A stretch of DNA of 64,000 bases from Halorubrum sp. PV6. Lineage in GTDB: Archaea > Halobacteriota > Halobacteria > Halobacteriales > Haloferacaceae. The stretch's first letter is position 1, and every line of letters starts with the position of its first letter. A program made the position numbers and the translations under genes. Under the pieces are notes generated by a model. That model did not search any database and had not been told where the DNA came from. It worked only from the letters and a program-made list of their open reading frames with translations. Shown piece by piece: positions 1-64,000 of this stretch. The stretch is from the NCBI RefSeq assembly GCF_003990725.2, contig NZ_CP030064.1:2232001-2296000 (forward strand), in the 5' to 3' direction.

Positions 1-383
1 GGCCGGAAGTTCTCGATGAGCGCGTCCGCGTCGGCGACCAGATCCTCGAAGACGACCTTCCCCTCCTCGGTGGAGATGTCGAGCGTCACCGACTGCTTGT
101 TGCGCCCGAGGTACTTCCACCAGAGCCCGACGCCCTCCTTCTGCGGCCCGAAGTGGCGCAGGTGGTCGCCGGTCGCCGGGTGTTCGACCTTGATCACGTC
201 CGCGCCGAAGTCCGCGAGCAGGCGCCCCACCGTTCCGATCGAGATCATCGAGCCGGCCTCGACCACGGTGAGACCGTCGAGCGGGCCGGCGGAGGTGTCG
301 GAATCGTCGTCGCTCGTAGCGTCGGCGCGTTCACCGTCTGCGTCGTCGTCTGCGCCGCCGTCCGTGGCCGCGTCGCGACTCAT
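1..383 (-). CDS. Family III CoA-transferase (CaiB/BaiF), N-terminal part, truncated by the window edge
   Basis: Only the first 127 residues are present; the gene continues beyond the left edge. After an acidic, low-complexity leader of about 30 residues the protein shows the CaiB/BaiF start: GLTVVEAGSMIS, then ADFGADVIKVEHP and a GPQK stretch. The family moves CoA between acyl-CoA donors and carboxylic acids through an aspartyl-CoA intermediate; the catalytic Asp would lie outside the window. It is the last gene of a leftward cluster of amide-hydrolysing and oxidising enzymes, so it may activate the resulting acid as a CoA thioester (inference). The start is the ATG that precedes SRDAATDG. 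Confidence 0.85.
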   Translation of the reverse strand, partial: MSRDAATDGGADDDADGERADATSDDDSDTSAGPLDGLTVVEAGSMISIGTVGRLLADFGADVIKVEHPATGDHLRHFGPQKEGVGLWWKYLGRNKQSVTLDISTEEGKVVFEDLVADADALIENFR

Positions 384-496
384 CGGCGCCTCGTGAGTGT
401 CTCGGCGGCGCCGTGTGCGGCGCGCGCCGGTCGATTCGTCGTCGGTCGAATGCTGTGTCGTGTCATGTGCGTGTGTCCGTGTTCGTTGGGTGGTGG

Positions 497-532
497 ATCG
501 CCCGCGCCCGGTCCCGGCCTGAGCCGGGCGAT
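497..532 (-). terminator. Inverted repeat after the hydantoinase gene
   Basis: Perfect 8-bp arms ATCGCCCG and CGGGCGAT are separated by 20 bases that are themselves GC-rich. The element lies just past the stop codon of the hydantoinase gene and before the CoA-transferase gene. It could end or attenuate transcription, although no T-run follows, so the role is uncertain. Confidence 0.35.
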
Positions 533-559
533 CGGGCGACGGCGATCGGTCCGGGACGG

Positions 560-1954
560 TCAGATCGGGCGGTCGATGTGGGTCCCGTGGCCGCGTTCGC
601 CGACCACCTCGCCGTTCTCGTAGGCGACCTGGCCGCGGACGACCGTGTGCGTCGGCCAGCCGGTCACGTCGCGTCCCTCGTACGGGGAGTAGTCCGCGCC
701 GCCCTGGAGCAGCTCGGGGGTCACCGTCTTCGTCTCGTCGAGGTCGACGACCGCGAGGTCTGCGTCACTTCCGACCTGAATCGACCCCTTCTTCGGATAT
801 ATATTGAACGCTTTCGCGGTGTTCGTCGATGTCACCTCGACCGCGCGCTCCAGCGAGATACGCCCCTCGTGGACGCCCTCGGAGAGCATGAGCGGGAGCA
901 GCGTCGCCGACGAGGGGAAGCCGGGGAGGCTGTCGGGCACGTCCTCGCCGACCTTGTCGTCGCGCAGGTTCGCGCAGTGGTCGGTGCCGATACAGGAGAT
1001 GGTCCCGTCCGCGACCCGGCTCCATAAGGTCTCCTGGTCCGCCTTCGACCGGACCGGCGGGTTGACGTTGTGGCGCTCGTCACACTCCTCGGTCGTGAGA
1101 CAGAGGTAGTGCGTACACGTCTCGCCGGTGATCTCCCAGCCCGCGTCGTGGAGCATCGCCAGTTCGTCGGCGGTCCGTCCCGCCGAGACGTGGACCGCGT
1201 AGAAGCTGTCGTCGTAGTCGTGTTGGCGGGCCAGCGACCCGCTCGCGGTCATGCTCTGTGCCTCCGCGTAGTCCGGGAACTGGTCGACCAACACGTCGTA
1301 GCCGCGGTACTCCTGGTCGTCGTCGACCGCGGAGTCGAGGTACGGGTTGTCGCCGAGCGCGCTCGTGATCTCCATGTTCTCGGAGTGGTGGCCGAGCGTC
1401 GTAGGGGCGTCCTGGGCGGCGAGTTCCTGGATGAACGCGTCCGCCCAGTCGTCGTGCATCTTCGAGTCGGTGCCGAACTTCTCCGGGGCGACGTCCTTGT
1501 AGTTTTTATACCATTTAAATGACGTAATACCGAGCTCATCGACGATGTACGGGATCTCGTCGATGTGTTCGAACGAGAGCAGTCCCAACGAGAAGAAGTA
1601 GTCGTGGTAGTAGTTCGGCTCCGCCTCGGCGAAGTAGCCGTCCATGATCTCCTCGTAGGAGCCGCCCCGCCGGAAGTAGTTCCCGATGGTCGTGACGCCG
1701 CCGACCAGATCGGAACGCGACTCCGACTCGGCGTCGGCGTCGAGGCCGCGATAGATCCCGTGGTGGGTGTGCGGGTCGATGGCGCCGGGGAGGACGTGGT
1801 TGCCCGCGGCGTCTATCACCCGGTCGCCGGAGAGGGTCCCCGGACTCGCGATCGCCGAGATCGTGTCCCCGTCGGCGGCCACGTCCGCCTCGAAGACGCC
1901 GAGTTCGGGCGTGACGACGGTGCCGTTCGCGATGACGAGGTCGTGGTCCGTCAT
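560..1954 (-). CDS. Hydantoinase / dihydropyrimidinase-type cyclic amidohydrolase
   Basis: A 464-residue metal-dependent amidohydrolase, close to the usual length for D-hydantoinases, dihydropyrimidinases and allantoinases, which open cyclic amides or ureides. The binuclear-metal pattern is visible: DPHTHH near residue 60, a lysine-rich FKWYKNYK segment that would carry the carboxylated Lys, GHHSEN, the YAVHVS histidine and the GTDHCAN aspartate. The start is the ATG that overlaps the stop of the upstream cysteine hydrolase by 4 bp (ATGA), which argues for translational coupling. A longer reading frame upstream lacks family similarity. The substrate cannot be read from sequence; the coupled carbamoylsarcosine-amidase-like enzyme suggests a ring-opened carbamoyl product (inference). 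Confidence 0.9.
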   Translation of the reverse strand: MTDHDLVIANGTVVTPELGVFEADVAADGDTISAIASPGTLSGDRVIDAAGNHVLPGAIDPHTHHGIYRGLDADAESESRSDLVGGVTTIGNYFRRGGSYEEIMDGYFAEAEPNYYHDYFFSLGLLSFEHIDEIPYIVDELGITSFKWYKNYKDVAPEKFGTDSKMHDDWADAFIQELAAQDAPTTLGHHSENMEITSALGDNPYLDSAVDDDQEYRGYDVLVDQFPDYAEAQSMTASGSLARQHDYDDSFYAVHVSAGRTADELAMLHDAGWEITGETCTHYLCLTTEECDERHNVNPPVRSKADQETLWSRVADGTISCIGTDHCANLRDDKVGEDVPDSLPGFPSSATLLPLMLSEGVHEGRISLERAVEVTSTNTAKAFNIYPKKGSIQVGSDADLAVVDLDETKTVTPELLQGGADYSPYEGRDVTGWPTHTVVRGQVAYENGEVVGERGHGTHIDRPI

Positions 1955-2616
1955 GCCTCGATCCCCTCCACCCACGACTCCACCTCGTCGCGTTCGAGCA
2001 CCTCCGCGTACTTCATCCACAGGTCCATCAGGGCGATCTTGTGGCTCGCCTCGATCCGGTCGAAGAGACACTCCTGTGGCAAGACGACGTTGAACCCGTT
2101 CTGTTGGGCGTCGATCGCGGTCGCGCGGACGCACCCGCTCGTGGAGTTGCCGACGATGATCACGGAGTCGTGCCCGCCCCGGACCAGCCGCGAGAGGAGG
2201 TCGGTCCCGTAGAAGGCGGAGGCGTACGACTTGTTTATCACCGTCTCACCGTCTTCGGGCGCGACGGCCTCGACGATGTCGAGGTCCTCGTGTTGGGGGT
2301 CGTCGTAGCTCGACGGGACGACTCGCGTGTACGTGACGGGAACGTCTCGCTCGCGAGCGAACGTCAGGAACGGCTCGATGTGGTCGATCGCGTTCCACGC
2401 GATTTCGCCCATCGCGGTGCGATACTCCTCGACGGCGTCGAGGATCGGCTCGTCGGCGCCGACGACGAGTCGCTGCATGTCGATGACCAGGACCATCGGA
2501 TTCGTGCCCATCCCGCGGGACTCCCACGAGGACGCGCCTTCCTGGTCGTATCCGGCCGCGGAGATGACCTGCTTGTCGCGCTCGGTGAGCAGGTCCTCCC
2601 AGATGCGTTTAGTCAT
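1951..2616 (-). CDS. Isochorismatase-family cysteine hydrolase, N-carbamoylsarcosine amidase-like
   Basis: A 221-residue cysteine hydrolase. The catalytic triad of the family is visible: Asp46 in VLVIDMQ, a Lys in VINKSYASAF and the nucleophile Cys in NSTSGCVRATA. The leader ERDKQVISAAGY is typical of the carbamoylsarcosine amidohydrolase branch, which releases ammonia and CO2 from carbamoyl groups; RutB belongs to the same fold. The start at MTKRIWEDLL is preferred because a TATA-like AATTATG lies about 30 bp upstream, while an earlier ATG would overlap that box. It overlaps the hydantoinase by 4 bp, so the two probably act in sequence. Confidence 0.88.
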   Translation of the reverse strand: MTKRIWEDLLTERDKQVISAAGYDQEGASSWESRGMGTNPMVLVIDMQRLVVGADEPILDAVEEYRTAMGEIAWNAIDHIEPFLTFARERDVPVTYTRVVPSSYDDPQHEDLDIVEAVAPEDGETVINKSYASAFYGTDLLSRLVRGGHDSVIIVGNSTSGCVRATAIDAQQNGFNVVLPQECLFDRIEASHKIALMDLWMKYAEVLERDEVESWVEGIEA

Positions 2617-2644
2617 GTGAACGAGTGGCAGTATGTCGAGCAGT

Positions 2645-2655
2645 CGCATAATTCT
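2645..2655 (-). promoter_or_regulatory. TATA-like box for the cysteine hydrolase-hydantoinase pair
   Basis: Read on the minus strand, AGAATTATGCG sits about 30 bp before the chosen start codon in an otherwise GC-rich 84-bp gap. This would give a leaderless or near-leaderless mRNA, the common haloarchaeal arrangement. Confidence 0.4.
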
Positions 2656-2700
2656 GTGGGTGGGGAGAAACTGGACCGCCGCCGGACCGCGGGCCGGCGA

Positions 2701-3717
2701 CTACCGCGAGGGCGCGAACGCCGCCAGCGTCCGTTCGACCCACTCCCTGTCGCTTCCGGCGGGCGCGCGGACGATGGGGAGGTCGACGCCGATCTCGCGG
2801 AGGTGGGCCAACTGCGCGCGCGCCTCCGCCGGCGTCCCGACGACCGCGAGGTGGTCGAGGAGCCCGTCGGCGACCGCGTCGGCGCCGGCTTCGAGCGAGG
2901 GGGCCGCACGGACCGCCTCGACGACCTCCTCGTACCCCGCCTGTTCGGCGGCGCGATCGTAGTACCCCGGAATGTCGCGCAGGTAGTAGGCGACGTGTTC
3001 GGCCGCGGCCCGCCGTGCGCGCTCGGGGTCCTCGTCGACCGCGGTCAGCACGTACATCGCCACGTCGATGGCGTCCACGTCTCTGTCCGCGCGGGCCGCG
3101 CCGTCGGCGAGCCACGTCAGCGCCTCCTCGAACTGCGAGTCCGGGTAGAGATTCGGCACCCAGCCGTCGGCGAACTGGCCGGTGAGTCGGACGTTGGCCG
3201 GCCCCAGCGCGCCGTTATAAATGGGGATCGACGCGCGTTCCGGCTCGAACGCCTCCCAGAACGCGGTCCGAGACGGCGAGAAGAACTTCCCGTCGAACCC
3301 CTCCGGGTCGCCGCGCAGATACCGGCGCACCAGTTCGATGTACTCGTCCATCCGGGGCAGCGGGCGGTCGAAGTCGGCGCCGTGGAACCCCTCGACGACG
3401 CCCGGATGTGCCACGCCGAGCCCGAGGATCGCCCGCCCGCCGGAGTGCGCGTCGAGGGTCGCCGCCGCCTGCGCGATGGCGGCCGGGGTCCGCGAGAACA
3501 CGTTGACGATGCCGGTCGCGAGGCCGATCCGGTCGGTGTGGACCGCCCAGCGTTCGAGTTTGCCGAACGCCGACTTCCCCTGTCCCTCCGCGGCCCACGC
3601 GCTCTCGTAGCCGAGTTCCTCCGCGCGAGCGACGAGGGCTGGCTCGTCGCGAAGCGCGAAGAGGACGCCGATGCGCTCGGAGTGGGTCGCGTCGGCTTCG
3701 TCGGTTCCGTCGCTCAC
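2701..3717 (-). CDS. LLM class (luciferase-like, F420/flavin-dependent) oxidoreductase
   Basis: A 338-residue TIM-barrel protein of the luciferase-like superfamily. Seen in order: RIGVLFAL, AEELGYESAWAAEGQ, a DRIGLATGIVNVFSRTPA strand-helix, GGRAILGLGVAHP near residue 100, and a C-terminal GTPAEARAQLAHLREIGVD motif shared by F420-dependent members. Haloarchaea make F420, so a hydride transfer using F420 is the default expectation; a flavin monooxygenase role like RutA cannot be excluded. It overlaps the upstream NTF2-like gene by 4 bp, and an isochorismatase-like hydrolase follows, a pairing that recalls the Rut pathway. Confidence 0.85.
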   Translation of the reverse strand: MSDGTDEADATHSERIGVLFALRDEPALVARAEELGYESAWAAEGQGKSAFGKLERWAVHTDRIGLATGIVNVFSRTPAAIAQAAATLDAHSGGRAILGLGVAHPGVVEGFHGADFDRPLPRMDEYIELVRRYLRGDPEGFDGKFFSPSRTAFWEAFEPERASIPIYNGALGPANVRLTGQFADGWVPNLYPDSQFEEALTWLADGAARADRDVDAIDVAMYVLTAVDEDPERARRAAAEHVAYYLRDIPGYYDRAAEQAGYEEVVEAVRAAPSLEAGADAVADGLLDHLAVVGTPAEARAQLAHLREIGVDLPIVRAPAGSDREWVERTLAAFAPSR

Positions 3718-4091
3718 GGCTCGACCACCCCCTCGACCGCGAGGTCGTTGTACACGTCGAGCCGGTCGATGGTGCCCTCGCTAACCTCGTACACGTCGAC
3801 GTACCGAACGTCCTCGAAGGGCTCGCCGTCGTTGTCGACGCCGTGGAGCGTCCCCTGGCTGACGACGCGGCCCCCGGCGACGGTCCAGCGACCGAACGCC
3901 TTGCCGGCGCGCTCGTATCGCGGTTCGAGGAAGGCGAGGAACGAGGCCGCTGCCTCGGGCCCCGAAAACCGTGCGCCGGGGACCGTGATCACGGCGTCGG
4001 CGGCGAACAGCTCGCCGACGGACTCGCGTTCGTCCGGGTCGCCCATCCGCTCGAAGAACTCCTCGACCGTCTCGCGTGGCGTTCGGGCCAT
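3714..4091 (-). CDS. NTF2/SnoaL-like small protein
   Basis: A 125-residue cone-shaped-fold protein: TPRETVEEFFERMGDPDERESV, then ITVPGARFSGPEAAASFLAF and alternating strands ending in YDLAVEGVV-like sequence. Members of this fold act as small isomerases, hydrolases or cyclases, or as accessory subunits. The start at MARTP is chosen because a strong TATA box lies 23-31 bp upstream; a longer frame would run through that box. It is first in the leftward operon and translationally coupled to the LLM oxidoreductase, so it probably handles a substrate or product of that enzyme (inference). Confidence 0.75.
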   Translation of the reverse strand: MARTPRETVEEFFERMGDPDERESVGELFAADAVITVPGARFSGPEAAASFLAFLEPRYERAGKAFGRWTVAGGRVVSQGTLHGVDNDGEPFEDVRYVDVYEVSEGTIDRLDVYNDLAVEGVVEP

Positions 4092-4113
4092 GGTCCTTGT
4101 ACACACCCAAAGA

Positions 4114-4122
4114 GATATAAAT
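4114..4122 (-). promoter_or_regulatory. TATA box of the leftward catabolic operon
   Basis: ATTTATATC on the minus strand lies 23-31 bp before the NTF2-like start codon. This is the optimal spacing for a leaderless haloarchaeal transcript. Confidence 0.65.
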
Positions 4123-4232
4123 GGAACCATCATGAACTTAAATGCCGGTCAGCGGTCGTCCAAACCAGTCGCCAGCGGCGCGGACTCGGGGAAACACGGT
4201 AGGCACACGAACGGCGACACCCCGCCGACCGG

Positions 4233-4240
4233 TAGATTTA
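4233..4240 (+). promoter_or_regulatory. TATA-like box of the rightward FAD oxidoreductase gene
   Basis: TAGATTTA lies about 27 bp before the ATG of the FAD protein. It forms a divergent promoter pair with the leftward operon inside a 175-bp gap, where a shared regulator could act. Confidence 0.5.
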
Positions 4241-4266
4241 CGCGACGTGGTTCCGAGTGTCACGGT

Positions 4267-5721
4267 ATGGAGTCGCCCGATTTGGAGCCGCAGCAGCGGA
4301 CGTTAGACGACGCGAGCGCGGAGGTCGTCTCGACCGACGAGGTCGAGTTCGACGTCGAGACCGACGTGTTGGTCGCGGGGGCCGGCGGGTGTGGGCTCAC
4401 GGCGACGCTCGCGGCCTGCGAAGCCGAGGACCTGACGGTCACGCTCTTAGAGAAGAGCGCCGAGGTCGGCGGCAACGCCGCGCTGTCGACGGGGATGATC
4501 CCCGCGGCCGGCACCCGCTTCCAGCGCGAGGCGGGGATCGACGAGGAGCCGGCGGACATGGCCCGAGACATCTTGGAGAAGAACGGCCACGAGGCCGACG
4601 CGGAGCTGGTCGAACACCTCTGTGAGAGCAGCGTCGATCTGGTCCACTGGCTCGTGGACGACTGGGACATCTCGTTGCACCTCGTTGACGACTTTAAATA
4701 CCCGAAACACTCCGAGTACCGGATGCACGCGCCGCCGGGACGCAACGGCGAGAACCTCGTCGCCGAGATGCGCGACCGGATCGAAGCGCGAGCGAACGCG
4801 GAACTGCTGACGAACACGCCAGTGACCAAACTGGTCGCGAAGGACGGCGCCGTCGAGGGCGTCGTCGCCGGGTCGGTCCGCGAGGAGGCGATCCGGGCGG
4901 ACAGGGTGATACTCGCCACCGACGGCTTCGCGGGGAACCGGGAGATGGTCCGCGCGCACTGCGAGGACGACATCGCCGACGCGCTCTACTACGGCTCCGA
5001 CGGCAACACCGGGGACGGGATCCGCTGGGGCGCCGAACTCGGCGGCGCCCTCGCGTCGATGGACGCCTTCCAGGGGCACGCGACCGTCGTCAGCGGGACG
5101 GGCGCGCTGTCGACATACGCCGTCGTGATGAACGGCGGCGTCCTCGTCAACGCCGACGGCGAGCGCTTCGGGAACGAGTCGAAGGGGTACTCGCAGTTCG
5201 CGGTCGACGTGGTCCGTCAGGAGGGCGGCGTCGCCTACGAGATATTCGACGAGCGCATCTTCGAGCGCCTGCAGGGCGAGTTCGACGACTTCGACCGCGC
5301 CGTCGACCTCGGCTCGTACACGAGCGCCGACACCGTCGAGGAACTCGCCGCCGAACTCGGCTGCGACCCGGAGGCGACCCGCGAGGCAATCGAGTCGTAC
5401 AACGCGGCCGTCGAGGCGGGCGAGCCGGACGAGGTCGGCCGCGAGGACGGCCGGAACGTCCTCTCGGCCCCCTTTTACGGGACCGAGGTGACCGGGTCGC
5501 TGTTCCACACGCAGGGAGGGCTCGTCGTCGACGAGCACGCGCGAGTGCTCCGCGAGGACGGCTCGACCGTCGACGGCCTCTACGCCGGCGGCGGCACCGC
5601 GACGGGCATCAGCGGCCACGGGGCCGCCGGCTACCTCTCCGGGAACGGGCTCACGACGGCGATGGGCTTCGGACGGCTGGCCGGCGTACACGCCGCCCGG
5701 TCGCTCAGCGAGCAATCGTGA
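4267..5721 (+). CDS. FAD-dependent oxidoreductase, fumarate reductase / ketosteroid dehydrogenase-like flavoprotein
   Basis: A 484-residue flavoprotein. The dinucleotide-binding motif VAGAGGCG starts near residue 37, followed by LLEKSAEVGGNAALSTGM, the RVILATDGF strand and a C-terminal GLYAGGGTATGISGHGAAGYLSGNGL segment that closes the FAD site. This is the FrdA/KstD/TcuA superfamily, which oxidises or reduces C=C bonds next to carboxyl or keto groups. No partner Fe-S or membrane subunit is adjacent, so it is probably a soluble dehydrogenase or reductase. It overlaps the next SDR gene by 4 bp. The ATG before ESPDLEPQ fits the upstream TATA box; the open frame extends much further upstream but only as a shadow. 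Confidence 0.88.
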   Translation: MESPDLEPQQRTLDDASAEVVSTDEVEFDVETDVLVAGAGGCGLTATLAACEAEDLTVTLLEKSAEVGGNAALSTGMIPAAGTRFQREAGIDEEPADMARDILEKNGHEADAELVEHLCESSVDLVHWLVDDWDISLHLVDDFKYPKHSEYRMHAPPGRNGENLVAEMRDRIEARANAELLTNTPVTKLVAKDGAVEGVVAGSVREEAIRADRVILATDGFAGNREMVRAHCEDDIADALYYGSDGNTGDGIRWGAELGGALASMDAFQGHATVVSGTGALSTYAVVMNGGVLVNADGERFGNESKGYSQFAVDVVRQEGGVAYEIFDERIFERLQGEFDDFDRAVDLGSYTSADTVEELAAELGCDPEATREAIESYNAAVEAGEPDEVGREDGRNVLSAPFYGTEVTGSLFHTQGGLVVDEHARVLREDGSTVDGLYAGGGTATGISGHGAAGYLSGNGLTTAMGFGRLAGVHAARSLSEQS

Positions 5722-6485
5722 CGGCGAGCGAGACGACGCCGGAGCCGTCGTTCGCCGGCGACACCGTGCTCGTCACCGGCACGGCTCGGGGTATCGGCCG
5801 CGCCTGTGCGGTCCGCTTCGCCGAGCGCGGCGCGACGGTGGTCGGCGGCGACCGCCTCGACCAGTCGGAGACCGTCGCGGCCTGTACGGACCACGCGGGG
5901 GAGTTCGAGCCGGTGGACGCCGACGTGACCGACCCCGCGGCGGTCGCGGCGCTGGTCGAGCGCGCGGCCGACACCGGGCGCATCGACGTGGTCGTCAACG
6001 TGGCCGGGATCGTCGCCCGCGAGCCGATCGAGACCCACGACGGCGAGCCGTGGGAGCGCTCGATGGATGTCAACCTCACCGCGCCGTTCCGGATCGTCCG
6101 CGAGGCCGCGCCGCACCTGCGCGAGACCGGCGGCGCGATCGTCAACATCTCGTCGATCTACGGGCAGATCGGGGGGGCGGAGCGCGCTGGCTACGCCTCG
6201 ACGAAGGCCGGACTGGAGGGGTTGACGCGGGCGCTCGCCGCCGAACTGGGCGCGGACGGGGTCCGCGCCAACGCCGTCGCGCCGGGGTTCATCGAGACCC
6301 CGATGACCGCGCCGTACGCCGAAGACGACGCGGCGCGCGAGCGGTTCCGCGGGCTCGCGGCGCTCGACCGGCTCGGCGAGCCGACGGAGGTTGCGAGCGT
6401 CGTCACGTTCCTCGCGGGCGACGAGGCCTCGTTCGTCACGGGCGAGACGATTCTCGTCGACGGCGGGCGGGCCACGGTGGAGTGA
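5718..6485 (+). CDS. Short-chain dehydrogenase/reductase
   Basis: A 255-residue classical SDR. It has the cofactor motif TGTARGIGRAC near residue 20, NVAGIV, the catalytic Ser in NISSIYGQ and YASTKAG carrying the Tyr-x3-Lys pair, and ends with the usual FVTGETILVDGG. Such enzymes interconvert alcohols and ketones with NAD(P). It starts with GTG inside the stop of the FAD gene (GTGA overlap), so the two flavin and nicotinamide oxidoreductases form a coupled pair, likely successive steps in the same catabolic route. Confidence 0.92.
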   Translation: MTASETTPEPSFAGDTVLVTGTARGIGRACAVRFAERGATVVGGDRLDQSETVAACTDHAGEFEPVDADVTDPAAVAALVERAADTGRIDVVVNVAGIVAREPIETHDGEPWERSMDVNLTAPFRIVREAAPHLRETGGAIVNISSIYGQIGGAERAGYASTKAGLEGLTRALAAELGADGVRANAVAPGFIETPMTAPYAEDDAARERFRGLAALDRLGEPTEVASVVTFLAGDEASFVTGETILVDGGRATVE

Positions 6486-6541
6486 GCGGGGCGCGCCGGC
6501 CGCGTTCGGGCGCGTCGCTGCGGGACGGGAGCGTGTCAGTA

Positions 6542-6583
6542 CCAGTCAACCGTGTGTCACTGACTGGCGGGAAAACGTTTATT
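6542..6583 (+). promoter_or_regulatory. Inverted repeat and TATA box before the fused Liv ATPase gene
   Basis: A perfect inverted repeat CCAGTCA-N12-TGACTGG (6542-6567) ends 9 bp before a TATA-like GTTTATT (6577-6583), which is about 25 bp from the ATG. A repeat placed directly upstream of the BRE/TATA is a good position for an activator or repressor, for example the IclR protein encoded at the end of the cluster (inference). Confidence 0.5.
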
Positions 6584-6606
6584 CGCACGTGCGGTGACGT
6601 TCGGGT

Positions 6607-8262
6607 ATGACTCGCCCGATTTTAGCGACCGAGGGGTTAACCAAGCGATTCGGCTCCCTCGTCGCGAACGACGAGCTCTCCGTGACCGTCGAGGCGGACA
6701 CGATCCACGGCATCATGGGGCCGAACGGCTCCGGAAAGTCGACGTTTTTCAACACGGTCACGGGCTTTTACCGCCCCGACGGCGGCACCGTCAGGTTCGA
6801 CGGGGAGGACGTGACCGGCTGGAAGCCCGACGAGATCGCGCGGCGCGGGCTCGCACGGACCTTTCAGATCCCGTCGCCCTTCGAGGATCTCACCGTCAAG
6901 GAGAACATGCTCGCCGTGTTCACCGGAGGGCTCCGCTCCGGGGTTCGGGTCCCCGACGAGAAGCGCTCGCGCGCCGACGAACTGCTCGAACTCCTCGAGA
7001 TCGACCACGTCGCCGACCAGGAGGCCGGCGGGGTCTCCGGCGGTCAGGAGAAACTGCTCGAACTCGGACGCATCCTGATGCTCGAACCGGCCTGCGTGAT
7101 GCTCGACGAGCCCACCGCGGGCGTCAACCCCTCGCTGCGGAACCGCCTGCTCGACCACTTGGAGACGCTCAACGACCGCGGCACGACCTTTGTGATCATC
7201 GAACACGACATGCGGGTCATCGCGGACGTCTGTGACCGCGTGACCGTGTTCAACCAGGGACAGGTCCTCGTCGAGGGCGACTTCGAGTCGGTGACGAGCG
7301 ACGAGCGCGTCCGCGACGCGTACCTCGGGGGCGCGGCCGACCACGACGCGTCGCTGGAGACGCTCATCGGCGAGGAGGAGGGGGAGACGGGGAGCGCCGC
7401 CGTCGACGACGCGGCCGCGGACCCGACGCCGGCCGCCGGCGGCGGCGCGGTAGCCGCCGGGAGTGCGGGCGCGTCGTCCGAGGCTGCGGCGACGGGCGCC
7501 GCGGCGAGCGCCGCGTCCGCGCTCTCCGAGGTCGGGGCGGAGGCCGACGGGGAGTCGTGGCTCGTCGGCGAGAACCTCGTCAGCGGCTACGGGAACCACC
7601 GCGTCGTCGACGGAGTCTCGGTCGAGAGCCGGGACGGCGTCACCTGCGTCTTCGGGCCGAACGGGTCGGGGAAGTCGACGCTCTTGAAGACGCTCGCCGG
7701 GGTCGTCCCGGCGTGGGAGGGGACGGTCAAGCACCGCGGCACCGACCTGACCGGCAACAGGCCGGCCGAGAACGTCCACCGCGGGGTCACGATGCTCCCG
7801 CAGGACGGCGGCATCTTCGGCAACCTCACCGTCCGTGAGAACCTCCTTCTCGGCGGGTACACCGTCGACGACGGGACCGTCCGCGAAGAGCGGTTCGACG
7901 AGGTCCTGTCGGCGTTCCCGGAGCTGGAAGGCAAACTCGACGAGAAGGGGCGGTCGCTGTCGGGCGGCCAGCAGATGATGCTCAGCTACGGGCGCGCCAT
8001 GATGACCGGCGGGGAGGTGTACCTCCTCGACGAGCCGTCGAGCGGGCTGGCCCCCTCCCTCATCGACCAGGTGTTCGAGATGACCCGGCGGCTCGTCGAA
8101 AGCGGCGCACAGGTCGTGCTCATCGAACAGAACGTCCGCGAGGCGCTGCGGATCGCCGACTACGTCTACATCTTGGCGCAGGGGCAGCTCCAGTTCGAGG
8201 GGACGCCCGACGACCTGACCGACGAAGACGACCTCGTGGAGCTGTACCTCGGACTGGACTGA
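6607..8262 (+). CDS. Fused LivG-LivF type ABC transporter ATPase
   Basis: A 551-residue protein with two complete ABC ATPase domains. Domain 1 (about 1-245) has Walker A GPNGSGKST at 38, signature VSGGQ and VMLDEPTAGV, and the LivG-like ARTFQIPSPFEDLTVKENM. Domain 2 (about 315-551) has Walker A near 350, LSGGQQMM and LLDEPSSGLAP, and resembles LivF. An Ala/Gly/acidic linker of about 65 residues joins them. LivG and LivF are usually separate proteins of branched-chain amino acid or urea-type importers. The binding protein and both permeases follow, so this is the energising subunit of a complete importer. Confidence 0.92.
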   Translation: MTRPILATEGLTKRFGSLVANDELSVTVEADTIHGIMGPNGSGKSTFFNTVTGFYRPDGGTVRFDGEDVTGWKPDEIARRGLARTFQIPSPFEDLTVKENMLAVFTGGLRSGVRVPDEKRSRADELLELLEIDHVADQEAGGVSGGQEKLLELGRILMLEPACVMLDEPTAGVNPSLRNRLLDHLETLNDRGTTFVIIEHDMRVIADVCDRVTVFNQGQVLVEGDFESVTSDERVRDAYLGGAADHDASLETLIGEEEGETGSAAVDDAAADPTPAAGGGAVAAGSAGASSEAAATGAAASAASALSEVGAEADGESWLVGENLVSGYGNHRVVDGVSVESRDGVTCVFGPNGSGKSTLLKTLAGVVPAWEGTVKHRGTDLTGNRPAENVHRGVTMLPQDGGIFGNLTVRENLLLGGYTVDDGTVREERFDEVLSAFPELEGKLDEKGRSLSGGQQMMLSYGRAMMTGGEVYLLDEPSSGLAPSLIDQVFEMTRRLVESGAQVVLIEQNVREALRIADYVYILAQGQLQFEGTPDDLTDEDDLVELYLGLD

Positions 8263-8367
8263 CGCTCGCCGACTCGGTTCCCTACTCGTCGTCCGTGTCG
8301 CCGCCCGGCTCACCGGGTACGCTCGTCACCGCCGCGAGCCGCAGAACTAATCACAATCTTTCGTAAC

Positions 8368-8377
8368 AAACTATATG
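8368..8377 (+). promoter_or_regulatory. TATA-like box of the binding-protein gene
   Basis: AAACTATATG lies about 27 bp before the ATG, in a 140-bp gap after the ATPase gene. The binding protein therefore probably has its own transcript, usual for importers that need excess binding protein. Confidence 0.5.
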
Positions 8378-8402
8378 TGCACCCGTCTCACACAAGACGT
8401 AT

Positions 8403-9725
8403 ATGGGAGACAATCCCGCAGATCGTGTCAGTAGACGCTCGTTCGTTAAATACAGCGGCGCCGCCGGCGTCACCGGTGCGCTGGCCGGCTGTAGCAGCAA
8501 CGGTGGTGGCGGTGGTGGCGGTGGTGGCGGCGACGGCAGCGACGGGAGTGACGGCAGCGACGGTGGCGATGGAAGCGGCAGCAGCGACGGGAGCGACGGG
8601 AGCGACGCGCCCGACGAGGTGATCATCGGCTCGAACCACCCGCTGAGCGGATCGCTCAGCAACACCGGCGAGCGGATGGATCAGGCCGTCAAACTGGCGG
8701 CGATGATCAAAAACGAGGCGGGCGGCATCGAGTCGCTGGACGGCGCGGAACTCAGCGTCGTCAGCGGGGACAACGAGGGGGCACAGGAGCTCGGCGGCGA
8801 GGTCGCACAGGAGCTCATCGACGAGGGCGCGAGCGTGTTGACCGGCTGTTACTCCTCGCCGGTGACGAGCGCGGCGACCCGAACCGCGGAGAGCGCGGGC
8901 GTCCCGTTCGTCATCTCGGTGTCCGTGGCCAACTCGATTTTACAGGAGACGCAGCTGAACTACGCGTACCGACCCCAGCCGCCGGCGAACCAGATGGCGG
9001 TCGACCACGCGCGCCTGCTCGCCGACGCGATCCGGAACGCCGGCGAGGAGATTGAGACCGCGGGACTGTTCTACATCGACATCAGCTTCGGCCAGTCGGT
9101 GCGCGACGCGCTCCGTGAGGAACTGCCGGCCAACGACATCGAGATCGTCGCCGAGACCGCCATCGGCTTCGGTGAAACCGCCGACACGCAGGTCACGACG
9201 CTGCGGGACGCCGACCCCGACGCGGTGATCGCGACAACCTACCGGCAGGAGACGATCGAGCTGGTCAACGCGATGAACAACCAGAACTACCAGCCGAAGT
9301 ACGTCACCGGCTGCTCGAACGCGGCGATGAACGACGTCAGCGCGCTCGAAGAGATGGGCGACACCGTCGAGGGCGGGTTCGCGACCAACTTCGCGCTCGA
9401 CCCGACCTCCGACGCCGCGGGCGAGGTTCGGTCGCGCTTCGAGTCCGAGTTCGAGACCAGCTTCGACGCGAACGTCGCGATGACCTACGCGGCGACCCAG
9501 GTCATCATCGCGGCGATAGAGGAGGCGGGGTCGGCCGACCCCGACGACATCAACGACGCGTTAGGGGAGATCACCGTCGAGGATCACATCGCGGCGATGC
9601 CGCCGATCACCTTCGCCGACAACGGCGAAAACGAGAACTCGCTCGCCCCGCTGTTCCAGGTCCAGGACCTCAGAGACCGCGTCATCGCACCCGAGGAGTT
9701 CGCTGAGTCCGACGTGCAGTTCTGA
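8403..9725 (+). CDS. Liv-type ABC transporter substrate-binding lipoprotein
   Basis: A 440-residue extracellular binding protein. A Tat signal (SRRSFVKYSG) is followed by a lipobox LAGC with Cys30 as the likely lipidated residue, then a Gly/Ser/Asp linker of about 35 residues that tethers it to the membrane surface. The mature part is a type I periplasmic-binding (LivJ/amide) fold: IIGSNHPLSGSLSNTGERMDQ, a GCYSSPVTSA motif and AYRPQPPANQM. The family binds amino acids, amides, urea or aromatic acids; the ligand cannot be read from sequence. The permease genes follow directly. Confidence 0.92.
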   Translation: MGDNPADRVSRRSFVKYSGAAGVTGALAGCSSNGGGGGGGGGGDGSDGSDGSDGGDGSGSSDGSDGSDAPDEVIIGSNHPLSGSLSNTGERMDQAVKLAAMIKNEAGGIESLDGAELSVVSGDNEGAQELGGEVAQELIDEGASVLTGCYSSPVTSAATRTAESAGVPFVISVSVANSILQETQLNYAYRPQPPANQMAVDHARLLADAIRNAGEEIETAGLFYIDISFGQSVRDALREELPANDIEIVAETAIGFGETADTQVTTLRDADPDAVIATTYRQETIELVNAMNNQNYQPKYVTGCSNAAMNDVSALEEMGDTVEGGFATNFALDPTSDAAGEVRSRFESEFETSFDANVAMTYAATQVIIAAIEEAGSADPDDINDALGEITVEDHIAAMPPITFADNGENENSLAPLFQVQDLRDRVIAPEEFAESDVQF

Positions 9726-9730
9726 CCCAC

Positions 9731-10702
9731 ATGCTCTCTTCGTTTTTCCTTGACGCCTGCGGTCGGGAAGCGGCCGCCGTCGTCGGCGCGCTCGACGCGA
9801 CCGCGGCGCCGGCCGTTCTCGGGCTCTCGCTTCCGTCTCCGACGATCTTCGCGCAGTACTTCGTGTTCGCCGTGTTGCTCGGGGGGATATACGGCCTCGT
9901 CGCGCTGGGGCTGACGATGATCTTCGGCGTGATGGACGTGATCAACTTCGCGCACGGCGCGCTGATGGTGGTCGCGATGTACGCCGTGCTCGTGTTTTCG
10001 GACGCCACGGGGCTCTCGCCGTTCTTCGCGATCCCCTTCGCCGTCGTGCTGCTTTTCGCCGTCGGCATCGGTATCTACCGGTCGACGATCGCGCCCATCA
10101 TCGACGCGCCACAGGAGAACCAGCTCATCGTCACCTTCGGCGTCCTGTTGATCCTCGTCAGCGGCGTCGAGATGATCTTCGGCTCTGACCCCCGACAGCT
10201 GGGGCTCGACCTCGGCTCGCTCGAACTCTCCGGCGTGTTCGTGCCGCGGGGACAGCTGTACGCGCTCGTCATCGCACTCATCGCGCTGTCGGGAACGTGG
10301 CTGTTCCTCCAGCGGACGATGCTGGGCCGGGCGATCCGCGGGACCGCCGACAACCGCGACGGCGCGCAGTACGTCGGGATCGACGTCCCGCGGATCGACG
10401 CGCTCACGTTCGGGATCGGCGCCGCGTTGGCCGGGCTCGCGGGAGGGGTGATCCCCCTCTTCCAGTCGTTCACGCCGGCGCTCGGCGACCAGTACCTGAT
10501 AAACGCGTTCGTCGTCGTCGTGTTGGGGGGGCTCGGCTCCTTCCCCGGCGCGTTCGTCGGCGGGCTCATCATCGGCTTCATCCAAGTGTTCGGCGGAGCG
10601 TACTTGGGCGGTTCCACCTACCAGATCGTGATATTCCTCGCATTCATCCTCGTGTTGCTCGTGAAACCGGAAGGACTGCTCGGAGGGAGCGCCGATGAGT
10701 AA
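9731..10702 (+). CDS. Liv-type ABC transporter permease, LivH-like
   Basis: A 323-residue polytopic membrane protein with about eight hydrophobic segments. Typical LivH features are GLVALGLTMIFGVMDVINFAHG near residue 55 and the C-terminal FVVVVLGGLGSFPGAFVGGL loop that contacts the ATPase. It starts 5 bp after the binding-protein stop and overlaps the second permease by 8 bp. It forms one half of the channel of the importer. Confidence 0.93.
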   Translation: MLSSFFLDACGREAAAVVGALDATAAPAVLGLSLPSPTIFAQYFVFAVLLGGIYGLVALGLTMIFGVMDVINFAHGALMVVAMYAVLVFSDATGLSPFFAIPFAVVLLFAVGIGIYRSTIAPIIDAPQENQLIVTFGVLLILVSGVEMIFGSDPRQLGLDLGSLELSGVFVPRGQLYALVIALIALSGTWLFLQRTMLGRAIRGTADNRDGAQYVGIDVPRIDALTFGIGAALAGLAGGVIPLFQSFTPALGDQYLINAFVVVVLGGLGSFPGAFVGGLIIGFIQVFGGAYLGGSTYQIVIFLAFILVLLVKPEGLLGGSADE

Positions 10703-11774
10703 CGCGCTCTCCCGCGCCGTCGATCGATACGGCGCGTTCCGAGACGAGTGGTACGCGCTCCCGGCGTTGGTCGCGGTGAGCCTCCTCGTGCTCGCCGCGG
10801 TGCCGTTCCTCCGGCAGCTCGCGCTGTTCGGAGTCGCGCCGCTGGGGTGGCTCAGCCTGAACATGCTCATCATCACCCTCGTCTGGGCGACGACCGCGCA
10901 GGCGTGGAACATCATGTCCGGGTACACCGGGCAGTTCTCGTTCGGGCACGCCGCGTTCTTCGGACTCGGCGCCTACACGACGATCATCCTCACCGGGACC
11001 TTCGGCATCTCCCCGTGGGTCGGGATGCTCCTCAGCAGCGTCATCGCGGCGGTGTACGGGTTGCTAATCGGCGCGCTGACCTTCCGATACGACCTGGAGG
11101 GCCACTACTTCGCGCTGGCGACGCTGGCGTTCGCGGAGCTGTTACGCTACGTGTTCACGAACGTCGCGCAGCTCGGCGGCGCGAGCGGCTTCTTCCGGCC
11201 GCTCGCGCGCGAGTACGCCGACGGGCCGGGGCTGGCCGCGTTCCAGTTCACCGGCGACCTCCCGTACTACTACCTGATCCTCGGGTTCCTGACCGTCGTC
11301 ACCGTCGTGTCGCTCGCGATCAACCGGTCGCAGCTCGGCTACTACCTGTTCGCGATCCGCGAGCGGGAGCAGGCCGCGGCCGCCATCGGGGTCCCGACGT
11401 ACCGGTACAAGCTGCTGGCCGTCGCCGTGAGCGCCTTCTTTACCGCGTGGCCCGGCGCGTTCTGGGCGATGTACTTCAACACGATCCGCCCCTCGACGGT
11501 GTTCGACCTGCTCGTCAACGTCGAGATTCTCCTGCCGGCCATCGTCGGCGGGGTCGGCACCGTCCTCGGGCCGATCGTGGGGTCGCTCATCGTCATCCCG
11601 GTCGGCGAGTTCGTCCGGCAGTCCTTCGAGATTCCCGGACTGAACAACGCCGTCTACGGGGCCATCCTCATCGCGATCGTGTTGTACAGCCCGAAGGGCG
11701 TCATCTCGTGGCCGTCCCGGTTCGTCGACCTGCTCCGGGCGCGCACCGACCTCTTGGACGACGATGCCGCCTGA
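10695..11774 (+). CDS. Liv-type ABC transporter permease, LivM-like
   Basis: A 359-residue membrane protein. The LivM hallmark segments are visible: AWNIMSGYTGQFSFGHAAFFGLGAY near residue 75, LEGHYFALATLAFAELLR, and LLPAIVGGVGTVLGPIVGSL, the coupling loop. It overlaps the LivH-like gene by 8 bp and the following MmgE/PrpD gene by 11 bp, which places the first PrpD protein in the transporter operon. Confidence 0.93.
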   Translation: MSNALSRAVDRYGAFRDEWYALPALVAVSLLVLAAVPFLRQLALFGVAPLGWLSLNMLIITLVWATTAQAWNIMSGYTGQFSFGHAAFFGLGAYTTIILTGTFGISPWVGMLLSSVIAAVYGLLIGALTFRYDLEGHYFALATLAFAELLRYVFTNVAQLGGASGFFRPLAREYADGPGLAAFQFTGDLPYYYLILGFLTVVTVVSLAINRSQLGYYLFAIREREQAAAAIGVPTYRYKLLAVAVSAFFTAWPGAFWAMYFNTIRPSTVFDLLVNVEILLPAIVGGVGTVLGPIVGSLIVIPVGEFVRQSFEIPGLNNAVYGAILIAIVLYSPKGVISWPSRFVDLLRARTDLLDDDAA

Positions 11775-13092
11775 GCCCGACCGCGAGCTGGCGACGTTCG
11801 CCGCGGAGCTCGAGACGGACGCGATTCCAGACCGGGTCCGCGACCGCGTGGGGCTCACCGTCGCCGACACGCTCGGCGCGATCGTCGCGGGGTCGACCGA
11901 CGACGCGGTCGGCGCGCTCGCGCGGCGCTGGACCGACGGCGTCTCGGGCGGGGCGACGGTCATCGGCGCCGACGGCGGCGAGACGGTCCCGCCGCTCGCG
12001 GCGCTGTGTAACGGCGCGGCGGGGACCGTCCTCGAACTCGACGAGGGACACCGGTTCGCCGCCGGCCACCCCGCGATTCACGTGTTGCCGGCGCTCTTGG
12101 CCGACGCGGAGATCGGGTACGGCGACAGCGACGCGTTCGTGCGCTCGTTCGTCGCGGGGTACGAGGTCGCCGTCCGAACCGCCCGCGCGCTCGGCACGCT
12201 CCAGTCTGGGTACCACCCGCACGGCGTGTGGGGGGCGGTCGGCGGCGCGGCCGCGGTGGCCCGCTCGCGCGAGCTCGACCCGGAGACGACGCGGTCGGCC
12301 ATGGCGATCGCGGCGAACTACGCCCAACACACCCGGTTCGAGGCCGCGACGGAGGGCGCGACCGTGCGGAACGCCTACGCGGGCATGAGCAACCTCGCGG
12401 CGCTGGTCGCCGCCGATCAGGCCGAAGCCGGGTTCGGCGGCCTCCGGAACGGGGTCGCCCGGCACCTCGAACACGCCGCCGCGGGCGACGTCGACGAGTC
12501 GGCCCTCACCGCCGGGCTGGGCGACCGGTGGGAGATCGAACACGGGTACTTCAAGATCCACGCCGCGTGCCGGTACACGCACCCGGCGCTGGACGCCGTC
12601 GCGGCGCTCGAAGCCGAGGTGGACCCGAGCGCGGTCGAGTCGGTCCGCGTCGAGACGTACCCGGCGGCCGCGCGGCTGACGGAGCCGCGGCCGCGGAACC
12701 AACTGCAAGCGAAGTTCTCGATCCCGTTCGCGGTCGCAACGGCGCTGCTTCGCGGCGACTCCGGGCCGCCCGCGTTCACGGACGAGGCGATAACGCCCGA
12801 GGCCATCGCCTTAGCCGAGCGCGTGACCGTCGCCGTCGACGACGAGTTCGCCGCCCGTGCCCCCGAACAGCGGGGCGCCCGCGTGACGGTCGAGACCGCG
12901 GACGGGCGACGGTCACACGAGGTCGCCGCGCCGCGCGGGGGCGAACACAACCCCTTCGAGGAGGCGCGGCTCGAAGCGAAGTTCCGGGACCTGGTCGCGC
13001 CGGTGATCGGGGCGGACCGGGCGGCCACGCTCTGGGAGCGCGCCAGGACGCCGGCGCCGCCGCGCGTCCTCTGTACGCTCGCGAGCCGGTAG
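11764..13092 (+). CDS. MmgE/PrpD family protein (first copy)
   Basis: A 442-residue protein of the family that contains 2-methylcitrate dehydratase, cis-aconitate decarboxylase and iminodisuccinate epimerase. Family blocks seen: VADTLGAIVAGS, AALCNGAAGTVLELDEGH, HPAIHVLPALLADAE, YHPHGVWGAVGGAAA and HAACRYTHPALDA. It carries no metal or Fe-S motif. It overlaps livM by 11 bp, so it is co-expressed with the importer and probably acts on the imported compound or its dicarboxylic product. The exact reaction cannot be assigned because family members differ in chemistry. Confidence 0.88.
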   Translation: MPPEPDRELATFAAELETDAIPDRVRDRVGLTVADTLGAIVAGSTDDAVGALARRWTDGVSGGATVIGADGGETVPPLAALCNGAAGTVLELDEGHRFAAGHPAIHVLPALLADAEIGYGDSDAFVRSFVAGYEVAVRTARALGTLQSGYHPHGVWGAVGGAAAVARSRELDPETTRSAMAIAANYAQHTRFEAATEGATVRNAYAGMSNLAALVAADQAEAGFGGLRNGVARHLEHAAAGDVDESALTAGLGDRWEIEHGYFKIHAACRYTHPALDAVAALEAEVDPSAVESVRVETYPAAARLTEPRPRNQLQAKFSIPFAVATALLRGDSGPPAFTDEAITPEAIALAERVTVAVDDEFAARAPEQRGARVTVETADGRRSHEVAAPRGGEHNPFEEARLEAKFRDLVAPVIGADRAATLWERARTPAPPRVLCTLASR

Positions 13093-13121
13093 CGTCCGAC
13101 CGTTCTCGGCCCCGTCGCCCC

Positions 13122-13131
13122 ATACGCTTTT
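13122..13131 (+). promoter_or_regulatory. TATA-like box of the second MmgE/PrpD gene
   Basis: TACGCTTTTG lies about 26-34 bp before the ATG in a 63-bp gap. It is a weak but correctly spaced promoter candidate. Confidence 0.35.
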
Positions 13132-13155
13132 GTCCGCGACGCGCGTCCTCCGAGT

Positions 13156-14541
13156 ATGGCACGAGCACACACACGTGAGTGGGAGCGAGCCGTCGGCGAC
13201 TTCCTCGCGGCGCCCGTCGACGCGACGGCTCGCGAACACGGGCGGGCGGTGGTCGCGGACGTGCTGGCGGCCGCCGTGGCCGGGTCGGCGGCGCCGGGCG
13301 TCGCCGGGGTCGCGACGGGCGCGTCGTTCGCGGCGGGCGAGGCGACGATCCTCGGGACGGACCGGCGAGTCGCCCCGCCGCAGGCCGCCATGACGAACGC
13401 CGCGGCCGCCATCGCACAGGAGGTGGAGGAGGGGCACAACACGGGCGGCCACGTCGGTGCCGGGATCGTCGCCGGGGGGCTCGCGGCCGCGGAGGCGAAC
13501 GACGTCGACGGCGAGACGTTCGTCGACGCGTGTACGAAGGCCTACGAGGTCTGTGTGCGCCTCGAACGGGCAATATTCGCGATGAAAGCCCGGATGAACG
13601 ACGCGATCCCGTGGCTCGTCCGGAACCCGCACTCGACGTGGACGACGGTCGGGCCGGCGGTGACGAGCGCGCTCTGTCTGGACGCGACCGACGAGGAGCT
13701 GCGCGAGACGTTCCGGATCGCGGCGAACCTCGCGGTGGTCTCGATGCACGACCCGTACGCCGAGGGGCCGACGGCCCGGAACTTCACTGCGGGCTTTTCC
13801 GCGCAGGCCGGCGTGACCGCGGCGCTCACGGCGATGGCGGGAGTCGAGGGCTCGGAGGCGGCCATCGAGGCGGTGTACGACCCCTTCGAGGAGCTGCTTC
13901 CGGGGGGGTTCACCAGCCAGTTCGAGACGCTCGGCGAGGAGTGGGCGGTCGCGGAACACTACGTCAAACCCTACCCCTCCTGTCGGTACACCCACCCGCC
14001 GCTCGACGCGCTTCGCGAGGCGATAGACGGGCGAGACGTGGACCCGAGCGCCGTCGAGTCGATCACGGTCCGGACGTTCGCCAACGCGACCGACATGGCA
14101 CACGCCGCGCCGGAGACGATGACCGCCGGGAAGTTCTCCGCGCCGTACGTGCTGGCGACGTACCTCTGTCAGGGCGGCGTCGAACTCGACCATTTCACTC
14201 CCGAAGCGCTGGCCGACGAGACGGTCAGGGGCGTGGCCGCGCGCGTCGACCTGCGCGCCGACGACGGGTACGAGGCGGCCTTCCCCGAGTCGTGGGGCGC
14301 GAGCGTCGCCGTCGAACTGGATGACGGGACCACGCTGCGCGGCGCCCGCGACTACCCTCGCGGCGACTACCGAGACCCGATGCCCGAGGCGGCGTACAGA
14401 GCGCGGAACCGAACGCTGCTGGCGCACGGGCTCAGAACGGGCGAGACCGGCGACGACGAGCGCGTCGACGCGGCGCTCGACGCCCTCGACGCCGTGGCGG
14501 AGCGACCGGTTCGGTCGACGGTCGACGCGCTCAGCCTGTAA
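13156..14541 (+). CDS. MmgE/PrpD family protein (second copy)
   Basis: A 461-residue paralogue of the preceding gene with the same order of blocks: VADVLAAAVAGS, AAMTNAAAAIAQEVEEGHN, NPHSTWTTVGPAVTSAL, NFTAGFSAQAGVTAA and YPSCRYTHPPLDAL. The two copies are clearly diverged, for instance in the 'EGH' region and around the TWTTVG block, so they may use different substrates or form a hetero-oligomer. It lies 63 bp after the first copy and before the IclR regulator. Acid-chain dehydratase, decarboxylase or epimerase chemistry is possible. Confidence 0.88.
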   Translation: MARAHTREWERAVGDFLAAPVDATAREHGRAVVADVLAAAVAGSAAPGVAGVATGASFAAGEATILGTDRRVAPPQAAMTNAAAAIAQEVEEGHNTGGHVGAGIVAGGLAAAEANDVDGETFVDACTKAYEVCVRLERAIFAMKARMNDAIPWLVRNPHSTWTTVGPAVTSALCLDATDEELRETFRIAANLAVVSMHDPYAEGPTARNFTAGFSAQAGVTAALTAMAGVEGSEAAIEAVYDPFEELLPGGFTSQFETLGEEWAVAEHYVKPYPSCRYTHPPLDALREAIDGRDVDPSAVESITVRTFANATDMAHAAPETMTAGKFSAPYVLATYLCQGGVELDHFTPEALADETVRGVAARVDLRADDGYEAAFPESWGASVAVELDDGTTLRGARDYPRGDYRDPMPEAAYRARNRTLLAHGLRTGETGDDERVDAALDALDAVAERPVRSTVDALSL

Positions 14542-14543
14542 GA

Positions 14544-14559
14544 CAGAACGAACGTTTTG
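14544..14559 (+). promoter_or_regulatory. Palindromic operator candidate before the iclR-type gene
   Basis: CAGAACG-AA-CGTTTTG is a palindrome with one mismatch; the core is AACG-AA-CGTT. It lies about 20 bp upstream of a TATA-like GATACATTAC (14581-14590), itself about 27 bp before the regulator's ATG. A further half-site GCAGAACGG follows at 14565. IclR proteins bind such 15-16 bp palindromes, so autoregulation is likely. Confidence 0.5.
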
Positions 14560-14612
14560 GCAGGCAGAACGGACGCGACAGATACATTACCCGCCCGAGC
14601 GATCGGGTACGT

Positions 14613-15389
14613 ATGGCACGCGACGACACACCAAACGCGGCGTCGGTCGGGGCGACAGAACGGTCGTTCAGTATCATCGAACAGTTGGGCGAACGCGGCG
14701 GGTGTGGCGTCTCGGAGTTGGCGGAGTCGCTGCCGATTTCGAAGAGCACGGTCCACAACCACCTCCAGACGCTCCGGAGTCTGGGGTACGTCGTGCAGGA
14801 CGGCGACGAGTACCGGCTCGGGCTGCAGTTCCTCGGGCTCGGCGACCGGGCTCGCCAGCATCACGACCTGTACCACGTCGCCAAACCCGAGACGGACAGC
14901 TTGGTCGAGGCGGTCGGGGAGCGCGCGCAGGTGATGGTCGAGGACGACGGCGTCGGCATCTACGTCTACCAGTCGCTGGCCGACCAGGCGGTGCGGACGG
15001 ACTCGCACATCGGAACCGTCGTCGACCTCCACGCCACGTCGGTCGGGAAGGCGTACCTCGCGCACCTCCCCGACGACCGCTTAGACGAGGTGCTGGAGGC
15101 GATCAGCTTCACGGAGCAGACGCCGGACACGCTGACCGAGGTCGAATCGCTCCGGGCCGAACTCGACGAGATCGCGGAGCGCGGGTACGCGTTCAACGAC
15201 GAGGAGCGAACCGTGGGGATGCGCGCGGTGGGCGCGCCGATCCTCTCCGCGGACGACGACCGCGTCCTCGGCGCCATCAGCGTCTCGGGACCGACGACCC
15301 GGATGAAGGGGACGTGGTACCGCGAGGAGGTCCCCGAGATGGTGGCACAGTCCGCACAGATCATCGGGATTCGAGCGACGTACTCGTAG
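14613..15389 (+). CDS. IclR family transcriptional regulator
   Basis: A 258-residue regulator with an N-terminal winged helix (about 14-75: FSIIEQLGERGGCGVSELAESLPISKSTVHNHL, where the last part is the recognition helix) and a C-terminal GAF-like ligand domain with HIGTVVDLHATSVGKAYLAHLP and FNDEERTVGMRAVGAPI. IclR proteins sense small metabolites and control catabolic operons. It closes the cluster of importer and PrpD genes, so it is the best candidate controller of this island. Palindromes of one type flank the gene on both sides. Confidence 0.92.
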   Translation: MARDDTPNAASVGATERSFSIIEQLGERGGCGVSELAESLPISKSTVHNHLQTLRSLGYVVQDGDEYRLGLQFLGLGDRARQHHDLYHVAKPETDSLVEAVGERAQVMVEDDGVGIYVYQSLADQAVRTDSHIGTVVDLHATSVGKAYLAHLPDDRLDEVLEAISFTEQTPDTLTEVESLRAELDEIAERGYAFNDEERTVGMRAVGAPILSADDDRVLGAISVSGPTTRMKGTWYREEVPEMVAQSAQIIGIRATYS

Positions 15390-15402
15390 TCGTTCGGGAG
15401 CA

Positions 15403-15418
15403 CAGAACGACCGTTCGA
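15403..15418 (+). promoter_or_regulatory. Second copy of the GAACG-N2-CGTTC palindrome
   Basis: CAGAACGACCGTTCGA contains the perfect GAACG-AC-CGTTC palindrome. It starts 14 bp after the regulator's stop codon and shares CAGAACGA-CGTT with the site in front of the gene. It may be another binding site of the same regulator or the remnant of an operator for a lost neighbour. Confidence 0.4.
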
Positions 15419-16195
15419 TCAGCGTGTATCTGCGGGCGTCGCCGTCGCGTCGAGTGCTCGAAGCGCACGCTGTTACATCTATACGAGTGTAATGGAATTT
15501 GCTCAACCTGCGTCGGTGAAAACCGATGTCGCTACGCTCGTTGCGGTGAGGTGAGTGTGACCCGCCGTTCGCGCCGACCTACCAGATTTGTATATAGTAT
15601 TGAAAAAATATATGACTACGAGTCAATGTATTTCGAGATCAAGAACCCGAAGAGCGGAGTAGATCTGGCCCAGAAGGGCTAAAAGCACACATAAGCCCCT
15701 AGCGAGGCACCGAGACGCGTACGACCGATCCGAGAGCGGCGACCGGCGCTCGGAGGCGACCTATCGAACCGCTCGCCGCGACGATTACACAGAGTGCTTC
15801 AAGACCCGGAGAATAATACTTTAGGGCACCCTAACGGCTGAATTTCTACTCACTCGGCTGACTCCATCGAGCCATCGAGGAGGTACGGTCGGTACCGTAT
15901 AATTCGGCAGATAACATCCTTGAAATAGCGTCGTTTCAATATCGTATTCGTATTTTTAAATATACTCGACAGCCCCAGCAGCCGCGCAGCGACCCGAGGC
16001 GGAGCCGGTTTCGGCGCGGTCACAGTCGCGGCACGGGGGCTCCGGCGTCTACCGAGGGCCGGTACAGACGGCATGGCTACGCGGAGGGAGCAACGCTCGG
16101 GACGGAAGCCGAAACCCGCCCCCCGAGACGACGACGCACCCAGCCGAGGCTACGCGACCGCAGAGGGTGCGAGAGTTATTTAAAAGGAGTTGCGC
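15419..16195. other. Gene-poor, partly AT-rich intergenic region
   Basis: About 780 bases without a convincing gene, between the iclR-type gene and pdxS. AT-rich patches occur at about 15590-15640 and 15895-15965, against GC-rich surroundings. A tiny frame at 15626-15682 (MYFEIKNPKSGVDLAQKG) has no upstream support and may be a gene remnant. A T-rich minus-strand stretch (CTTTTAAATAACTC, about 16173-16187) just after the pdxS stop could end pdxS transcription. No terminal inverted repeats or transposase were seen. Confidence 0.5.
15821..15834. promoter_or_regulatory. TTAGG-N4-CCTAA palindrome, DtxR-type iron box candidate
   Basis: TTAGGGCACCCTAA is a perfect palindrome around CA. The half-site TTAGG resembles the box bound by DtxR/SirR/Idr iron- or manganese-dependent repressors in haloarchaea. 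An AT-rich GAATAATACT abuts it on the left. No obvious gene begins nearby, so it may serve a small RNA, a lost gene, or be a chance match. Confidence 0.35.
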
Positions 16196-17104
16196 TCAGA
16201 CGCCGCGGCTCTGCAGTTTCTCCTCTTCGGGCATGTCCTCGTTCGACTGCCCTTTCATCCCCTTGCCGGTACCGCTCGCGATGCGGGCGAGCTCCTCCGG
16301 GTCGTCCCAGTTGTTGACGGCCTCGACGATGGCGGTGCCCATCGCTTCGGGGTCCTCCGCGCCGAAGATGCCGGAGCCGACGAAGATGCCATCACAGCCG
16401 TGGTACATCATCAGCGCGGCGTCCGCGGGGGTCGCGATGCCGCCGGCAGCGAAGTTGACGACCGGGAGGCGCTCGGCCTCGGCGGTCTCGTGAACCAGGT
16501 CGCGGGGGGCGCCGTGTTCGCGGGCCCACTTCTCGCGCTCCTCGTAGTTGAGTCCGGTGAGCGTCCGGATCTGGTTTTTGATGGTGCGCTGGTGTTGGAC
16601 CGCCTGGTTCACGTCGCCGGTGCCGGCCTCGCCCTTCGTCCGGATCATCGCCGCGCCCTCGCGGATGCGCCGGAGCGCCTCCGGAAGGTTGCGGGCGCCG
16701 CAGACGAACGGCGACGAGAAGTCGCGTTTGTCGGTGTGGTACTCGTCGTCGGCGGGCGTGAGCACCTCCGACTCGTCGATCATGTCGACGCCGAGCGCCT
16801 CCAGGATCTCCGACTCCTTGCGGTGGCCGATACGCGATTTCCCCATCACCGGGATCGACACCTCGTCGATGACCTCGGGGACGCGCTCGGGGTCGGGCAT
16901 CCGGGCGACGCCGCCGCGCTTGCGGATGTCGGCCGGGACGTGTTCCAACACCATCACGGCGACCGCGCCGGCGTCCTCCGCGATCCGGGCCTGTTCGCGG
17001 TTGACGACGTCCATGATGACGCCGCCTTTCTGCATCCGCGCGAAGCCGCGCTTGACCAGGTCGGTCCCCCGCTTCAGCTCCTCTAAATCCGTGGCCTCTG
17101 CCAT
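16196..17104 (-). CDS. pdxS: Pyridoxal 5'-phosphate synthase, PdxS subunit
   Basis: A 302-residue TIM-barrel enzyme that makes PLP from ribose 5-phosphate, glyceraldehyde 3-phosphate and ammonia. Highly conserved blocks are present: [62 protein letters not shown] and [16 protein letters not shown] followed by [10 protein letters not shown]. The active-site lysines fall in the MGKSRIGH and RTKGEAGTG motifs. The glutaminase partner PdxT is not next to it. The start ATG lies 24-30 bp after a TATA-like box, so the mRNA is probably leaderless. Confidence 0.97.
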
Positions 17105-17127
17105 GGTCTAAGCAAGGGTCGCCGGAC

Positions 17128-17149
17128 ACTTAACGGGTCGCTTTGACCC
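17128..17149 (-). promoter_or_regulatory. pdxS promoter with adjacent inverted repeat
   Basis: On the minus strand GTTAAGT (17128-17134) lies 24-30 bp before the pdxS start. Directly upstream is an inverted repeat GGGTC-N5-GACCC (17135-17149), touching the TATA box at the BRE position. Control by a repressor or activator is possible. Confidence 0.4.
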
Positions 17150-17269
17150 ACGCCGCGGCGCCGTCGTTGACCCGGCACAGGGGACTCAGACGACCGTTTT
17201 CGTCGCCGGCGCGGTGCGGCGTTTCGGGGCGACCGCAACCGCGAAGTCGCTCGCCGTCGAAAGCGGACT

Positions 17270-17959
17270 GTGACAACCGGAGCCATCCTCGCCGGAGGCC
17301 GGTCGACGCGCTTCGGCGACCGCGACAAGGCCGTCGCCGCGCTCGCGGGCGTCCCGCTCGTCCGGCGCGTCGCCGACCGACTCGTCGGCGCCGACGACCC
17401 CGTCCCGCCGGGTGCGGACCGCGCGGCGGGCGGCGAGCCGGTCGTCGACGAGCTCGTGGTCAACTGCCGACCCGACCAGCGGGCGGCGATAGACGCCGCG
17501 CTCGACGGGCTCTCCGTCCCCCGTCGCTGGGCGCTCGACGACGAGCCGGATCTGGGGCCGGTCGCCGGCATCGGGAACGCCTGTCGGACCGCGACCGGCG
17601 AGTACGTCGCCGTCGTCGCCTGCGACATGCCGTTCGTCGATCCGGGGTTTCTCGCGGCGCTCGCCGGCGACGCCGCGGGCCGTGACGCCGCGATCCCGCA
17701 ACTCGACGACCGCTGGTTTCAGACGACGCAGGCGGTGTACCGGGCCGCGCCGATGGCGGCCGCCTGCGAGCGAGCGCTCGCCCGCGGCGACCGGAAGATA
17801 CTGGCACCGATAGCCGACCTCGAGTACGCCGTCGTCGACGACGCGACGATCCGTGAACGCACCACGGACCGGACCTTCACCAACGTCAACACGCAGGAGG
17901 AACTGGCGGCGGCGGAGCGCGCGATTCGGGCGGTTGCCGACGACGGAGACGACTCGTGA
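17270..17959 (+). CDS. mobA: Molybdenum cofactor guanylyltransferase-like protein
   Basis: A 229-residue nucleotidyltransferase of the MobA family, which attaches GMP to molybdopterin. The GTP-binding loop AILAGGRSTRFGDRDKA is at the N terminus, followed by LDDEPDLGPVAGI and the metal-binding VACDMPFVDPGFL. The C-terminal TFTNVNTQEELA fits MobA or MobA-related enzymes. It starts with GTG at TTGAILAGG. No other Mo-cofactor gene is adjacent. A related CTP- or GTP-using nucleotidyltransferase cannot be fully excluded. Confidence 0.85.
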   Translation: MTTGAILAGGRSTRFGDRDKAVAALAGVPLVRRVADRLVGADDPVPPGADRAAGGEPVVDELVVNCRPDQRAAIDAALDGLSVPRRWALDDEPDLGPVAGIGNACRTATGEYVAVVACDMPFVDPGFLAALAGDAAGRDAAIPQLDDRWFQTTQAVYRAAPMAAACERALARGDRKILAPIADLEYAVVDDATIRERTTDRTFTNVNTQEELAAAERAIRAVADDGDDS

Positions 17960-18020
17960 GCGAGGGGGTCGCCGCGAGAAACCGGCGAGAACGACGAGAG
18001 CGGCGAGAGCCCGAGGCCCC

Positions 18021-18560
18021 TCAGTCCGAGAGCCGCTCGTACGCCTTGTTCAGCTTTTTAAATGCCTCCTCGTCGCCCTCCTCGCCGTCCGGGTGGAGCC
18101 GCTTCGCCTGCTTTCGATAGGTCGTCCGGACCGTCTCGCTGTCGGCGGTCGGATCGAGGCCGAGCGCCGCGTACGCCTCTCGGTCGGTCATCGCGTTCGT
18201 CGACGGGGCGCGGTCGCGACGGTCGCCGCCGGGACCGCGGGCGGAGCGCGCGCCCGCCGCCCCGCCACCGAAGCCGCCGTCCGTCGCGCCGGCCGACCGG
18301 TAGGCGGAGCGCCGGTGTTCGGCGGCTCGCGCCCGCTGTCTGGCTCGCGCTCGCTCGTCGGGGCCGGCCCGCGCGGCCTCCCGTTGAACTCGGTCCTGTA
18401 GCCGTCCGCTGGCGTGGTACCAGAGGAAGTACGAGAGGATCCCGAACGGCACGGCGACCGCCAACAGGACGGGCGAGACGACGACGCCCGCGACGAGCAG
18501 GAGGGCCGTCAACCCGATGAACGTCGCTGCCATGCCGACGACGATCGAACGATTCGTCAC
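18021..18560 (-). CDS. Membrane-anchored J-domain protein
   Basis: A 179-residue protein with two N-terminal membrane segments (about residues 5-25 and 28-46: GMAATFIGLTALLLVAG and VVSPVLLAVAVPFGILSYFLW), a basic Arg/Ala/Gly-rich middle, and a C-terminal J domain (about 125-179) with YAALGLDPTADSETVRTTYRKQAKRLHPD. The HPD motif that stimulates Hsp70 ATPase is intact. It would recruit DnaK to the membrane. The GTG start directly before TNRSIVV is preferred over an upstream frame. The order of parts is reversed from classic DnaJ and there is no zinc or substrate-binding domain. Confidence 0.8.
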   Translation of the reverse strand: MTNRSIVVGMAATFIGLTALLLVAGVVVSPVLLAVAVPFGILSYFLWYHASGRLQDRVQREAARAGPDERARARQRARAAEHRRSAYRSAGATDGGFGGGAAGARSARGPGGDRRDRAPSTNAMTDREAYAALGLDPTADSETVRTTYRKQAKRLHPDGEEGDEEAFKKLNKAYERLSD

Positions 18561-18617
18561 ACGCGTTATTGGGGCGCCAAGGTTGTAAGCGCTCGGGCGC
18601 ACCCCCGCGGCCGTCGG

Positions 18618-19343
18618 TCAGGCGAAGAGCCCGTCCTCGCCGAGTTCGACGTCCGAGTGGCGGACGACCTGCACGGCGGCGCCGAGGACGAACACCGCCG
18701 CGAACGTCCCGTTCGACAGCGTCGCCTGCCGGACGAAGGCCACGGGCTCGCCGGCGGCGACCGCCATCCAGACGGGAACGGTCATGGCGACGAGCCCGGC
18801 GCCGAGCCCCAGAAGCGACAGGGTGATCATGAGATCGTAGAAGCGCGACGCCAAGAGCCCGGCGACGGCGCCGACGAGGAGCGCGACGAGGAGGAACTGC
18901 TGGAACTCGGGCTGTGAGAGCAGCGAGGACTGGAGCGCCGCGTCGACCGCGACCGCGTCGATCCCGGTCGCCTGGGGATTGTAGAACCGCCGCAGGAGCG
19001 ACTCGCCGGCGGTCAACACCAAGACGGCGAGGGTCGCGAAGAGGAACGCCGCAATCGACACCGCAAACCGGGCCGCCAGTGGGATGAAAATGCGGCCGAG
19101 GATGGTGCCGGCCAACACCGAGACGCCGGCGAGGACCAGCCGCTCGCCCCCGCCGAGCGGGGCCGTCGTCACCTCGGGGACGACTACCCACCCGACGAAC
19201 CCGCCGACCATCGCGCCGCCGAGCCAGCTTATCCAGCCGAGGACGCGGTCTTTGAGGCTGTAGGCGCCGAACACCAGCGTGGCGCCGACGACGGTGTTCG
19301 TCAGGAGCACCGCCAGAGCTATCGGATCTGCTGTAAGTGACAT
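18618..19343 (-). CDS. Multi-spanning membrane protein of unknown function
   Basis: A 241-residue integral membrane protein with about seven hydrophobic segments: TNTVVGATLVFGAY, GGAMVGGFVGWVVV, LAGVSVLAGTILGRIF, AFLFATLAVLVLTAG, FLLVALLVGAVAGLLA, LSLLGLGAGLVAMTV and FAAVFVLGAAVQVVR. The Gly-rich helices recall TM198-like/DUF4203 proteins, but this is only a resemblance. It is divergent from mutS, with the two starts 100 bp apart. The ATG before SLTADPIAL is chosen because earlier codons are polar and non-family-like. Confidence 0.75.
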   Translation of the reverse strand: MSLTADPIALAVLLTNTVVGATLVFGAYSLKDRVLGWISWLGGAMVGGFVGWVVVPEVTTAPLGGGERLVLAGVSVLAGTILGRIFIPLAARFAVSIAAFLFATLAVLVLTAGESLLRRFYNPQATGIDAVAVDAALQSSLLSQPEFQQFLLVALLVGAVAGLLASRFYDLMITLSLLGLGAGLVAMTVPVWMAVAAGEPVAFVRQATLSNGTFAAVFVLGAAVQVVRHSDVELGEDGLFA

Positions 19344-19412
19344 GCGTTGACAGGTGTCGGCGAGCGACTTAGTTCTCCGGCTTCGGGCGCGTTCACCCCC
19401 CGACTCCGCACC

Positions 19413-19419
19413 GTTTATC
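19413..19419 (+). promoter_or_regulatory. TATA box of mutS
   Basis: GTTTATC lies 25-31 bp upstream of the mutS ATG, as expected for a leaderless transcript. Confidence 0.5.
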
Positions 19420-19443
19420 ACCGCGGCCGACCGGGTTCGTGGT

Positions 19444-22281
19444 ATGCCGACTGCGGACCGCGAGGCGGTGGCCGGGCTCCCGCCGGGAATCGCCGCCGCC
19501 CGCGAAGAACTGACGCCGATGCTCTCGCAGTACGCCGACCTGTGTGCGGCCCACGAGGACGCGCTCGTGTTGTTCCAGGTCGGCGACTTCTACGAGGCGT
19601 TCTGCGAGGCGGCCGCGGCGGTCGCCCGCGTCTGCGAGGTGACGCTGACGGAGCGCTCCGACTCGACCGGCGACTACCCGATGGCAGGCATCCCCATCGA
19701 CAACGCCGCGCCCTACCTCGAATCGTTACTCGACGCGGGGTACCGCGTCGCCCTCGGCGACCAGGTGGAGGACGCGGATCAGGCCTCTGGCCTCGTCGAC
19801 CGCGCCGTCACCGAGGTGATCACGCCCGGAACCGTCGTGGAGGACGACCTGCTGGAGGCGGGGACGACCAACTACGTGGCGGCGGTGGCGAGGGGCGACC
19901 CCGGCTCGGAGGGTTCCGTGGGCCTCGCCGCCGTCGACGTCTCGACCGGCGAGTGTCTCGTCACCGCCGGCGACCGCGACGACGTGGCCGAGGAACTCGA
20001 CCGGATCGCCCCCGCGGAGCTCATCGCCGGCCCCGACGCGCCCGAGTTCGCGCCGGCGGACGCCGAGCGCGGCTGGACGACCCACGACTACGACCCCGGT
20101 GCCTTCGAGCGACGCGCGGCGGTCGAGCGACTGGAGCCGTATCTCCCCGCCCCCGACCGCCGGTTCGACGGGGACGCCGAACTCCGAGCCGCCGGGGCGG
20201 TCCTCGCCTACGCGGAGTACACCCAAGGCGACGACGGGCCGCTCTCGTACGTCACCCGGATCCGCCGGTACGACCCTCGCGACCGCCTGCGACTCGACGC
20301 GGCCGCCCAGCGCAGCCTCGAACTGTTCGAGAACCGCGGGTTGGGCGCGAGCGACACCCTGTTCGACGCGCTCGACGAGACGAGCTGCGCGCTCGGGCGG
20401 CGGTGTCTGGAACGGTGGCTGCGGCGCCCCCTCGTCGACGCCGATGCGATCCGGGGCCGCCACGACGCGGTCGGTGAACTGGCCGACCGCACCGTCGTGC
20501 GCGAGAAACTCGCCGACGCGCTCGGGGCCGCCTACGACCTCGAACGCCTCGTCGGTCGGATCTCCCGCGGGCGCGCCGACGCGAGGGACCTGCGCTCGCT
20601 GCACGCGACGCTCGCGGTCGTGCCGGAGTTAAAAGCGACACTCGCGGAGGGAGACGAGGTCGAGGGTGAGCGTGGGACGAGCGAGCCGGCCAACGAGACC
20701 GACGGCTACCCCCGCACCGACCACCTCCGCGACCTCCGCGACCGCCTCGACGAGCTCGCCGAGATTCGGGAGCTGATAGACGACGCGATTGCCGTCAATC
20801 CCCCACCGGAGATCACCGAGGGCGGCGTCATCCGCGAGGGGTTCGACGACGACCTCGACGCGCTCCGCGCGACCGAACGAGAGGGCCGCGAGTGGGTCGC
20901 AGATCTGGAAGCCGCCGAGCGCGAGCGCACCGGTATCGACTCGCTTTCGGTCGGCCACAACCAGGTCCACGGCTACTACATCGAGGTGACCGACGCCAAC
21001 CTCGACCGCGTTCCGGACGACTACCGCCGCCGACAGACCTTGAAAAACAGCGAGCGCTACTACACTCCGGAATTAAAAGAGCGCGAAGAGGAGATCGTCG
21101 GCGCCGCAGAGCGCGCGGACGCCACGGAGTACGAGCTGTTCGTCGACGTCCGCGAGCGCGTCGCCGGCGAGACGGAACGGATTCAGGACCTTGCAGACGC
21201 GATAGCCGAGATCGACGCGCTCCGGTCGCTCTCGACGGTCGCGGTCGAGCGCGACTACGTTCGGCCGACGGTCCGGACCGGTGAGGACGCCGGCGTCGAG
21301 ATCGAGGGGGGCCGCCATCCGGTCGTCGAGCGCACCGAGGAGTCGTTCGTCCCGAACGACGCCGACCTCCCGCGGGGGTCGATCGCCGTCATCACGGGGC
21401 CGAACATGAGCGGGAAGTCGACGTACATGCGGTCGGTGGCGCTCGCGGTCGTGCTCGCGCAGACCGGCTCCTTCGTCCCCGCACAGGCGGCCTCGCTGCC
21501 CGTCTTCGACCGCCTGTTCACCCGCGTCGGCGCCTCGGACGACATCGCCGGCGGGCAGTCGACGTTCATGCGAGAGATGAGCGAACTGACCGAGATCCTC
21601 CACGACGCCGGCCCGAACTCGCTCGTCCTCCTCGACGAGGTGGGCCGCGGCACCGCGACGACCGACGGGCGCGCCATCGCCCGCGCCGCCGCCGAGTTCG
21701 TTCACGACGAGCTCGCGGCGACCGCGCTGTTTGCCACACATTACCACGACCTGACCGACCTCGCGGCCGAGCGCGACTGCGTCTTCAACCTCCACTTCAC
21801 CGCGACCCGCGAAGACGGCGACGTGACGTTCCTCCACCGGGTCGCCCCCGGCGCCTCCTCGTCGTCGTACGGCGTCGAGGTCGCCGAACTCGCGGGCGTG
21901 CCGGCGCCGGTCGTCGAGCGCTCCCGCGAACTGGTCGCCGACGAGGCAGACGGTGGGTCCGAGCCCGCCGCCGACCCGACGGGGCCGGACGAGGACGACG
22001 CGGCCGGCGACGCCTCGCTCCGGGAGTTCCTCGCTGAAGAGGCGGACGCGAGCGAGCCGGGCGACTCGGCGCGCGAAGCGGAGCGGGGCGGCGACGAGTC
22101 GGCCGCCGACCCGCCCGCGACCGACCGCGAGGCGACCGACGCCGCCGCGTCGAGTGACGAGCCCGCCGCGTCGACCGACCTGGCCGACGACCTGCGCGCG
22201 CTCGACCTGGCCCGGATGACGCCCATCGAGGCGTTGAACGCCCTCCACGACCTCCAGTCGCGAGCCACCGATGACGAGTGA
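19444..22281 (+). CDS. mutS: DNA mismatch repair protein MutS
   Basis: A 945-residue MutS1-type protein that recognises mismatches as a dimer. The mismatch-reading Phe-x-Glu lies in [11 protein letters not shown] near residue 45. The connector, lever and clamp follow, then the ATPase with Walker [10 protein letters not shown] (about 652-660), the Walker [15 protein letters not shown] and the FATHYHDL histidine switch. An acidic, low-complexity stretch of about 85 residues precedes the final helix [14 protein letters not shown], which mediates dimerisation. mutL follows with an 11-bp overlap. The ATG chosen fits the TATA box; a frame-open extension upstream is unsupported. Confidence 0.97.
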
Positions 22282-24022
22282 CGACCGGGACGCGAAGGGG
22301 CGAGGGGAGAGGCCGAGCCCCGTCCGCCGGCTCGACCCGGCCACCGTCGACCGCATCGCGGCCGGCGAGGTGGTGACCCGACCGGCCCGCGTCGTCGGCG
22401 AACTGCTCGACAACGCGCTCGACGCCGGGGCGTCGCGGGTCCGGGTCGCGGTCGACGGCGACGGGACGGAGCGGGTCCGCGTGGCAGACGACGGTCACGG
22501 GATGAGTCGCGAGGACGCCCGCCTCGCCGTGGAGCGCCACGCGACGAGCAAGCTCGCCCCCGACGGCGACCCGGTCGGCGTCGACTCGCTCGGCTTCCGC
22601 GGCGAGGCGCTGGCCGCCATCAGCGAGGCGGCCCGACTCGAACTCGTCACCAACGACGGCGACGCGGTCGGGACGCGGGTGACCGTCGACGGGACGGTGA
22701 CCGGCGCCGAGACGGGCGAGCCGGCAGTCACGGACGCCGGACGCGCCCGCGGCACCACGGTCGTCGTCGAGGACCTCTTCGCGACCCGGCCGGCGCGCCG
22801 GGAGTCGCTCGCGGGGGCCGCGACGGAGTTCGCCCGGATCTCCAAACTCGTCGCGGACTACGCCCTCGCGAACCCGACGGTGGCGTTCACGCTGGACCAC
22901 GACGGCTCGCAGACCCTATCGACGCCGGGCGCGGGCGTCACCGAGGCGCTCCTGGGCGTGTACGACCGCGAGACCGCGAGCCGCTCGACGACGCTCGCGG
23001 CGAGCGCCGACATCGACGGTGGCGGGGCGAGCGGCGAGTCCGGAAGCGGTCCGCCCTCGATAGCCGTCACCGGCGCGCTGGCGTACCCGTCGGTGACGCG
23101 CGCCTCGCGGGACCACGTTCGGGTCTCGGTGAACGGGCGCCCGGTCCGGAACGACCGCCTCGCCGCCGCGGTCAGCGAGGGGTACGGCCGGCTGCTCCCG
23201 ACCGGGCGCGAGCCGGTGGCGGCCGTCGACGTGTCGCTGCCGCCCGCCCGCGTCGACCCGAACGTTCACCCGGCGAAGCGGGAGGTCGGACTCCGCGACG
23301 CCGACGCGGTGGCCGACGCCGTCGCGTCGGTGGTCGCCGACGCGCTCACCGGCGCCGACCTCCGACGGACCGCCGAGGTCGACACCGGGCTCGACGGGGC
23401 GCTCGACCCGGTCGGCGGCGCGGAGGGCGAGCGCCCGACGCCGTTCGCGGACGCCGAGCCGATCGGCACGTTCCGCGACCTCTACGTCCTCGTCGAGGCC
23501 GGCGACGAGCTGCTCGTGATCGACGGCCACGCCGCCCACGAGCGCGTCAACTACGAGCGACTCGGCCGAGCCGTCGACGGCGAGCCGATAGCGACCGCCG
23601 AACTCGACCCCCCGGCGACGGTGTCGCTGTCGGCCGACGAGGCGGCGGCCGCGGAGGCACACGCCGACGCCCTCGCCGCGCTCGGCTTCGAGACGACGCC
23701 GTTCGGCGGCGGCACCCTGCGGCTTCGGGCCGTTCCGGCGCCGTTCGGGCGGACGGCCGACGCCGACGCGTTCCGGGACGCGCTCGCGGCGGTCGGGAAC
23801 GGCGAGTCGCCGCAGGGCGGGCGAGAGGCGCTGCTCGCGGACCTGGCCTGTCACCCGTCGCTGAGACGGGGGGAGTTCGGCGAGCTGGACGACGGCGAGT
23901 TGCGCGCGCTCCTCGACCGCCTCGGGGAGTGCGACCGCCCCTACGCCTGCCCGCACGGGCGGCCGACGGTCCTCGCGGTCGACGAGGCGACCTTCGCGGC
24001 CGGGTTCGGGCGCGAGCGGTAG
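22271..24022 (+). CDS. mutL: DNA mismatch repair protein MutL
   Basis: A 583-residue GHKL ATPase and matchmaker of mismatch repair. N-terminal motifs: [26 protein letters not shown] (with the catalytic Glu), VADDGHGM and [12 protein letters not shown]. The C-terminal region keeps an endonuclease-type motif written [12 protein letters not shown], where the usual Gln after Asp is Gly, plus ACHPSLRRG-like and CPHGRPT metal-site motifs. It is therefore probably a nicking MutL rather than the methyl-directed E. coli type. It overlaps mutS by 11 bp. The stop codon lies at the edge of a 15-bp repeat tract. Confidence 0.96.
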
Positions 24023-24040
24023 CGGGCGGGCGGCCGCGGG

Positions 24041-24100
24041 GCGGGCGGTAGCGGGGCGGGCGGTAGCGAGGCGGGCGGTAGCGGGGCGGGCGGTAACGGA
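24041..24100. repeat. Four 15-bp tandem repeats just after mutL
   Basis: Units GCGGGCGGTAGCGGG, GCGGGCGGTAGCGAG, GCGGGCGGTAGCGGG and GCGGGCGGTAACGGA lie head to tail, preceded by an imperfect copy that contains the mutL stop codon. Units are multiples of three and stay open in the mutL frame, where they would encode Gly-Ala-Gly-Gly-Ser repeats. Confidence 0.85.
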
Positions 24101-24166
24101 CCAGGGTCGGCGGATCGGACCGCAGCGACCGATACCTATTAGCATACCGAGAGCGCGAGTCACGGT

Positions 24167-24685
24167 ATGGACGAGTCGATCGAGACGACGCGGGGGTCGC
24201 TGCCGCAGGAGCGGGCTGGCGGGCGGTTCTCGGCGCCGGCCGGGCTCCGCGACCTCGTTTCGCGGCTGCTCGACTGGCTCAAGCGTCGCGCGGGCGTCGA
24301 CCTAGAGACCGTCTCCACGGCGACGACGATGCGCAACGTCGTCGACACGGACGCGCTCGCCGACCGGACGCCGCCGGACTGGGACGTGCGGTACGACATG
24401 GTCACCTACGGGCGCGGCACGCTCACCGACGTACTGATCTTCCACCACGGCCCCACCCGACAGGAACTGGTAGTGATGCCGGAACGGAACACGGAGCCCG
24501 AAGGCGAGACCAGCTTCTACCACACCGACCGGGTTCGCGGCGCTCGCCACCTCCTCTCTATCGGGGCGGACTCGCTCGTCGCGGCGCTCGGGTACATCCT
24601 CGACCGGATCGGCCGGTTCGAACAGCTGTTCGCCGGGCGAGGCACGGATCTGCCGAGCGGCTACACCAGCGTGTCTGATCTCTGA
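24167..24685 (+). CDS. Conserved-type haloarchaeal protein of unknown function
   Basis: A 172-residue protein that I do not recognise. It has a polar N terminus, an amphipathic segment (LRDLVSRLLDWLKRRAG), a mixed alpha/beta middle with DVLIFHHGPTRQELVVMPERN and a C-terminal helix SLVAALGYILDRIGRFEQLF. No membrane span, signal or metal motif is evident. It lies alone after mutL, separated by the repeat tract, with a TATA-like CCTATTAGC about 25 bp before its ATG. Codon use matches neighbouring core genes. Confidence 0.7.
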   Translation: MDESIETTRGSLPQERAGGRFSAPAGLRDLVSRLLDWLKRRAGVDLETVSTATTMRNVVDTDALADRTPPDWDVRYDMVTYGRGTLTDVLIFHHGPTRQELVVMPERNTEPEGETSFYHTDRVRGARHLLSIGADSLVAALGYILDRIGRFEQLFAGRGTDLPSGYTSVSDL

Positions 24686-24739
24686 GCGCGCCGGGCCGCC
24701 GAGCGCGCCGAAGTACGCCCCGGACGACTCGCGACCCGC

Positions 24740-25960
24740 CTAGGCCGGGCGATCGCTCGGGCGTCCGTCCCCGTCTTTCGAGCGCTCGACGCGCTCAACG
24801 GTGTCCGACGCTTCGTTCGTCTCCGGGTGATACGAGACGGTCCGCTGGGGGTACGGGATGGAGATCCCGGCGTCCGCGAACCGCTCCTGTATCTCCTCGA
24901 CCGCGGCCGCCTTCGAGCGCCACCGGGCCTGCGGGGTCGGGGGATCGATCCAAAAGCGGAGATCGAGCAGGATCGCGGAGTCGCCGAACCCCGAGGGGAT
25001 CACGTACGGTTTCGGGTTGTTGGCCACGGAGTCGATCCCCGCGAGCACGTCCTCGGCGATCTCGCTCGCCGCCTCGGGGTCGTCGTCGTAGCCGATCCCG
25101 ACCTCCATGTGGATCCGGAGGCGCCCCTCGCGGCTCCGGTTCGTGATCGCCTGGTTGGTGACCAGGTCGTTGGGGACGACGACGTACTCGCCGTCGAAGT
25201 TGCGCATGTGGGTGTTCATGATCGTGATCTCCGTGACGAACCCCTCCTCGTCGCCGATCTCGACCCAGTCGCCGATCTTGAACGGGCGCGCGAACATCAG
25301 CACGAACCCGGCGATGAGCGATCCGAGGGTCTGACGGGCCGCCATCCCGAGGACGATGCCGAGGAAGCCGGCCCCGACGAGCAGGCCGCCGAGGTTGACG
25401 CCCCAGATGCCGAGGACGGTTATCCCCGCGAGGATCAGGACGGCCACCTGCATGATCCGGCTGAGCAGCTGTTCCTGGTGGGCGGTGATCCGGTCGCTGT
25501 CGGCCGAGAGCGCCGAGACGTACTCGTCTAACACGCTGCTCGCGACGTACGCCGCGCCGAGGAGGAGAAGCGAGAGCCCCGCCTGCCCGCCGACGGTGAG
25601 GGCCCGCTCCGCGACCGGCAGCACCGTGACGACGACGGAGAACTGCCCCCAGAGCGTCAGGACGGCGACGGCCGCGAGCGCGAACAGCGCGAGCTGCGAG
25701 AGGCCGACGATCAGCCGCAACGCGAACGACACCGGGACCGCCTCCCGCATCGTCTCGACCGAGGTTTCGCCGCGGTCGTCGAGGAACCGCACCACCCAGC
25801 GCGACGTGACGCGCTCCGCCGCCCGGACACCGCGCGGCAGCAGCAGCCAGCCGACGGCAAGCGTCGCGAGCAGGATGCCGGCCGTCACGGCGATGCGGGC
25901 CTCCGTGCTCGCGACGCTCCCCAACAGGAGGTCGATCCGCGTTCCGAGGTTCGTGGTCAC
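24740..25960 (-). CDS. Small-conductance mechanosensitive channel (MscS family)
   Basis: About 406 residues. Four to five hydrophobic segments precede the pore helix and beta domain: GLLVGAGFLGIVLGMAARQTLGSLIAGFVLM is the TM3/pore part, and ARPFKIGDWVEIGDEEGFVTEITIMNT is the hallmark MscS beta-domain motif, followed by VVPNDLVTNQAITNRS. MscS channels release solutes on hypo-osmotic shock, important for a halophile. The GTG at TTNLGTRID is preferred; another GTG 36 bp upstream adds a basic 12-residue leader overlapping a TTTTTACG that could be part of the promoter. Confidence 0.9.
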   Translation of the reverse strand: MTTNLGTRIDLLLGSVASTEARIAVTAGILLATLAVGWLLLPRGVRAAERVTSRWVVRFLDDRGETSVETMREAVPVSFALRLIVGLSQLALFALAAVAVLTLWGQFSVVVTVLPVAERALTVGGQAGLSLLLLGAAYVASSVLDEYVSALSADSDRITAHQEQLLSRIMQVAVLILAGITVLGIWGVNLGGLLVGAGFLGIVLGMAARQTLGSLIAGFVLMFARPFKIGDWVEIGDEEGFVTEITIMNTHMRNFDGEYVVVPNDLVTNQAITNRSREGRLRIHMEVGIGYDDDPEAASEIAEDVLAGIDSVANNPKPYVIPSGFGDSAILLDLRFWIDPPTPQARWRSKAAAVEEIQERFADAGISIPYPQRTVSYHPETNEASDTVERVERSKDGDGRPSDRPA

Positions 25961-26036
25961 TGCCTGACGGTTCCGCCTCGTACGTAAAAACCTCACCCCA
26001 CGGCTATCGTCTGGGAGAACGGGCGCGTCGCGCCGG

Positions 26037-27326
26037 TCAGCGGCCGCGGCGGAGCTCTTCTATCAGCTGTTCGATGAGCGCGGACTGCCTGTCGAGCCGC
26101 TCCGACTGCTGTTCGACGGTGTGGCGGAGTTCGGCAACCTCGGTGGCGAGGTCCTCCCCCTCGACGCCGGCGCTCTCGAACGGCGAGCCGTCGAAGGCGT
26201 CGGCCTCGGGCGGGTCCGCCGCGTCTGCGTCCGCGGGGCGCGACGCGTCCGCCGCGAGCGAGTCATCCGCAAGCGAGTCGTCCGCGAGCGGATCGGCCCC
26301 GGCGGTCGAGTCGGGGTCGTCCGCGGGGTGGTCGGCCGCGAGCGGGTCCGCGTCGGCCCCCTGATCGGCGGGGTCGTCCTCGACGAGCGGGTCGCCGCTC
26401 GACGACGCCGAACCGGTGGTCGGCGCGTCGATTTGGTCCGGCGCGTCGCCGCTCGCGTCGCTCGGCTCGGCGTCCGCCGCCGTCTCCGGCTCCGGCGCGT
26501 CGTCGGTGCCGAAGGCGTCGTCCGCGCCCAGCGCGTCCTCTGCGCCCGCCGCCGCCTCGGCCTCCGCGTCGGCGACCGGCGACGCCGAGAGGGGGTCGGG
26601 CCCTTCGCCGAAGTCCGTGGTGCTTGCGCCGCCGCCGGCGGTCGCGTCGGCCTCCTCGTCGTCGGCGACGGTCAGGCGGAACTCTTCGAGGCTGTCGACG
26701 TCGTGGTACGCGCAGACGGCGTCGATGAGAGTCTCCCGGACCGCGCGGGCCGACTCGTTAGGGGCTTTAAACCGCTCGGAGCGCCCGCCGTGGGCCAACA
26801 CGACCGCGGTCGCGACGGTCCCCTCCTCGAAGTCGAGGTCCGTGATGTCCGCGTAGGCGAACTCCTCGAACTCCTCGTCCCAGACCGCGGACCCGACGTG
26901 TTTGACGAGTCGCTCGCTGGTGACGACGAGGGTGAGTTCGGAAAAGCGGAACGTGCGGACGACGGACTCGCCGGGGTCGGTGACGCTCCGGGCGGAGAGG
27001 ACGCCGGCGAGGACCGGGTGGAGCACGTCGTCGATGCGCTTTGCGGGCACCGATATCGTCTCGTCGCCGTCGAGACCGTACCCGAGGGTGAGTTTCGCCT
27101 TGCGGCGGCCCGTCGAGACCGCGATGCGCTCGACGTCGTGAGGGTACTCCGCGACCGACTCGTCCGACAGGAGGCCGTCGCCGCGATAGACGAGCGTCCG
27201 GGTCGGCGTGACCGCAAGCCGGTCGTCGCCCCCGAGCGTGACGTCGGCAACGACGCTCTCGTCGCCGACGGTCCCCGCGAGCAGTTCGGGAAGGCTCATA
27301 TCCCCGAGATTCGCCCCGTCGGCCAT
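26037..27326 (-). CDS. Haloarchaeal PH-like protein with acidic linker and C-terminal coiled coil
   Basis: A 429-residue protein. The N-terminal about 210 residues look like two PH-like (GRAM/bPH) beta domains: TPTRTLVYRGDGLLSD with VERIAVSTGRRKAKLTLGYG, then LTLVVTSERLVKHVG with FEEFAYADITDLDFEEG. It may belong to a haloarchaeal DUF such as DUF7115 (recalled, not verified). A linker of about 180 residues rich in Asp, Ala, Glu, Ser and Pro follows, ending in a coiled coil VAELRHTVEQQSERLDRQSALIEQ. No enzyme motif is seen. It could be a membrane-surface scaffold; the function is unknown. Confidence 0.75.
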   Translation of the reverse strand: MADGANLGDMSLPELLAGTVGDESVVADVTLGGDDRLAVTPTRTLVYRGDGLLSDESVAEYPHDVERIAVSTGRRKAKLTLGYGLDGDETISVPAKRIDDVLHPVLAGVLSARSVTDPGESVVRTFRFSELTLVVTSERLVKHVGSAVWDEEFEEFAYADITDLDFEEGTVATAVVLAHGGRSERFKAPNESARAVRETLIDAVCAYHDVDSLEEFRLTVADDEEADATAGGGASTTDFGEGPDPLSASPVADAEAEAAAGAEDALGADDAFGTDDAPEPETAADAEPSDASGDAPDQIDAPTTGSASSSGDPLVEDDPADQGADADPLAADHPADDPDSTAGADPLADDSLADDSLAADASRPADADAADPPEADAFDGSPFESAGVEGEDLATEVAELRHTVEQQSERLDRQSALIEQLIEELRRGR

Positions 27327-27487
27327 AAATCCGCGGGGTCCGCGCCGGCGACCGTCGCGACCCCGTCACACCGCGAGTCGCCGCCCGACCGAGCCGAGAC
27401 GCCCCGCCGGTCGCGACGCTGTCACGAGTTCACATTCCTGCGATGGATGGGAAGGTTAAAGAGTATCATCGCGGTACGAAAAGGTGA

Positions 27488-27641
27488 GGCCGGGTGGCTT
27501 AGCTGGACATAGCGCCGCACTCATAGGGTTCAGAGATTCGGTGCGGTGACGCCTTGGAAGCGTCCGCGTCCTTCCCGTGGCTCCGCCGAGCCTCGGACCT
27601 GGGACATGCGGAGATCGTGGGTTCGGAGCCCACCCCGGCCA
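27488..27641 (+). tRNA. Elongator tRNA-Met (CAU) with an intron
   Basis: Acceptor GGCCGGG pairs perfectly with CCCGGCC at the 3' end; the discriminator base is A and CCA is not encoded. The D arm starts at 27497, the anticodon stem is CCGCA/TGCGG and the loop is CTCATA plus A, giving anticodon CAT. T stem GTGGG/CCCAC with loop TTCGGAG. An intron of about 80 bases (27526-27605) interrupts the loop after position 37, the standard site cut by the archaeal splicing endonuclease. Elongator tRNA-Met is one of the tRNAs that carry an intron in haloarchaea. A TATA-like GGTTAAAG lies about 35 bp upstream. Confidence 0.95.
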
Positions 27642-27672
27642 TCTTCTGTCTATCGCGACGACGCTCGACTCG

Positions 27673-27942
27673 TCAGCGAAGCCTGAGCATCGACAGCGCC
27701 GAGAGGATGAGCGGGAACACCGCGAGGAAGGCGACGACGCCGACGAAGGTCCGCACGGCGACGAGCGTCGCCGCTTGCCAGTCGAGCGCCCCGAGGCGAC
27801 CGTTCGAGAGGAGGATCACCGCCGTCACCGAGAGGAAGACGAGCGTCCACAGCGCCGCGCCGACCCGGCGAAGCCGTCGCTCGTCGACGTTCGCGGCGGG
27901 GCCGCCCGCGGGCCCGCCGTCCGGAGGCCCTCGATCGCCCAT
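27673..27942 (-). CDS. Small two-span membrane protein
   Basis: An 89-residue protein with a Gly/Pro-rich cytoplasmic N terminus, then two hydrophobic helices (about 31-46, WTLVFLSVTAVILLSN, and 62-82, VRTFVGVVAFLAVFPLILSAL). It is convergent with the tRNA-Met gene. No family is recognised. The two clear membrane segments and the charge distribution make it a believable gene. Confidence 0.6.
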   Translation of the reverse strand: MGDRGPPDGGPAGGPAANVDERRLRRVGAALWTLVFLSVTAVILLSNGRLGALDWQAATLVAVRTFVGVVAFLAVFPLILSALSMLRLR

Positions 27943-28081
27943 ACCCGGCCGTCACGGCGAGGCCACATATACTGTTCGGCCGTTAACATGATTGCGTGTC
28001 GATGGAGCGTGTCGGCGGCGCGTGCCGCCGTGTCGCACGGACCGCCGAAACGACTACGACCTCCCGCGGTGACCGTCCGGT

Positions 28082-28582
28082 ATGACACTCACCGCTCGCG
28101 ACCTGATGGAGCCCGACGTACAGACCGTCGCCCCCGACGACGACGTGGCCGACGCGTTCAAGCAGTTCGCGCGCTGCGACTTCAGCGGCTTCCCGGTCGT
28201 CGACGACGACGGTCGGCTCGTCGGGGTCGTCACCGAGTCCGACCTCGTCGACCTGTTCGAGCCCGACGACGAGACGCTGTGGATCCCGATCGGACTGCCG
28301 CCGTTCGTCGACACGCTCACGTATCAGGTGAAGCCGCCGTGGGCCGACCTCGACCTGGGCGTCGACATGGTCCGGAACGCCGACAAGCCGCTCTCCGACG
28401 TGATGAGCACCGACGTGGCGACGGTGACGCCCGACGCCGGCGTCGACGCGGTTCTCGACTTACTCGCCGACGACGACCCGGACATCAACCGGGTACCGGT
28501 CGTCGACGACGACGGGCGGGTCGTCGGCATCATCGCCCGACAGGACGTCATCCGGGCGTTTCGGGACAAGCGGATGACGTAG
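28082..28582 (+). CDS. CBS-domain pair protein
   Basis: A 166-residue protein made of two CBS domains (about 6-62 and 98-158): LTARDLMEPDVQTVAPDDDVADAF with FPVVDDDGRLVGVVTESDL, and LSDVMSTDVATVTPDAGVDAV with VPVVDDDGRVVGIIARQDVI. Such stand-alone pairs bind adenosyl nucleotides and regulate other proteins. No effector domain is fused. The neighbouring genes give no clue about its partner. Confidence 0.92.
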   Translation: MTLTARDLMEPDVQTVAPDDDVADAFKQFARCDFSGFPVVDDDGRLVGVVTESDLVDLFEPDDETLWIPIGLPPFVDTLTYQVKPPWADLDLGVDMVRNADKPLSDVMSTDVATVTPDAGVDAVLDLLADDDPDINRVPVVDDDGRVVGIIARQDVIRAFRDKRMT

Positions 28583-28613
28583 CGGATCTCAGGGTGTGAG
28601 AACTCTCCCCAAT

Positions 28614-28627
28614 CATTAATAATTATC
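28614..28627 (+). promoter_or_regulatory. TATA box of the OsmC-like gene
   Basis: CATTAATAATTATC, strongly AT-rich in a GC-rich background, lies 18-31 bp before the ATG. Confidence 0.55.
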
Positions 28628-28644
28628 TGAGTGAATATCCGCGT

Positions 28645-29109
28645 ATGAGCGACGCAAACCAGACCGCGACCTTCGACGCACAGACGGAACTCGGACCGGG
28701 GATGCAGGTGGAGGTGGCGACCCGCCACTTCGAGTTCGTGGTCGACGAGCCGGAGGCGTTGGGCGGGACCGACGAGGGCCCGAACCCGGTCGAGTACCTG
28801 CTCGGCTCGCTCGGCGGCTGTCTGAGCATCGTCGGGCGCGTGGTCGCGAGCGAGATGGACCTCGACATCGCGGCGCTGACCGTCGATCTCGAAGGCGACC
28901 TCGACCCGGCGAAGTTCCAGGGCGCAGACGTCGACAGCCGCGCCGGCTTCCAGGAGATCCGCGCGGACGTCGAGGCGGACCTGCGGACGGCGGCGGGCGA
29001 ACCGGTCGACGACGCGACCCGCGAGGAGTGGCTCGCACGGGTCGAACGGCGGTGTCCCGTGAGCGATAACCTCGGCGCCGAGACGCCGGTCGCGGTCGAA
29101 CTGGCCTGA
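28645..29109 (+). CDS. OsmC/Ohr family protein
   Basis: A 154-residue OsmC-like peroxide-reducing protein. The two redox cysteines expected for the family are present: one in LGSLGGCLSIVGR (about residue 58) and one in VERRCPVSDNL near the C terminus. These proteins reduce organic hydroperoxides with lipoyl or dithiol donors. It has its own strong promoter and no operon partner. Confidence 0.9.
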   Translation: MSDANQTATFDAQTELGPGMQVEVATRHFEFVVDEPEALGGTDEGPNPVEYLLGSLGGCLSIVGRVVASEMDLDIAALTVDLEGDLDPAKFQGADVDSRAGFQEIRADVEADLRTAAGEPVDDATREEWLARVERRCPVSDNLGAETPVAVELA

Positions 29110-29169
29110 TCGGGTACTCGTAACGGACTCGGGCGGTCGGCGGCCACGCGGCCGGCGAGACGGCTCCGA

Positions 29170-30204
29170 TCACGCCGGGTCGACGCGCACCAACCACGCC
29201 TCGGGGTCGTCGAGTTCGGCGCGCGTCGGCAGGTTCTCCGGGCGCTCCCAGACCGCGCTCGCGCCCTCGATGCCGCGGGCGTCGGCCACGTGACGGAAGA
29301 ATGCGGCGCCCTGCTCGTACTGTTGGCGTTTGAGCCCCAGCCCCAGCAGGCGGCGAGCGACCCGTTGGACCGGGCCTCCGCCCTCTCTGCGAGCGTCGAG
29401 TTTCCGGCGGAGGTCGGCGTACTCCCCGTCGAAGGCGCGGTCCATCAGCACCTCGGCGTACCCCTCGACCGCGGTCATCGCGGCCTGCAGTTCGGCGAAC
29501 GGCGCGGTGTCGAGCGCGTCGACGGGGATCGACCCCCCGGTGAGACCCCCCTCGTCGAACCCTTCGAGGCCGCGTTCCACCCGCGATTCGAGGTACTCCG
29601 AGAGCCACGGCGCCGCGCCGAACTCCGCCGCGTGCGTCACCTCGTGGAAGGCGATCCAGCGCCTAAATCGCGGGAGGTCGACGTCGAGCGACGCCGCGGC
29701 CGCGACGATGTTCGGATGGACGAAGTAGAGCCCGTGATCGACCGTGGGCTCGTCGGCCAAGAGGAGGGGGTCGTACTGGCCGAGGACGTTGCGCGCGAGG
29801 AAGCCGAGCGTGAACGCCATGGAGCCGGTGTTGGCGACCCGCGAGAGGTCGCGGGCGAACCCCTGCGTGTGCGCGCCGGCGGGAACTGCCGAGCCGTCGT
29901 CCCGGCCGGCCGCCGCCTCGATCGGTGCCATCACGTTCCGGAAGGTGTCGACGCTGGCGTCGATCCAGTGGTGGCGGTTCTGGACCTCGATCGCGTCGGG
30001 CACCTCGAAGTCGACGCCAGCCACCTCGCGGAGCCGATCGCGGGCGTCGCGAACGTCCTCGGCGTATCCCTCGCGTTCGGCGTCGGTGAGCGCGACCGAG
30101 CCGGGTTCGGTGCTCGCTTTGGCGGCCGCGGCGGCCCGGTCCCAGTCGACGACGCCGGGCCCGCTGGCCGCGGAGACCGTCCGGAGGCTTCGGAGGATAT
30201 CCAT
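29170..30204 (-). CDS. Zincin-like protein, 'coenzyme F420 biosynthesis-associated' family
   Basis: A 344-residue protein with a conserved HEVTHAAEF motif (about residue 190), a zincin-type HExxH variant with Val/Thr between the Glu and second His. The family is known from actinobacteria and archaea as a putative metalloprotease linked by phylogenetic profile to F420 users; no reaction is established. Other conserved blocks are DFEVPDAIEVQNRHHW and HPNIVAAAASLDVDLPRFRRW. The start is the ATG before DILRSLRTV; the frame stays open upstream without similarity. It is divergent from the M42 peptidase. Confidence 0.85.
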   Translation of the reverse strand: MDILRSLRTVSAASGPGVVDWDRAAAAAKASTEPGSVALTDAEREGYAEDVRDARDRLREVAGVDFEVPDAIEVQNRHHWIDASVDTFRNVMAPIEAAAGRDDGSAVPAGAHTQGFARDLSRVANTGSMAFTLGFLARNVLGQYDPLLLADEPTVDHGLYFVHPNIVAAAASLDVDLPRFRRWIAFHEVTHAAEFGAAPWLSEYLESRVERGLEGFDEGGLTGGSIPVDALDTAPFAELQAAMTAVEGYAEVLMDRAFDGEYADLRRKLDARREGGGPVQRVARRLLGLGLKRQQYEQGAAFFRHVADARGIEGASAVWERPENLPTRAELDDPEAWLVRVDPA

Positions 30205-30318
30205 GACAGATAGACGGCGCGCCACCTCAAGTCCCTTGTGTCGGTCCGAGTCGGCCCGTCCGGCGAGCGACCCGCGTCGTATCGGCGGTTTCTTGCTTGC
30301 AGCCGAACAGTCGTGGGT

Positions 30319-31383
30319 ATGCGCGACTTCCAGCGCACGTTCCTCGATGACCTGCTCTCGACCGCCAGCCCCTCCGGCTTCGAAGCGCCGAGCCAGCGCG
30401 TCTGGACCGAGTACGTCCGGGAGTTCGCCGACGAGGTGTCGGTCGACGCCTACGGCAACGCCGTCGCCGTTCACGAGGGCGACCCCGACGCGCCGACCGT
30501 CGCGCTGACGGGCCACGCCGACGAGATCGGTTTCATCGTCCGCGACGTGCTCGACGACGGCTTCCTCCGGATCGCGCGGATCGGCGGCTCCGACCGGACC
30601 GTCTCGAAGGGCCAACACGTCACGGTTCACGCCGACGAGCCGGTACAGGGCGTGATCGGGCAGACCGCGATCCACCTGCGCGACCCCGCAAAAGACGAGT
30701 ACGAGGAGATCTCCGGCCAGTTTGTCGACATCGGTGCGCCCGACGCCGAGACGGCGCGCGAACACGTCGAGGTCGGCGATCCCGTCACGTTCTCGACCGA
30801 AGTGGAGGAGCTCGTCGACGACCGGATCGCCGCCCGCGGAATCGACAACCGCGCCGGTACGTGGGCGGCCGCGGAGGGCCTGCGTCGCGCGGCCGACCGC
30901 GACGTCGACGCGACCGTCTACGCCGTCTCGACGGTCCAAGAGGAGGTCGGGTTAAAAGGCGCACAGATGGTGGGCGTCGACCTCGACGCGGTGGACGCGT
31001 TCGTCGCCGTCGACGTGACACACGCCACCGACAACCCGGACGTCGACAGGGAACGCCAGGGACCGGTCGAACTCGGCGCCGGACCCGTTATCGGGCGCGG
31101 CAGCGCGAACCACCCGGCGCTCGTCGACCTCGCGCGCGAGAGCGCGACCGGCGACGGCATCGACGTGCAGTTACAGGCGGCGGGCACGCGGACCGGCACC
31201 GACGCCGACGCCTTTTATACGGCTCGCGGCGGCGTCCCCTCGCTCACCGTCTCGATTCCGAACCGGTACATGCACACGCCCGTCGAAGTGATAGACACCG
31301 GCGATCTGAACGCCCTCGCCGACCTCCTCGCCGCCATCGCCAACGGCGCCGCCGACGCGGCGCCCTTCGGCGTCGACGTCTGA
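30319..31383 (+). CDS. M42 family metallo-aminopeptidase (or endoglucanase-like)
   Basis: A 354-residue M42 peptidase. Expected metal and catalytic positions are visible: GHADEIGFIV, GIDNRAGTWAA, STVQEEVGLKGA with the two glutamates, FVAVDVTHATDNP, and the late His in NRYMHTPVEVID. M42 enzymes form dodecameric tetrahedral complexes that trim peptides from the N terminus. The ATG chosen precedes RDFQRTFLDDL; upstream codons are open but non-conserved. Confidence 0.92.
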   Translation: MRDFQRTFLDDLLSTASPSGFEAPSQRVWTEYVREFADEVSVDAYGNAVAVHEGDPDAPTVALTGHADEIGFIVRDVLDDGFLRIARIGGSDRTVSKGQHVTVHADEPVQGVIGQTAIHLRDPAKDEYEEISGQFVDIGAPDAETAREHVEVGDPVTFSTEVEELVDDRIAARGIDNRAGTWAAAEGLRRAADRDVDATVYAVSTVQEEVGLKGAQMVGVDLDAVDAFVAVDVTHATDNPDVDRERQGPVELGAGPVIGRGSANHPALVDLARESATGDGIDVQLQAAGTRTGTDADAFYTARGGVPSLTVSIPNRYMHTPVEVIDTGDLNALADLLAAIANGAADAAPFGVDV

Positions 31384-31503
31384 GCGTCGCGCTCGGCGGC
31401 GACAGTGGATCGGCGCCCCACGGTAAACCGGGGCACGGCAGGGCCGAAACGGAACTGTTTTACAATATCCTGCCATACCGGTAGTTGCGTCACAAGGACC
31501 TGC

Positions 31504-31578
31504 GCTCTGGTGGTGTAGTCCGGCCAATCATATCACCCTCTCACGGTGATGACCTGGGTTCGAATCCCAGCCGGAGCA
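31504..31578 (+). tRNA. tRNA-Glu (CUC)
   Basis: A 75-nt cloverleaf. Acceptor GCTCTGG/CCGGAGC (one G-T pair), anticodon stem TCACC/GGTGA, loop CTCTCAC giving anticodon CTC, T stem CTGGG/CCCAG with loop TTCGAAT. The discriminator is A and no CCA is encoded. Confidence 0.96.
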
Positions 31579-31705
31579 TCCTAATCCGACGCCTTCTGCC
31601 GATTTTCGCCTGAACGCTCTATCTGGTGCTCCGCGCCCACCAGCACTACGATCCGTGTCGGCGATTCCGCCTACGTCGGTAGTTCTCGAAGGAATAGCGG
31701 AGCCG

Positions 31706-31921
31706 CTACCGGTCTCTGAACTCGACGGTGTAGCCGTTTTCGCGAAGCGCTTCGACGAGGTCGTCGTCGGGTTCGATGGTGAATTCGTGGTACGAGTTCT
31801 CCGGTGAGTCCGCCGAGTACAGGTCCGAGTCGATGTTCTCGGGGATTTCGTTTTGATGGGTGTTCTCCTGAACGATGACCGGTTGGCTGGGGACGCGGTC
31901 GGAGCGGTCGTTTGCGGTCAT
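31706..31921 (-). CDS. Small acidic protein of unknown function
   Basis: A 71-residue protein, polar and acidic (NIDSDLYSADSPENS, TIEPDDDLVEALRENGYTVEF). The C-terminal half could form a small alpha/beta unit. A GTG 12 bp upstream is an alternative start, but the AT-rich TTAATAGG box lies closer to the expected distance from the ATG before TANDRSD. No family is recognised. Its GC content is lower than that of its neighbours, which hints at transfer or relaxed constraint. Confidence 0.55.
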   Translation of the reverse strand: MTANDRSDRVPSQPVIVQENTHQNEIPENIDSDLYSADSPENSYHEFTIEPDDDLVEALRENGYTVEFRDR

Positions 31922-32268
31922 TTTAGATACCACCTATTAACGCTTTACGAGTATTTGTATTCCGGTTCCGTTCAGCCGCGATTCGGTTCGTACGCCGCGG
32001 CGCGTCTCGCGGCGTCGTCGGGCGACTGGCCCGCTGTGGCGGCCGTCGACGAGCGCCGCGCGAAACGCCGAATCGGGAACCGCCGACGCGACGGTCGGTC
32101 TGGCGACCGATGCGCCAAACCGCAGCAGGTATTCGCCCCCGGCGAGCGACGCGGGCACATGGCTCCCTCCGTGTCGATGCGACCGCGGGCCGCCGAGTCG
32201 ACCGCCGTCGGCCGACCGGCGCCGCCCGAAGAGCGATTCATCCGCACAGGACGTGTGAGGGCCGACCG
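31922..32268. other. Intergenic region without a convincing gene
   Basis: About 350 bases between the small acidic gene and a small membrane protein. The left end holds the AT-rich promoter of the leftward gene. Several frames are open because of high GC content, but none shows domain-like sequence or a sensible start. No repeats or RNA genes were seen. Confidence 0.5.
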
Positions 32269-32496
32269 ATGAGCGGCGACGGCCTGCTGGGATCGCTGTC
32301 GGTCGTCGGCCTCCTCAGCCTCTGTTGTATCGGCTTCGGCGGCATCGCCGGCGGGGCGGCCCTCGCCGGCGGTGGCGCTTCCGTCACCGTCGTCACCACG
32401 GGCGCGTCGAGCGTCCGCGGCGCGCTGATATCGGGCGGCGTCACGTTCGCGACGGTGTTCGTCGCGGCGCTCGTGATTCGGTGGCGGGTGAGCTGA
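32269..32496 (+). CDS. Small glycine-rich two-span membrane protein
   Basis: A 75-residue protein that is almost entirely hydrophobic: SLSVVGLLSLCCIGFGGIAGGAALAGG (helix 1 with a Cys-Cys pair) and ISGGVTFATVFVAALVIRW (helix 2). The Cys pair inside the first helix recalls small metal-transport or redox membrane proteins, but this is only a resemblance. It lies 66 bp before the gene for the large tail-anchored protein and runs in the same direction. Confidence 0.6.
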   Translation: MSGDGLLGSLSVVGLLSLCCIGFGGIAGGAALAGGGASVTVVTTGASSVRGALISGGVTFATVFVAALVIRWRVS

Positions 32497-32562
32497 TCGC
32501 CGCGGCCGGTCGTCCGAAAGCGAGACTTTACCACCGTCCGGGCCAACGCCGATCCAGTACAC

Positions 32563-34212
32563 ATGGTCTCTAGTGACACTCGGTCCGTCGGCGACCTCGA
32601 ACAGCGCGTCGAGGCGTTCGACGCGACGGACCCCGAAGCGCTGAGCGCGGACGACCGCGCGCGACTGACCGACGCCCTCGTCGCGCTCGCCGACGCCTAC
32701 GGAAGCCGCGGGGAGTTCGACGCCGAAGCAGAGGCGATCGCGCGGCTGGATCGCCTGTATCGCGCCGGTGACGACGACGACGCCGACATCCACCTCGCGA
32801 ACGCCTTGGCGAACGCGACGAGCGTGCGGGGACGCGACGACCTCTACGAGACCGCGATCGACCCGGCCCGGCTCGAAGACTACCGGGAGCGGATCACGGA
32901 GCTGTACCACCGCCGCCCCGAGCCGGCGATCGCGGCGCCGCTGGCCCGAGCGACGGCCGAGACGATCCACGCGAACGGGAAAGCCGATCGACGCGATCGG
33001 ATCGGCGCGCTGCTGGACCGGCTCGAATCGGTGTACGACGACCACCCGGAGCCGGACATCGCCGCGTCCCTGCTGCGGGCGTACGCCCGCGCCGAGCTGT
33101 ACCTGGGGCGCCCCGCCGGCAGCGACGCCGAGAGCGACGTCGACCTCGGAACCGACCCCGGCGACGAGGGGACAGACCGGGTCGAACGCGCCGAGGACCT
33201 GTTCGGCGCCCACCCGGACGGGGAGGTCGCCGCGGGCCTCGCCGGCGTCCTCGCCGGGCGCACGAACGCGGACGCCAAAGACGCGGACGTGGCGGCGATC
33301 GAAGACCGGATCGGCCGGATCGAGGCGCTCGCGGACCGGTATCCGGCACAGGAGGAGTCGATCGTCCGGTGGCTCCCGGTGGCGACGGCGAACGCGGCGC
33401 GGGCCGGCTTCGAGAACGCCGACCCCAGCCGAGTCGATCACTGGGCCGACGAGACCGTCGAGCACCACGAGCGGCTCTCGACGCCGTCGAGCGCGACGTG
33501 GGCGGCGGTGGCCACCTTCTTCGCGGCGCGGGCGTCGTTCTTCGACGGCGACGTCGCCGCCGGCGAGGAGCGCCTCGAACGGCTCGAAGCGCTCGAAACA
33601 CGGTACGACAACCCCGTCTTCGCCCACTGGCTCGGTCGCGCGATGTTCGACGCAGCCCGCAGCTACGTGGAGACCGACCACCCCGAACGCGCGCGGTCGA
33701 TGGTCGACCGCCTCGCCGAGTTCGCGGTCGGCCACCAGGACCGGGCGGAGATCGAGGCCGGCCTCTCGGCGCTCCGGAGCCACGCGCCGCACCTGTTCGA
33801 CGAGGCCGACGAGCCGGAACTCGACCCGGCAGAGGCGAGCGGTGAGACGGCGGGAGCGATCGGCGAGCAGACGGACTCCATCGAGGTCGCAACCGGTTCA
33901 GCCGAGACGGTCGACGCCGAGAGCGACGGATCGGGAGACGGCGAGGTACGATCCACGGGCGACGACGAAGCACAGTCCGTGAGCGACGACAAGCCACAGT
34001 CCGCGGGCGGCGACGAAGCCACCACGGACGCCCCCGGCTGCGGGAACTGCGGCGACGACGGCTGCGGGAACTGCGGCACGGACCGCAAACTGGAACCCCC
34101 GGCGTCGGGTCCGGTGCTCGCCGCCGCCGGCGCAGCGGTCGTCCTCGTCGGACTCTCCGTCGCGTACACCCTCTACCGAGCGCAGCGTGCGCTTCGGAAG
34201 GCGCTCGCGTAG
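32563..34212 (+). CDS. Tail-anchored helical-repeat protein with CxxC pairs
   Basis: A 549-residue protein that I cannot assign. Residues 1-430 consist of regularly spaced helices rich in Ala, Asp, Glu and Arg with repeated 'LxxLYxRxPEPAIAxxLARA'-type patterns, suggesting TPR-like or other alpha-solenoid repeats. An acidic Ser/Glu linker follows. The tail has two CGNCG motifs (CGNCGDDGCGNCG) and a single hydrophobic helix (about 520-540) with a short basic end, so the repeat domain should face the cytoplasm. The CxxC pairs may bind zinc or an Fe-S centre next to the membrane. Confidence 0.75.
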   Translation: MVSSDTRSVGDLEQRVEAFDATDPEALSADDRARLTDALVALADAYGSRGEFDAEAEAIARLDRLYRAGDDDDADIHLANALANATSVRGRDDLYETAIDPARLEDYRERITELYHRRPEPAIAAPLARATAETIHANGKADRRDRIGALLDRLESVYDDHPEPDIAASLLRAYARAELYLGRPAGSDAESDVDLGTDPGDEGTDRVERAEDLFGAHPDGEVAAGLAGVLAGRTNADAKDADVAAIEDRIGRIEALADRYPAQEESIVRWLPVATANAARAGFENADPSRVDHWADETVEHHERLSTPSSATWAAVATFFAARASFFDGDVAAGEERLERLEALETRYDNPVFAHWLGRAMFDAARSYVETDHPERARSMVDRLAEFAVGHQDRAEIEAGLSALRSHAPHLFDEADEPELDPAEASGETAGAIGEQTDSIEVATGSAETVDAESDGSGDGEVRSTGDDEAQSVSDDKPQSAGGDEATTDAPGCGNCGDDGCGNCGTDRKLEPPASGPVLAAAGAAVVLVGLSVAYTLYRAQRALRKALA

Positions 34213-34445
34213 GGGGCGGAGGTGCGGGAGCGGAGACGTATCGTGTGTGCCGCCGCTTTTAAAAGTATCAATTTCGCATATATGTTTGATATAATATACA
34301 AGTGCCGTCGATCGGACGGCGCTCACGGATAATCGGTGCGACGAAGTGACAGAGACGCGGGTCGGAGACATCGGGGCGGGCGACTGCAGCGCTTCGCGCG
34401 TTGGTTCGCCAACGTTGAGGCTCGCCTCTGACGCCGAGGGCGGAC

Positions 34446-35072
34446 TCACACCCCGTCGTCGGATGTCGGGTCGCTCGTGCAGCCGCAGCCCCCCTGGCGG
34501 ATGAGTTCGCCCACCGGAGCGTCGGTCCCGCAGTTCGGGCAGACGGCCCGCACGTCGACGAGGACGTCGTAGTCCCCGCGGTCCAACTCGTCCGCGTTCG
34601 CGAGCGCGGTGAGCGCCGACTCCGCAACCGCCGACACCCGACCCTGAAGCTTCTCGACGGTCTCGACTTTCCTGTCGGCGATGTCGTCGCTCGCGTCGGG
34701 GAGGCTCGCCTCGCGCTCCTGTGTGAGGTACGTGTGGATCGCCTGGTGGGTGACGAAGTCACCCGTGACCGCGTCGACGTCGACGCCCTCGCGCTCCAGG
34801 CGTCGGCGCGCCCGCGTCGCCGAGGAGCCGGAGTCGCCGCGGATCGCCTCGTACGTGCTCGACACGTCGACCGAGACCGACGAGACGCCGGCCTCGCCGA
34901 GGGCCGCCCGTAACACGGCCTCGTTGAACTCGTCGGCGAGGTCGCGCAGGCTCGTGCGCTCGCCCGACGCGCCGGTCCACGCCGCCTCCAAGTTCGCGCC
35001 CATCCCGTCGAGGTCGTACGCTCGAATCACCCGCGCCACCTTCGTGTTCACGCTGCTCGGTTCCGTGGTCAT
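34446..35072 (-). CDS. rdfA: RdfA-like rod-determining factor
   Basis: A 208-residue protein matching the haloarchaeal RdfA family: an N-terminal KVARVIRAYDLDGMGANLEAAWTG block, SLRDLADEFNEAVLRAALGEAG, and a C-terminal CPNCGT...CGC cysteine cluster likely to bind zinc. In Haloferax volcanii RdfA is needed for rod-shaped cells and lies next to the SMC-like gene sph3; the same neighbour is found here, which supports the call. It has its own TATA-like box (TGTTTTTGTG, about 35094-35103). Its biochemical role is unknown. Confidence 0.8.
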   Translation of the reverse strand: MTTEPSSVNTKVARVIRAYDLDGMGANLEAAWTGASGERTSLRDLADEFNEAVLRAALGEAGVSSVSVDVSSTYEAIRGDSGSSATRARRRLEREGVDVDAVTGDFVTHQAIHTYLTQEREASLPDASDDIADRKVETVEKLQGRVSAVAESALTALANADELDRGDYDVLVDVRAVCPNCGTDAPVGELIRQGGCGCTSDPTSDDGV

Positions 35073-35263
35073 GGCGGGAGTTCGACGCGAAGGGTCACAA
35101 AAACATCGGTGTGTCGACGCGAGAGCCGAGACCGACGGGACTCACCGAACGTTACGGACCGTCTACAGTTACACATATAATTTTGTAATTGTGCGCACGA
35201 CGTGAGAGGCGCCGAATCGACGACGATCGACGGCGAGAGAGGGTAAAACGCGGCTTCGTTCGG

Positions 35264-37192
35264 TCAGTCGATCTGTTCGACGTAGTCGTGCTCGTCGGGG
35301 AGTGCGGCGGCGTCGCCCGGTAGCAGCGCGGCGACGAGGTAGTCGGCGTGGGTCCGGAAGTAGTCGACGACGCGAGCGATCCGGTCCGAGTCGATGGCCT
35401 CCAGCGAGTCGAGTAAGACGAACGGCACGGTCTCGTGGACGTCGTGAACGAGGTAGCCCGCGAGCGCGAACACGAGCCCCGTCACCTCGCGCTCGCTCTC
35501 GGAGAGGTGGTCGACCGTGTCCTCGTAGGCCGTCCCGTCCGGCGACGACCGGACGATGTGCAGGTCAAAGCGGGTTCGGGTGACCTTGCGGCGGCCCTCG
35601 CGGCGCTCCGTCTCCCGGCGCTCGATCCAGATGCGGTCGAGGTTCTCGTACTCCAAGATGTCGAGGACGGTCGCCATGTGCTCGTTGAACTCCTCGACCG
35701 CGGTCTCCTCGATGCGGTCGACTCGCGTCCGCAGGTCGGTCAGCCGGTCGGTGACCTGCTCGCGCTCCGCGCGCAGGTCCTCGCGCCGTTCGAGTGCGGC
35801 CTCGCGCTCTTCGATCTCCGCGTCGATGTCGTCGATCTCGTCTTCGAGCCGCTCGATCCGGAGTTCGATCCCGTTCGCCTCGCGGTGGAGTTCCAGCGCC
35901 TCGTCGTAGCCGTCGACGTCTATCGACTCTGCGGCCTCCTCGCGTTCCGCCACCGTCTCGCGTTTCGCTTCGATCTGGGCCTCCAGGTCGTCGATCCGCG
36001 ACTCGGTCGATTCGATCTCGGCTTCCACCGATTCGAGACGCTCCTCGGCTCGCTCGATCTCGCGTTTCGCCTGCCGGATCGCGGACTGCTCGTCGGTGAG
36101 CGTCTCGATCTCCTCGCGGATCTCGTTGCGCTCGTCGAGTTTGGCCGATCGGAGCTCTCGGAGTCGGTCGAGCGTGGCCTCGATCTGATCGGTCTCGACC
36201 GCCGACCCGCAGGTCCAGCAGGTCGTCTGGTCGCCCGCCGTCAGCGTGGCCGTCGGGTCGTCGCTCGGCGCGTCGCCCTCGATGTCGACGCCCGACCCCT
36301 CCACCATGTCCTCGTTGAACCCGATGACGCTGCCGAGTTGGTTGATGTCGTCGTCGAGCGCGCGCTTCCGGCGTCGCAGTTCGTCGATGCGGCCGGCGAG
36401 CCGGTCCGGGTTCCGGTCGGGAGCCTCCGCCGTGTCGACCGTCTCCCGGAGTTCGTCGCGTTCGGAGCGCAGCTCCTCAAGCGTCGAGCGCTCCGTCTCG
36501 AGGTCGAACTCGAGGTCGTCGAGCTCGGAGCGGGCGTCTCGAACCTTCTGAAACGCCGCCTCCATCTCCTGTTTGCGCGTCCGGCTCTCGTCGACGCCCG
36601 CGTCGAGGTCGTCGAGGTCCTCGCGGACCGCCTCCAGTTCGTCTTCGGCGGCCTCCAGCTCCGCGACCGTCTCGCGGCGGTCCGCTTCGAGGGACGGGAG
36701 GTCGTGTTCGAGGCCGTCGAGGCGGTCGATCTCGGACTCTAACTCGTCGCGCTGCTGTTTGCACTCGCGGATCTCGGCGTCGATCGCGTCGGTGTCGATC
36801 GGCCGCATGATGATCTCCCGGAGGTCGTCGCCGCGCGCCACCGCCCTGCGCGCCTCGTTGTCTTCGAGCAGGAACGCGAACAGGTCGGCCAGCTCCGGGT
36901 CGTCGAGGTACGGGTCGCCGTCGAAGGCGACGGTGTCCCCCCGGCGCCGCAGCGTTCGCGTGTACGTCTCACCGTCAAGTTCAAGCGTCACCGCACCCTC
37001 CTCGGCGTCCCCTTTTAAGGAACTCTGGCGGCTCCCCAACCCGGTCATCAGCGCTTGGAGGAAGGAGGTCCGGTTGGTCGCGTTCCGCCCGGTGAGAACC
37101 GAGACGCCGTCGGAGAGCGTCACCGACGCCTCGTCGATGCCGCCGATATTGCGGACATCAACGCGAACGGAGTGCTTCGGAAGTTGAGCCAT
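35264..37192 (-). CDS. sph3: Archaea-specific SMC-related protein, Sph3-like
   Basis: A 642-residue coiled-coil ATPase-like protein. The head starts with an unusual P-loop TGRNATNRTS, in which the usual Lys of Walker A is Arg. Long heptad-rich arms (about 130-270 and 345-480) flank a hinge with a CWTCG motif resembling a Rad50 zinc hook. The C-terminal head has the signature LSESEREVTG and the Walker B VLLDSLEAID. The family is known as SMC-related proteins (ASRPs) of haloarchaea; Sph3 is linked to cell shape with RdfA. The start is supported by the TATA-like GATTTAACAC (37220-37229). Confidence 0.85.
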   Translation of the reverse strand: MAQLPKHSVRVDVRNIGGIDEASVTLSDGVSVLTGRNATNRTSFLQALMTGLGSRQSSLKGDAEEGAVTLELDGETYTRTLRRRGDTVAFDGDPYLDDPELADLFAFLLEDNEARRAVARGDDLREIIMRPIDTDAIDAEIRECKQQRDELESEIDRLDGLEHDLPSLEADRRETVAELEAAEDELEAVREDLDDLDAGVDESRTRKQEMEAAFQKVRDARSELDDLEFDLETERSTLEELRSERDELRETVDTAEAPDRNPDRLAGRIDELRRRKRALDDDINQLGSVIGFNEDMVEGSGVDIEGDAPSDDPTATLTAGDQTTCWTCGSAVETDQIEATLDRLRELRSAKLDERNEIREEIETLTDEQSAIRQAKREIERAEERLESVEAEIESTESRIDDLEAQIEAKRETVAEREEAAESIDVDGYDEALELHREANGIELRIERLEDEIDDIDAEIEEREAALERREDLRAEREQVTDRLTDLRTRVDRIEETAVEEFNEHMATVLDILEYENLDRIWIERRETERREGRRKVTRTRFDLHIVRSSPDGTAYEDTVDHLSESEREVTGLVFALAGYLVHDVHETVPFVLLDSLEAIDSDRIARVVDYFRTHADYLVAALLPGDAAALPDEHDYVEQID

Positions 37193-37524
37193 TAATTCGG
37201 TGAGAGAACGATACTCACGGTGTTAAATCTGTCTTTCGGCCGAGTGGTCGGCCGCGCGTCGCTCGGAGTCGCCGGCGGGCGGCGCGGTTTCGGTTGGGTC
37301 GGCGGCTTCGGCGGTCGAGAGGGTTTCGCACCGATTCGAGAACAGAAAGTAGTATACGATAAATGGGTAGTTAAGACATTTATAAATATATTTAAATTAT
37401 ATCGGGGCGGAGAGACCGTCCCGAAAGAAGGACGACACCGTCTCTCGGGGCTCCGCCGTCCACGCGGGAACCCGGACGCGCCCCGATCCGAACCGATACC
37501 CGTATCGGCGTCGCAGGTGCGTCT
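37193..37524. other. AT-rich divergent intergenic region
   Basis: About 330 bases between sph3 and the methyltransferase gene. The sph3 promoter lies at its left end. A striking AT-rich core occupies about 37340-37400 (for example TTTATAAATATATTTAAATTATA). It could be a promoter, a DNA-unwinding or nucleoid-protein site. No start codon with a sensible frame follows within 100 bp, so no small gene is called. Confidence 0.5.
37493..37508 (+). promoter_or_regulatory. Perfect palindrome in the core promoter of the methyltransferase gene
   Basis: CCGATAC-CC-GTATCGG, 7-bp arms with a 2-base centre, lies 17-32 bp before the ATG. This covers the place where the TATA box of a leaderless gene should be, so a protein bound here would block transcription. 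Confidence 0.45.
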
Positions 37525-38118
37525 ATGGGCCGATTTCAGAACACGGGACAGCCGGATTGGGACTGGTGGGGGCGCGTGTGGCCAACGCCGGGGGCCACGC
37601 TCCGTCGGTTGGGGCTCGCGGCCGGGGACCACGTCGTCGAGATCGGCAGCGGCAACGGCTACTTCGCGCTGCCGGCGGCGCGGGTCGCCGGCCCCGCGAC
37701 GGTGTACGCCGTCGATGTCGACGCCGGGTTGCTCCGCGAACTCGACGCGCTGGCGACGACCCAGGAGGTCGACAACGTCACCGTCGTCGAGGGGGACGCG
37801 CGAGCGCTCCCGGAGCTCCTCCCGGAGCCCGTGGACTTCGCGTTGTTTGCGAACGCGTTCCACGGCGTTACCGACCGAGCCGCGTTCGTCGAGAGCGTCG
37901 CCGCCGTCCTCGCCGACGACGGTCGGTTCGCCGTGGTGAACTGGCGCAATCGCCCGCGTGAGGAGACGACCGTCGACGGGGAGCCGCGCGGGCCGCCCAC
38001 GGACCTGCGGCTCTCGCCGGCCGAAACGAGGCGGGCCGTCGAAGGCAGCGGTGCGTTCCGACTCGCAGCGGAGGTCGACCTGCCGCCGTACCACTACGGG
38101 CTCGTGTTCGAGCGCTGA
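37525..38118 (+). CDS. Class I SAM-dependent methyltransferase
   Basis: A 197-residue Rossmann methyltransferase. The SAM-binding motif I is VVEIGSGNGYFALPAA near residue 38, with an acidic end of strand 2 (VYAVDVDAGLL), motif III VEGDARALP and the strand-4 FALFANAFHGV. The start MGRFQNTGQPDWDWW is conserved-looking for a small archaeal group. The substrate is unknown. It is convergent with the zinc-ribbon gene, ending 3 bp from it. Confidence 0.9.
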   Translation: MGRFQNTGQPDWDWWGRVWPTPGATLRRLGLAAGDHVVEIGSGNGYFALPAARVAGPATVYAVDVDAGLLRELDALATTQEVDNVTVVEGDARALPELLPEPVDFALFANAFHGVTDRAAFVESVAAVLADDGRFAVVNWRNRPREETTVDGEPRGPPTDLRLSPAETRRAVEGSGAFRLAAEVDLPPYHYGLVFER

Positions 38119-38121
38119 CGG

Positions 38122-38790
38122 TCAGTCCAGCGCGCGCAGCGCCTCTGCGGCCTCGCGAGCCGCCCGTAGGTGGTCGCGTGCGCGACGCGGGTCGTCGGTC
38201 GCTTCGGCGGCGCGGGCGAAGCGCGTCAGCGTCCGCGTCAGCGACTCGCGGGCGTCGTCGACCGCGCCCGGCTGCGCAGTCGTCTCGGTCCCGGTCTGGG
38301 GTGTGGTCGCAGGCTCCGCGCCTGTTTGCGACGGCCTCGGTGTGGTCGGCTCCGAGGGCCGCGCCGCGGTGGTGTCGGCCGGCTGTGCCGCCGAAGGTCG
38401 GGCCCCCTCGGCGGGAGGCGCCTGTTCGCCGGTCGACGGTGCCGCGCCGTTTTCGGCCGCGCCCGGTGGTGAGTCGGTCGCCTCCCGCTCGCCAGCGTGG
38501 GCGTTCGCTCGGGTGGGATCGGCGTCCGGCCGCGTCGCGGTCTGTGCGTCGCTCGTCGCGGTCTCTCCCGAACCGCCCTGCTGTCCGGTCGTCTGGCACG
38601 TCGGGCAGAACTCCTGGCCGTCGTGTCGGAAGATGGGGTCGCCGCAGTCGTCGCAGTGGCGGTTCGTCATCGTCGCTCCCTGGAGGAGTAGCTCGGACAT
38701 CCGCTGGGTGTGTTCGCGCTTCTGTTCGTCATCTGCGAACTTCTCGCGGAGTTTCTCGCGTTCGGCCTCTTTGTCGAACCCGTCGCTCAT
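38122..38790 (-). CDS. Sjogren/scleroderma autoantigen-like (ZNRD2-type) zinc ribbon protein
   Basis: A 222-residue protein. The N-terminal about 75 residues (EHTQRMSELLLQGATMTNRHCDDCGDPIFRHDGQEFCPTC) match the autoantigen p27 / ZNRD2 family, with two CxxC knuckles binding zinc. The following 100 residues are a low-complexity Ala/Thr/Pro/Gly linker and a C-terminal helix (about 170-222) rich in Ala and Arg. The family's function in archaea is not established. The ATG before SDGFDKEAE is chosen; an upstream in-frame start is unsupported. Confidence 0.82.
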   Translation of the reverse strand: MSDGFDKEAEREKLREKFADDEQKREHTQRMSELLLQGATMTNRHCDDCGDPIFRHDGQEFCPTCQTTGQQGGSGETATSDAQTATRPDADPTRANAHAGEREATDSPPGAAENGAAPSTGEQAPPAEGARPSAAQPADTTAARPSEPTTPRPSQTGAEPATTPQTGTETTAQPGAVDDARESLTRTLTRFARAAEATDDPRRARDHLRAAREAAEALRALD

Positions 38791-38866
38791 GGGCGGACGA
38801 ACGTGGTTCACGAGCAAAAGTCCGTGGGCTCGGGACGGAAGGCGCTCACGGGACGAGCGCGAGCCG

Positions 38867-39289
38867 CTACTCTTCCGTCTTCGTGCGGTCGTCGGGGTCG
38901 AGTTCGCCGCGGTGGATCTTCGAGCCGTCCTGGGCGACCTGTCGGCCGAGGACGGCGCATTTCACGCGCATCGGGGAGATGTCGACGCCGAGCATCTCCG
39001 TGACGTCGTCCGTGTCGAGCGCGTCGAGGTCCTCGATGGCCATCCCGTGGAGTCGCTCGGAGAGCATACTCGCCGAGGCCATCGAGATGGCGCAGCCGTC
39101 GCCGGTGAACCGCACCGAGTCGATGGTCTCGCCCGCGTCGTCGAGGGCGACCTCCATGCGGATCGTGTCGCCACAGGAGGGGTTCTCGCCGACGTGCGTG
39201 AAGTCCGGATCCTCGAGTTCCCCGTAGTTGCGCGGGTTCTTGTAGTGGTCCAGGATCTGCTGTCGGTACATGTCCGAGCCCAGTCCCAT
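38867..39289 (-). CDS. sufU: Fe-S cluster scaffold SufU/NifU-like
   Basis: A 140-residue protein of the SufU/IscU type: MYRQQILDHYKNPRNYGELED, then cysteines in NPSCGDTI, GDGCAIS and RVKCAVLGRQ, the three ligands for zinc or the nascent cluster. The insertion between helices, as in SufU, is present (about residues 70-90). It accepts sulfur from the cysteine desulfurase encoded 0.9 kb upstream. The start at MGLGSDMYRQ is preferred over a longer frame. Confidence 0.9.
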   Translation of the reverse strand: MGLGSDMYRQQILDHYKNPRNYGELEDPDFTHVGENPSCGDTIRMEVALDDAGETIDSVRFTGDGCAISMASASMLSERLHGMAIEDLDALDTDDVTEMLGVDISPMRVKCAVLGRQVAQDGSKIHRGELDPDDRTKTEE

Positions 39290-39420
39290 ATCGACCCGAA
39301 ATACGCCTGTGTGAGTCAAAAGGGTTCCGTCGACCGAAGCGAGAGCGGGCGCCGAAGTGGAGACGAGAGGCGGAGTGGAAACAAGAGCCAGAGTGAAAGC
39401 GGGACCCGGCGCGTGACCGG

Positions 39421-39966
39421 CTACTCCTCGGAATCGGTCGATTCGGCGACCGCGCCAGTTCCGGTCGAAGAGTGGGCCGTCGTCGCGCGGGCGTCCGGGT
39501 CGACGTCGCTACCGAGCCCGCGGAGCCAGTCGAGGATGCACTCGTACTGGCCGCGGTCCGGCTGTTTGACGAAGTACGCGTCGGCGCCGGCGTCGAGCGC
39601 CCGCGCCTCGGTCGCCGCCTCACAGCAGGTGGAGTGGAAGGCGACCGGCAGGTCGCTGCCCCGCGCTCGGAGCCGTTCGACCAGTTCGACCCCGGAGCCG
39701 TCCGGCAGCCGCTGTTCGGTCACGAGACAGTCGGCGGCGCCGGCGTCGAGCGCGTCGAGCGCCGCCGCCATCCCGTCGACAGCCCGGACCGTCACCCCGT
39801 CGGCGAACCGCTCGACGAACGCCGCCAGCAGCTCGGCCGACTCCGCGTCCGGCTCGACGTGGAGCAGGACGACGGGACCCTCGCCCTCGGTCGGGTCGTC
39901 ACCGGCGGCGGTGCTTGAGTCCGGCTGTGCGGCGGACGCGGTCGGATATCGTGTTGACTGTGTCAT
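39421..39966 (-). CDS. Receiver-like domain protein with a substituted phospho-acceptor
   Basis: A 181-residue protein made of a Ser/Thr-rich leader (1-30), a receiver fold (about 31-150) and a flexible tail. The fold shows VVLLHVEPDAES, DCLVTEQRLPDGSG and AYFVKQP. At the phospho-acceptor place the usual Asp is Glu84, while Lys134 is retained and the acidic pair is reduced to Glu38. Such receivers often are locked in an active-like state or sense something else. It lies between the sufU and sufS genes on the same strand, each with a gap of 130-230 bp, so operon membership is uncertain. Confidence 0.75.
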   Translation of the reverse strand: MTQSTRYPTASAAQPDSSTAAGDDPTEGEGPVVLLHVEPDAESAELLAAFVERFADGVTVRAVDGMAAALDALDAGAADCLVTEQRLPDGSGVELVERLRARGSDLPVAFHSTCCEAATEARALDAGADAYFVKQPDRGQYECILDWLRGLGSDVDPDARATTAHSSTGTGAVAESTDSEE

Positions 39967-40157
39967 AGATTGGAGACGCGAGAGGGGTCTGTCATGCTGA
40001 GTCGACAAACGCGGCCCGCCCACGTATAAGTGGAAGACGCTCAGTCCGGTTCGTCCCGAATTAAGCCCGTTTTAGTTCCGCGTATGGCGGCCGCTTACGG
40101 TGTTTTTCGGCCGTTCTGTCGCATCGCGTCGATGCCGGTCGGAGGGTGAGCGAACGC

Positions 40158-40175
40158 CCCCCACAGTGGTGGGGG
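40158..40175 (-). terminator. Hairpin downstream of the cysteine desulfurase gene
   Basis: Arms CCCCCAC and GTGGGGG with an AGTG loop begin 17 bp after the sufS stop codon on the minus strand. It is the only strong hairpin in the gap and may end or slow sufS transcription before the receiver gene. Confidence 0.4.
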
Positions 40176-40192
40176 CGGCTCGCGAGGCGCCG

Positions 40193-41470
40193 TCAGGCGA
40201 ACAGGTCACGCGCCGCGCCGACGGCCTCGGTGAGCGCGTCGACCTCTTCGATGGTGTTGTACAGATAGAAGGAGGCGCGCGCCGAGGCCGCGACGCCGAG
40301 TTCGTCGTGGAGCGGCTGCGTGCAGTGGTCGCCGGCGCGGATCGCGACGCCGTAGTCGTTGAGGATACTGGACAGGTCGTGGGCGTGGACGCCCTCGACG
40401 TTGAACGCGACGAGCCCGCCGCGGTCGTCGCCCGGCGGGCCGTATATCTCCACGCCGTCCATCGCCGAGAGCTCGTCGTAGGCGTACTCGACGAGGAGGT
40501 CCTCGTGGGCCTGGACGTTCGCCATCCCGATCTCGTCGAGGTACTCGATCGCGGCCGCAAAGGCGATCCCCTGTGCGATCGACGGCGTCCCGGCCTCGAA
40601 CTTCCACGGGAGGTCCTCCCACGTGGAGTCCTCGAAGGAGACGCGCCGGATCATGTCGCCGCCGTAGAGGTACGGCTGCATGTCGTCGAGGATCTCCTCG
40701 CGACCGTACAGCGCGCCGATGCCCGTGGGACCGCACATCTTGTGTGCCGAGAAGGCGAGGAAGTCGACCCCGAGGTCCTCTACGTCGACCGGGCGAGTCG
40801 GCACCGACTGCGCGCCGTCGGCGAAGACGTACGCGTCGTGGTCGTGTGCGAGGTCGGCCAGTTCCGAGAGGGGGTTGATCGTGCCCAGCGTGTTCGAGAC
40901 GTGGACGACCGACACCATCTGCGTGTCGTCGTCGATGAGGCTCGCGGCGTGGTCCATGTCGAGCCGCCCCTCGTCGGTGACGTCGATGAAGCGCACGTCG
41001 GCGCCGGTGCGTTTGCCGATCTGCTGCCACGTCACCAGCGACGCGTGGTGTTCCATCTGCGAGAGGACGACGTTGTCGCCCGGCCCGAGCTCTTCGAGCC
41101 CCCACGCGTAGGCGACGAGGTTCATCGCCTCGGTCGTGTTCTTCGTGAAGATGACTTCCTCGCGGCCCGCGGCGCCGATGAAGTCGGCGACGGTGTCGTG
41201 TGCCTCCTCGTAGGCCACGGAGGCCTCCTGGCTCAACTGGTGGATCCCGCGGTGGACGTTGGCGTTGTAACTCCGGTAGTAGTCGGAGATGGTGTCGACG
41301 ACGGGGTCCGGCGTCTGTGAGGTCGCCGCGTTGTCGAGGTAGACGAGCGGCGTGTCGTCGCTCGGGCCCTCGCCGGGTGACTCCGGATCGCCGCCGACCG
41401 ACCGATCGAGGATCGGGAAATCGGCCCGGAGCGCCTCCACGTCGAACGGGTACTGCTCCTGAACTCCCAT
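40193..41470 (-). CDS. sufS: Cysteine desulfurase SufS
   Basis: A 425-residue PLP enzyme that takes sulfur from cysteine for Fe-S clusters. Visible: YLDNAATSQTP near the N terminus, QMEHHASLV, FADGAQSVPTRPVDV, the PLP lysine in FSAHKMCGPTGIG and the catalytic cysteine in RAGDHCTQPLH near residue 375, a type II (SufS) arrangement. The start at MGVQEQYPFD is chosen over an upstream Met. An N-terminal acidic insertion (GGDPESPGEGPSDD) is typical of haloarchaeal versions. The scaffold sufU lies downstream. Confidence 0.95.
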   Translation of the reverse strand: MGVQEQYPFDVEALRADFPILDRSVGGDPESPGEGPSDDTPLVYLDNAATSQTPDPVVDTISDYYRSYNANVHRGIHQLSQEASVAYEEAHDTVADFIGAAGREEVIFTKNTTEAMNLVAYAWGLEELGPGDNVVLSQMEHHASLVTWQQIGKRTGADVRFIDVTDEGRLDMDHAASLIDDDTQMVSVVHVSNTLGTINPLSELADLAHDHDAYVFADGAQSVPTRPVDVEDLGVDFLAFSAHKMCGPTGIGALYGREEILDDMQPYLYGGDMIRRVSFEDSTWEDLPWKFEAGTPSIAQGIAFAAAIEYLDEIGMANVQAHEDLLVEYAYDELSAMDGVEIYGPPGDDRGGLVAFNVEGVHAHDLSSILNDYGVAIRAGDHCTQPLHDELGVAASARASFYLYNTIEEVDALTEAVGAARDLFA

Positions 41471-41624
41471 TGTCCGTGATTGGGTCCCGAACACTAACAC
41501 ACCTTCGGTCCGGCGGGTGTTGCGGGTGACTCGGACGCGGGTCGGCTTTTAAATAGAGCGCGCGGAGGCCGCCGCAACGCTCTGGGTCGTTCTCTGCAGC
41601 CGCGCGCCGTCTCGGCCTCACATC

Positions 41625-41714
41625 TCCTCAACCTCGCGCCTTCTCGCGCCTCCCCAGTCTCAATCCTCCCCAGTCTCACGCCTCCGCAACCTCGCGCCTC
41701 CCCAGCCTCGTCGC
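41625..41714. repeat. Degenerate 16-bp tandem repeats
   Basis: Five 16-bp units with the pattern TCCnCAnnCTCnnnCC (for example TCCCCAGTCTCAATCC, TCCCCAGTCTCACGCC and TCCGCAACCTCGCGCC) and one 10-bp partial unit (41641-41650). The 16-bp period breaks any reading frame, so the region is not coding. Confidence 0.8.
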
Positions 41715-41731
41715 TCACTTCGTTCGCGACG
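41709..41731. repeat. Hairpin-forming inverted repeat
   Basis: CGTCGC and GCGACG arms enclose the 11-base loop TCACTTCGTTC. The sequence directly follows the 16-bp tandem repeats and lies between sufS and hemC. Similar elements are common in haloarchaeal intergenic DNA. Confidence 0.5.
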
Positions 41732-41887
41732 CCCTCGCGCGTGCGACTCGCGGCCCGTCGGCCGCTCGCCGGCACGCGCCACCGCGGTTCATTTATAAGC
41801 GATCGCCCCGGAACGCTCCCGTCCGCCCGCCTCCCGGCCCGACGCCCGAACTAGTGCGCTTTTGAACGCGGGGGCCCGAGTTCGGGT

Positions 41888-43114
41888 ATGACCGATACCC
41901 TCAGGCTCGCCACGCGCGGGTCGGATCTGGCCCTCCGACAGGCCGGAACCGTCCGCGACGCCCTGTCGAGCCGCCGACGCGACGTCGAACTTCGACGCGT
42001 CGAGACCCGCGGCGACCAGATCCCCGACGAGCTGATCCACCGCCTCGGCAAGACGGGGGCGTTCGTCCACGCGCTCGACGAGGAGGTCCGCGACGGCGAC
42101 GCGGATCTGGCCGTCCACTCGCTGAAGGACGTACCCACCGAGGGGATAGCCGACATGGTGATCGCCGGCGTCCCCGAGCGCGCCCCCTCCGGCGACGTGG
42201 TCGTCAACCCCGACGGCCTCGGGATCGCTGACCTCCCGGCCGGCTCCGTGGTCGGAACCGGCTCGCTCCGCCGGACCGCCCAGATCAAGGCCGCGCGCCC
42301 GGACCTGGTCGTCGAACCGCTCCGCGGCAACGTCGACACCCGGATCGAGAAACTGCTCGCGCCCCGACTGCAGGCGGAACACGAGCGGCGGCTGATCGCG
42401 TCGGGCGAAGCGAGCGCGGCGACGGCAGCGAAGGGCGGCGACGACGGGGAAAACGAGGGCGGCGAGGCCGACGAGCCGAACTGGGACGCGCTCAGCGACG
42501 ACGAGGACGGCGGAGACGACGCCGGCGAGGACGGTGAAGACGACGCGGACGACGCGGAAAGCGAGGTCGACGAGGAGTTCGACCGCACCGTCGAGGAGTG
42601 GTTCGACTCGCTCTCCGATCTCGAACGATCGGCCATGGAACGAAAGGTCGAGACGGAGTACGACGCCATCGTCCTCGCCGAGGCCGGCCTCCGGCGCTCG
42701 GAGCTGTTCTACGACGTGGAGACGACCCGCCTCCCGCGCGAGGAGTTCGTCCCGGCGGCCGGGCAGGGCGCCATCGCCGTCACCGCGACCGACCCGGACG
42801 TGGTCGAGGCGGTCCACTCGGCCATCGACCACCCGCGGACCCGCGTCGCCGTCACCGTCGAGCGCACGATCCTCGGCGAACTCAACGGGGGCTGTGTCGC
42901 CCCGATCGGCGTCTCGGCGCTCGTCCAGGGCGAACACGTCCACACCCGCGTTCGCGTGCTCTCGACCGACGGCACCGAGGAGGTGGCGGACACCCGCGAT
43001 CTGCCGATCCGGTCGCACGCGAAGGCCGCCGAGGAGTTCGCGGCGGACTTGGCCGACCGCGGCGCCGCCGACCTGATCGAGGCCGCGCGCGAGGAGGCCG
43101 AGGTCGATGCGTGA
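41888..43114 (+). CDS. hemC: Hydroxymethylbilane synthase with a large acidic insertion
   Basis: A 408-residue porphobilinogen deaminase, first enzyme of the hemC-cobA-hemD operon. Canonical motifs: LRLATRGSDLALRQA, GKTGAFV, AVHSLKDVPTE, GTGSLRRTAQ, the PLRGNVDTR block and the cofactor-binding Cys in GGCVAPIG. Between RIEKLL (about 157) and EYDAIVLAEAGLRR (about 257) an insertion of about 100 acidic residues separates elements that are adjacent in other organisms. This accounts for a length well above the usual 300-320 residues. It overlaps cobA by 8 bp. Confidence 0.95.
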   Translation: MTDTLRLATRGSDLALRQAGTVRDALSSRRRDVELRRVETRGDQIPDELIHRLGKTGAFVHALDEEVRDGDADLAVHSLKDVPTEGIADMVIAGVPERAPSGDVVVNPDGLGIADLPAGSVVGTGSLRRTAQIKAARPDLVVEPLRGNVDTRIEKLLAPRLQAEHERRLIASGEASAATAAKGGDDGENEGGEADEPNWDALSDDEDGGDDAGEDGEDDADDAESEVDEEFDRTVEEWFDSLSDLERSAMERKVETEYDAIVLAEAGLRRSELFYDVETTRLPREEFVPAAGQGAIAVTATDPDVVEAVHSAIDHPRTRVAVTVERTILGELNGGCVAPIGVSALVQGEHVHTRVRVLSTDGTEEVADTRDLPIRSHAKAAEEFAADLADRGAADLIEAAREEAEVDA

Positions 43115-43904
43115 GGGGGATGACGCGGGCGACGCGGTCGGCACCGTCTACCTCGTCGGCTCCGGACCCGGCGACCCGGACCTGCTGACGGTTCGAGCCG
43201 CCGAGCTGATCGAGTCGGCGGACGTGGTCCTCCACGACAAGCTTCCGGGCCCGGAGATACTCGGACGGATCCCGGAGGCGAAGCGCGAGGACGTGGGCAA
43301 ACGCGCGGGCGGCGAGTGGACGCCTCAGGAGTACACGAACCGGCGGCTCGTCGAACTGGCACGCGAGGGGAACTCGGTCGTCCGGCTCAAGGGCGGCGAC
43401 CCGTTCGTCTTCGGGCGCGGCGGCGAGGAGGCCGAACACCTCGCCGAGGCGGGGATCCCCTTCGAGATCGTTCCCGGCGTCACCTCCGCTATCGCGGGCC
43501 CCGCAGTCGCCGGAATCCCGGTCACCCACCGCGATCACGCGTCCTCCGTCTCGTTCGTCACGGGCCACGAGGACCCGACGAAAGAGGAGTCGGCGGTCGA
43601 CTGGGACGCGCTCGCCGCGACCGGCGGCACCATCGTCGTGCTGATGGGCGTCGGCAAACTCCCGGCGTACACCGCGGAACTCCGCGAGGCCGGCCTCGCG
43701 GGCGACACCCCCGTGGCGCTGGTCGAGCGCGCGACGTGGCCCGACATGCGCGTCGCGACCGGCACCCTCGACACCATCGTCGACGTGCGCGACGAGGCGG
43801 AGATCGAACCCCCCGCGATCACCGTGATCGGCGACGTGGCCGCGACGCGCGAGCGGGTCGCCGAGTTCCTCGGAAACGACGCCGAGCGGGGTGAGACCCC
43901 GTGA
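43107..43904 (+). CDS. cobA: Uroporphyrinogen-III C-methyltransferase
   Basis: A 265-residue SUMT enzyme, adding two methyl groups to uroporphyrinogen III on the way to sirohaem and cobalamin. Motifs: [66 protein letters not shown] and VLMGVG. It is overlapped by hemC on one side (8 bp) and by hemD on the other (4 bp). No CysG-type fusion is seen. Confidence 0.96.
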
Positions 43905-44722
43905 CCGACGAGCCCGACGGCGCGGGCGACGGCGCCGGCGACACTCCCCGCGTCGCCGCCTTCCGCCCCGACGACGAGCGGATCGCGGACGCGACGAGCC
44001 TCCTCGACTCGCTCGGCGCCGAACCGGTCGCCGACCCGATGCTCGCCGTCGAGTCGACGGGAGCGGTCCCCGAAGCGGCGCCCTACGTCGTCTTCACGAG
44101 CAAGACGGGCGTCGAGCTCGCGGCCGAGGCGGGGTGGACGCCGGGCGACGCGACGCTGGTCGCCATCGGCCCGTCCACCGCCGCCGCGGCCCGCGAGGCG
44201 GGATGGGCGGTCGACGTGGTGCCCGACGAGTACACCTCGGCCGGGCTGGTGGCGGCGCTCGAAGCGAGGGTCGACGGCGACCGGGTCGAGGTGGCCCGCT
44301 CGGACCACGGGAGCGACGTGCTCTTAGACGGGCTTCGGGAGGCCGGCGCGGACGTCCACGAAACGGTGCTGTACCGGCTCACGCGCCCGGAGACGGCCGG
44401 CGAGTCGGCGGAACTGGCGGCCGCCGGCGCCCTCGACGCCGCCGCGTTCACCTCGTCGCTCACGGTGACGCACTTCCTCGACGCCGCGGCCGAGCGCGGG
44501 GTCCGCGAGGCGGCGGTGGCCGGTCTCAACGACGCGGTCGTCGGGGCGATCGGTCCGCCGACCGCGGAGACGGCGGCCGACAGCGGCCTCGCTGTCGACG
44601 TGGTGCCCGACGACGCCGACTTCGAGGCGCTCGCGAGGGCGGTGGTCGACGCGGTGACGGGAGACGCGCGAGCGACGAAGCCCGGCGGGGCGGCGAGCGA
44701 GTCGGACCGGAGCGACGAGTAG
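43901..44722 (+). CDS. hemD: Uroporphyrinogen-III synthase
   Basis: A 273-residue HemD. Two Rossmann-like domains are joined by a linker: TPRVAAFRPDDERIADATSLLDSLGAEPV, YVVFTSKTGVELAAE, LVAIGPSTAAAAREAGW and AFTSSLTVTHFLDAAAERG, as expected for this weakly conserved family. It inverts ring D and closes the macrocycle. It begins with GTG in a 4-bp overlap with cobA. The acidic C-terminal tail is species-specific. Confidence 0.9.
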   Translation: MTDEPDGAGDGAGDTPRVAAFRPDDERIADATSLLDSLGAEPVADPMLAVESTGAVPEAAPYVVFTSKTGVELAAEAGWTPGDATLVAIGPSTAAAAREAGWAVDVVPDEYTSAGLVAALEARVDGDRVEVARSDHGSDVLLDGLREAGADVHETVLYRLTRPETAGESAELAAAGALDAAAFTSSLTVTHFLDAAAERGVREAAVAGLNDAVVGAIGPPTAETAADSGLAVDVVPDDADFEALARAVVDAVTGDARATKPGGAASESDRSDE

Positions 44723-44921
44723 TCGAGCTCTGCAGTTTCAGACACGTTACAGATTCTGATACCGGCTCAGGGCGTTCGCGGATTGAACGTGGCGAGAGGC
44801 GACAAGAGCCCGTATAGTCTATTTTAAACCCGTAATTATCTCGTTTGCGGATGCCGCCCCGAGTATCACTCCTGATATTTAAATGCGTGTGCTTATTTGC
44901 GGACGGATGCGACGGAGTAGC

Positions 44922-45320
44922 ATGGAGCCGAGCGAACGATGGACGATCCGAGTCGACGACGGCGTGGTCGTCGTCGAGTTCCCGCACGGGACGCGGCTCT
45001 CGCCGTCGGACGGCGACACGCTGCTCGACCGCTGGCGGACGCTGATCGCCGAGCCACGGGTCGAGGCGGTCGTGCTCGTCGTGCGGACGGCGCGCACCTG
45101 CTCCGACGCCGCTCGCCGGACGCTCAGACTCGCCGCGCGGGGGGCCGCAGAGCGCGGCGTCTCGCGGTTCGCGGTGGTCGCAGAGCGACCCAAGCGGCGC
45201 TACCTCGAACAGACGATCGACATCGAGGGTATCGAGACCGAGCCGTTCAACGACGACGCGGCCGCGGTACGGTGGGCGAAGCACCCGGCCGAGCGGGCCG
45301 CAATCGTCGCCCCGGAGTAG
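44922..45320 (+). CDS. Enoyl-hydratase-like or STAS-like short protein of unknown function
   Basis: A 132-residue protein. VDDGVVVVEFPHGTRLSPSDGDTLLDRW followed by VEAVVLVVRTARTCSDAARRTLRLAARGAAERGVSRFAVVAERPKR gives alternating strands and helices that fold like STAS or a minimal crotonase half; neither is certain. No catalytic set is visible. The ATG before EPSERWTIRV is preferred because an upstream in-frame ATG overlaps the TATA-like GATATTTAAATG. It runs toward the convergent phosphohexomutase gene. Confidence 0.65.
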   Translation: MEPSERWTIRVDDGVVVVEFPHGTRLSPSDGDTLLDRWRTLIAEPRVEAVVLVVRTARTCSDAARRTLRLAARGAAERGVSRFAVVAERPKRRYLEQTIDIEGIETEPFNDDAAAVRWAKHPAERAAIVAPE

Positions 45321-45345
45321 GGCGAGCGGGCGGCTTCGGTGCTCT

Positions 45346-46707
45346 TTATCGGCCGCTCTCGACGGCGACGTACATGTCCGTCGCGAGCTGTTCGGCCCGG
45401 TCGGCGTCCGCGGACTCGGCGTAGATCCGGATCTTCGGCTCCGTGCCGGACGGCCGCACGAGCACCCACGCGTCCCCGTAGTCGAGCCGGTACCCGTCCG
45501 TGGTGTTCGGCGCCGCGTCCGCGGTCTCGACGTAGGCGCGCGCGGCCGACAGCATGTCGTCGCGCTCGTCCTCGCTCCCGTACTCGACGTTCCGCCGCAC
45601 GAAGTGGTAGTCGGCGTAGGGCGCGACCGCCTCGCTGACGGGGCCGTCGGCCGCCGCGAGCAGTTCGAGGAAGCGCGCGCCGATGTACGCGCCGTCCCGC
45701 GAGAGCCGGTACGGCGGGAAGAACACCCCGCCGTTCCCCTCGCCGGCGATGGGGACGTTGACGCCCTCCTCGTGGAGTTCGCGGGTCCGCGTGATGATGT
45801 TCGTCGCGCCGATGGGCGTCAGTTCCAGGTCGGCGTCGTTGGCGTCGCAGATATCGACGAGCCGCTGTGAGACGTTCACCGCGCTGACGACGGCGTCGCC
45901 GGGCGAGAGACAGGCGTCAGCCATCGCCGCGAACGTGGTGTCGCCGTCGACGAACGAGCCGGTCTCGTCGACGAACACCGCCCGGTCGGCGTCGCCGTCG
46001 TGAGCGATCCCCACGTCCGCGTCGGTGGTCGCGACGAGCCGCCGCAGGGCTTCGAGGTTCTCCGGGACCGGCTCCGAGTTGCGGCCGGGGAAGTGGCCGT
46101 CCGGCGTCGCGTTCACGGTCACCACCTCACAGCCCAGTTCGCGGTAGATCCGCGGCGACGAGACCGACGCGGCCCCGTGGCCGGGGTCGACCGCCACGGT
46201 GAGGTCGGCGTCGGCGATCGATTCGGCGTCGACCGCGTCGATCAGCTGCTCGACGTAGTCGTCGACGGCGCCGTCGATCCGGGTCGTCGCGCCCGCGTTC
46301 TGCCAGTTCGCGTGGTCGTACTCGTCGTCGAGGACCCGCCGCTCGATGCGTTCGAGCACGTCGGTCGACAGTTCCACGCCGTCGGCGCCGACGAGTTTGA
46401 TCCCGTTGAACTCCGGCGGGTTGTGCGAGGCGGTGACGAGCACGCACGGGACGCTGGTCGCCTCACAGTAGTTGCCGACCGCCGGCGTGGGGACCACGCC
46501 GAGCCGGTCGACGTCGCAGCCGACCGCGGCGAGCCCGCTCGCGGCGGCGTTGGCGAACAGCTCGCCGGTGGTGCGAGTGTCTCGGGCGACGGCGACCCGG
46601 TCGGCGTCCCAGGTCGTTCCGGCGGCCTTCGCGATTTCGAGGACGAGTTCCGGCGTGAGATACCGGAGCGCGACCCCGCGAATGCCGCTGGATCCGAACA
46701 GCTCCAT
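45346..46707 (-). CDS. glmM: Phosphoglucosamine / phosphohexose mutase
   Basis: A 453-residue alpha-D-phosphohexomutase. The catalytic serine is in VTASHNPPEFNG (about residue 95), the metal loop is GDADRAVFVD, the sugar-binding loop GEGNGGVFFP and the phosphate-binding RPSGTEPKIRIY. The N-terminal LFGSSGIRG matches archaeal GlmM (phosphoglucosamine mutase) proteins, but phosphomanno- or phosphoglucomutase activity is possible. GlmM leads to UDP-sugars for glycosylation. Confidence 0.88.
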   Translation of the reverse strand: MELFGSSGIRGVALRYLTPELVLEIAKAAGTTWDADRVAVARDTRTTGELFANAAASGLAAVGCDVDRLGVVPTPAVGNYCEATSVPCVLVTASHNPPEFNGIKLVGADGVELSTDVLERIERRVLDDEYDHANWQNAGATTRIDGAVDDYVEQLIDAVDAESIADADLTVAVDPGHGAASVSSPRIYRELGCEVVTVNATPDGHFPGRNSEPVPENLEALRRLVATTDADVGIAHDGDADRAVFVDETGSFVDGDTTFAAMADACLSPGDAVVSAVNVSQRLVDICDANDADLELTPIGATNIITRTRELHEEGVNVPIAGEGNGGVFFPPYRLSRDGAYIGARFLELLAAADGPVSEAVAPYADYHFVRRNVEYGSEDERDDMLSAARAYVETADAAPNTTDGYRLDYGDAWVLVRPSGTEPKIRIYAESADADRAEQLATDMYVAVESGR

Positions 46708-46824
46708 GCGCAGCCATCCGCCGGCCGACGGGAAAGCGGTTCCGGACCGGGGTGGGCGCGCGACGCGCTGTCACGGTCCGCGCCGACGCGTGCGGTTCAA
46801 GCCCGGCGCGACCCAACGGGTCGC

Positions 46825-47427
46825 ATGGAGCGCACGCGACGCGATCTGTTGACGACGAGCGCGGCGACCCTCAGCGCCGCCGGCGCGGTCGGCGTCGCCG
46901 GCTGCCTCGACTTCGCTGCGGGTGACGGGCCGCAGGGACCGGAGGGCGTCCCGGCGACGCTGACCTGCGAGGACGAGGCGTTCGTCCGGCTCACCCCGCC
47001 GTTCGAGGAGCCGGTCGAGGGGACGGTCGTCGACGCCGCGGGGACGCGGTTCGAACTGGCGACGGAGGGGAACGCCGAGACGTACGGCCAGTCGATGCGG
47101 CTCGTCCTCCGGAACACCGGCGACGAGGCGGCGACCATCCTCGGCAAACACGCCTACTCGTTCCAGCGCCGGACGGGCGAGGGGTGGCTCGACGTGCGAG
47201 GGTCGCCCACGGGCGAGGCCGTCTCTCTCCCGAGCGCCGAGGAGTCGTTCGACGCCGGGAGAGCGTTCATCTGGTCCATCGACCTCGAAGAGGCGGCCAT
47301 CGCGTCGGCAGTCCCCGACCGGGAGTTGACCGTGTGTCCGCCGCTCGGCTCCGGAACGTACCGGTTCGTCTACTGGGGCATCCAGGACGGCCCGCCGCTC
47401 GGCGCCGAGTTCGAACTCGTCGGGTGA
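46825..47427 (+). CDS. Tat-exported lipoprotein with an immunoglobulin-like domain
   Basis: A 200-residue surface protein. The Tat signal TRRDLLTTS is followed by a lipobox VAGC, Cys27. The mature part is beta-rich: VDAAGTRFELATEG, SMRLVLRNTGDEAATILGKHAYSFQR and an end with GTYRFVYWG. The pattern resembles bacterial Ig-like (Big) domains used in cell-surface proteins. The function is unknown. It is divergent from glmM and convergent with the downstream P-loop gene. Confidence 0.75.
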   Translation: MERTRRDLLTTSAATLSAAGAVGVAGCLDFAAGDGPQGPEGVPATLTCEDEAFVRLTPPFEEPVEGTVVDAAGTRFELATEGNAETYGQSMRLVLRNTGDEAATILGKHAYSFQRRTGEGWLDVRGSPTGEAVSLPSAEESFDAGRAFIWSIDLEEAAIASAVPDRELTVCPPLGSGTYRFVYWGIQDGPPLGAEFELVG

Positions 47428-47448
47428 GCCGGCGACCCGGACGATTAC

Positions 47449-48057
47449 TTAAAAAGAGATCCAGTCGGAGGGCTGGCCGACCCGCCCGCGAACGCGGAAC
47501 TCCCGGCCGTCGCCTTCGACGCGCGTCTCGGCGATGACGTCGAACGGCTCGTGAAGCGTGTGGACCACCTGCTCGTCGTGAGCGGTCGAGTTGACCACGC
47601 CGACGAACGGCCACCCGACGCCGGAGGTCTGTGAGGTCATCACGCGGGTGAACCGGTAGATGCGTTCGGGCTCCCAGTACATCAGGAGCTGCGAGAGCGA
47701 GTAGATGCCGACGGCGCGGTCGCGCCCGGCGGACGACTCGACGATGTCGGTGAACTTGATGCCGATGTCGGTGAGGTTGCCCGCGCTGGCGACGTACTTG
47801 GTCGTCGGCGTGTCGTCGCGCTTGTCGCCCTGCTCGTGTGTCACGCAGTCGACGACGACCGCGTCCTCGCCGGCGCGGCCGGTGATCGCCTCGTAGTCGT
47901 CGCGGACCTTCTCCGCGGTGCGGCCGGTGGAGATGATGACCGGCGCCGTCGACCACTCGGCGAGCAGGCGGTTGAACAGGTCGTACTTCCCGCTCATCGG
48001 CGGCCCGGTGACGAGCACGCTGTCGGCGTCACGGACAGCGTCGGGAAGCATACTCAT
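47449..48057 (-). CDS. KaiC/RecA-like protein with degenerate P-loop
   Basis: A 202-residue RecA-fold protein. The P-loop is VLVTGPPMSGKYDLF: Lys is present but Ser/Thr after it is Tyr. Further motifs are AVVVDCVTHEQGD as the Walker B region and an Ser/Thr-rich GNLTDIGIKFTDIV. Such short proteins occur in haloarchaea near chemotaxis or regulatory genes and may belong to a family such as DUF7504 (recalled, not verified). It probably pairs with the KaiC-like ATPase upstream. An alternative start is two codons downstream. A near-palindrome GGGTTTTACCGTAAACCC precedes it at the core promoter. Confidence 0.75.
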   Translation of the reverse strand: MSMLPDAVRDADSVLVTGPPMSGKYDLFNRLLAEWSTAPVIISTGRTAEKVRDDYEAITGRAGEDAVVVDCVTHEQGDKRDDTPTTKYVASAGNLTDIGIKFTDIVESSAGRDRAVGIYSLSQLLMYWEPERIYRFTRVMTSQTSGVGWPFVGVVNSTAHDEQVVHTLHEPFDVIAETRVEGDGREFRVRGRVGQPSDWISF

Positions 48058-48100
48058 TTGTGTGAGTTGAGTGGGTTTACGGTAAAACCCTTCCGAGGAA

Positions 48101-48496
48101 TCACTTCCGGAGCATCGACGGGAAGTCGAGCGACGACGGCGGGCCTTCGCGGGGCCGTCGCGTGAGTGTCAGTTCTGTTATCGCGCCGGGGAGCGCGGCC
48201 GAGATGGGCGCCCCGCGCGGCGAGCCGGCGCCGTCGACCAGCGTCTTCCAGACCTCCTCGGCGCTGTCGGCGTCGGCCGACGCGGCGGCTTCGAGCGCCT
48301 CGGTTCGTCCCTCGTCGTACGCGAGTTCGATCAGGCTTCGGTCGTAGGCGTTCTCGAAGGCGTCCAAGACCCGCTCCAGTTCGGTCGGGCGGCTGCTTCC
48401 CACCCCGTCGGCGACGCCGAGCGCGAACGCCCGGTCGACCGCCTCCTTGCGGGTGAGGTCGTCCCACTCCGTGCCGAACGTTCGGTCGTACATCAC
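48101..48496 (-). CDS. Alpha-helical protein between two RecA-like genes
   Basis: A 131-residue protein without recognised family. Helical segments include DDLTRKEAVDRAFALGVADGVG, ELERVLDAFENAYDRSLIELAYDEGRTEALEAAA and AEEVWKTLVDGA. The last 30 residues are Pro/Arg-rich. It overlaps the KaiC-like gene by 4 bp (ATGA), so the two are translationally coupled and likely interact. Confidence 0.7.
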   Translation of the reverse strand: MMYDRTFGTEWDDLTRKEAVDRAFALGVADGVGSSRPTELERVLDAFENAYDRSLIELAYDEGRTEALEAAASADADSAEEVWKTLVDGAGSPRGAPISAALPGAITELTLTRRPREGPPSSLDFPSMLRK

Positions 48497-49188
48497 TGTC
48501 TCACCGTCGCGGCCGAGCCGACTCGGAGCCCGCCGTCGGTGAACTCGACGTCTTGAATGTCCGTGTTGACGTCGGTCCCGCGCATCTTCAACACCTGAAT
48601 CCCGCGGGTCATACCCTCGTCTTCGAGGTAGTTGTGCATGAAGACGACGCCGTGCGCGAGGTAGTGTTCCTCCGAGTAGGCGCTCGGATCGGTCATCTCG
48701 GAGATGAGCAGCGTGGTCGCGTCGGTCCGCTTCAACGAGGAGAGCAGCTGGATCATCGTGTCCTCGTCGTCGTCGAGGAGGAACCGCAACAGCATCGTCG
48801 AGTCGAAGACGACGCGGTCGATGTCCCGAGAGTTGATGAAGCCGGTGAGCCGGTTCGTCACGCCCGAGTGGTCCCGTCGCTCGCCCGGTAACCCGAAGAA
48901 CCGGCGCCCGTCGGACGAGAACGAATCGAGGAAGGTGACGCGGTCGGTGTCGAGCGCCCGGTCGAACCCGAAGTCGTACTCGCCCATGTCGCGCCGGATC
49001 CCCTCCTTCGTCTCGTGCATGCTGATGTACAGCACGTCTTCGCCGTTGCGGGCGCCCTCCGCGGCGAACTGAGAACAGAACGTCGTTTTGCCGCTGCCCG
49101 GCGGACCGCTCACAACGTAGAGGCGATGCTCCGGGAACCCGCCGTCGACGAGATCGTCAAACCCAGGGACGCCGCTTGAGGCGCGCAT
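48493..49188 (-). CDS. KaiC-like RecA-family ATPase
   Basis: A 231-residue single-domain KaiC-like protein: VPGFDDLVDGGFPEHRLYVVSGPPGSGKTTFCSQF with an intact Walker A (about residue 30), a Walker B RVVFDSTMLLRFLL, and a Glu-rich loop SMHETKEGIRR. The C-terminal half contains LKMRGTDVNTDIQDVEF, typical of KaiC-like proteins. It resembles ATPases that act as signalling switches, such as ArlH of the archaellum, but it is not ArlH. It starts the leftward trio and its own TATA box lies 23-32 bp upstream. Confidence 0.88.
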   Translation of the reverse strand: MRASSGVPGFDDLVDGGFPEHRLYVVSGPPGSGKTTFCSQFAAEGARNGEDVLYISMHETKEGIRRDMGEYDFGFDRALDTDRVTFLDSFSSDGRRFFGLPGERRDHSGVTNRLTGFINSRDIDRVVFDSTMLLRFLLDDDEDTMIQLLSSLKRTDATTLLISEMTDPSAYSEEHYLAHGVVFMHNYLEDEGMTRGIQVLKMRGTDVNTDIQDVEFTDGGLRVGSAATVRQ

Positions 49189-49210
49189 ACGGCTAGAAAA
49201 TGTTGGTCGC

Positions 49211-49220
49211 CCAATAAGCC
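49211..49220 (-). promoter_or_regulatory. TATA box of the KaiC-like operon
   Basis: GGCTTATTGG on the minus strand lies 23-32 bp before the KaiC-like start codon, fitting a leaderless operon of three genes. Confidence 0.5.
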
Positions 49221-49358
49221 TTGCCGCCCGGTTCTCACGGCTGAGAACCGTTTCGGGGGATAGCGAGAGAGTGGGATTCGGGGAATGGCGAGAGAGCGGA
49301 AGTGAGACGTGGCTGCCCGGCTGGAGCGCCGCGGTGGACCGGCGACGGATCGACCAAG

Positions 49359-49844
49359 TTACGCGTCGTCGCCCTCGTCGCCGAGGTCGGCGTCGAGGTC
49401 CTCGATGTCGTCGATGTCGTCGACGTCCGGGGAGACCCAGACCACGAACCGGTCGTCGGATTTGACGATCCCGTTGACGCCCTCGTCGTTGACGGTCGTC
49501 GTCTGGTCGACGTCTTCCGGCGCGACGTCGCGGACCTGGAACACCTCGTCGACCATCCAGCCGACGGTGCCGCCCTCGTCGATCTCGGCGTCGTCGAACA
49601 CGACGATTCGCTCGCGGGGCCCCTCCTCGTCGATGGAGAAGAGCGTCTTCGGGTCGACGATCGTCGTCGTGCGACCCCGCAGATCCATGACGCCCTCGAC
49701 GTGGTCGGGGGAGTTGGGGATACGGGTGAGCTCGCCGGCGTCGACGATCTCGTCGATGACGCCGATGTCTAAACAGTACGTCCCGTCGCCCAGCCCGAAC
49801 TCCAGTACCTTCGTCGGTTCGGCCTCCGTTTCCATGGCTGCCAT
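49359..49844 (-). CDS. cheW: Chemotaxis coupling protein CheW
   Basis: A 161-residue CheW: VLEFGLGDGTYCLDIGVIDEIVD, RIPNSPDHVEGVMDLRGRTTTIVD and IVVFDD, followed by VGWMVDEVFQVRDV, all conserved in CheW. It links methyl-accepting transducers to CheA. The tail is acidic (DVDDIDDIEDLDADLGDE). It is divergent from the cheB-cheA operon; a Met five codons earlier is an equally plausible start. The TATA-like GGTTATTGG (49867-49876) is 23-32 bp from the chosen start. Confidence 0.95.
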   Translation of the reverse strand: MAAMETEAEPTKVLEFGLGDGTYCLDIGVIDEIVDAGELTRIPNSPDHVEGVMDLRGRTTTIVDPKTLFSIDEEGPRERIVVFDDAEIDEGGTVGWMVDEVFQVRDVAPEDVDQTTTVNDEGVNGIVKSDDRFVVWVSPDVDDIDDIEDLDADLGDEGDDA

Positions 49845-49913
49845 GGAAGCAACTGCAGTGACGGTGCCAATAACCGTGTCCCCTGAATTATCAGCCGTGA
49901 TTACCGGGTCCGT

Positions 49914-49923
49914 GCATTTATGC
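49914..49923 (+). promoter_or_regulatory. TATA box of the che operon
   Basis: GCATTTATGC, itself palindromic, lies 24-33 bp before the cheB start codon; it also faces the cheW promoter 38 bp away. Confidence 0.5.
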
Positions 49924-49946
49924 TGAGTCTGGGCGCGTTTTCGGAC

Positions 49947-51056
49947 ATGAGCAGGACGACGGACCGGCGCGGTGGTCGCGACGACGCGTTGCGGGTCGTC
50001 GTCGTCGACGACTCGCCGTTCATGCGAGGGTTGATCTCCGACCTCTTGACCGACGCGGGGGTCGCGGTCGTCGGAGAGGCGGGGGACGGCGCCGAGGCGC
50101 TGTCGGTGATAGACGAGACGCGTCCGGACGTCGTGACGATGGACGTCGAAATGCCAGGCATGGGGGGATTAGAGGCCGTCGAGCGGCTGATGGACGAGAC
50201 CCCGACGCCGGTGTTGATGCTCTCGGCGCACACCGCCGAGGGCGCCGAGGTGACCTTCGAGGCGCTCGAACGCGGCGCCGTCGACTTCTTCTCGAAACCC
50301 GGCGGCGAGGTCTCGGCCGGCGTCTCGCGCGAGTCGGACCGGCTCGTCGAGGCCGTCCGGTCGGTCGCCGACGCCGACCTCGCCGCGGCGACCCGCGACC
50401 GGCGCGAACGGGCGGCCGGGAAGGGCCCGGAAACGACCGCGTCGGCGGCGTCGACGGGCACCGCGTCCCCCGCGACCTCCGAGGTCGACGGCCCGCTGAC
50501 GGTCGTCATCGCCGCCTCGACCGGGGGGCCGAACGCGGTGGAACGAGTCATGTCGGCGCTGCCGATGACCGACTGTCGGATCGTCATCGTCCAACATATG
50601 CCCGAAGCGTTCACCTCGCGGTTCGCCGACCGGCTGGACGAAGCATCGGCGTACGACGTGCGCGAGGCGAGCGACGGCGCCCGGATCGGCTCCGGCGAGG
50701 CGCTCGTCGCCCGCGGCGGGAGCCACACGCGGATCGACAGCTACCGAGCGGGACGGCTCCGGATCAAACTCGTCGACGACGACTCGCAGTCGGTGACGCC
50801 GGCCGCGGACGTGACGATGCGGTCGGCGGCCGAGGTCGTCGACGGCCCGCTCGTCGGCGTCGTGTTGACCGGGATGGGGGCCGACGCCTCCGACGGAATC
50901 CGCGCGATGGCCGACGCGGGAGCGCGGACCATCGCACAGAGCGAGGACACCTGCGTCATCTACGGGATGCCGAAACGCGCGGTCGAGACGGGCGGTGTCG
51001 GCACCGTGTGCGATCTCGACGACGTGGCCACCGCGATCGTCGGGGGTGAGGCCTGA
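49947..51056 (+). CDS. cheB: Chemotaxis protein-glutamate methylesterase CheB
   Basis: A 369-residue protein with a receiver domain (about 15-130; VVVVDDSPFMRG, the phospho-acceptor in TMDVEMPGMGG and FFSKPGG) and a CheB methylesterase domain (about 175-365; the catalytic Ser in AASTGGP, His in VQHMPEAFTSRF, Asp in LTGMGADASDG). It removes methyl groups from transducers after phosphorylation by CheA. The chosen ATG (before SRTTDRRGG) is 24-33 bp from the TATA box. The stop and the cheA start overlap by 1 bp. Confidence 0.97.
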   Translation: MSRTTDRRGGRDDALRVVVVDDSPFMRGLISDLLTDAGVAVVGEAGDGAEALSVIDETRPDVVTMDVEMPGMGGLEAVERLMDETPTPVLMLSAHTAEGAEVTFEALERGAVDFFSKPGGEVSAGVSRESDRLVEAVRSVADADLAAATRDRRERAAGKGPETTASAASTGTASPATSEVDGPLTVVIAASTGGPNAVERVMSALPMTDCRIVIVQHMPEAFTSRFADRLDEASAYDVREASDGARIGSGEALVARGGSHTRIDSYRAGRLRIKLVDDDSQSVTPAADVTMRSAAEVVDGPLVGVVLTGMGADASDGIRAMADAGARTIAQSEDTCVIYGMPKRAVETGGVGTVCDLDDVATAIVGGEA

Positions 51057-53314
51057 TGGACTCCCACCGCGCCGCGTTCGTCGCCGAGGCCGAAGACGGG
51101 ATCACGGACCTGAACAACGCCCTCCTCGCCCTCGAAGCCGACCCCGAGGACAGCGAGGCGATGGACGACGTGTTCCGGGTCGCACACACCTTAAAAGGAA
51201 ACGCCGCGGCGATGGGGTACGAGGACGTCTCCGACTTCGGACACGCCCTCGAAGACTTGCTCGACGCGGTCCGACAGGGCGAGCGCGAGGTGACGCCGGA
51301 GCTGATGGACCTGCTCTTCGAGGGGGTCGACACTGTCGAGGCGATGGTGTCGGAGATAGCCGACACCGGCGAGATCTCGACTGACCCCTCGGACCTCGAA
51401 GGCCGTCTCCGCGAGATGGAGGAGCACGGAACCGTCGGCGGCGGTACCGACGACGGCGCTGACGCGGACGGCGAGGTCGACGACGGGGAACTGGACGACT
51501 CCGACGGCGCTAACGACGACGACGAAAGCGAAGCCGAGGAGGAACAGGATGCCGTTTCCGTCACCGATCTCCCGGACGCAGCGGCGTCCCTCGACGCCCC
51601 GGTCGTCTACGCCGACGTGACGATCGGCGAGAGTTCGATGGCGGGCGTCGACGCCGCGCTCGTGTTACAGGCGCTCGACGGGCAGTTCGACGGGTACGTG
51701 ACCGTTCCCGACGCCGAGTCGCTGGAAGACGGGGAGTACGACGAGGGGTTCGACGTGTTCGTCGCCGACTCCGACCCCGACGTCGTCGCGGAGGGGCTCG
51801 GCGCGCTCACGCAGGTCGAGTCGATCGCGACGGCGTTCGCCGACGGCGAGGCGGACGCACCGGCCGAGACGGGCGAAACGGACGCATCGGCCGAGACGGG
51901 CGAAACGGACGCATCGGCCGAGCCGGTCGAGGCATCGAGCGAGGCGGGCGAGACGGCAGCCGACGAGGACGCCGGCGCCGACGATACCGAAGACGACGAC
52001 ACCGACGAACCGGCGGCAGAGACCACAGAGGAGGACGACAGCGCGTCCGACACCGGCTCCGACCCCAAGTCCGGCTCCGACTCCAAGTCCGGCGACGAGA
52101 TCAAATCGATCCGGGTCGACGTCGATCAGGTCGACGAGCTGTACGGGCTCGTCGAGCAGCTGGTGACGAGTCGGATCAAGCTCCGACGCGAGCTCGAGGA
52201 GTTGAACGCCCAGTCGGACGCGTTGGACGAACTCGACAAGCTCGCGTCCAGCCTGCAGGACACCGCGATGGACATGCGGCTCATCCCGTTCTCGCAGGTG
52301 TCCGACTCGTTCCCGCGGCTCGTTCGCGACATCTCGCGGGACCTCGACAAGCGGATCGACTTCGACATCGAGGGCGACGACGTGGAGCTCGACCGCACCA
52401 TCCTCACGGAGATGCGCGACCCGCTCGTCCACGTCCTGCGGAACGCGGTCGACCACGGTATCGAGTCGCCGGAAGCGCGCGAGGCCGCCGGGAAGGAGCC
52501 GACCGGGCACGTCAGGCTCACCGCCGAGCGCGAGCGCGACCACGTGATCATCGAGGTCGCGGACGACGGCGGCGGGCTCGACCCCGACCAACTGCGCGAG
52601 AAGGCCGTCGACGAGGGCGTCAAGACCCGAGAGGCGGTCGAGGCCATGGAGGACGACGAGGTGTACGACCTCGTGTTCCACCCCGGCTTCTCCACCGCGG
52701 AGGAGGTGACGGACGTCTCCGGGCGCGGCGTCGGCATGGACGTGGTCCGAACGACGGCCCGCGACCTCGACGGCTCCGTCTCGGTCGAGAGCGACCCCGG
52801 CGAGGGGACGACGGTCCGGTTCCGGCTCCCCGTCACCGTCGCCATCGTGAAGGTGATGTTCGTCGACGTGGGCGGGACGGAGTACGGGATCCCGATCAAG
52901 TCGATCGCCGAGGTCGCCCGCGCGGACGGCATCGAGGAGGTCCACGGCGACGAGATCGTCCGCCACGAGGAGGATCTCTACCCCGTGATCCGGCTGGAAG
53001 ACCGGCTGGAGAACGCGGGCGCCGCCGTCGCGGAGGCGGGGGCCGGAAGCGACGAGACGGCGGTCGGCGAGGGCGACCCCGAGACGGCTTCCGCGTCGGC
53101 TACCACCGACGGCGGCGTGACCGACGACGGGATGCTCGTGCGGATCCGCGAGGAGACGCGACAGGTCGCGCTCCACTGCGACGCCGTACTCGATCAGGAG
53201 GAGGTCGTCGTGAAACCGCTCGACGGGCCGTTGTCGGGGACGCCGGGGCTCAGCGGCACGGCGGTCCTCGGCGACGGCGACGTCGTTGCCGTCCTCGACG
53301 TGGTGAGCCTATGA
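51056..53314 (+). CDS. cheA: Chemotaxis histidine kinase CheA
   Basis: A 752-residue CheA. P1: the phosphorylated His44 in VAHTLKGNAAAMG. Residues about 130-345 form a response-regulator-docking and low-complexity acidic region (several TGETDASAE and KSGSDS repeats). Dimerisation P3 begins with VDVDQVDELYGLVEQLVTSRIKL. The P4 kinase shows LRNAVDHGIESPEAR, VADDGGGLDP and SGRGVGMDVV. The C-terminal P5 is CheW-like. It is coupled to cheB (1 bp overlap) and cheR (4 bp overlap). Confidence 0.97.
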   Translation: MDSHRAAFVAEAEDGITDLNNALLALEADPEDSEAMDDVFRVAHTLKGNAAAMGYEDVSDFGHALEDLLDAVRQGEREVTPELMDLLFEGVDTVEAMVSEIADTGEISTDPSDLEGRLREMEEHGTVGGGTDDGADADGEVDDGELDDSDGANDDDESEAEEEQDAVSVTDLPDAAASLDAPVVYADVTIGESSMAGVDAALVLQALDGQFDGYVTVPDAESLEDGEYDEGFDVFVADSDPDVVAEGLGALTQVESIATAFADGEADAPAETGETDASAETGETDASAEPVEASSEAGETAADEDAGADDTEDDDTDEPAAETTEEDDSASDTGSDPKSGSDSKSGDEIKSIRVDVDQVDELYGLVEQLVTSRIKLRRELEELNAQSDALDELDKLASSLQDTAMDMRLIPFSQVSDSFPRLVRDISRDLDKRIDFDIEGDDVELDRTILTEMRDPLVHVLRNAVDHGIESPEAREAAGKEPTGHVRLTAERERDHVIIEVADDGGGLDPDQLREKAVDEGVKTREAVEAMEDDEVYDLVFHPGFSTAEEVTDVSGRGVGMDVVRTTARDLDGSVSVESDPGEGTTVRFRLPVTVAIVKVMFVDVGGTEYGIPIKSIAEVARADGIEEVHGDEIVRHEEDLYPVIRLEDRLENAGAAVAEAGAGSDETAVGEGDPETASASATTDGGVTDDGMLVRIREETRQVALHCDAVLDQEEVVVKPLDGPLSGTPGLSGTAVLGDGDVVAVLDVVSL

Positions 53315-54120
53315 GCGGCGAGAGCGAGACCCCGTTCGAGGGAGTCCTCAGACAGATCGACGACACCGTCCCGTTCGAACCGGGGTACTACAACGAGTCG
53401 TACCTCGACCGGCGGATCACCGCTCGGATGCGGCGGCGCGACACCGAGTCGCACGCCGAGTACGAGCGCCTGCTCCGGGAGGACAGCGACGAGCGCGAGG
53501 CGCTGATGGACGCGCTCACGATCAACGTGACGGAGTTCTTCCGGAACCCGGAGATGTGGGACGTGCTCCGCGACGTGCTCCGCGAGCGAACGAGCGAGCA
53601 GCGCCGAGTCCGCGTCTGGTCGGCGCCGTCGGCTGACGGTCGGGAGCCGTACTCCGTCGCGATGCTGGCCTGTGACGACCCCGAGATCGACGAGTCGCGC
53701 GTCGAGGTGCTCGGCTCGGACATCAGCGAGGAGGCGCTCGACAGCGCCCGAACCGGCACGTACCACACCACTCGGACGACCGACATCGCCGAGGAGTTGG
53801 CGCCGCTCTCGGACCCCGACCGCTACGTGGAGCGCAACGAGGACACCTTTCAGGTCCGGCCGGCGGTCCAGCGGCTCGTGACCTTCGAGACGCACGACCT
53901 GATCCGGGACGGCGCGCGCGACCCCTTCGACGTGGTGCTGTGTCGGAACCTGTTGATCTACATCGACGTCGACCACAAGGGGGCGCTTTTCGACACGCTG
54001 GAGGCGTCGCTCGTCGAGGACGGCGTCCTCGTCCTCGGGATGACCGAGAGCGTCCCCCCGGACCGCTCGGACAGATACGAGCCGATAGACAAGCGGCGGC
54101 GGGTGTTTCGGAGGGTCTGA
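53311..54120 (+). CDS. cheR: Chemotaxis protein methyltransferase CheR
   Basis: A 269-residue SAM-dependent enzyme that methylates transducer glutamates. N-terminal all-helical part YLDRRITARMRRRDTESHAEYERLL, then INVTEFFRNPEMWDVL, VWSAPSADGREPYSVAMLACD for SAM binding, and DVVLCRNLLIYID. The usual Gly-Cys of that SAM motif is replaced by Ala-Pro-Ser here. It overlaps cheA by 4 bp and the HEAT-repeat gene by 1 bp. Confidence 0.96.
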   Translation: MSGESETPFEGVLRQIDDTVPFEPGYYNESYLDRRITARMRRRDTESHAEYERLLREDSDEREALMDALTINVTEFFRNPEMWDVLRDVLRERTSEQRRVRVWSAPSADGREPYSVAMLACDDPEIDESRVEVLGSDISEEALDSARTGTYHTTRTTDIAEELAPLSDPDRYVERNEDTFQVRPAVQRLVTFETHDLIRDGARDPFDVVLCRNLLIYIDVDHKGALFDTLEASLVEDGVLVLGMTESVPPDRSDRYEPIDKRRRVFRRV

Positions 54121-55334
54121 TGTCGCTGTACCAGCACGCCCGAGACGGGAACGCCGAGCGTCTCAGGGACGCCATGGGCAGCGACAGCCCCGCGGTCCGG
54201 AAGCGCGGCGCCGAGTTCCTCGGCGAGGTCGCCGACCCGAGCGACCAGGCGTCCATCGACGTGCTCTTGCGCGCTGCGACCAGCGACGACGACCCGGAGG
54301 TCCGCGGGGCCGCGGTCGACGCCCTCGACGAAGTCGGCGAGGGCGCGCTCGAACAGCTGCTCTCCGAGCTCACGGGCACGAGCCAGTCGGAGGCCGAGTG
54401 GGTCACCGCCCGGAAGTTCGCCCGCGCGCTGCAGGCCGACCGCCCGGAGCTCCGGATGGCCGCCGCCAAGGCGCTCGGGCGGCTCGACGACGCGAGCGGC
54501 CTCCAACACCTCATCGAGGCGCTGACCGACGAGGACCCTCGCGTCAGGCTCCGCGCGTGTCAGGCCTGCGGGACCTTCGCCGACCCGCGAGCGGTGCCCG
54601 GACTGTCGGAGCGGCTCGAAAGCGACGGCGAGTTGAAGGTCCGCCGGTCGGCCGCCAACGCCCTCGCGAACGTCGGCACCGATCAGGCGCTCGCGCCGCT
54701 GCTCGGCCTGCTCGAAGAGAGCGACGAGTCGCTCCGGCGAATCGCCGCCGGCGCGCTCGGGAAGGCGAACAACCCGGAACCGGTCGAGCCGCTGGCCCGC
54801 GCGCTCGGCGACGAGAGCGCGGTGGTGCGCAACGCCGCGGTGTACTCGATCATCGAACTGCTCTCGAACGTCCCGACCCAGCAGAGCCACGCGGTCCGCG
54901 ACCGGGTCGTCTCCGAGCTGAAACAGGCCGACGACGAGACCGTCGTCGAACCGCTCGTCGAGATCCTCACCGACGGCCAACAGAACCGCCAGCGCCGGAA
55001 CGCGGCGTGGATCCTCGGTCGGGTCGCCGAGCCGGACTCGGCGCTCGCCGTCGAGGCGCTCGCCGACGCGCTCGCCGACGAGGATCCGCAGGCCGCACAG
55101 TTCGCGGCCACCAGCCTCAAGAGCCTCGGCGGGCCGATAGTCGAGGACCGACTGTTAGACCGACTCGGCACCGAACACCCCGAAGACGCCCGCGCGAAGG
55201 CGGTGTTCGTCCTCGGGCAGATCGGCGGCCAGGAGACGCTCAATCGCTTAGAGGAGTTCACCGACGACGACAGCTCCGCGGTCCGGAAGCGGGTGTTCTC
55301 GGCGGTTTCGAAGCTCCGGGCGGGGGGACCCTAA
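54120..55334 (+). CDS. HEAT-repeat protein of the chemotaxis operon
   Basis: A 404-residue protein built of about ten HEAT/PBS-lyase-type repeats, visible as recurring pairs such as ADPSDQASIDVLLRAATSDDDPEVRGAAVDALDEVGEGA and LRIAAGALGKANNPEPVEPLARALGDESAVVRNAAVYS. A related HEAT-repeat protein lies in the che region of Halobacterium between che genes, so a role as scaffold or adaptor of the signalling complex is likely (inference). The ATG overlaps the cheR stop by 1 bp, which fixes the start. Confidence 0.88.
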   Translation: MSLYQHARDGNAERLRDAMGSDSPAVRKRGAEFLGEVADPSDQASIDVLLRAATSDDDPEVRGAAVDALDEVGEGALEQLLSELTGTSQSEAEWVTARKFARALQADRPELRMAAAKALGRLDDASGLQHLIEALTDEDPRVRLRACQACGTFADPRAVPGLSERLESDGELKVRRSAANALANVGTDQALAPLLGLLEESDESLRRIAAGALGKANNPEPVEPLARALGDESAVVRNAAVYSIIELLSNVPTQQSHAVRDRVVSELKQADDETVVEPLVEILTDGQQNRQRRNAAWILGRVAEPDSALAVEALADALADEDPQAAQFAATSLKSLGGPIVEDRLLDRLGTEHPEDARAKAVFVLGQIGGQETLNRLEEFTDDDSSAVRKRVFSAVSKLRAGGP

Positions 55335-56207
55335 ATGTCGGGCGGAAGCGGCGAGTACAAGGTCGCCGACACGCAGGCGCGGTTCGCGGTCGCCGTCCGC
55401 GACGGGCGGAAGGTGAGCGACGTCTCGTGGACGCCGGGCCGCGTGCTCCTGTCGAACCGCCGGCTGATACTGGCCGGCAACGACGGGAAGCGCACGGTTC
55501 CGCTCTCGAAGCTCCAAGGGCTCGGGGGGCGGCACGACGCCAACCAGTCGGTCGCGCGCGTGTCGAACTACGTCAGCTTCGACCTCGGCGATCAGGTGCT
55601 GCTCGTGGCCGCCTCGGACCACGAGTCGTTCGAACTCAACGTCTACCGGGCGCTGCTCGACCAGCGGACCGTGACCGCGAAACACCCCGCGATCGAGGGC
55701 GGCGTCGTCCAGGAGACCCAGTGGGAGCAAGCGCGGGTGAAGATCGACGAGAACGGGCTCAACGCCGCCCTCGAAAGCGGCGCGTTCGTGAAGTTCGACC
55801 TCGACGACATCAGCGGGCTCGACGCCGCGAAACGCACCGTCAACGGCGACAAGAAGCCGGTGATCGAGGTCTCACACACCGACGACGAGGGGACGAGCAT
55901 CGAGACCCACCTCGCCGGCGACCCCAACCGGATGCGGTTCGTCGAGGCGTGGCTCCGGAAGGGAGAGGAGCGCTCGTCGACGAACGTCGACCTCTCCAGC
56001 CGCGACAGGGAGGTGTTGATGGCGCTGTACTCCGGGGTCTCGCCGTTCGAGATCCCGTCGTTCCTCGGGATGGACGTCGACGCCGTCGAGGAGACGTTCG
56101 AACGGCTCGTCGAACTCGAAGTGGTCGAGGAGGTGCGCGTGCGCCGCGAGGTGGCGCTCAACTCCCGCGGCCGCAACATCGCCAGCGAGGCGATGAACGA
56201 ACAGTAG
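55335..56207 (+). CDS. cheF: Archaellum-chemotaxis adaptor CheF
   Basis: A 290-residue protein of the archaea-specific CheF family (DUF439), which links CheY-type signals with the archaellum. N-terminal PH-like beta domain: WTPGRVLLSNRRLILAGNDGKRTVPLSKLQGLGG. The C-terminal part is helical: SSRDREVLMALYSGVSPFEIPSFLGMDVDAVEETFERLVELEVVEEV, resembling a winged helix. It starts directly after the stop of the HEAT gene (no gap). Confidence 0.9.
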   Translation: MSGGSGEYKVADTQARFAVAVRDGRKVSDVSWTPGRVLLSNRRLILAGNDGKRTVPLSKLQGLGGRHDANQSVARVSNYVSFDLGDQVLLVAASDHESFELNVYRALLDQRTVTAKHPAIEGGVVQETQWEQARVKIDENGLNAALESGAFVKFDLDDISGLDAAKRTVNGDKKPVIEVSHTDDEGTSIETHLAGDPNRMRFVEAWLRKGEERSSTNVDLSSRDREVLMALYSGVSPFEIPSFLGMDVDAVEETFERLVELEVVEEVRVRREVALNSRGRNIASEAMNEQ

Positions 56208-56270
56208 CGGTTCGAGACGCCGCCGGAGCCGTCGAATCACGCTTAAGTCGCGGCCCGACCGAGGACGCGT

Positions 56271-56984
56271 ATGAGCTACGAGGCGGTGTGCTTTGACCTC
56301 GATAACACCCTGTACCCGTACGCCCCCTGCAACGAGGCGGGCAAGCGGGCCGCGCTCGAAGCGTTCCGCGAGCGAGGGTACGAGATGGACCGCGAGGCGT
56401 TCGACGAGCTGTACGCGACCGCACGACGAGAGGCAAAACGAGAGGTGCGCGGGACCGCCGCGTCTCACAGCCGCCACATCTACTTTTCGCGCGCACTGGA
56501 GCGTCACGCCGACGAACACGACGCTGCCGACGCGCTGGCGATCGGCGACGCCTACTGGGAGGGGTACGCGAGCGAGATGTCGCTCTGTGACGGCGTCGAG
56601 CGCGTCTTCGACTCACTCGCCGCGGCGGGCGTCGAAGTCGCCGTCGTGACCAACCTCACCACGCGCGTCCAGCTGCAGAAGCTCTCGCGGCTCGCGATCG
56701 ACGACCGGATCGACCGGCTTGTCACCTCCGAGGCGGTGGGCAGAGAGAAGCCGAGCGCGCTCCCCTTCACGACCGCGCTCGCGGCGTTCGACCGCCGGCC
56801 GAGCGAGGCGCTCATGGTCGGGGACAACGCCGACGCCGACGTGGCCGGGGCGAACGCGGTCGGGATGGACACCGCGCTGTTCGTCGCCGACGGCGAGACG
56901 CCGGCCCGCGAGGACCTCCCGGACCACCAGCAGCCGGACTACCGGCTCGACGCGTTCGCCGAGCTGACGGAGGTGGCGGCGTGA
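56271..56984 (+). CDS. HAD-family phosphatase, candidate ribulose-1,5-bisphosphate phosphatase
   Basis: A 237-residue HAD protein: the nucleophile motif [11 protein letters not shown] (DxDxT) at residue 8, VVTNLTT for motif II, a Lys in [10 protein letters not shown] and a motif [14 protein letters not shown]. The helical cap lies between about 20 and 95. In halophilic archaea a HAD-type enzyme acts as phosphatase in the non-carboxylating pentose bisphosphate pathway. Overlap (4 bp) with the aldolase gene supports that assignment (inference); broad sugar phosphatase activity is the alternative. Confidence 0.8.
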
Positions 56985-57664
56985 CCCGCGACGACGCGTC
57001 GCCCGCCGATCCGGACCTCCTCCGCGACGCCCGCGAGGCCGTGGTGGCGTACGCGCCGGCGCTCGCGGACCTGACGCCCGGCCGGACCGGGAACCTGAGC
57101 GTCCGCGATGGTGATCATGTCGCCGTGACTCCCACCGGCGTCCCGTACGACTCCTTCGACGCGACCGACGTGCCGGTCGTCTCGCTGGACGGCGAACGGC
57201 TCGCCGGGCGGATGGCGCCGTCGAGCGAGGTGCCGATGCACACGGGTATTTATAAACACGACCGGCCGGGCGCGATCGTCCACACCCACTCGCCGTGGGC
57301 GACCACGATGGCGACGCTCCACCAGAAACTCCCCCCGATTCACTACATGATCGCCGCCGTGGGCCGGGAGGTCCCGCTGGCCGACTACGCGCCGTACGGC
57401 ACCGAAGAACTCGCCGCGAACGTCGTGGCCGCGATGGGCGAGGCGGACGCCGACGCCGCGATCCTCGCCAATCACGGGCTCGTCGTCACCGGGCCGGACG
57501 TCGAGACGGCCGTCGAGAACACCCGCCACGTCGAGGACATCTGTCGGCTCTACCTCCGGTCGTCGGCGGTCGGCGAGCCGCACGTCCTCTCGGACGAGCA
57601 GATGGCGACCGTCGAAGAGCGGTTCGAGAGCTACGGGCAACAGCCGGGCGACGACGAGAACTGA
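56981..57664 (+). CDS. Class II aldolase, candidate ribulose-1-phosphate aldolase
   Basis: A 227-residue FucA/AraD-type aldolase. The zinc site is visible: [11 protein letters not shown] and later NHGLVV give His ligands, and SSEVPMH holds the catalytic Glu. It starts with GTG inside the stop of the HAD gene. This enzyme family splits sugar 1-phosphates into dihydroxyacetone phosphate and an aldehyde. In the haloarchaeal pathway it would give DHAP and glycolaldehyde from ribulose 1-phosphate. Confidence 0.85.
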
Positions 57665-57726
57665 CCGACGACGGGTGGCGGCCCGGCACGGCGACGGCAC
57701 CCCGCGATCGCCCGCCTCTCGCCCGG

Positions 57727-57737
57727 TTTTATAAATA
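57727..57737 (+). promoter_or_regulatory. TATA box of the isomerase-kinase pair
   Basis: TTTTATAAATA lies 23-33 bp upstream of the isomerase ATG, the strongest TATA box in the region. The mRNA should be leaderless. Confidence 0.6.
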
Positions 57738-57759
57738 CCGCGGCGGCTACTGGGTTGGT

Positions 57760-58731
57760 ATGACCGAGACGGAGCCGGCGGTCCCGGTTCGAGAGACCGC
57801 CGAATCGATCGCGACGATGGAGATCCGCGGCGCGGCGACCATCGCGGCCGCCGCCGCGGAAGCGCTCGCCGAGCAGGCCCGCGAGGCCGCGGCCGCCGAC
57901 GGGACCGCAAGCGACCCCGAGGCGTTCCGCGCGTCGATGCGCGCGGCCGGGCGGACCCTCCGCGAGACCCGACCGACGGCCGTCTCGCTGCCGAACGCCC
58001 TCCGGTACGTGCTTCAGCGGATGGAGGGAGAGACGGTCGAGGAGCTGCGCCGCAGCGTCGTCGACGCGAGCGAGGCGTTCGTTGACCAGTTAGATCGCGC
58101 ACAGGACGACTTGGGACAGGTCGGCGCGAACCGCCTCGCCGACGGCGACACGGTGATGACGCACTGTCACTCGACCGACGCCCTGGCGTGTATCGAGGCG
58201 GCCGTCGAGCAGGGGAAATCGATATCGGCGGTCGTCAAGGAGACGCGCCCGCGCCAGCAGGGGCACATCACGGCCGAGCAGCTCCGCGACGCCGGGGTGC
58301 CGGTCACCCTGATCGTCGACTCCGCCGCGCGGCGGTACCTCGACGAGGTCGACCACGTCGTCGTCGGCGCCGACTCCATCGCCGCTGACGGCGGCGTCAT
58401 CAACAAGATCGGCACCTCGGGGCTCGCGGTCAACGCCCGCGAGCGCGGCGTCCCGATCATGACCGCGGCCCAGACGATCAAGCTCCACCCGGAGACGCTG
58501 ACGGGCCACACCGTCGAGATCGAGATGCGCGACGAGGCGGAGGTGATAGCCGCCGCCGACCGCGAGGAGGTCGGCGAGATCGCCGTCGAGAACCCCGCGT
58601 TCGACGTGACGCCGCCGCGGTACATGGACGCCATCGTCACCGAGCACGGGCAGTTCCCGCCGGAGAGTATCGTGACGCTGATGCGCGAGCTGTTCGGCGA
58701 GGGCGCCGCCGAGCCGTGGGCCGAGCCATGA
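57760..58731 (+). CDS. Ribose-1,5-bisphosphate isomerase
   Basis: A 323-residue eIF2B-related sugar isomerase. The catalytic pair of the Thermococcus enzyme (Cys133 and Asp202) corresponds to Cys136 in MTHCHSTDA and Asp205 in VVGADSIAADGG. The motif ETRPRQQGHITAEQL and the PHPE-like KLHPETLTGH are also conserved. It converts ribose 1,5-bisphosphate to ribulose 1,5-bisphosphate. The start at MTETEPAVPV is fixed by the TATA box; the frame stays open upstream. It overlaps the kinase gene by 4 bp. Confidence 0.93.
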   Translation: MTETEPAVPVRETAESIATMEIRGAATIAAAAAEALAEQAREAAAADGTASDPEAFRASMRAAGRTLRETRPTAVSLPNALRYVLQRMEGETVEELRRSVVDASEAFVDQLDRAQDDLGQVGANRLADGDTVMTHCHSTDALACIEAAVEQGKSISAVVKETRPRQQGHITAEQLRDAGVPVTLIVDSAARRYLDEVDHVVVGADSIAADGGVINKIGTSGLAVNARERGVPIMTAAQTIKLHPETLTGHTVEIEMRDEAEVIAAADREEVGEIAVENPAFDVTPPRYMDAIVTEHGQFPPESIVTLMRELFGEGAAEPWAEP

Positions 58732-59834
58732 GCGGTGGCGACGGTGACCCCCCCGACGACTGGGACGAGGAGGTCGCTGAGTGGGACGAGGAGGTCGCTG
58801 AGTGGGAGACCGACGGGGAGCGAGACCGGGAGCCGGAGCCGGCCGACGACGACCCCGACATCGAGCCGGACGCCGCGGACCGCGTCCCGAAGGTGGTGTC
58901 GGCCGGCCACATCAACTGGGACGTGACGATCCACGTCGGCGAGCTCCCGGAGCCGGACGGCGAGACCCGGATCGACCTGCTCGAACAGTCGGGCGGCGGC
59001 AGCGCCGCGAACGTCGCGGTCGGGCTCGTCGGCCTCGGCGGCCAGTCGGTCGTCTACGGGAGCGTCGGCGGCGACGAGTCGGGAGCGTTAGCGCTCCGCG
59101 AACTCGCGAGCGCCGGCGTCGATCCGGGGCAAGTCCTCGTCGACGCCGACGAGCCCACGTCGGTGAAGTACGCGATAGTCGACGGGAGCGGAGAGCTGCT
59201 CATGCTGGCGAATGACGGCGCAAACGAGTCGTTCACCGCGGCCGAACTCGACCGCGACACGCTGGCGGCGGCCGACCACCTCCACCTCACCGGCCAGCAG
59301 CCGGGGACCGCGGCCGCGCTCGCGACCGCCGCGGGCGAGGCGGAGACGACCCGGAGCTTCGATCCGGGGCGCCGCATCGGCGACCGTTCGTTCGAGGCCG
59401 CGCTCCACGCCACGGATCTGCTGTTCGTGAACGCCAGGGAGGCGGACGCGCTCGCCGACGCGACCGACATCGACCCGTGGGAGCCCGACGACCGCGTCGT
59501 CGCGATCAAACTCGGCGCGGAGGGCGCGACGGTCCGGACGCCGCACGGCGACGTCTCGCATCCGGGGTTCGAGGTCGACGCGGTCGACACGGTCGGCGCG
59601 GGCGACGCGTTCGCCGCCGGGTTCCTCGGCGCCGCGCTCAGAGACCCCGAGATCAGCGACGGGGGCTTCTCACACGACCCTCGCGACTACCAGGTGCCGC
59701 TGCTCGTCGGCAACGCCTGCGGCGCGATCGCGGCGGAGACGGTGACCGCCCGCGCGGACCTGACGTGGGACCGCGTCCGCTCGATGATGGGCGAGTCGCC
59801 CGAGTCGGACCTGCTGGTCGAGATCCGAGTGTGA
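58728..59834 (+). CDS. PfkB-family kinase, candidate ribose-1-phosphate kinase
   Basis: A 368-residue ribokinase-like enzyme. N-terminal acidic leader with an exact 21-bp duplication (WDEEVAE twice), then SAGHINWDVTIHVGELP, QSGGGSAANVAVGL, and the catalytic DTVGAGDAFAAGFLG. Asp in GAGD is the base. In halophilic archaea a PfkB kinase phosphorylates ribose 1-phosphate at C5 with ATP, giving the substrate of the isomerase encoded immediately upstream. The ATG overlaps the isomerase stop by 4 bp. Confidence 0.85.
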   Translation: MSGGDGDPPDDWDEEVAEWDEEVAEWETDGERDREPEPADDDPDIEPDAADRVPKVVSAGHINWDVTIHVGELPEPDGETRIDLLEQSGGGSAANVAVGLVGLGGQSVVYGSVGGDESGALALRELASAGVDPGQVLVDADEPTSVKYAIVDGSGELLMLANDGANESFTAAELDRDTLAAADHLHLTGQQPGTAAALATAAGEAETTRSFDPGRRIGDRSFEAALHATDLLFVNAREADALADATDIDPWEPDDRVVAIKLGAEGATVRTPHGDVSHPGFEVDAVDTVGAGDAFAAGFLGAALRDPEISDGGFSHDPRDYQVPLLVGNACGAIAAETVTARADLTWDRVRSMMGESPESDLLVEIRV

Positions 59835-59941
59835 GCCGGTCTCGGGGCGATATCGTCGATGATCAGATTGCGGACCGACGATCGTCGATGTTCAGAACGA
59901 ACGCCTAAAACGAGTTTATAAACAATTAAACGGTTTTTGAG

Positions 59942-59957
59942 GACGTTTTAAAACGTC
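59942..59957. promoter_or_regulatory. Perfect 16-bp palindrome
   Basis: GACGTTTTAAAACGTC is self-complementary. It lies in an AT-rich stretch with TTTATAAAC and TTTTTGA just upstream, about 50 bp before a TATA-like GCTATATG (60003-60010) of the small membrane gene. It may be a protein-binding site or part of a transcription end signal of the kinase gene. Confidence 0.4.
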
Positions 59958-60038
59958 GGCGGCGGGCGAGAAACGTGGTGAAATCGTCCGAACCCTCGGC
60001 GGGCTATATGTGGTCCCCAGTCGTACGGTGAGGTGTCC

Positions 60039-60260
60039 ATGTCAACCCCCGCTTCCACGCCCCTCTCGTCCGGCCGACAGGTCGCCGGACTGATGACCGG
60101 CACGGTGAAAGCAGCCGCCTTCTGGGCGGCCATCGCCATCCCGGCGACGTACCCCGTCCTCCTCTACATGGGACTCGAGGGAACCACCGGGCTGTTGTTC
60201 GTCGGCCTGCTGGTCGCGAACGTTCTCGCGCTCGCGCTCGGTCACGACCACAAGCGCTGA
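60039..60260 (+). CDS. Small two-span membrane protein
   Basis: A 73-residue protein: short Ser/Thr-rich leader, VKAAAFWAAIAIPATYPVLLYMGL as helix 1 and TGLLFVGLLVANVLALALG as helix 2, with a GHDHKR end. A GTG two codons upstream is an alternative start. The TATA-like GCTATATG is about 30 bp before the ATG. It resembles small haloarchaeal membrane proteins of unknown function. Confidence 0.65.
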   Translation: MSTPASTPLSSGRQVAGLMTGTVKAAAFWAAIAIPATYPVLLYMGLEGTTGLLFVGLLVANVLALALGHDHKR

Positions 60261-60407
60261 GTCCGGCGCACAAGCGCTGAGTCCGGCGAAAATCCAACGC
60301 ATCGCAGTCGACTCCCGCCCTCCACGCCGTTCTCCACTCGCTGTCGTCGCTGTTCGCCCGCCGCGCGCTCTCGAAGCGCTTACCCTCCGGCCGGCCGCAC
60401 TCGACGT

Positions 60408-62066
60408 ATGACCGACGAGACGCACGTCGAGTGGCGCGACTGGGGCGCCGACGCCTTCGCCGAGGCCGACGAGCGGGGCTGCCCGGTGCTGCTCTCGCTG
60501 TCCGCCACGTGGTGTGAGGGGTGTCACGAGATGGACGCGATCACCTACGCGGAGCCGCGGATCGCCGCCAACGTCAACGAGGGGTTCGTCCCCGTCCGCG
60601 TCGACGTCGACCGCAACCCACGGGTGCGCGAGCGGTACAACATGGGCGGGTTCCCGACGACCGCCTTCCTCACGCCCGAGGGCGAACTGCTCACCGGCGC
60701 GGGCTACCTCGACGTCGACGGGATGCGCCAGGTCCTCGAATCGGTCCGGCAGATGTGGGCCGACAAGGGGCGCTCCGCGGGCCGGATCCCGCGCGCGCTC
60801 GACGGCGACCTCCCGCCGAGCGGGACGCTGACCGACGCGGTAGAGAGCCACCTCGCCGGCCAGATCGAGGTGAAGTACGACGAGAACAACGCCGGGTGGG
60901 GAACCGACGCGAAGTTCCCGCTCCCCCGAACCGTCGAGTTCGCGCTGAAGCGCGACCGCGACCGCGCCCTCCGGACCCTCGACGCGGTCCGCGACCACCT
61001 CGCCGACGACGTGGCGGGCGGGTTCTTCCGATTTGCGGGGACGCCGGACTGGGGCGACGTGGCCTACGAGAAGTCGATCGACACGAACGCGGCCGTCACG
61101 AGGGCGTTCGCGAACGCCTACCTCTACACCGGCGACGAGGCGTACCTCGAACCGGCGACCGACGCGGTGGCGTTCCTTACCGACGACCTCTGGACCGGCT
61201 ACGGCGTCGGCGGCAGCGTCGGGCCGGGCCTCGGCAGGGCCTACTACGCGGCCGCCGCCGCGGACCGCGACGACCTCGACGCGCCGCGCCGGGACCTCAC
61301 CGTCTTCGCCGGCGGGAACGCGCTCGCGGCCGACGCCCTGCTCGCGGTCGCCGCCTACACCGACGCCGAGCGCGCCCGCGAGTACGCAGAGCGGATCCTC
61401 GGCGAGTTGGAACGCGATCTGATCGACGTCGACTCCGGAGCGGTGACGCACTACCGCGGGAGCGACGCGGACGGCGAGACGGACCTGTTGGCCGACGCCG
61501 CTCGCGTGGTGGGTGCGTACACCCGCGCCGCGGGCGTGCTCGGAGAGGGAGCCGCCGTCGCCCGCGCGGTCGCCGACCGGGCGATCGATCGGCTGCACGT
61601 CGACGGCTCCTTCGTCGACGGCCCGCGTTCGGGCGCGGGACTGCTGGATCGCCCGTTCAGGCCGCTCGACGGCAACGTCGAGATGGCGACCGCGCTCCTC
61701 GATCTGGCGGCGCTGACGGGCGAGGAGCGGTACGAGGCCGTCGCCCGCGAGACCGCCGAGTCGTTCGCCGGCGCGACCGAGCGCCTGAGCGTGCAGGTCG
61801 CGGGGTACGGCAGCCTCGTCGGCCGACTGCTTCGCGGCACCACCGTGGTCGCCGTCGGCGACGAGCCGGGGAGCGACCTGCACCGCGCCGCGTGGCGAGT
61901 CGCCGACCACGAGAAGGTCGTCGTGCCGAACGCGCACCGAGCGGACGCGCCCGCGCCGCGGTCGGTCCCCGCGGGCTCGGCCGTGGTGCTCGCCGGAGAC
62001 GCCGTCTCCGAGCCCGCAGAAACACCCGCCGAGTTGATGACGCGGGTCGAGACGACGATCCAATAG
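60408..62066 (+). CDS. DUF255 / thioredoxin-domain protein of the YyaL/SPATA20 type
   Basis: A 552-residue protein. Its first 130 residues are a thioredoxin-like domain with LSATWCEGCHEMD (CxxC) and GFPTTAFLTPEG as the cis-Pro region. The rest is a six-hairpin-like alpha-toroid (for example KFPLPRTVEFALKRDR, ADEATDAVAFLTDDLW-like helices). The family is widespread but its reaction is unknown; a role in sugar or redox metabolism is proposed from its fold. It is an isolated plus-strand gene. Confidence 0.88.
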   Translation: MTDETHVEWRDWGADAFAEADERGCPVLLSLSATWCEGCHEMDAITYAEPRIAANVNEGFVPVRVDVDRNPRVRERYNMGGFPTTAFLTPEGELLTGAGYLDVDGMRQVLESVRQMWADKGRSAGRIPRALDGDLPPSGTLTDAVESHLAGQIEVKYDENNAGWGTDAKFPLPRTVEFALKRDRDRALRTLDAVRDHLADDVAGGFFRFAGTPDWGDVAYEKSIDTNAAVTRAFANAYLYTGDEAYLEPATDAVAFLTDDLWTGYGVGGSVGPGLGRAYYAAAAADRDDLDAPRRDLTVFAGGNALAADALLAVAAYTDAERAREYAERILGELERDLIDVDSGAVTHYRGSDADGETDLLADAARVVGAYTRAAGVLGEGAAVARAVADRAIDRLHVDGSFVDGPRSGAGLLDRPFRPLDGNVEMATALLDLAALTGEERYEAVARETAESFAGATERLSVQVAGYGSLVGRLLRGTTVVAVGDEPGSDLHRAAWRVADHEKVVVPNAHRADAPAPRSVPAGSAVVLAGDAVSEPAETPAELMTRVETTIQ

Positions 62067-62160
62067 CGGGGTTGTCGTCGCAGTTCGCCGCACTCAGTCG
62101 GCATCGTCTGGCGATTTTTTCGGGTAACGACCGACGGCTCGGGGAGTCCACCGCCGAGGC

Positions 62161-62185
62161 GTGTAAACCGGCGGTGTGTTTATAC
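62161..62185 (+). promoter_or_regulatory. Near-palindrome over the core promoter of the TrmB-like gene
   Basis: GTGTAAAC-N9-GTTTATAC (one mismatch) ends 23 bp before the ATG; its right arm contains the TATA box GTTTATAC. Self-control by the regulator is a simple explanation. Confidence 0.4.
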
Positions 62186-62207
62186 GGGTGCCGGCGGATC
62201 CCCCGGT

Positions 62208-63014
62208 ATGGCATCTCTCCGCGACCTGGGCCTGTCCGAGTACGAGGCCCGCGCGTACCGCGCGCTCTTACGGACCGGGCCGACCACGGCGAAGGACCTC
62301 TCGCGAGCGAGCGAGGTCCCGATGGGCCGGGTGTACGACGTGCTCAACAGTTTAGAACAGCACAACCTCGTTCGGAGCCAGGCCGCCAGCCGGCCGAAAA
62401 AGTACGTCGCGGTGGAGCCGGACGCCGCCCTCGACCGGCTGTTAGAGGAGAAGAAGGCGGAGTTAGAGACGCAGGCGGAGCAGTACGAGGCCGTCGTCGA
62501 GGACCTCTCGACGGAGCTCGACGCGGGCGAGCCGGTCGACGGGCAGTTCTGGACCGCGGCCGTCGGCGCGGAGGACGCCACCGACCTCCTCTTAGAGCGT
62601 ATCGCGGCCGCCGAGCGGCGGATGGTCGTCGTCGCCGGCGCGCCCGCGACCGGGTTCGACCTCGGGACGATCGGCGAGCAGGTGACCGACGAGTTGGAGG
62701 CGGCCTTAGACCGCGGCGTCGAGATACGCGTGCTGTTGTCGCCGGGGACCGTGGACGCGCTGCCGCGCAGCGTCGGACGCCGATACACCGCGGATCTCTC
62801 CGACATGCCGGGGTTCGAAGTGCGCACCACCGCCGGCGTCGACGGGACCTTCTCCGTGTTCGACGGCGTCGAGGTGTGCATCGAGGTGCCACACCCCCTC
62901 TCCGGGGACGAGCCGTTCGCGATGATCGACGTGAAGGACGCGGAGTTCGCGGCGAGCGTCAAAGACCAGTTCGAGCCGCAGTGGGAGGACGCCGAGCCGC
63001 TGACGTTCGGGTGA
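62208..63014 (+). CDS. TrmB-family transcriptional regulator
   Basis: A 268-residue regulator. N-terminal winged helix (about 1-75): LRDLGLSEYEARAYRALLRTGPTTAKDL, with the recognition helix near VPMGRVYDVLNSLEQHNLV. Then a coiled linker (EKKAELETQAEQYEAVVEDL) and a PLD-like C-terminal domain, as in TrmB and sugar-responsive relatives. The effector is not predictable. It stands alone between the DUF255 gene and mptA. Confidence 0.9.
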   Translation: MASLRDLGLSEYEARAYRALLRTGPTTAKDLSRASEVPMGRVYDVLNSLEQHNLVRSQAASRPKKYVAVEPDAALDRLLEEKKAELETQAEQYEAVVEDLSTELDAGEPVDGQFWTAAVGAEDATDLLLERIAAAERRMVVVAGAPATGFDLGTIGEQVTDELEAALDRGVEIRVLLSPGTVDALPRSVGRRYTADLSDMPGFEVRTTAGVDGTFSVFDGVEVCIEVPHPLSGDEPFAMIDVKDAEFAASVKDQFEPQWEDAEPLTFG

Positions 63015-63095
63015 GCCGGCTCGCCGCTCCGTGTCGAAAGCAAACAGCCCGGCCGGGCGACGCTCGCGCGACCGGTCGACGGGTCCGTACCGCCC

Positions 63096-64000
63096 TCAGT
63101 GCTCGGCGTTCAGTTCGTCTCGCAGGTCGCCCATCGTGACCTCGCGCTCGGCGTGGGCGTTGTGCTGGTGGATCGACTCGTCGTTCGACTGTTTCATGTG
63201 GATCACGGCGTCGTCCGGGAGGTGATCGAACTCCTCGACGGTGCCCTCGGCCAGCGCGCGGACGCAGTCCTCGACGAACTTCGCGTCGGCGTGTGCCTCG
63301 TAGGTCATGTGGTCTTCGTCCGGGCGCTTCGCCATGTTGTAGATCCGCGCGCTCATCGAGTCGCGAGCGACGTCGATCAGGTCGCGGAGGTCGATGTCGG
63401 GGTGGCCGTCGGTGGTGACGGTGAGCGTCGCGTGGCCGCGCTGTGAGTGGCCCGGCTGCGGGACGGCGTCTAAGAACTCTTCCGTCGTCTCGTCGTCGAC
63501 GCCGAGTTCGGCGAGTTTGTCGCGGGCGCGGGACTCGCTCATCCCCTGCGAGCAGGGACAGACCGTCATACCGGTGACCTCGGCGCCGATCTCCTCGCGG
63601 GTGCCCGCGTCCGTCGCCGTGGCGCTGGCCACGATGGTCGCCGTGCTCTGGGTCTCGATTTCGGACGCCGGCGTGTCCTCGCGGGTGACGAGCTCGGCCG
63701 ACATCGACACCTCGGCGGTGGTCGTGTAGTCGTGTTTCTCTAAGAGTCGCTCGGCGGCGTCGCCACAGACGTCTTCGACGCGATACGCCTCCTCGCGGGT
63801 GATGTCTTCGAGGATCTCGTCGACCGTCGCGAGGTTCCGCGACATGTCGATCCCCTTGCGGCCGCCGGGGAGATCGACGAACACCTCGAACTCGGCCATG
63901 AGGACGATGGGGCGTTTGTCGCCGCGAGCGAGTTTGACGAGTTTCTCGACGCCGGTGACGCCCACCTGCGACAGCCCGACAGAGACGTCCGGCGCCGACG
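63096..64000 (-). CDS. mptA: GTP cyclohydrolase MptA (partial, extends past the right edge)
   Basis: About 301 residues are present; the first few codons lie beyond the window, as the frame stays open with [19 protein letters not shown] at its start. MptA/FolE2-type motifs: [40 protein letters not shown] with metal ligand cysteines, and [11 protein letters not shown]. It makes 7,8-dihydro-D-neopterin 2',3'-cyclic phosphate from GTP with Fe(II), the first step of archaeal pterin synthesis. Confidence 0.95.

Follow-up and report, generated by a model that had tools for sequence, protein, structure and literature searches.

In the window, as the whole 64,000-nucleotide stretch of Halorubrum DNA analysed here is called, three real open reading frames are located on the minus strand at positions 47449–49188. 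In the direction of transcription on this strand, the order is cheW, KaiC-like ATPase, Mid and DUF7504 protein. The first of the three genes (gene 1, 48493–49188) codes for a CirD-type KaiC-like ATPase of 231 amino acids, which consists of a single RecA-fold domain (PF06745, E-value 6.5e-42). The second gene, designated mid, comprises positions 48101–48493 and codes for 130 amino acids when read from its ATG; the full open reading frame (48101–48496) codes for 131 amino acids. The third gene (gene 3, 47449–48057) codes for a DUF7504/DUF7090 protein of 202 amino acids, which is an optional neighbour outside the core pair. The ATG of Mid overlaps the stop codon of gene 1 in the sequence TGATG, an arrangement typical of coupled translation, so that KaiC and Mid are presumably translated together, and a gap of 43 bp separates gene 2 from gene 3. 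Directly 5' of the KaiC-Mid genes, in the same direction and at a distance of 170 bp, cheW is located (49359–49844, minus strand; PF01584, 1.4e-25). Divergent from cheW and cirD, a cluster of cheB, cheA, cheR, a HEAT-repeat gene and cheF is present on the plus strand (49920–56207). A preliminary description of this DNA had recorded an intact P-loop (GPPGSGKTT) in the first protein, a degenerate one in the third, a helical protein in the middle and a position next to che genes. All of these features were confirmed, the middle protein being predicted to be helical and the che genes being cheW upstream and the divergent cluster that begins at 49920.

KaiC-like ATPases occur widely in archaea, and most of them have no known function. 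Gene 1 belongs to the KaiC superfamily, as it scored 143.9 bits against PF06745 (KaiC), the gathering score of which is 26.6. In an alignment of 38 gene 1 relatives, GPPGSGK and Asp129 were present in all 38 sequences, and Walker A and Walker B were invariant except for one exchange of Thr to Ser. The KMRG motif was likewise identified in 38/38 relatives, as was the pair His58-Glu59, which aligns to the Glu-Glu pair of solved KaiC chains.

Mid is predicted to be helical, with a mean pLDDT of 73.9 for the model. An N-terminal domain of approximately residues 1–90, with block pLDDT values of 71–89 across residues 11–90, is followed by a tail which was modelled with low confidence and is probably disordered. 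In the window, Mid has the C-terminal motif FPSMLRK, and the tail carries P-x-[FL]-L. The tail motif [LRFYQ]-P-x-[FLMRI]-[LIR] was found in 40 of 41 loci from outside Halorubrum, where 3.2 were expected and 9 was the largest number obtained in shuffles which, here and for the promoter counts given below, preserve single-letter composition only. The sole Mid protein without it has KPSFLSR instead. The motif is located six or fewer residues from the C-terminus in 29 loci, and in 11 the protein continues further beyond it. Elsewhere in the window, it occurs in three other open reading frames that passed the coding score, in none of them near the C-terminus.

No Pfam family was identified for the Mid protein of the window, and no NCBIfam family with an E-value better than 0.12. 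A comparison of 46 Mid members to Pfam and NCBIfam also revealed no family, just scattered matches with E-values of 0.0078 or higher. When the model, which is of moderate quality, was compared to the PDB, the best Foldseek E-value was 2.1 and the best VIA Z-score 4.5, with nothing convincing among the matches. In a sample of 246 genomes from the phylum, 23 of 23 Mid matches belonged to the order of the window, and none was seen outside Halobacteria.

Gene 3 was assigned to DUF7504 (PF24336, 6.8e-26; 92.3 bits, with a gathering score of 27) and also matches DUF7090 (PF23365, 3.2e-8). To our knowledge, no function has been described for DUF7504/DUF7090 proteins. In the P-loop of gene 3, GPPMSGKY, the Lys is kept and the position of the Mg-binding Thr/Ser is altered; among 18 relatives, this position is occupied by Tyr in 17 and by Arg in one. 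At the apparent Walker-B position of gene 3, the Asp is absent. The relatives show a distant similarity to KaiC, with a PF06745 match in 3 of 18 and an hhalign probability of 90% over 71 columns. The structure model of gene 3 is poor (pLDDT 47.6). The DUF7504 family is present in multiple copies, with six members in the genome of the window.

The distribution of the genes was determined in a class-wide sample of 194 haloarchaeal genomes with a completeness of at least 90%, using cut-offs for presence of E ≤ 1e-60 for KaiC and E ≤ 1e-3 for Mid. Mid was identified in 114 genomes and KaiC in 113, the two sets differing by genome G183 alone. For all 115 KaiC matches, found in 113 genomes, Mid is located directly downstream on the same strand, with 99 bp or less between the match ends. 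On the level of open reading frames, KaiC and Mid overlap or are separated by at most 6 bp in 60 of 64 loci, 23 of which are from Halorubrum, with one genome counted twice. One outlier of this spacing is the split KaiC of locus L068.

For DUF7504, adjacency to the pair was identified in at least 35 of the 114 Mid-bearing genomes. The order cheB|cheW-KaiC-Mid-DUF7504 is present in 38 of 39 loci from Halorubrum and close kin, loci which were fetched by matches to gene 3, as the other fetched loci were likewise chosen by matches to these genes. The exception is locus L036. Among the 41 KaiC-Mid loci from outside Halorubrum, DUF7504 was found in six (L064, L068, L092, L095, L096 and L098). At locus L089, DUF7504 stands beside a KaiC remnant and Mid. 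In three genomes (G065, G123 and G173), DUF7504 follows cheW without KaiC or Mid, and the gene 3 profile A2 (E ≤ 1e-20) matches 177 of the 194 genomes, CheF-positive or not. Linkage in most genomes, as expected for the trio of the preliminary description, was therefore found for KaiC and Mid (115/115), but not for DUF7504 (at least 35/114). The trio as a functional unit is rejected on the basis of this adjacency of DUF7504 and of its retention without KaiC and Mid, beside cheW in the three genomes and at L036. The locus consists of a conserved pair and an optional neighbour rather than of a trio, gene 3 presumably being an optional modulator or a bystander of the KaiC-Mid pair.

At L036, located on a contig of a Halorubrum metagenome-assembled genome (MAG), the HAD gene, which in the window lies 3' of cheF, adjoins gene 3. 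Gene 3 is retained there together with the lipoprotein gene and glmM, and in a search of that contig alone no che gene, KaiC or Mid was matched in the 6 kb upstream. Between the two gaps, what resembles a remnant of the promoter of cirD (about 85% over 34–35 bp) and an ATG are present, which indicates that the losses of the che genes and of KaiC-Mid flank this remnant and did not occur as one clean block.

Chemotaxis genes were found next to the pair in several lineages. In g1, g5, g8, g9, g11, g12 and g14, cheW is located directly upstream in the same direction as the pair, and in g13 it is convergent with the pair. In g31, g51 and g60, cheD is located directly upstream on the same strand, and in g53 just downstream on the opposite strand; all four CheD neighbours were confirmed by Pfam. 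Many genera have the pair without an adjacent che gene, which counts against a tie to chemotaxis; none was found at the fetched loci of the families f2 and f3 and of g2, g6, g16 and g19, some of which extend only about 1.5 kb to each side.

A link to chemotaxis was also identified in the phyletic pattern. CheF (PF04283) is present in 128 of the 194 genomes, ArlH (E ≤ 1e-50) in 156 and archaellin (PF01917, E ≤ 1e-15) in 158. CheA (PF02895) was rejected as a marker of chemotaxis, as it also matches open frames of about 1,100–1,600 amino acids in CheF-negative genomes. Mid was identified in 113 of 128 CheF-positive genomes, in contrast to 1 of 66 CheF-negative genomes. The Fisher value for the association with CheF is 1e-35, in which independence is overstated for related genomes, and the association of the pair with CheF could partly follow lifestyle. 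Of the genomes that contain ArlH and lack CheF (n = 28), all contain archaellin and none contains the pair, by which a pure association with the archaellum is ruled out.

The pair is missing from 15 of the 128 CheF-positive genomes, including all six sampled f6 genomes, and is thus not needed for archaeal chemotaxis everywhere. Five genera vary internally. In g2, g42 and g51, the pair co-varies cleanly with CheF; g22 is the exception, with one CheF-positive genome without Mid. In g9, the CheF-negative genome G183 (93% complete) contains Mid and a KaiC remnant only, the latter covering residues 102–228 in two frames and without a P-loop, and no match to CheA, ArlH or archaellin was obtained in this genome. 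A split KaiC frame was also identified in the CheF-positive genome G067, so that a broken frame alone is not evidence.

In front of cirD, a perfect palindrome, GGTTCTCA-N4-TGAGAACC, was identified at positions 49230–49249, which is predicted to be a CsmR-like operator; its TCA is located at −56 from the start codon, a spacing calculated by hand from the coordinates. A second palindrome, TAATCA-N4-TGATAA, with the same TCA-CGGC-TGA core, is located in the divergent cheW/cheB promoter (49888–49903), and the same 20-mer as in front of cirD precedes cheY-cheC-cheD in this genome (L116:3961-3980). All 14 aligned loci, which are from Halorubrum, Halobellus and a related MAG, share the pattern GTTCTCA-N4-TGA-[AG]-AA. 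It is followed by a TTA-containing box, which reads CTTAT in most of the aligned rows. The conserved cirD promoter pattern has one match in the window, with 0.08 expected.

Outside Halorubrum, 18 of 41 loci, representing 13 of 31 genera, have TCA-N4-TGA between −75 and −35 relative to the start of KaiC, with 0.27 obtained in the shuffles. Seventeen of these 18 sites are located at −55 to −57, and in the control region before Mid the motif was present at 1 of 41 loci. Of the 41 loci, 23 lack the strict operator core; these include L094 from g6 as well as the loci of f4. At L094, from the genus closest to the one where CsmR was studied, a one-base variant of the core was seen by eye. At archaellum and chemotaxis genes of Haloferax, CsmR was reported to bind TATCA-N4-TGATA upstream of the TATA box (PMC13286277), and several haloarchaeal KaiC promoter sites contain the TATCA left half, as in the CsmR site. 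On the basis of this likeness, the cirD palindrome is considered a putative CsmR-type site.

For comparison with Haloferax, the qPCR primers that Maschmann et al. (PMC3941300) published for cirD were used. In the g6 genome G039, both primers are located inside the KaiC gene in the correct orientation, with two and one mismatches, and the reverse primer was found in 7 of 9 g6 genomes, always within the KaiC gene. None of 59 genomes contained the exact primer pair with zero mismatches. In the literature, cirD is flanked by an oxidoreductase and a hypothetical protein. This fits the arrangement found here, where the upstream gene groups with an aldo/keto reductase and the gene on the other side is Mid. 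CirD has been assigned to HVO_2232 (PMC10869688). Judged from primer placement and gene flanks, gene 1 is the orthologue of Haloferax CirD (HVO_2232).

A cirD deletion strain, published in June 2026 and for Haloferax alone, was shown to be non-motile and without archaella (PMC13286277). Slight motility returned in a csmR cirD double deletion (PMC13286277), which implies that CirD is not simply structural. In a study of rod-associated proteins, CirD clustered with CheB and transducers (PMC10869688), and in conditioned medium its abundance drops together with that of CheY, CheW1, ArlA1 and ArlG (PMC12240190). The proposal of a KaiC-like unit tied to motility is upheld, as the phyletic pattern, the che neighbourhoods, the palindrome common to the promoters and the reported phenotype of the cirD deletion agree. 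The designation of this unit as new holds in part: the ATPase is CirD, for which a deletion phenotype is in print, and a description of the partner protein and of the chemotaxis link was not found in the available literature passages. In the available text of the published CirD accounts, no mention was found of a partner protein, a che linkage, an operator or a phyletic pattern. Among the matches listed for literature on DUF7504/DUF7090, HVO_2231 and HVO_2233, there was nothing on Mid or gene 3. For Halobacterium, a study of Che interactions reported PurNH and OE4643R as new CheA partners (PMC3579733), and no KaiC-like protein was seen among the Che interactors in the available part of that report.

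Among the haloarchaea sampled, the pair is almost confined to species that are capable of steering, from which it follows that CirD and Mid are probably one switch of the steering system. It is proposed, with moderate confidence, that CirD-Mid constitutes a two-protein module of the haloarchaeal chemotaxis and archaellum system, consisting of a nucleotide switch and an adaptor. According to this proposal, the pair would be turned on together with the che genes by the predicted CsmR-like operator. CirD would probably form a ring and change its state with ATP, and the helical domain of Mid would probably sit on CirD. The P-x-[FL]-L motif in the tail of Mid may then recruit a component of the chemotaxis system or of the archaellum. 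As the outcome, the archaellum would be built or kept solely in the motile, chemotactic state.

The loss of archaella in the cirD deletion, taken together with the absence of the pair from the sampled CheF-less species with archaella, suggests a coupling of chemotaxis to archaellum assembly. A more specific form of the proposal, which is considered unlikely, would be a licensing checkpoint, in which CirD-Mid would register whether the chemosensory system is present, or what state it is in, and would allow the archaellum to be assembled. If this were true, chemotaxis would be linked directly to the assembly of an organelle, and a description of such a pairing of KaiC with an adaptor was not found. 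The loss of archaella in the cirD deletion is a defect that precedes chemotaxis signalling, which speaks against the proposed module.

It is also conceivable, as a real but minor possibility, that CirD-Mid is mainly a regulator of gene expression in response to light or quorum. Archaella would then be lost indirectly, by way of transcription, and the proximity to che genes would reflect co-regulation. Such a role would agree with the light/dark responsiveness of the cir genes (PMC3941300), with the increase of cirD in a csmR deletion and the shift of stationary-phase transcripts in the cirD deletion (PMC13286277), and with the strong drop of CirD abundance in conditioned medium (PMC12240190). 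However, the effect of the cirD deletion on CsmR targets was reported to be minimal (PMC13286277), and the absence of the pair from all 28 CheF-negative genomes with ArlH and archaellin is not predicted for a general regulator.

By analogy to positioning ATPases of the MinD/ParA type, CirD-Mid might position or scaffold polar chemosensory arrays and archaella, with the tail of Mid as a tether. This would explain why, in several lineages, the pair adjoins cheW or cheD, and a KaiC-like ring, as presumed for CirD, together with a probably disordered tail would suit such a function; motility and chemotaxis proteins of haloarchaea are moreover reported to be spatially organised (PMC6509185). Against this, Mid resembles neither CheW nor any other known domain, and the total absence of archaella after deletion of cirD exceeds what mislocalisation would cause (PMC13286277), so that this role appears improbable. 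The heterocomplex of the preliminary description, in which an active KaiC and a degenerate DUF7504 ATPase would be bridged by the small protein, could draw on the fixed gene order in Halorubrum and close kin and on the distant KaiC similarity of DUF7504 relatives, but is unsupported and highly improbable, as DUF7504 was mostly not seen linked to KaiC-Mid, occurs beside cheW or at L036 without the pair, and is found regardless of CheF.

The reading of CirD and Mid as a switch with its adaptor would be of interest for several reasons. A recent study established that archaella require CirD and offered no mechanism. A partner gene beside every sampled copy, a phyletic rule and a shared promoter element now provide direct leads for experiments. 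If the reading is correct, it explains how haloarchaea tie steering to propulsion, and Mid represents an overlooked family of chemotaxis-associated proteins.

In comparison to known systems, gene 1 shares with the CI domain of cyanobacterial KaiC the same domain, the Walker A and B motifs and the K-x-R-G motif. However, circadian KaiC consists of two tandem domains, whereas gene 1 contains one PF06745 stretch in 231 amino acids, and of the catalytic Glu-Glu pair which follows strand 2 in circadian KaiC, the first Glu is a His in 38/38 members of the gene 1 family. With ArlH, gene 1 has the KaiC superfamily and the relation to motility in common. An identity of gene 1 with ArlH was ruled out by a score of 37.6 bits against NF052589, for which the cut-off is 215, and a separate ArlH gene is located at 2.598 Mb in the same genome. 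CirA of Haloferax volcanii is a KaiC-like motility regulator, as is the gene 1 family; an assignment of gene 1 as the CirA orthologue was ruled out by primer sequence, gene location and deletion phenotype. The CirA primer encodes LYLTFE, whereas the gene 1 family has [YF]-x-x-x-HE at this position. Furthermore, CirA is located among archaellum genes, and its deletion was reported to be hypermotile, the opposite of the cirD deletion (PMC13286277). CirD itself has been treated in the literature as a stand-alone clock homologue, whereas in Halorubrum its orthologue, as assigned here from primers and flanks, is located behind cheW.

Among the sampled haloarchaeal genomes, family f6 (G023, G122, G146, G161, G171 and G175) contains both the chemotaxis marker CheF and the archaellum marker ArlH, and KaiC-Mid, the pair formed by the cirD-type ATPase gene and its small partner, was found in none of the six members sampled. 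This family is a natural group, which may possess a substitute for KaiC-Mid. In CheF-negative genomes, for example G004, G030 and G042, the CheA dimerisation domain was identified in open frames of about 1,100-1,600 aa, which perhaps belong to a second chemosensory system.

In a Halorubrum MAG locus (L036, 4659-6606), the interval from the HAD gene to DUF7504, the optional third gene beside the pair, contains neither che genes nor KaiC or Mid. Within this interval, a remnant of a cirD-like promoter and start codon was identified at 5739-5798. In G133, a genome without CheF, a DUF7504 gene is present at L091 8686-10153 together with a different, divergently oriented KaiC-like gene, which matches PF06745 with 2e-50; ArlH is located about 5 kb from these two genes.

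In the che block of the window, a gene for a HEAT-repeat protein (53940-55334) is located between cheR and cheF, a position which recurs in other che loci. For cheB (ORF 49920-51056), the true start is probably the later ATG at 49947, which places the palindrome core at -56, like for cheW and cirD.

In the same genome, a sequence close to the consensus site of CsmR, the Haloferax regulator, is present immediately 5' of an ArlC/DE-type gene (L116, 6153-6188, TCTCACGACTGATA). The exact CsmR consensus, TATCA-N4-TGATA, was identified at 44864-44877 of the window, before ORF 44883-45320, for whose 145-aa protein no Pfam match was obtained. When the later ATG (44922) is taken as the start, the TCA of this site lies at -56, a spacing equal to that of cirD. 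This ORF is a candidate for a new gene of the motility regulon.
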